Notes: a model not told the origin generated them from the sequence alone. Numbered from the stretch's first letter, positions 1 through 14,569 are shown. The stretch is DNA of 14,569 bases from Candidatus Mcinerneyibacteriota bacterium (GCA_030630935.1 DAOVMD010000025.1:1-14569); one strand, 5' to 3'. Translations and numbers: made by a program.

Positions 1-393
1 CAATATTAGCGCTAAGAAAGAAGAGGTATAGCAAAGTAGGAGATGACAGGCTTAAAAGGCGAAGATTTTCCGAAGATGTTAAGGCAGTCGGACTAATTCA
101 TAGTAGAGGCGTAACAGGGGTAATGCCCTGTGAGGGAAATATATCCCACTCGAAGGGGTTAGCGTTAATATGTAAAGGTAAAGAGACACATAGTCTAAAC
201 TTTGAGTTAGATGAACTATGGTAACGCAACTGAACCTTATATCAGAGATATCCAAAAGGGATTTTTTTAATATCCTTTCTGATATTGACGAGAATATTAA
301 CGAAGAGCCCGTTGCGGGAAAACCGCACGGCGGGTTCTGTGAGGGGCGCTCGTTCTCATTATAAAATGTATGAGGACGAAGCGCCTACTCGAC
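1..393 (+). ncRNA. group II intron, 3' part (5' end outside window)
   Basis: This is the 3' portion of a self-splicing group II intron. Domain V is at 305-337: GAGCCCGT (305-312) pairs with GCGGGTTC (330-337), TGCGG with CCGCA, the loop is GAAAA, and a two-base CG bulge sits at 328-329. The catalytic AGC triad is at 306-308. Domain VI follows: 345-349 pairs with 381-385, 351-359 pairs with 370-378, and GAG 341-343 pairs with CTC 388-390, leaving A387 bulged as the likely branch point. That puts the 3' splice site at about 393 (ending in AC). A hairpin just upstream (239-246 with 278-285) looks like a compact domain IV, and CATAGT/ACTATG around 190-220 may be part of domain III. No reverse transcriptase frame is visible in 1-304, so the copy looks ORF-less or ORF-deleted, unless an ORF lies further upstream. 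Exact assignment of domains I-III is uncertain. Confidence 0.8.
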
Positions 394-403
394 AGTTTTT
401 TCC

Positions 404-446
404 TTGACTTTTAATAGAATTTTTCATATAATTAACAGTGAAGGAG
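404..446 (+). promoter_or_regulatory. sigma70-type promoter plus RBS, copy 1 (P1)
   Basis: TTGACT (404-409) and TATAAT (427-432) are separated by exactly 17 bp, and AAGGAG follows at 441-446. The promoter begins about 10 bp after the intron 3' end, behind a T-run. Two near-identical modules occur at 1264-1305 and 12554-12595. It would drive the hsdM remnant starting at 457. Confidence 0.75.
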
Positions 447-456
447 TAAATGATAA

Positions 457-640
457 ATGGCAAAAAGGAAATCCGGTAAAAAAGAAGAACCATTAGAGAA
501 GCAGCTCTGAAAAGCTGCGTGATATATTATCGCCAAAACGAATGAGTGGTGAAGTTAGGGCGAACCAGTCCCGTAGGGATAAAACCTTTGTAGAAAAAAC
601 AATAAACAAAAATCCAAGCTCCGTAGGAGCGGAACAATAG
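457..640 (+). pseudogene. remnant of a type I restriction-modification locus: hsdM start joined to hsdS end
   Basis: From ATG 457 (10 nt after AAGGAG) 17 codons read MAKRKSGKKEEPLEKQL, which matches the usual N-terminus of HsdM N6-adenine methyltransferases as I know it. HsdM normally continues W-K-A-A; here the Trp codon is TGA (508-510), followed by K-A-A. In the next frame, from 512, the sequence reads KLRDILSPKRMSGEVRAN, which resembles the conserved HsdS C-terminus (LRD-LLP-L-SGE-R). The simplest reading is a deletion running from codon 18-20 of hsdM to the last codons of hsdS, with the junction near AAAGCTGCG (511-519), a shared string that could have mediated it. Reading continues in the HsdS frame through REP-like sequence to TAG at 638-640. 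No functional product is expected. Assignments rest on remembered family sequences, not on a search. Confidence 0.6.
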
Positions 641-708
641 GAAGGTGATATAACGAATGAATGATGAAATTAAGGTGAACCAGCTCCGTAGGAGCGATAT
701 CTTTGTAG
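539..708 (+). repeat. REP-like palindromic repeats, with a duplicated ~55-bp segment
   Basis: Three palindromes with a GTA centre lie here: TCCCGTAGGGA (569-579), GCTCCGTAGGAGC (618-630) and GCTCCGTAGGAGC (683-695). The first and third sit inside two diverged copies (about 539-593 and 655-708) of one segment that begins with the HsdS-tail sequence CGAATGA and ends in CTTTGTAG. The third palindrome is followed by GATATCTTTGTAG. The same palindrome plus tag appears inverted as the tandem array at 1045-1194. A short palindrome with a fixed flanking tag next to a Y1 transposase gene is the pattern of REP elements. Confidence 0.7.
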
Positions 709-739
709 CTTTCCGGAGGAGTGGAACAAAAGGAATAAT

Positions 740-1207
740 ATGGCTAATACCTACACACAAATATATGTTCAAATAATTTTTGCCGTACAAGGCAGACAAA
801 ACCTAATCACACCGCCACATCGTGAAAGATTGGAAAAATATATGTGTGGTATCATTTCAAATAAAAAATCAAAACCGCTTTCTATTTATTGCAATCCCGA
901 TCATACGCATATATTAATCGGATTGCACCCGAGCATTTCCATTTCGGATATAGCAAGAGACATAAAATCCACTTCATCAAAATGGATTAATGAAAACCAA
1001 TGGATAAAAGGTAAATTTAATTGGCAAGAAGGATTTGGAATCGCTACAAAGATATCGCTCCTCCAGAGTTACAAAGATATCGCTCTTACAGAGTTACAAA
1101 GATATCGTTCATACAGAGTTACAAAGATATCGCCCTTACAGAGCTGCAAAGATATCGCACCTACGGAGCTGCAAAGATATCGCTCTTACGGAGCTGTAAG
1201 CATCTAG
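740..1207 (+). pseudogene. Y1-type transposase (IS200/IS605 TnpA or RAYT-like), 3' end replaced by repeats
   Basis: Residues 1-100 look like the Transposase_17/Y1_Tnp family (single-strand HUH nucleases): the start MANTYTQIYVQIIFAV, the HUH pair H55-T-H57 inside NPDHTHILIG, the stretch SISDIARDIKSTSSKWIN, and WQEGFG at about 95-100. In intact relatives this continues into the segment holding the catalytic tyrosine. Here homology stops at G100 (about 1039), and codons 102-154 are read from a 25-bp tandem array, giving a low-complexity tail (KISLLQSYKDIA and variants). The nucleophilic Tyr segment is therefore missing and the product should be inactive. The start has a weak AAGGAA site about 5 nt upstream. 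It is flanked by REP-like palindromes upstream and their inverted array downstream, so a RAYT-like domesticated transposase is plausible. Confidence 0.75.
1045..1200. repeat. tandem array, six units of 25 bp (inverted REP-like units)
   Basis: Units start at 1045, 1070, 1095, 1120, 1145 and 1170, each a variant of TACAAAGATATCGCTC followed by TTACAGAGT; a partial TGTAAG ends the array at about 1200. On the minus strand each unit reads as a degenerate GCTCCGTA(A/G)GAGC palindrome followed by GATATCTTTG(T/C)A, the same element as at 683-708. There are no unique spacers. The later units (1145 on) share TGCAAAG and CGGAGC, while earlier units share TACAAAG and CAGAGT, suggesting stepwise duplication and divergence. 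Confidence 0.85.
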
Positions 1208-1263
1208 GTCTAGATCTGAAGTTTTCGAGAGCAAACAATGGGTACCCCGTCCCTTAAAAACGC

Positions 1264-1305
1264 TTGACTTTTAGTAGAAATTCACATATAATTAAAGAAA
1301 AGGAG
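1264..1305 (+). promoter_or_regulatory. sigma70-type promoter plus RBS, copy 2 (P2)
   Basis: TTGACT (1264-1269), 17-bp spacer, TATAAT (1287-1292), then AGGAG at 1301-1305. It is almost identical to the modules at 404 and 12554. It drives the patatin/glycosyltransferase pair; AGGAG lies 14 nt from the ATG at 1320, longer than usual. Confidence 0.8.
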
Positions 1306-1319
1306 TAGCAAAAAATAAA

Positions 1320-2204
1320 ATGAAAAAGAATGTATCATTAGTATTATCCGGTGGTGGTGCAAGAGGAGTTGCACATATAGGTGCAATTGAGGAATTAGAA
1401 AACCAGGGATTTGTCATTAAATCTATCGCAGGTACTTCCATGGGCTCTCTTGTTGGTGCTGTTTATGCAGTTGGGAAGATGCAAGAGTATAAAAATTGGA
1501 TATATACACTTGATAAATTAGACGTCCTTAAGCTTATAGATTTTACATTTAGTTTACAAGGATTAATAAAAGGAGATCGAGTCTTCGAAAAAATGAAGCA
1601 ATTTATTCCTGACTTGAATATCGAAGAATTGAAAATTCATTATGTTGCAACAGCAACAGATATTTCAAGCAGCAAAGAGGTAATTTTTACAAAAGGAAGT
1701 ATATACGATGCAGTAAGAGCTTCAATAGCAATCCCTACTGTCATTACGCCTGTAGAAACAGATGATTCGATACTTGTAGATGGTGGTGTCATTAATCCAG
1801 TACCTATTAATCATGTTAAAAGAACCAAAGATGATATATTAATAGTAGTTTATGTAAATGCGGATATTCCGGTATATAAGCCAGTTATCTTGAAGAATAA
1901 AAAAGATAAAAAACAATCAGTATATCTTCAAAGGATAAAAGAATTTCAAAGCCATTTAACTAAAATTAATCCGTTAGATAAAAATGATAAAATAGGATAT
2001 TTTAATCTTATAAACAAAACTCTTAGTTTACTAACACACCAAATTTCAAAAATGACAATGGAAAAATATCCACCTGACATTTTAATAAATGTATCCAGGC
2101 AAACCTGTGGTGTTTTTGATTTTTATAGAGCTGAAGAATTAGTTGAAATTGGTCGGCATGCAACTGAAAAAAGTGTTAAAGAGTATAACAATAGGTTAGG
2201 TTAA
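1320..2204 (+). CDS. patatin-like phospholipase (RssA-type)
   Basis: Predicted serine lipid acyl hydrolase of 294 aa using a Ser-Asp dyad. Visible motifs: the glycine-rich oxyanion hole G11-G-G-A-R-G16, the nucleophile elbow G38-T-S-M-G42 with Ser40, and the catalytic Asp in D154-G-G156. All three are in the order and spacing of bacterial patatins, and the length is normal for the RssA-like group. There is no signal peptide or membrane segment, so it should act in the cytoplasm or at the inner face of the membrane on phospholipid or acyl ester substrates. The C-terminal 110 residues are Lys-rich and not recognised. ATG 1320 is chosen because it begins directly before the family's first beta strand (VSLVLSGGG). 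It is transcribed from P2 and followed after one base by a glycosyltransferase gene, so the two are probably co-translated. The real substrate is unknown. Confidence 0.88.
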   Translation: MKKNVSLVLSGGGARGVAHIGAIEELENQGFVIKSIAGTSMGSLVGAVYAVGKMQEYKNWIYTLDKLDVLKLIDFTFSLQGLIKGDRVFEKMKQFIPDLNIEELKIHYVATATDISSSKEVIFTKGSIYDAVRASIAIPTVITPVETDDSILVDGGVINPVPINHVKRTKDDILIVVYVNADIPVYKPVILKNKKDKKQSVYLQRIKEFQSHLTKINPLDKNDKIGYFNLINKTLSLLTHQISKMTMEKYPPDILINVSRQTCGVFDFYRAEELVEIGRHATEKSVKEYNNRLG

Positions 2205-2205
2205 T

Positions 2206-2976
2206 ATGAAAAGAGTAAGTATAATAATTTGTACTTTTAATGAAGAAAAGACAATTTCAGAAGTAGTTACATCTTGTTGTAAATACAATAAAGAAGATGA
2301 AGTAATAGTAGTAGATGACGGCTCAACTGATAATACAGAAAGTATTCTTGTTGAATTACAGAAACGCTTCACTTTTAGGTATGAGAAATTACCCAAAAAC
2401 AAAGGTAAATCATGGGCAATGGCACATGGAGTAGAAATCTCAATGAATGAAATTATTTTATTCTGTGATGCTGATTTATCAAATATAACAAAAGAACATT
2501 TTGATAATATATTACAACCTATATTTGATAATAGTGCAGATATGGTATTAGGCCAGCCTTCTGAAACATTTATAGACTACCGAATCAACCCATTCAGATC
2601 GTTAACCGGAGAAAGAGTATTATTTAAAAATGATATTTTACCAATTCTTAATAACATAAGGGAGATAAGATTTGGAGTTGAAACATTTATTAATCTTTAT
2701 TTTCAGTCCAAAGGTAAACGAATTAAGTATGTTTTATTGCATGGACTAAAACACCCTACAAAATATTCGAAAACTACTCCAATTAAAGCTACAAAAGAAT
2801 TCATTAGTGAAGGAGAGGAAATTGCTTTAACTTTATTGGAAAATCATGATTTAATAACCCAGCGTATTGAATATTTAATAAAAAAATCAAATAAGCAAGC
2901 AAGAAATAAGTTTTCGAAAATGCAGAAAATAATTAATGATAAGTTAATGAAACTTAAGGATAAGATGAATTTGTAA
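2206..2976 (+). CDS. family 2 glycosyltransferase (GT-A fold, dolichol-phosphate-mannose-synthase-like)
   Basis: Predicted nucleotide-sugar-dependent transferase, 256 aa. Seen: the N-terminal strand and loop SIIICTFNEE (5-14), the nucleotide-binding VVDDGSTDN (D37-D38), NKGK-W-M-HG, and the metal-binding D88-A-D90 in FCDADLS. There is no transmembrane helix, and the C-terminus (about 225-256) is a basic amphipathic helix rich in Lys and Met that could associate with membrane. It belongs to the GT2 families that move sugars to lipid carriers or lipids. The acceptor is not predictable. It starts one base after the patatin stop without a strong Shine-Dalgarno site, which suggests translational coupling. 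Sharing a transcript with a phospholipase hints at glycolipid or lipid-linked sugar turnover, but this is inference. Confidence 0.85.
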   Translation: MKRVSIIICTFNEEKTISEVVTSCCKYNKEDEVIVVDDGSTDNTESILVELQKRFTFRYEKLPKNKGKSWAMAHGVEISMNEIILFCDADLSNITKEHFDNILQPIFDNSADMVLGQPSETFIDYRINPFRSLTGERVLFKNDILPILNNIREIRFGVETFINLYFQSKGKRIKYVLLHGLKHPTKYSKTTPIKATKEFISEGEEIALTLLENHDLITQRIEYLIKKSNKQARNKFSKMQKIINDKLMKLKDKMNL

Positions 2977-3310
2977 AGCATTTATGTTTTAATTTATTTA
3001 TTCGAAGATAATAGAATAGATTGATTTCTTTAGTTACTTCGCTATGCTCAGACCATTCCGACGCTGCAAGATCTCGCTAAGTTTGATGCGCAATGACAAA
3101 TGGAGTTATCGGACACCCTCCACGCTCAGATCGGGCTCTGAGCGCAGCAAATGACATTCTTTTTAAAACACGGTGAACTTATCCCATTTGAATATTTTGT
3201 TATTGCGGGAAATTATAACTTAATTCGAAAAAGGGGGCTTTTCCGAAATAAAAAAGAGGAAGTCAATGCCCTTTATGTTTCCCGCAATAACATGTTGTAG
3301 GGGGGGAAAC
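2977..3310. other. convergent intergenic region with degenerate repeats, no gene
   Basis: This 334-bp stretch lies between the ends of two converging transcription units. It has no convincing reading frame. From about 3022 to 3100 it holds CTTCGCTATGCTCAGA and later GCGCAATGACA, a decayed inverted form of the ATTGCGAG-type dispersed repeat seen at 12127. CGCTCAGA (3123-3130) and TCTGAGCG (3137-3144) form a perfect 8-bp hairpin, with a short T-run shortly after (about 3159-3164), a possible weak terminator for the glycosyltransferase unit. The distal half is the inverted-repeat element at 3198-3292. Confidence 0.5.
3198..3292. repeat. 95-bp element with 15-bp perfect terminal inverted repeats (MITE-like or bidirectional terminator)
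   Basis: TGTTATTGCGGGAAA (3198-3212) is the exact reverse complement of 3278-3292. The interior of about 65 bp holds AAAGGG/CCCTTT (around 3230 and 3268) that could pair inside it, plus T- and A-rich runs. Perfect 15-bp ends enclosing a short AT-rich core resemble a non-autonomous insertion element. No clear target-site duplication is visible. The position between two converging operons would also fit a terminator. Confidence 0.55.
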
Positions 3311-4726
3311 CTAATTATATTTTTCTTTCCAAATATCCATAGTTTTTTCTTTTAATTCTTTATCAAATTTCACTAGTTCACGATAGTATTCTTCATCATT
3401 TATTGACAATTCCGCATTTTTATCCTGGAATTTTATGTTTTTCGTAATTATATTTTTTTTGAAATTATCATAATGATCCCTGATTGAACATGGCATAAGC
3501 CAATTTCTTTCCGGATTATTTTTACTTCCATATTCAGACTGCCATTTTCTTCCACGTTTAAAGAATTCACTTTGGAATGCATCTGCTAATGATTTATTTT
3601 GAGAATATAAATCATTAATATTATCTTTATAATATGGTACAAATACGCATGGCATTATATTACCATTCCAATCTACGTAACAATACCCTCCAGGCCTTGC
3701 GTACGCAATACAACCATTTGAAGCTCCTGCACTATTCCAAAAATCACCAATAAAATATTTTTTCTCAAATAATAACTTTTCCCAATGATTATATAGTTGA
3801 ACTCTTTCTTCAGGAGATATCATTAATTCCATACTATTTTTACCTCTGCCAATCGGCATCAGATGAAAAGACCACATAAATGTTGCACCTAATTCTTCAA
3901 AGTAATAGTCATAGAATTCATCACCTAATAACAGATCAATGTTTTTCTTTGTAGCGGTAACAGAAATACCAAAAGGTATACCTCTTTCTCTTAATAATCT
4001 CATTGAATTTAAAATTTTCTTATATGTCCCTTTCCCGCGTCGCTCATCGGTTTCTTCTTCATAGCCCTCAACTGAAATTGCCGGAGTCACATTTCCGGAG
4101 TAAAACATTGTTTCAATTATGTCCTCATTTAATAGCGTTCCATTTGTATATATTAGAAAAAACATATCAGAAAAATGATGTGTAATATCTAAAATAGTTG
4201 TTCCGTCAGAGTTATACATAAATGGTTCTCCTCCTGATATAACAGCAAAATTACTTCCCATAATATCTCTCATTTCAGTTAAGATCTTTTTAAAGATATT
4301 ATGGTCAAGCGTAGTTGCTGTCTCGATTGTTGAAGAAGCATAGCAACCTGTACATTTTAAATTACAACGTTGAGTTGGTGAAATTGTACAGAATCGCGGT
4401 GGCCGCATTCCATAACGATTTAGATATCTATCTGAAACCTTGCGGTGGTTTTCAATTAATAATTGCTGTTTTACAAAACGATTTTCAATTTCTTTCAAAT
4501 AATTCAATGAGACATAACCTTTATTTATATTCTTTAATGATTGTTCTAACAAGTTCATTAAAAACTGAGTTTTTATCTCATGTGTATAAGGAATTCCTTC
4601 ATTATCTTTTTCAACTATGAATTTTTTAACCTTTGGACGTAAAGTTTTTAAAACTAATTTTGAAATTATTGGATTCCCTGAAAAAAGTTTTAACCCATTA
4701 TAAAGTAATGTGTCTATAGGACTCAT
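3311..4726 (-). CDS. radical SAM enzyme with C-terminal SPASM-like cysteine cluster
   Basis: Predicted iron-sulfur enzyme of 471 aa that cleaves S-adenosylmethionine to start a radical reaction. The [4Fe-4S] motif is C121-N-L-K-C125-T-G-C128 (CX3CX2C), followed by the GGEP SAM-binding motif (ISGGEPF). The C-terminal third has C339, C349 (GGYCYVDWNG), C360 (MPCVFVP) and C413 (MPCSIRD). The pattern GG-C-V-xx-G-I-PC resembles SPASM or twitch auxiliary-cluster domains, so a second Fe-S cluster is likely. Residues 1-110 form an extra helical, Lys-rich N-terminal domain with no signal peptide. AGGAGGT lies upstream of ATG 4726, and the stop is TAG. It is the last gene of the seven-gene operon, 22 nt after the barrel gene. 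SPASM enzymes modify peptides, sugars or lipids; no precursor-peptide gene is seen next to it, so the substrate is unknown. Confidence 0.85.
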   Translation of the reverse strand: MSPIDTLLYNGLKLFSGNPIISKLVLKTLRPKVKKFIVEKDNEGIPYTHEIKTQFLMNLLEQSLKNINKGYVSLNYLKEIENRFVKQQLLIENHRKVSDRYLNRYGMRPPRFCTISPTQRCNLKCTGCYASSTIETATTLDHNIFKKILTEMRDIMGSNFAVISGGEPFMYNSDGTTILDITHHFSDMFFLIYTNGTLLNEDIIETMFYSGNVTPAISVEGYEEETDERRGKGTYKKILNSMRLLRERGIPFGISVTATKKNIDLLLGDEFYDYYFEELGATFMWSFHLMPIGRGKNSMELMISPEERVQLYNHWEKLLFEKKYFIGDFWNSAGASNGCIAYARPGGYCYVDWNGNIMPCVFVPYYKDNINDLYSQNKSLADAFQSEFFKRGRKWQSEYGSKNNPERNWLMPCSIRDHYDNFKKNIITKNIKFQDKNAELSINDEEYYRELVKFDKELKEKTMDIWKEKYN

Positions 4727-4748
4727 GTCAAACCTCCTGTTTTAATAT

Positions 4749-6083
4749 TTAAAAATTATATTTGACTCTAAAATAGATTTCATCATAATCTTTAAATTTT
4801 CCAAAGTTTGTAGTTTCCTTCCCATCAAAGAATCTGCAGCCTAATACGAATTCTGAATTTTGGAAAGGGTAATATGCAATTTCCGGATTCCCGATTATTG
4901 CGTAATTATTTTCAATGTCATGAAAATCTTGAATCTCAATTCCCCCTCCAATAGGAATGATTTTTAATTTATCATTAAAACATTTATACTCAACTCCAAA
5001 CATGAAATAATCCTTTAAATTTTCCTCACCTCTTTCGTGGATAAATCCATGCAGATACTGTCCATTCAAATAAACTCCATTTTTGAAAGTGTAATCTCCA
5101 CCTATTACATATTTAAAATAAGGCTCGTCTAACACTGGCATACTATTATTAGGAAGTCCTAAACCGGAGAAATCAGTTAACATAAAAACCTTTTCCGGAA
5201 TGAAATAAGCGGTTTCAGCCCAAATACCGACATTCCCGATCGCCCCGGCCATATCAAAACCTATAACTTTCAATCTTGGGAAAATAAGTTCTGCATTCAC
5301 ATCAACTTCACCTGGAATTAATGTTGGATAGATAGTTATTTTTTGTATTACCGGTAAGTCATCTCTTCCATATACATAACTTACAGAGAAGTCAAATCCG
5401 AATAGATTTGAGGATAGTCTGATTCCGGAGATTGAGTTTTCCTTAGGATTTCTCAAAGGGAGTATAATATTTTCTGAATAATTATTTATTACTAATCCCT
5501 CAGGAGTATCTAAAGTGCCAAAGAGTAATTCACCCGCTTTACCTTTTGGCAGTATAGCAGGTTTAGAAATGGGAATATAAACAAGTTCCAACTTAAATTC
5601 TCCAAAATAATAAGATACCTTTATACTATCAGATCCAATATGTCTCCCAAAATCCCAAAGGTCTTCAAGGTCATCTGCATTAAGATTATCTGTTGGATTA
5701 AGTTTGTCTCCAGTACCCCAGGCAATCCGCTGTCTCCCTACTTTTAAGTCCAAATTTTTAATACCTAAATTATAGAAATCAACATAAGCTTCCCGAATTT
5801 CTATATCATACGGAGAGATTTTATCCGAGTCAGTTAAGTCACTACTATTATTAATTTCTGTAAATTCCCACGAACGAATCCAGAGCTCGGAATAGAAATT
5901 TGTGTTTTCATTTTTATCCGTTTCAAATTGTAAATTTAATCTATACTCGTGCCAGACATTATCGTTAGTCTCATATAATTGATACCTTTCGTCAATCTGA
6001 AAATATCCATTGATTCCAATATCAGCATAAGCATATAATGGAATAATCATTATCAATAGTAATGTAAATAAATATCTTTTCAT
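4749..6083 (-). CDS. outer-membrane beta-barrel protein, DUF1302-like
   Basis: Protein of 444 aa with a clear Sec signal peptide (MKRYLFTLLLIMIIPLYAYA, cleavage about residue 20-21). Alternating aromatic beta strands follow throughout, ending in the barrel signal YFRVKYNF with a terminal Phe. The segment G116-R-Q-R-I-A-W-G123 followed by NPTD is what I associate with DUF1302-type barrels, which are found next to RND/MMPL transporters and DUF1329 or LolA-like proteins. It should sit in the outer membrane as the exit pore or receptor of the export route. The gap to the upstream LolA-like gene is 27 nt, and AAAGGAAAG is about 7 nt before ATG 6083. DUF1302 membership is from memory of the motif; beta-barrel porin is the safe call. 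Confidence 0.78.
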   Translation of the reverse strand: MKRYLFTLLLIMIIPLYAYADIGINGYFQIDERYQLYETNDNVWHEYRLNLQFETDKNENTNFYSELWIRSWEFTEINNSSDLTDSDKISPYDIEIREAYVDFYNLGIKNLDLKVGRQRIAWGTGDKLNPTDNLNADDLEDLWDFGRHIGSDSIKVSYYFGEFKLELVYIPISKPAILPKGKAGELLFGTLDTPEGLVINNYSENIILPLRNPKENSISGIRLSSNLFGFDFSVSYVYGRDDLPVIQKITIYPTLIPGEVDVNAELIFPRLKVIGFDMAGAIGNVGIWAETAYFIPEKVFMLTDFSGLGLPNNSMPVLDEPYFKYVIGGDYTFKNGVYLNGQYLHGFIHERGEENLKDYFMFGVEYKCFNDKLKIIPIGGGIEIQDFHDIENNYAIIGNPEIAYYPFQNSEFVLGCRFFDGKETTNFGKFKDYDEIYFRVKYNF

Positions 6084-6110
6084 TTTTTACTTTCCTTTTA
6101 TTCTGAATAT

Positions 6111-6866
6111 TTATCTTTCTAAATTTCGTTTAGTGAAAACATCATCGGATAATTTATTGTCAAATTTTGATTCTAAGATAATCATTTTTGTGCTATGTTT
6201 TACTTTTAAGTCCTGCATTGTTGTTTCTTCTGAAATCCAATAATCTCCGACCTTATTAAGTTTAGCGCGGGTTTGAATCTTAATCAGGTTTTTCCCCTTA
6301 TCATAGTATTCAATCTTAACAGGATATGAATTATCTTTTCTAACATACATTATTAATTTGAAATATTCTGATTTCATACCTTCTTTAAGAGTAAGTTCTA
6401 GAATATATTGTTCTTCTGTTTCATTTTTTAATGAAGGAATCCAAGTGTCGGAAAATCTCTTTGCTTCCATGTCTTCATAAGTGAAATCTGTACCGGCAAA
6501 TTTTGAGTTTTTTACATGGGATGCAATCCTTCTTATTTTCTTAAAGGCTGGCAAGTATAAATACATAATATCATCGGGTAGTGAAAGAAATCCAATGTCT
6601 TTTTTCTCTGCAGGCTTAGTAAATTTTACGAGTCTTTTATCAAATCCCTTTTGATACATAGTTAACTCATTTTCTTTTTCTTTACCTTTTTTGTCAATCA
6701 GGACTAATTTCACCTTTAATTCCTGATCAATAGGGGCATTTATAACATTATCCACCTTTTCAAGAATTTTTCCCGCAGACAATTTTTCCTTGGGTAACGG
6801 GTCCTCACAAAAAGTTAACCCTGTTATAATTAAGGAAAATAAAACAATAAACGAAATCCTTTTCAT
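6111..6866 (-). CDS. LolA-like periplasmic lipid carrier (outer membrane lipoprotein-sorting protein family)
   Basis: Protein of 251 aa with an N-terminal signal sequence (MKRISFIVLFSLIITGLTFC). The mature part has the alternating-strand pattern of the LolA/LppX half-barrel. Its core FLSLPDDIMYLYLPAFKKIR followed by D127-F-T-Y-E-D-M133 is the hallmark I know from the LolA_like 'outer membrane lipoprotein-sorting protein' family that accompanies MMPL transporters. Members are thought to carry lipids or lipoproteins across the periplasm. Cys20 after FISL-ITGLTF is not in a good lipobox (Phe at -1), so I favour a soluble periplasmic protein. AAAGGAGT precedes ATG 6866. It lies 33 nt after the transporter gene and 27 nt before the barrel gene, so pump, carrier and barrel are encoded in the order they would act. 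Confidence 0.82.
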   Translation of the reverse strand: MKRISFIVLFSLIITGLTFCEDPLPKEKLSAGKILEKVDNVINAPIDQELKVKLVLIDKKGKEKENELTMYQKGFDKRLVKFTKPAEKKDIGFLSLPDDIMYLYLPAFKKIRRIASHVKNSKFAGTDFTYEDMEAKRFSDTWIPSLKNETEEQYILELTLKEGMKSEYFKLIMYVRKDNSYPVKIEYYDKGKNLIKIQTRAKLNKVGDYWISEETTMQDLKVKHSTKMIILESKFDNKLSDDVFTKRNLER

Positions 6867-6899
6867 CTTTAACTCCTTTTGTTTTTGATGATTTAAACT

Positions 6900-9224
6900 T
6901 TACTTTAATACAGAAACTTCAATTTCTTCATCCTCTGTAATTTCTTCATCTTCTGTTATCCTCTTCACTTTAGGGGATTGATTATTTTTTGTTCCATTTT
7001 TTGTGATGATTAGAATTGCTGCAGGTAAAAGTGTAATTGCACCGATTCCTGAACTTATCATCGTAATGGCAATTAATATTCCAAATCTTCTTAACGGAAT
7101 CAGGTTTGCAAATAATAAAATTAAGAAACCCAGTGTTACAGTAATAACATTTATAATAATTGCTTTTCCTGTGGTCTCTAATGTTTTATCAAGAGCATGT
7201 AATTCATTTGGATATCTCTTGCGCTCCTCCTTAAAGCGATTCATAAAATGAATTGAATAATCTATACCAATTCCGATTGATATACTTCCTACTAAAACAG
7301 TTGCAATATCCAAGGGAATTTTTGTGAAACCCATGAATCCTAAAATAATTACTAAAGTAAATCCAATCGGGATAAGTCCCACGAGTGCTCTTTTTATAGA
7401 TTTATTCATTAATAATAAGCATATAAAAATCAGGCAAATTGCAATTATTAAACTTTGAAGCTGGCTTTTCATTATACTATTATCTAAATTTTGGTAAATT
7501 AACGGCATACCTGTTTGGGAAAATGTAACTACAGATGAGTTGTGAGATTTCACATACTCATCAATTTGACCTACTAAATATTTCATTCTTTCTGTATCCA
7601 CATTTGTTATAGTTGCCTGGATTAACGCTTCACTTTTATCATCGTTTACAAGTTGTTCAAGAATATCTTCACCCTCAATTAAAAACCAAAGATTATCAAC
7701 CTTCATTCTACTATCGGGGATTTTTTTCCCTTCACCCATCATATCATTCATCTCTTCGATTAGTTCCACTATTGATTGTGGATTATGAACATCATCTAAA
7801 GTAGTTAAGAAATCTTCCATACCTTTCATTTCATTCAAGACTTCAGGATCTAAAATATCTCCTTCTACTATAACTTGAATTGGTATAGAACCACCAAATT
7901 TCTTTTCAAGTAATTCTTCGGTTAACCGAATACTGCTCCCGGGTTTGAAATAATCTAACATATCAACCCTTCTTTTTACAGATGGAATACCTATAATACC
8001 AATAATTACTAATATTAAACCTATAAAGATGATTAAACGTTCTCTCTTTAAAATAAAGCTTCCAATTAAATCCATCATATTTATAAAGAAACTTGCATTT
8101 TCTTTCTCTTTGATCTGTTTTTTCCTTACCGGGAAGAAAGTTAACAATGCAGGTATAAACGTTATTGATAAAAATAATGAAAAGAACACTCCTAAACATG
8201 AAAAAATACCGAATTCTCTAATCATTGTTAGATATGATCCAAAAACAAAAGCTAAAAAACCACCCATTGTAGTAACTCCGGTAAGAAGAACAGGTATTGC
8301 TATATTTGATAATGCTTCTATTGATTGATTAATTTTATTGTTCTCATCTTTAACTTTCTCTTTAAAAAGATGAATTACATGAATGGAATATGCACTCCCA
8401 ACTGCAATTAAGATAATTGGAATTAGATTTGATATTACGGTTAAAGGTATTCCCAAAGCACTCATGATTCCCAAAGTCCAAATATTAGCGATAACTACTG
8501 TCAAGATTGGAAGAACTACTCCTCTGAAAGATCTAAATGCAAAAAGTAGGGATACAATAATTAATAATATGATTAATGGAACTAATAATATTAAGTCAGA
8601 TGTAATAATTTTATTTATATCTATCATTTGAAATGGAATACCACCATAATAAACTTTTTGTTTTAAACCTTCTTCTTGAACTAACTGTTTTATTTTTCGA
8701 GCTGTATCTACTTTATCAACATTATCATTTAATCTGCAGACAATTAAAGTCGCAGTCGAATTCTCTGAAACTATGCGTCCCCTGTACATATCTTTTGAAA
8801 GGGTATATTGTTTTAGATTTTTAATATCTTCAGGATTTTTAGGAAGATTAAATTCATCAATTAGCTTTCCTATTTCAAAACCATCTTCAAGTTTTTTTAT
8901 ATCTAAAACATTTGTTAAGCTTGTAACATAAGAAACTCCCGGGAGTACTTTAAATTTATTAGTTAAAATATTTATTGATTTAATTGTCTCTAAATCAAAA
9001 ATATCATCTGATTCAATCGCTACCATTGCTAATGAATTACCTTTATATTCTTCCCCAATGTAATCAAATAATTTCACGTCATTATCAGTTTTGGGGAGAT
9101 AGCTTATTATATCTGGATTAATTTTTAAGCCTTTTAAACTAAAAATTAATAATCCGGTAATTAATATAACAAAAATAATTATTAATACTCGAAGTTTTAT
9201 AATAACCCATGAAAATTTCTGCAT
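6900..9224 (-). CDS. RND/MMPL-family inner-membrane transporter
   Basis: Protein of 774 aa with the duplicated RND layout: TM1 at about 9-30, a large periplasmic loop (31-205), five helices (about 207-375), TM7 at about 392-412, a second periplasmic loop, and five helices to about 740. The two halves have matching TM4 motifs: A-V-G-S277-A-Y-S-I-H in the first and G-I-D655-Y-S-I-H-F in the second. Only the second carries an Asp, the proton-relay residue usual in RND pumps, so coupling may be one-sided. Half-size MMPL-like RND proteins move lipids and hydrophobic metabolites outward using the proton gradient. The extreme C-terminus is acidic with a tandem ITEDEE duplication, encoded by an 18-bp repeat. 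AGGTGA precedes ATG 9224, 12 nt after the GNAT gene. The substrate is not predictable, but with the LolA-like and barrel genes it should feed an envelope export path. Confidence 0.88.
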   Translation of the reverse strand: MQKFSWVIIKLRVLIIIFVILITGLLIFSLKGLKINPDIISYLPKTDNDVKLFDYIGEEYKGNSLAMVAIESDDIFDLETIKSINILTNKFKVLPGVSYVTSLTNVLDIKKLEDGFEIGKLIDEFNLPKNPEDIKNLKQYTLSKDMYRGRIVSENSTATLIVCRLNDNVDKVDTARKIKQLVQEEGLKQKVYYGGIPFQMIDINKIITSDLILLVPLIILLIIVSLLFAFRSFRGVVLPILTVVIANIWTLGIMSALGIPLTVISNLIPIILIAVGSAYSIHVIHLFKEKVKDENNKINQSIEALSNIAIPVLLTGVTTMGGFLAFVFGSYLTMIREFGIFSCLGVFFSLFLSITFIPALLTFFPVRKKQIKEKENASFFINMMDLIGSFILKRERLIIFIGLILVIIGIIGIPSVKRRVDMLDYFKPGSSIRLTEELLEKKFGGSIPIQVIVEGDILDPEVLNEMKGMEDFLTTLDDVHNPQSIVELIEEMNDMMGEGKKIPDSRMKVDNLWFLIEGEDILEQLVNDDKSEALIQATITNVDTERMKYLVGQIDEYVKSHNSSVVTFSQTGMPLIYQNLDNSIMKSQLQSLIIAICLIFICLLLMNKSIKRALVGLIPIGFTLVIILGFMGFTKIPLDIATVLVGSISIGIGIDYSIHFMNRFKEERKRYPNELHALDKTLETTGKAIIINVITVTLGFLILLFANLIPLRRFGILIAITMISSGIGAITLLPAAILIITKNGTKNNQSPKVKRITEDEEITEDEEIEVSVLK

Positions 9225-9236
9225 TTCTTTTCACCT

Positions 9237-10361
9237 TTATTTATTAGTTAATTTTTTTTCGTAAATTCGATATTTTTTGTAGATTTTACCACCTATTTCA
9301 GAATCAAATTTATTTATTAAATCATTATCTTCTAAATTCCAACCTAACTCACACCATTCATAGCCATTTTTCAATGCTGCCTTCTCTGTTTCATAATATA
9401 AAAGTGCAATAACACCTTTATTACGATACTCTTTCTTCACACCTCCAATCAAAGAACGAATTCCTTTTATCTTCCTTTTATAATATAAAAACTTCAAAAT
9501 CCCAAGCAAGCCAAGCTTCCCATTTAACTTCTTTAAAATAAAATTAATGTCCGGAATGGTTACAGAAACACCTACAGGTTTACCATCAACTTCTGCAAAT
9601 AAAACAAGATCAGGATCAGCAAATTGTTTTAAATTACTTGCTGTTAAATCCATCTCTTCTTCAGTCATAGGTACAAATCCCCAATTCTTTTCCCAGGCAG
9701 AATTATAGAGTTCTTTCAAAAGGTTGGCATCCCTCCGGAAATTCTTCATATCAAAGGCACGGATTTTTATACCTGTCCTCTTACGGATAACCTTAACAAT
9801 TCTTTCAATTCTTTCAGGAATTCCATCTTTAATTAACTTTAAAAATGCATAAAGATCTTTTGCTTTTTTAAAACCATATTCTTCTGCAAAATCAATATAA
9901 TATGGCTGTGTATATGGCATCATAACTGTTGGACATTTATCAAAACCTTCTAATAAAAACGCACATTCCTCATTCATGCTTGGATTAACTGGTCCTCGCA
10001 TGGAATTTTTACCGTAATATCTTAACCATTTCGAAACTTTATAATATAGTGCCTTGGCAACTTTATAATCCTCGATGCATTCAAAAAAACCAAAAAATCC
10101 AATATCATCATTATGAAAATTATTATGATTACCATCCACTATCCCTGCAATTCTACCAACAACTTCACCGTCCTTGAAAGCTAAAAACAAAATTCTGTGG
10201 GCATGTTCCCAAAAAGGATTCTTGTTTAAATCAAGAGTTGCTTCAACTTCACTTATTAATGGAGGAACCCAATAATTATTACCTTTATATATTTTCCAAG
10301 GTAATTTTATAAATTGATTTAAATCCTTTTCGCCATTAACTTCTTTAATTTTTAGTGACAT
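9237..10361 (-). CDS. GNAT-fold acyltransferase-like protein (double-GNAT type)
   Basis: Cytoplasmic protein of 374 aa without signal or membrane segments. The C-terminal part has a GNAT acyl-CoA-binding signature, K-K-E-Y-R313-N-K-G316-V-I, after a strand reading SVTIPD and RSLIGGV. The N-terminal half also has GNAT-like strands (FLAFKDGEVVGRIAGIVD) and the conserved block GPVNPSMNEECAFLLEGF. The length suggests two GNAT domains, as in Fem-like or N-acyltransferase proteins. It resembles a widespread uncharacterised family annotated as GNAT or YghO-like. It would transfer an acyl or aminoacyl group to an amine. Start ATG 10361 has AAGGAG 6-7 nt upstream and overlaps the end of the hydrolase gene by 17 bp, indicating translational coupling. 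Within this operon it is a candidate enzyme for making the exported molecule. Confidence 0.7.
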   Translation of the reverse strand: MSLKIKEVNGEKDLNQFIKLPWKIYKGNNYWVPPLISEVEATLDLNKNPFWEHAHRILFLAFKDGEVVGRIAGIVDGNHNNFHNDDIGFFGFFECIEDYKVAKALYYKVSKWLRYYGKNSMRGPVNPSMNEECAFLLEGFDKCPTVMMPYTQPYYIDFAEEYGFKKAKDLYAFLKLIKDGIPERIERIVKVIRKRTGIKIRAFDMKNFRRDANLLKELYNSAWEKNWGFVPMTEEEMDLTASNLKQFADPDLVLFAEVDGKPVGVSVTIPDINFILKKLNGKLGLLGILKFLYYKRKIKGIRSLIGGVKKEYRNKGVIALLYYETEKAALKNGYEWCELGWNLEDNDLINKFDSEIGGKIYKKYRIYEKKLTNK

Positions 10362-11367
10362 TTTTTGCTCCTTCTTCTATTTCGTTATCTGGAGAACCTT
10401 TAATGAAATTAAGGATTTCTTTACGTAATGGATCACTCTTATGAACTGTAAAGATAATTTCTGAAAAATGATTATGAACCGGAACCTCTTTAATCTTGTA
10501 TTTTAATTTTTTCTTATCTAATTTATGAGCCAATTCCTTTGATTGAATTTTTAAAACTTTTATATCTCTTTCTGCATAACAAATAAATAATTCAGGTTTG
10601 TAATCAGTGATATACGTAACGGGGGAAGCTTCTTTCAACTCTTCAGGAGTGCTGCCAAAAGTACCTATAATTGCTTTCTTATGTCTATTTGAAACTGGAT
10701 ATCTCCTTGAAAAATCATATACCCCGCTAATCAAAATTACTCCTTTTAATTTGTCAATATCAAGATTATGCGTCTTACTAAATTCTTTGTTAAAAAAAAT
10801 GTATGAACTTATATGAGCGCCTGCAGAATGACCACATAAATAAATATCTTCAGGATTACCATTGTACTTATGGATATTTTTAAAAACATAAAATATGGCG
10901 GAAGTAACATCTTCCATTTGAGAAGGATGTTTATGTTGAGGAGAGAGTCTATAAGAAACGATAACACTCACAATGCCTTCCTTTGCAAAAGAATTGGCAA
11001 GATAAGTATACCAGGATCTATCTCCAAAACTCCAGGAACCTCCGTGAATGAAAATTACCACTGGATGATTACCCTTTCTATCCGGGTAATAAACATCTAA
11101 GCAGTGTTTATTATAAGAAGGATCTTTATGACCTTTTGGTTTTGTATAATAGTATATGTTCTTTTTTACTTTGACTTTTATTGTAGTCGCTTCGTTTTTC
11201 CGATATTGACAATCTGCTGACGTTAAAAGCAACGAAAGAGAAATTATAAATGCAACGACTTTAAGCTTTGAAAAATTCCGTGCTCTAAATTTAATTTTCC
11301 TATTTCTGTAAACCTCTGCATGTTTTAGAATTTTAGACCACATTGTTATTTTGTTCGAATTGCTCAT
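10345..11367 (-). CDS. membrane-anchored alpha/beta-hydrolase (BD-FAE/carboxylesterase-like)
   Basis: Predicted esterase of 340 aa. Seen: oxyanion motif H108-G-G110-S-W in VIFIHGGSW, nucleophile elbow G-H-S181-A-G, a likely acid in the YAERD segment (about 266), and a likely catalytic His in V-H298-N-H300-F. The order and spacing fit the alpha/beta-hydrolase_3/BD-FAE group. The N-terminus is odd: about 34 basic residues, then one hydrophobic helix (LKVVAFIISLSLLLTSADC, about 35-53), so it is probably a signal-anchored or lipoprotein-like periplasmic enzyme. Cys53 is not in a classic lipobox. The long basic N-terminus is supported by a perfect AAGGAGGT site before ATG 11367; that site is formed by the last codons of the TetR gene (AGG AGG TAA), 8 nt upstream. 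It probably hydrolyses or transfers an acyl ester of the system's cargo. Confidence 0.82.
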   Translation of the reverse strand: MSNSNKITMWSKILKHAEVYRNRKIKFRARNFSKLKVVAFIISLSLLLTSADCQYRKNEATTIKVKVKKNIYYYTKPKGHKDPSYNKHCLDVYYPDRKGNHPVVIFIHGGSWSFGDRSWYTYLANSFAKEGIVSVIVSYRLSPQHKHPSQMEDVTSAIFYVFKNIHKYNGNPEDIYLCGHSAGAHISSYIFFNKEFSKTHNLDIDKLKGVILISGVYDFSRRYPVSNRHKKAIIGTFGSTPEELKEASPVTYITDYKPELFICYAERDIKVLKIQSKELAHKLDKKKLKYKIKEVPVHNHFSEIIFTVHKSDPLRKEILNFIKGSPDNEIEEGAKNVTKN

Positions 11368-11375
11368 AAAAAAAA

Positions 11376-11957
11376 TTACCTCCTTAATATGCCGTTAAAA
11401 AGTAGATCTAATAATTTATCAATATTTTTTTCTATTTCATTTTCGTTAAATTTGGTGGACCACTCAAATTCAACGCCTTTAAGAGTGACCAAAATCACTG
11501 TACTTGTTAATTCAACATCATCAATTGCGAAGCGCTCTTCTTGTATTCCTTTTTGTAAAATTTCTTTAATAAGAATAATTTCTTCATTATCATAATCTGT
11601 TCGTAATTTTTGAACAAAAGCATAATGCTCTAAGTAATCATTTTGTAATGCATTATATATATTAGCTAATTCTCTTAGATATTTCATCCGGGTTAATATA
11701 AATACTTTTAATTTCTCTTGAGGATTATCGATATTAACTAGTGCTTGATTTATTTTCTCTTTAAGTGTTTTTAATTCCTTTTCTACAACAGCTTTAAAAA
11801 TATCTTCCTTACTTTTAAAATAGTAGTATATAGAACTTTTTCCCACTCTCGCAGCTTTTGCTATCTCATCTATTGTTGTTTTGAATAAACCAAACCTTGA
11901 GAATATTGATTGAGCCACATTAAGCAGCCGTTCTTTCTTTTCTTCAATTTTACTCAT
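11376..11957 (-). CDS. TetR-family transcriptional regulator
   Basis: Protein of 193 aa with the typical N-terminal TetR DNA-binding domain. Residues T27-T-I-D-E-I-A-K-A-A and G39-K-S-S-I-Y-Y-Y-F47 form the helix-turn-helix, followed by KSKEDIF at 48-54. The C-terminal helical domain would bind a small-molecule ligand; it is variable and gives no clue to the inducer. It is the first gene of the operon, read from the consensus promoter at 12003-12031, with AAAGGAGG 5 nt before ATG 11957. A regulator leading its own export operon usually represses it and releases when the pump substrate or a related lipid or stress molecule binds. A palindrome in the leader (11973-11986) is a candidate operator. 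Confidence 0.9.
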   Translation of the reverse strand: MSKIEEKKERLLNVAQSIFSRFGLFKTTIDEIAKAARVGKSSIYYYFKSKEDIFKAVVEKELKTLKEKINQALVNIDNPQEKLKVFILTRMKYLRELANIYNALQNDYLEHYAFVQKLRTDYDNEEIILIKEILQKGIQEERFAIDDVELTSTVILVTLKGVEFEWSTKFNENEIEKNIDKLLDLLFNGILRR

Positions 11958-11972
11958 TCGAACCTCCTTTGG

Positions 11973-11986
11973 AATTTTCGAACATT
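11973..11986. promoter_or_regulatory. candidate TetR operator
   Basis: AATTTTCGAACATT is a palindrome centred on TTCGAA with one mismatched pair. It lies just downstream of the operon's -10 box, where a bound repressor would block transcription. A second TTCGAA overlaps the TetR start codon (11957-11962). The position suits autoregulation, but the sites are short. Confidence 0.35.
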
Positions 11987-12002
11987 TTCGTCTTTCATTC
12001 TA

Positions 12003-12031
12003 ATTATAGCATAAAAAATCTGAAAAGTCAA
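12003..12031 (-). promoter_or_regulatory. promoter of the seven-gene operon
   Basis: On the minus strand TTGACT (12031-12026) and TATAAT (12008-12003) are exactly 17 bp apart. A T-run precedes the -35 box, giving TTTTACTTGACTTTT, much like P1 and P3. No other comparable promoter was noticed within the operon, whose gaps are all under 35 nt. Confidence 0.8.
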
Positions 12032-12548
12032 GTTTTTTTTATCAGAAGTTCACCCATTTTTGATGAATAGGAATTTGTTCCTTTTAAATTCCGTATACAG
12101 GTTATTCTGTGCACAGCCATGGTAATGTCATTGCGAGCGTAGCGCGGCAATCTTTTGTTACCCGAAGACAAAAGAATTGTGTAGGATGAAAAACAAAAAT
12201 AAAAAAAATAACAACAAAACAATATTTCTTTAGCAGGTCGACGAACGGAGAGAGGAGATCCCGTATAGTGAAGCGTATCGGGAGAACTTAAGAGAACTAA
12301 CGAGAACATAGCATCGCTTCGCTCTAATTTAAGCAAGTCTGCGACCAAAGGGAGTTGATCCCGATTTTTTAACATCGGGATAAAAATTAACAAGTAAAAA
12401 TGAAAAATGGTTTGCATTACGTATTACAATGCTTTTGTTTAAAACGATTGTTGCTTAAAGGAACTGGAGAATGCATATTTAACGATTGACCATACTTTTC
12501 CGGAAATTTTAACAAACAAAAGTGGAGAAGAACCAAGTTTTGTTGTTT
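12032..12548. other. non-coding stretch made largely of dispersed palindromic repeats
   Basis: No gene is convincing in this 517-bp divergent region. It holds GTCATTGCGAGCGTAGCGCG (from 12127), whose ATTGC/GCAAT ends (12130-12134, 12147-12151) pair; this is a member of the widespread ATTGCGAG repeat class. Further on, TCCCGTATA and TATCGGGA (12259-12267, 12276-12283) pair with one bulge, and ATCCCGAT/ATCGGGAT (12358-12365, 12374-12381) form a perfect 8-bp hairpin with no T-run after it. From about 12440 to 12600 a short open frame on the plus strand (LKELENAYLTIDHTF) ends inside the next promoter module; I do not recognise it and treat it as possible gene debris. Confidence 0.55.
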
Positions 12549-12553
12549 TTTCC

Positions 12554-12595
12554 TTGACTTTTAATAGAAATTCACATATAATTAAAGAGAAGGAG
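12554..12595 (+). promoter_or_regulatory. sigma70-type promoter plus RBS, copy 3 (P3)
   Basis: TTGACT (12554-12559), 17-bp spacer, TATAAT (12577-12582), AAGGAG at 12590-12595. It shares the stretch TTTTTTCCTTGACTTTTAAT with P1. AAGGAG is followed at once by ATG TGA (12598-12603), a start-stop, and the fic start is 38 nt downstream, so this RBS does not serve fic directly. Confidence 0.78.
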
Positions 12596-12632
12596 TAATG
12601 TGATTTGAGTTTTAAATTAAATTGGATGAAAA

Positions 12633-13715
12633 ATGAGTTATAATAAAGATAAGCCTTATAATGATTTACCTCTACTTTTACCCGATACTTCGTATTGGGA
12701 AAAGATAAATATTTATAAGAAACTGGCAGAAGCACGGGCGGCATTAGCTGAATTAAAGGGTCGTTTATCAATAATACCCAATCCACTTATGCTTATTAAC
12801 ACACTTGTATTGCAGGAAGCAAAAGACAGTTCCACCATAGAAAATATTTTTACGACAAATGAAAAACTTTATAAAGCTTTTTTATCTGATAAGTTTTCTA
12901 CTGATCCTGCAACTAAAGAAGTTTTACAATATAGAGATGCTCTTTGGAATTCATATAAAAAACTGAAAAACAGAAATGATTTTTCTAAACAAATGGTGAT
13001 TAATATTTTTAAAATAATTACACAAAAAAATGAAGGAATTAGAACCGGTCTTGTTTATATTGGTAACCAATATAATGTAATTTATACTCCACCTGAACCG
13101 GGAAACATTCTTGAAAATAAACTAAAAAATTGGTTTGATATAGCTTTAAATCAAAATAACTTAGAACCTCTTATTAAAATGGCAATATTACATTATCAAT
13201 TTGAAGCAATTCATCCTTTCAGTGACGGAAATGGTAGAACAGGAAGAATATTAAATGCAATATTTCTTTGTCTGGAAAACCTTATTGATCTTCCGGTCCT
13301 CTATATGTCTAAATATATCCTTGAAAATAAAAATGAATATTACAGACTTTTAAAAGAAGTTACTGAATCTAATAATTGGGAAGACTGGATTCTTTATATT
13401 TTAGATGCAGTAAAACATACTTCAATTTTTACTTTGAAAAAGGTTAACGCGATTTATGATATTTACTTAAAAACTATTGATAAAGTTAAATCAGAAGCAA
13501 AAGAGATTTATTCCCATGAGTTAATTAATGTATTATTTAATCAACCATATTGTAAAATCTCGATTCTTAAAGAAATGAAAATCGCCTCCAGAAATACTGC
13601 TAGTAAATATTTGAAAAAACTCGAAAAAATTGGTATTTTATCTTCTGGAAAAATTGGAAGAGAAGTTCTTTATAAGAATTTAGCTTTGTATGATATTTTA
13701 TCTTCAGGGCAATAA
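12633..13715 (+). CDS. Fic-family protein adenylyltransferase, class II, with winged-helix tail
   Basis: Protein of 360 aa. The Fic core motif is complete: H194-P-F-S-D198-G-N-G201-R-T-G-R205, with the catalytic His and the phosphate-binding loop. Upstream, S66-S-T-I-E70-N71 matches the (S/T)xxxE(G/N) inhibitory helix, so this is a self-inhibited class II enzyme; Glu70 would block ATP until displaced. Residues 1-110 match the Fic N-terminal domain type, and the C-terminus (about 290-360) looks like a winged-helix DNA-binding domain (SRNTASKYLKKLEKIGIL). Overall length and layout resemble the Shewanella SoFic type. It would transfer AMP from ATP to Ser, Thr or Tyr of an unknown target, in the cytoplasm. 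An in-frame TGA 4-6 nt before ATG 12633 fixes this start, and the RBS is weak. It is monocistronic from P3, the same promoter type as the hsdM remnant; Fic genes of this kind often sit in restriction-modification loci. Confidence 0.88.
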   Translation: MSYNKDKPYNDLPLLLPDTSYWEKINIYKKLAEARAALAELKGRLSIIPNPLMLINTLVLQEAKDSSTIENIFTTNEKLYKAFLSDKFSTDPATKEVLQYRDALWNSYKKLKNRNDFSKQMVINIFKIITQKNEGIRTGLVYIGNQYNVIYTPPEPGNILENKLKNWFDIALNQNNLEPLIKMAILHYQFEAIHPFSDGNGRTGRILNAIFLCLENLIDLPVLYMSKYILENKNEYYRLLKEVTESNNWEDWILYILDAVKHTSIFTLKKVNAIYDIYLKTIDKVKSEAKEIYSHELINVLFNQPYCKISILKEMKIASRNTASKYLKKLEKIGILSSGKIGREVLYKNLALYDILSSGQ

Positions 13716-13717
13716 AG

Positions 13718-13887
13718 CGCACAAAAAATACAAATATCTGTGCACAACAATGTTTGTATGCGAAAAATTGTGCATGTTAGGTTCTTTTCGCACAATATTT
13801 GCTATGATTTGTGCATATTAAGTAAAATGTGCATTGTTCTTGTGCATATGAAAACGGCAGCGCACAAAATTAGGCGCATGTTGTGCA
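13718..13887. repeat. cluster of TGTGCA words
   Basis: TGTGCA occurs at 13739, 13769, 13810, 13828, 13841 and 13882. Inverted GCGCACA or CGCACA occurs near 13718, 13790 and 13860, so about nine copies fall within 170 bp. Two share a longer core, TTGTGCATAT (13809-13818, 13840-13849). Spacing is irregular (13-41 bp). No gene is evident. It could be a binding-site cluster for a regulator of the fic or lipoprotein gene, or decayed repeats. Confidence 0.5.
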
Positions 13888-13986
13888 CGTTGTTTATGGT
13901 TTGCAGATCAATAGAGCTAAAAAGTGTTGATTTAAGATTACAACCTGAATGATTAACGGCAATTAAAATTGTTGGGTTTAAAATGT

Positions 13987-14004
13987 TTCTATAATCTTAT
14001 AGAA
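13987..14004. promoter_or_regulatory. hairpin overlapping a possible -10 box before the lipoprotein gene
   Basis: TTCTATA (13987-13993) and TATAGAA (13998-14004) form a perfect 7-bp inverted repeat with a 4-base loop. TATAAT at 13990-13995 lies inside it and could be a -10 box, but no good -35 is found at 16-18 bp. It might be an operator or an RNA hairpin; support is weak. Confidence 0.3.
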
Positions 14005-14024
14005 CTGCAAAAGGTGAATTTAGT

Positions 14025-14569
14025 ATGAGGAAAGGAATTTCAATATCAATAATTGCTTTAATTCTTTTTACTTTTATTTCTTGTAATCATTCCAAAACTT
14101 ATCAAGACCCTGAAGAACTTATCACAGATTATTTTAATTATGTATTGAAGTTTCAATATAAGAAAGCTTATAAATTATTAACGGAAGAAGATAAAACCGA
14201 AATAACATTTGAAGAATTCAGTTATTACTGTACTTTTAACTATAGTGGATCAAGAACTGGAAAAATCCGGATAGAAGAAGTATTATCAGAGAAAAACATT
14301 TTAATTGCACATATAGATATTTATAATAGAAATGGAACTGCTTTCAATTTCATTCCACCTCACTTATTGAAAAAGAAAAATAATTCATGGTATATCTGTT
14401 TTAAATTAAGCAGGGATTATACAAATATTATTCAAAAATTAACTGAAATTACTTCAATAAGAATGTCAAATCTTGTTTATCGATATAAAACTCATAGTTT
14501 AAAAAATGAAATGGAGGAGTTTGAAAAGCTTATACAAATGCTTTTTATGTATAAAGCAATTATTGACCA
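14025..14569 (+). CDS. predicted lipoprotein, partial (3' end outside window)
   Basis: An open frame starts at ATG 14025 with AAGGTGA 7 nt upstream and stays open to the window end (181 codons). It begins MRKGISISIIALILFTFISC: a short basic N-region, a hydrophobic core and a lipobox-like F-I-S-C20, so it is probably lipid-modified at Cys20 and held in the inner or outer membrane. The next part (DPEELITDYFNYVLKFQYKKAY, about 27-48, followed by LLTEEDK) looks like the small NTF2-like or DUF4878-type fold common in lipoproteins that bind or chaperone unknown ligands. A further part (about 115-180) is Lys-rich with a helix. No enzymatic motif is seen. Family assignment is tentative. Confidence 0.72.
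   Translation, partial: MRKGISISIIALILFTFISCNHSKTYQDPEELITDYFNYVLKFQYKKAYKLLTEEDKTEITFEEFSYYCTFNYSGSRTGKIRIEEVLSEKNILIAHIDIYNRNGTAFNFIPPHLLKKKNNSWYICFKLSRDYTNIIQKLTEITSIRMSNLVYRYKTHSLKNEMEEFEKLIQMLFMYKAIID

Follow-up and report, generated by a model that had tools for sequence, protein, structure and literature searches.

A pump, a LolA-like carrier and a DUF1302-like barrel recur, usually in one gene order and in part beside acyl-lipid genes, in several bacterial phyla

The window, a 14,569-nt stretch of DNA from a Candidatus Mcinerneyibacteriota bacterium, is contig C247 of a 3.16 Mb assembly that is 80% complete; seven genomes of its phylum are in our data set. A reading made from the sequence alone (the sequence-only reading) placed seven genes in one direction at positions 3311-11957, and all seven open reading frames are present, each supported by a Pfam assignment above its gathering score. 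They encode a TetR regulator, an alpha/beta-hydrolase, a GNAT protein, an MMPL/RND pump, a LolA-like carrier, a DUF1302-like barrel and a radical SAM enzyme. The gaps, described as -17 to +33 nt, were confirmed from the ORF coordinates (TetR-hydrolase 8 nt, hydrolase-GNAT -17, GNAT-MMPL 12, MMPL-LolA 33, LolA-barrel 27, barrel-radical SAM 22). The operon and its surroundings contain the following features.

1320..2204, + strand: patatin-like lipase, RssA-like, convergent to the operon (family in 21 of 87 barrel loci, see below)
2206..2976, + strand: GT2 glycosyltransferase, directly after the patatin (family in 17 of 87 barrel loci)
3311..4726, - strand: radical SAM/SPASM-type enzyme (Pfam, conserved Cys)
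4749..6083, - strand: DUF1302-like outer-membrane beta-barrel with a signal-peptide-like N-terminus and C-terminal Phe (Pfam, sequence)
6111..6866, - strand: LolA-like periplasmic carrier, PF17131, DUF1329-related (Pfam)
6900..9224, - strand: MMPL/RND pump, HAE3-like (Pfam, NCBIfam, conserved Asp655)
9237..10361, - strand: GNAT-type acyltransferase, 374 aa (Pfam)
10345..11367, - strand: BD-FAE-type alpha/beta-hydrolase with an N-terminal hydrophobic segment (Pfam, motifs)
11376..11957, - strand: TetR-family regulator (Pfam TetR_N)
12003..12031, - strand: candidate operon promoter, TTGACT-17 nt-TATAAT, with an extended -10 (TG before TATAAT) (consensus match)

Pfam scores were 79.9 bits for radical SAM, 22.8 for SPASM, 201.6 for MMPL, 29.1 for GNAT, 126.7 for BD-FAE and 52.5 for TetR_N. 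The best NCBIfam match of the TetR protein is a fatty-acid FadR model, with a score far under the cut-off. The hydrolase carries HGG at residue 108 and GHSAG at 179.

The seven genes are likely to form a single transcript. For the one promoter that had been proposed, the best minus-strand promoter-like site (12031-12003) is a good candidate, lying just upstream of the TetR gene. However, the count of promoter-like sites in the region equals the expectation from shuffled sequence, and a single promoter is therefore plausible rather than established.

Several other elements share the contig. A 32-nt promoter-like element, TTGACTTTTAATAGAAATTCACATATAATTAA, occurs on the + strand at 404-435, 1264-1295 and 12554-12585, and a scan of the 3.16 Mb assembly that allowed 3 mismatches gave no further copies. 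The three copies span the ribosome-binding region and sit before a short broken frame, the patatin-GT2 pair and a Fic gene, respectively. The short frame (430-500) reads MAKRKSGKKEEPLEKQL and then stops; we take it to resemble the start of type I restriction HsdM, possibly as a decayed remnant. An IS200-like transposase lies at 740-1207 (+; Y1_Tnp, 69.3 bits), and its 3' end enters six 25-nt tandem units (ACAAAGATATCG...) at 1045-1193, with inverted copies at 681-710. The Fic gene (12633-13715, +) encodes a SoFic-type Fic/AMPylation protein (403.9 bits against a cut-off of 550; PADLOC SoFic, 350.5).

The window pump has its best NCBIfam match in the HAE3 model TIGR00921 (299.9 bits, cut-off 351.9), and it also matches lipid and sterol RND models in NCBIfam and lipid transporters in the PDB. 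Its second-half Asp-Tyr motif is conserved, with D655 present in 64/64 full-length relatives. At the matching position of the first half, 62/64 relatives have Ala, and both halves contain an invariant His. This pattern would be compatible with proton coupling through one half of the protein. The carrier scores above cut-off for both PF17131 (LolA_like, 165.9 bits) and PF07044 (DUF1329, 28.5 bits), and has relatives with solved structures. The barrel matches PF06980 (DUF1302) at 34.1 bits against a cut-off of 23.2, over a short stretch (90-130); a structure model built from two sequences reached a pLDDT of 30 and was discarded.

We investigated how these genes are arranged in other genomes. A radical SAM query in named genomes gave 13 loci, spread over Bacteroidota, Planctomycetota, Calditrichota and WOR-3/Hydrothermota, one of which (L026) holds a whole related cluster. 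Matches to barrel profile A1 came from 4 of 395 genomes in a Bacteroidota phylum draw, from 47 of 147 in the WOR-3 phylum (Caldifarciminota) and from 44 of 344 in a single order of Bacteroidota. We then grouped the ORFs of 87 loci selected by the barrel, taken from the window's phylum, Bacteroidota and Caldifarciminota. Pump, carrier and barrel occur together in 78 of the 87 loci. The trio is thus conserved as a unit, which supports the envelope-spanning transport proposed earlier. TetR accompanies the trio in 56 of the 78 trio loci, usually in front. The usual order, TetR-MMPL-LolA-barrel, is kept across phyla, and because it recurs in this way it is far beyond chance. Pairwise protein distances of barrel, carrier and pump are correlated (r = 0.79-0.89; 0 of 500 permutations as high), with species phylogeny contributing to the correlation. 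A second, divergent TetR-MMPL-LolA-barrel set lies elsewhere in the window's genome (G000:C355, L013), which thus has more than one such conduit.

The other operon genes behave differently. When the neighbourhood check was run, 64 of the 78 trio loci lacked the radical SAM, GNAT and hydrolase genes. The seven-gene unit is thereby refuted, since the trio is regularly found without any of the three enzymes, the outcome set beforehand as decisive. The seven genes make up a modular neighbourhood and do not form an obligate set.

The added neighbours are nevertheless no random mix: what does recur around the trio is a set of acyl-lipid genes. We counted twelve acyl-lipid enzyme families, which were chosen from these same loci, a choice that inflates enrichment. 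At least one family lies near the trio in 31 of the 87 loci, and 16 loci have three or more. Lipid-enzyme ORFs number 7.3 per 100 kb compared with 0.4 in 47 control neighbourhoods, a ratio inflated by the choice of families. The decorating enzymes are patatin, GT2, PlsC/GlsA-type acyltransferases, FakA/FakB, PlsY, PlsX, FabH and ACP, and the same families are repeated at decorated loci of two phyla. For example, L026 has acyltransferases, FakA, DegV/FakB and PlsY in addition to patatin and GT2. Against the NCBIfam model of the lyso-glycine-lipid O-acyltransferase GlsA, one of its acyltransferases scores 268.3, above the cut-off of 260. L117-L123 encode PlsX, FabH, ACP, PlsC, an LpxL-like protein, FakA/FakB and PlsY. 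The patatin and GT2 genes of the window (1320-2976) are members of this recurring set, as both families are found near the cassette at other loci, and the functional neighbourhood is therefore larger than 3311-11957. Of the earlier proposal of lipid or metabolite synthesis and export, the lipid part gains from the company that the trio keeps in relatives, while the idea of seven genes as one defined system finds no support. Fifty of the 78 trio loci have no tested lipid enzyme nearby, and the trio may therefore serve other hydrophobic substrates. ABC1/UbiB-like kinase and small phasin-like genes, named by eye, recur near the cassette in 9 and 6 loci (L099, L117, L120, L107).

Thirteen of the 78 trio loci also have a linked radical SAM gene. 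Across two broad surveys it lies within 10 kb of the barrel in 11 of the 32 genomes with both genes, where about 0.5 are expected; some of the 11 are related and hence not independent. The linkage takes several different arrangements, with at least 3 label changes on the radical SAM tree, from which a match in L112 was left out because its branch, about 6 long, marked it as an outlier. At the level of whole genomes, the barrel and radical SAM genes are weakly associated, without reaching significance (P = 0.09 and 0.065). These data indicate that the link between the radical SAM gene and the trio is real but occasional. Where it exists, lipid enzymes are present in 11 of 13 loci (odds ratio 18, P = 5e-5, uncorrected for kinship). 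In loci that lack the trio, too, the radical SAM gene often follows immediately on a TetR gene of its own (L021, L024, L027, L106, L107, L123), which suggests that the TetR-radical SAM pair may be an older unit.

In the protein itself, C121-C125-C128 (CX3CX2C) is the SAM cluster site, and the conserved C339, C360 and C413 could form an auxiliary cluster. The structure model (pLDDT 87) resembles the SPASM/twitch enzymes SuiB, SkfB and anSME. Similarity to the lipid-coupling enzyme Tes (7tol) is marginal, with E = 3.5e-4 over the core and a TM-score of 0.36-0.39. We did not read the gene as a defence gene, as the viperin-like PADLOC match (49.7 bits) is confined to the shared core.

GNAT is linked to the trio in 3 of 78 loci (the window, L102 and L140), and the hydrolase in 1 of 78, that of the window alone. 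The GNATs of the window and L102 share one subfamily, and that of L140 comes from another. In L102 the gene (786-1902) is split into two overlapping frames of 234 and 142 aa by a frameshift or assembly error. A serine-palmitoyltransferase-like gene adjoins a GNAT paralogue in the window's genome (L012) and also the GNAT of a family member; the copy by GNAT in G001 scores 580 bits for NF047600 (cut-off 640). Such a gene lies at most 2 genes from GNAT in 11 of the 42 GNAT neighbourhoods examined, and none stands beside GNAT within the window. A ceramide synthase role for the window GNAT, which we considered, finds no support: in the tree the protein belongs to a subfamily separate from the clades linked to serine palmitoyltransferase, and the genes nearest to it lie in mixed contexts, including non-lipid ones. 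A fair guess is that it acts as an N- or O-acyltransferase.

A pump with a LolA-type carrier and a barrel is an already known kind of grouping. As the sequence-only reading had proposed, the classes resemble RND + DUF1329 + DUF1302 neighbourhoods, and they are found in AmeABCD and in Pseudomonas putida. AmeABCD of Castellaniella defragrans comprises DUF1302, DUF1329/LolA-superfamily, COG4447 and HAE3 RND proteins, and its deletion reduces monoterpene tolerance (PMC6394551). Like the window, it encodes together an RND pump, a LolA-superfamily periplasmic protein and a DUF1302 outer-membrane protein; the window pump is closest to the HAE3 type but stays under the cut-off of that model. It differs in that the window has a short LolA_like carrier, TetR in front and lipid enzymes in place of monoterpene genes; a Pfam scan of the seven operon proteins gave no match to AmeC (COG4447). 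P. putida depends on DUF1302/DUF1329 genes when it grows on Tween 20, and a transport function was proposed for them (PMC10866462). The proposed system, PP_0765/PP_0766 with PP_2018/PP_2019, likewise brings together DUF1302, DUF1329, a periplasmic protein and RND, and was linked to a fatty-acid ester substrate. However, its genes are divided between two loci, the use of Tween 20 for growth suggests uptake, and radical SAM, GNAT and acyltransferases are not described there. On n-C28 alkane, Thalassolituus upregulates TOL_3187/TOL_3188, an MMPL-LolA protein and the porin next to it (PMC6304351); the domains and adjacent barrel resemble ours, whereas the MMPL and LolA domains are fused and induction is by a long alkane.

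The window pump belongs to the same superfamily as the lipid-moving RND proteins HpnN (hopanoid) and BstA (sterol). Scores fall well below the model cut-offs for both HpnN (157 bits against 751.85 for TIGR03480; 71.7 against 1100 for NF052374) and BstA (50 against 1400), and genes for hopanoids or sterols are absent from the window. Mycobacterial MmpL pumps with LolA-fold lipoproteins, such as MmpL7 and LppX, also pair MMPL with a LolA-fold carrier for envelope lipids. They differ in lacking a DUF1302 barrel and in serving another envelope, and their sequence similarity to the window pump is distant. As for the likeness to aryl-polyene clusters drawn earlier, the ten window proteins scanned include no ketosynthase, ACP or dehydratase. 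A search of the literature available to us found nothing joining radical SAM with MMPL, DUF1302 and LolA, and nothing on MMPL with 'outer membrane lipoprotein-sorting protein'. What is new is that Caldifarciminota, Bacteroidota and the window's phylum have a short form, TetR-MMPL-LolA-barrel, that this cassette is repeatedly coupled to genes of acyl-lipid synthesis, and that a radical SAM gene can be linked to it.

On balance, we favour reading the locus as a TetR-controlled acyl-lipid transport cassette with local lipid-tailoring genes, in which RND pump, carrier and barrel form a conduit akin to AmeABCD and to the DUF1302/DUF1329 system of P. putida. This reading builds on the gene content, the trio and its order, the RND Asp-Tyr motif and the lipid-gene enrichment; from these we infer the substrate class, the direction and each biochemical step. 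Cytoplasmic GNAT, radical SAM and GT2 enzymes (in relatives PlsC, GlsA, PlsY, FabH and ACP) would make or modify a fatty-acyl lipid, which the proton-driven pump would take out of the inner membrane. The LolA-like protein would ferry it across the periplasm in a hydrophobic pocket, and the barrel would deliver it into or through the outer membrane. The hydrolase and patatin could trim or recycle acyl chains, and TetR could sense an acyl ligand.

The same parts could also be arranged to run inward, which we consider unlikely though worth serious attention. Here the hydrolase and patatin would cut environmental or outer-membrane lipids, the barrel and carrier would import the products, and FakA/FakB with PlsX/PlsY/PlsC would rebuild phospholipid. 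FakAB activates free fatty acids, and FakA/FakB stand with PlsY and patatin in L026, L117-L119 and L126. Import or recycling thus keeps some weight, because FakA/FakB, patatin and hydrolase fit the reuse of free fatty acids, and because the precedents in Pseudomonas (Tween 20, PMC10866462) and Thalassolituus (n-C28 alkane, PMC6304351) concern growth on lipid-like substrates. However, the window operon has no adjacent FakA/FakB/PlsXY. Transport from the inner to the outer membrane is favoured over the reverse, because those RND/MMPL pumps whose direction is known are exporters and because FabH, ACP and PlsX, which are biosynthetic, lie together with the trio; FabH and ACP in relatives suit synthesis better than uptake.

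A less probable account is that the trio expels toxic hydrophobic compounds in general, with nearby enzymes present by chance or for detoxification. The trio has the same protein classes as AmeA, AmeB and AmeD, whose operon protects against monoterpenes (PMC6394551), and TetR control and the 50 bare trio loci would fit an efflux pump. Against this, the operon lacks an AmeC-like protein, and the lipid-enzyme families at decorated loci are shared between two phyla. It is very improbable that the pump exports a small peptide matured by the radical SAM/SPASM enzyme. The nearest solved folds of this enzyme are those of peptide-modifying enzymes, but no small precursor recurs among ORFs of at least 80 aa, no NCBIfam cut-off for a RiPP maturase equivalog is reached, and linked copies are surrounded by lipid genes, with no peptide genes.

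The acyl-lipid cassette can be taken further, at the price of becoming rather doubtful. The RND-LolA-barrel set might be a dedicated outer-membrane route, in several little-known phyla, for a specialised acyl lipid from a co-encoded phospholipid/aminolipid pathway (FabH, ACP, PlsX/Y/C, GlsA-like, GNAT), of which the radical SAM protein might be a new lipid-modifying enzyme. The literature describes the flippases and transporters of bacterial sphingolipids as not yet identified (PMC11087976). Found repeatedly next to genes for lipid synthesis, the pump-carrier-barrel set is a concrete candidate for a lipid route to the outer membrane, and its occasional partner places a widespread radical SAM family in a lipid context.
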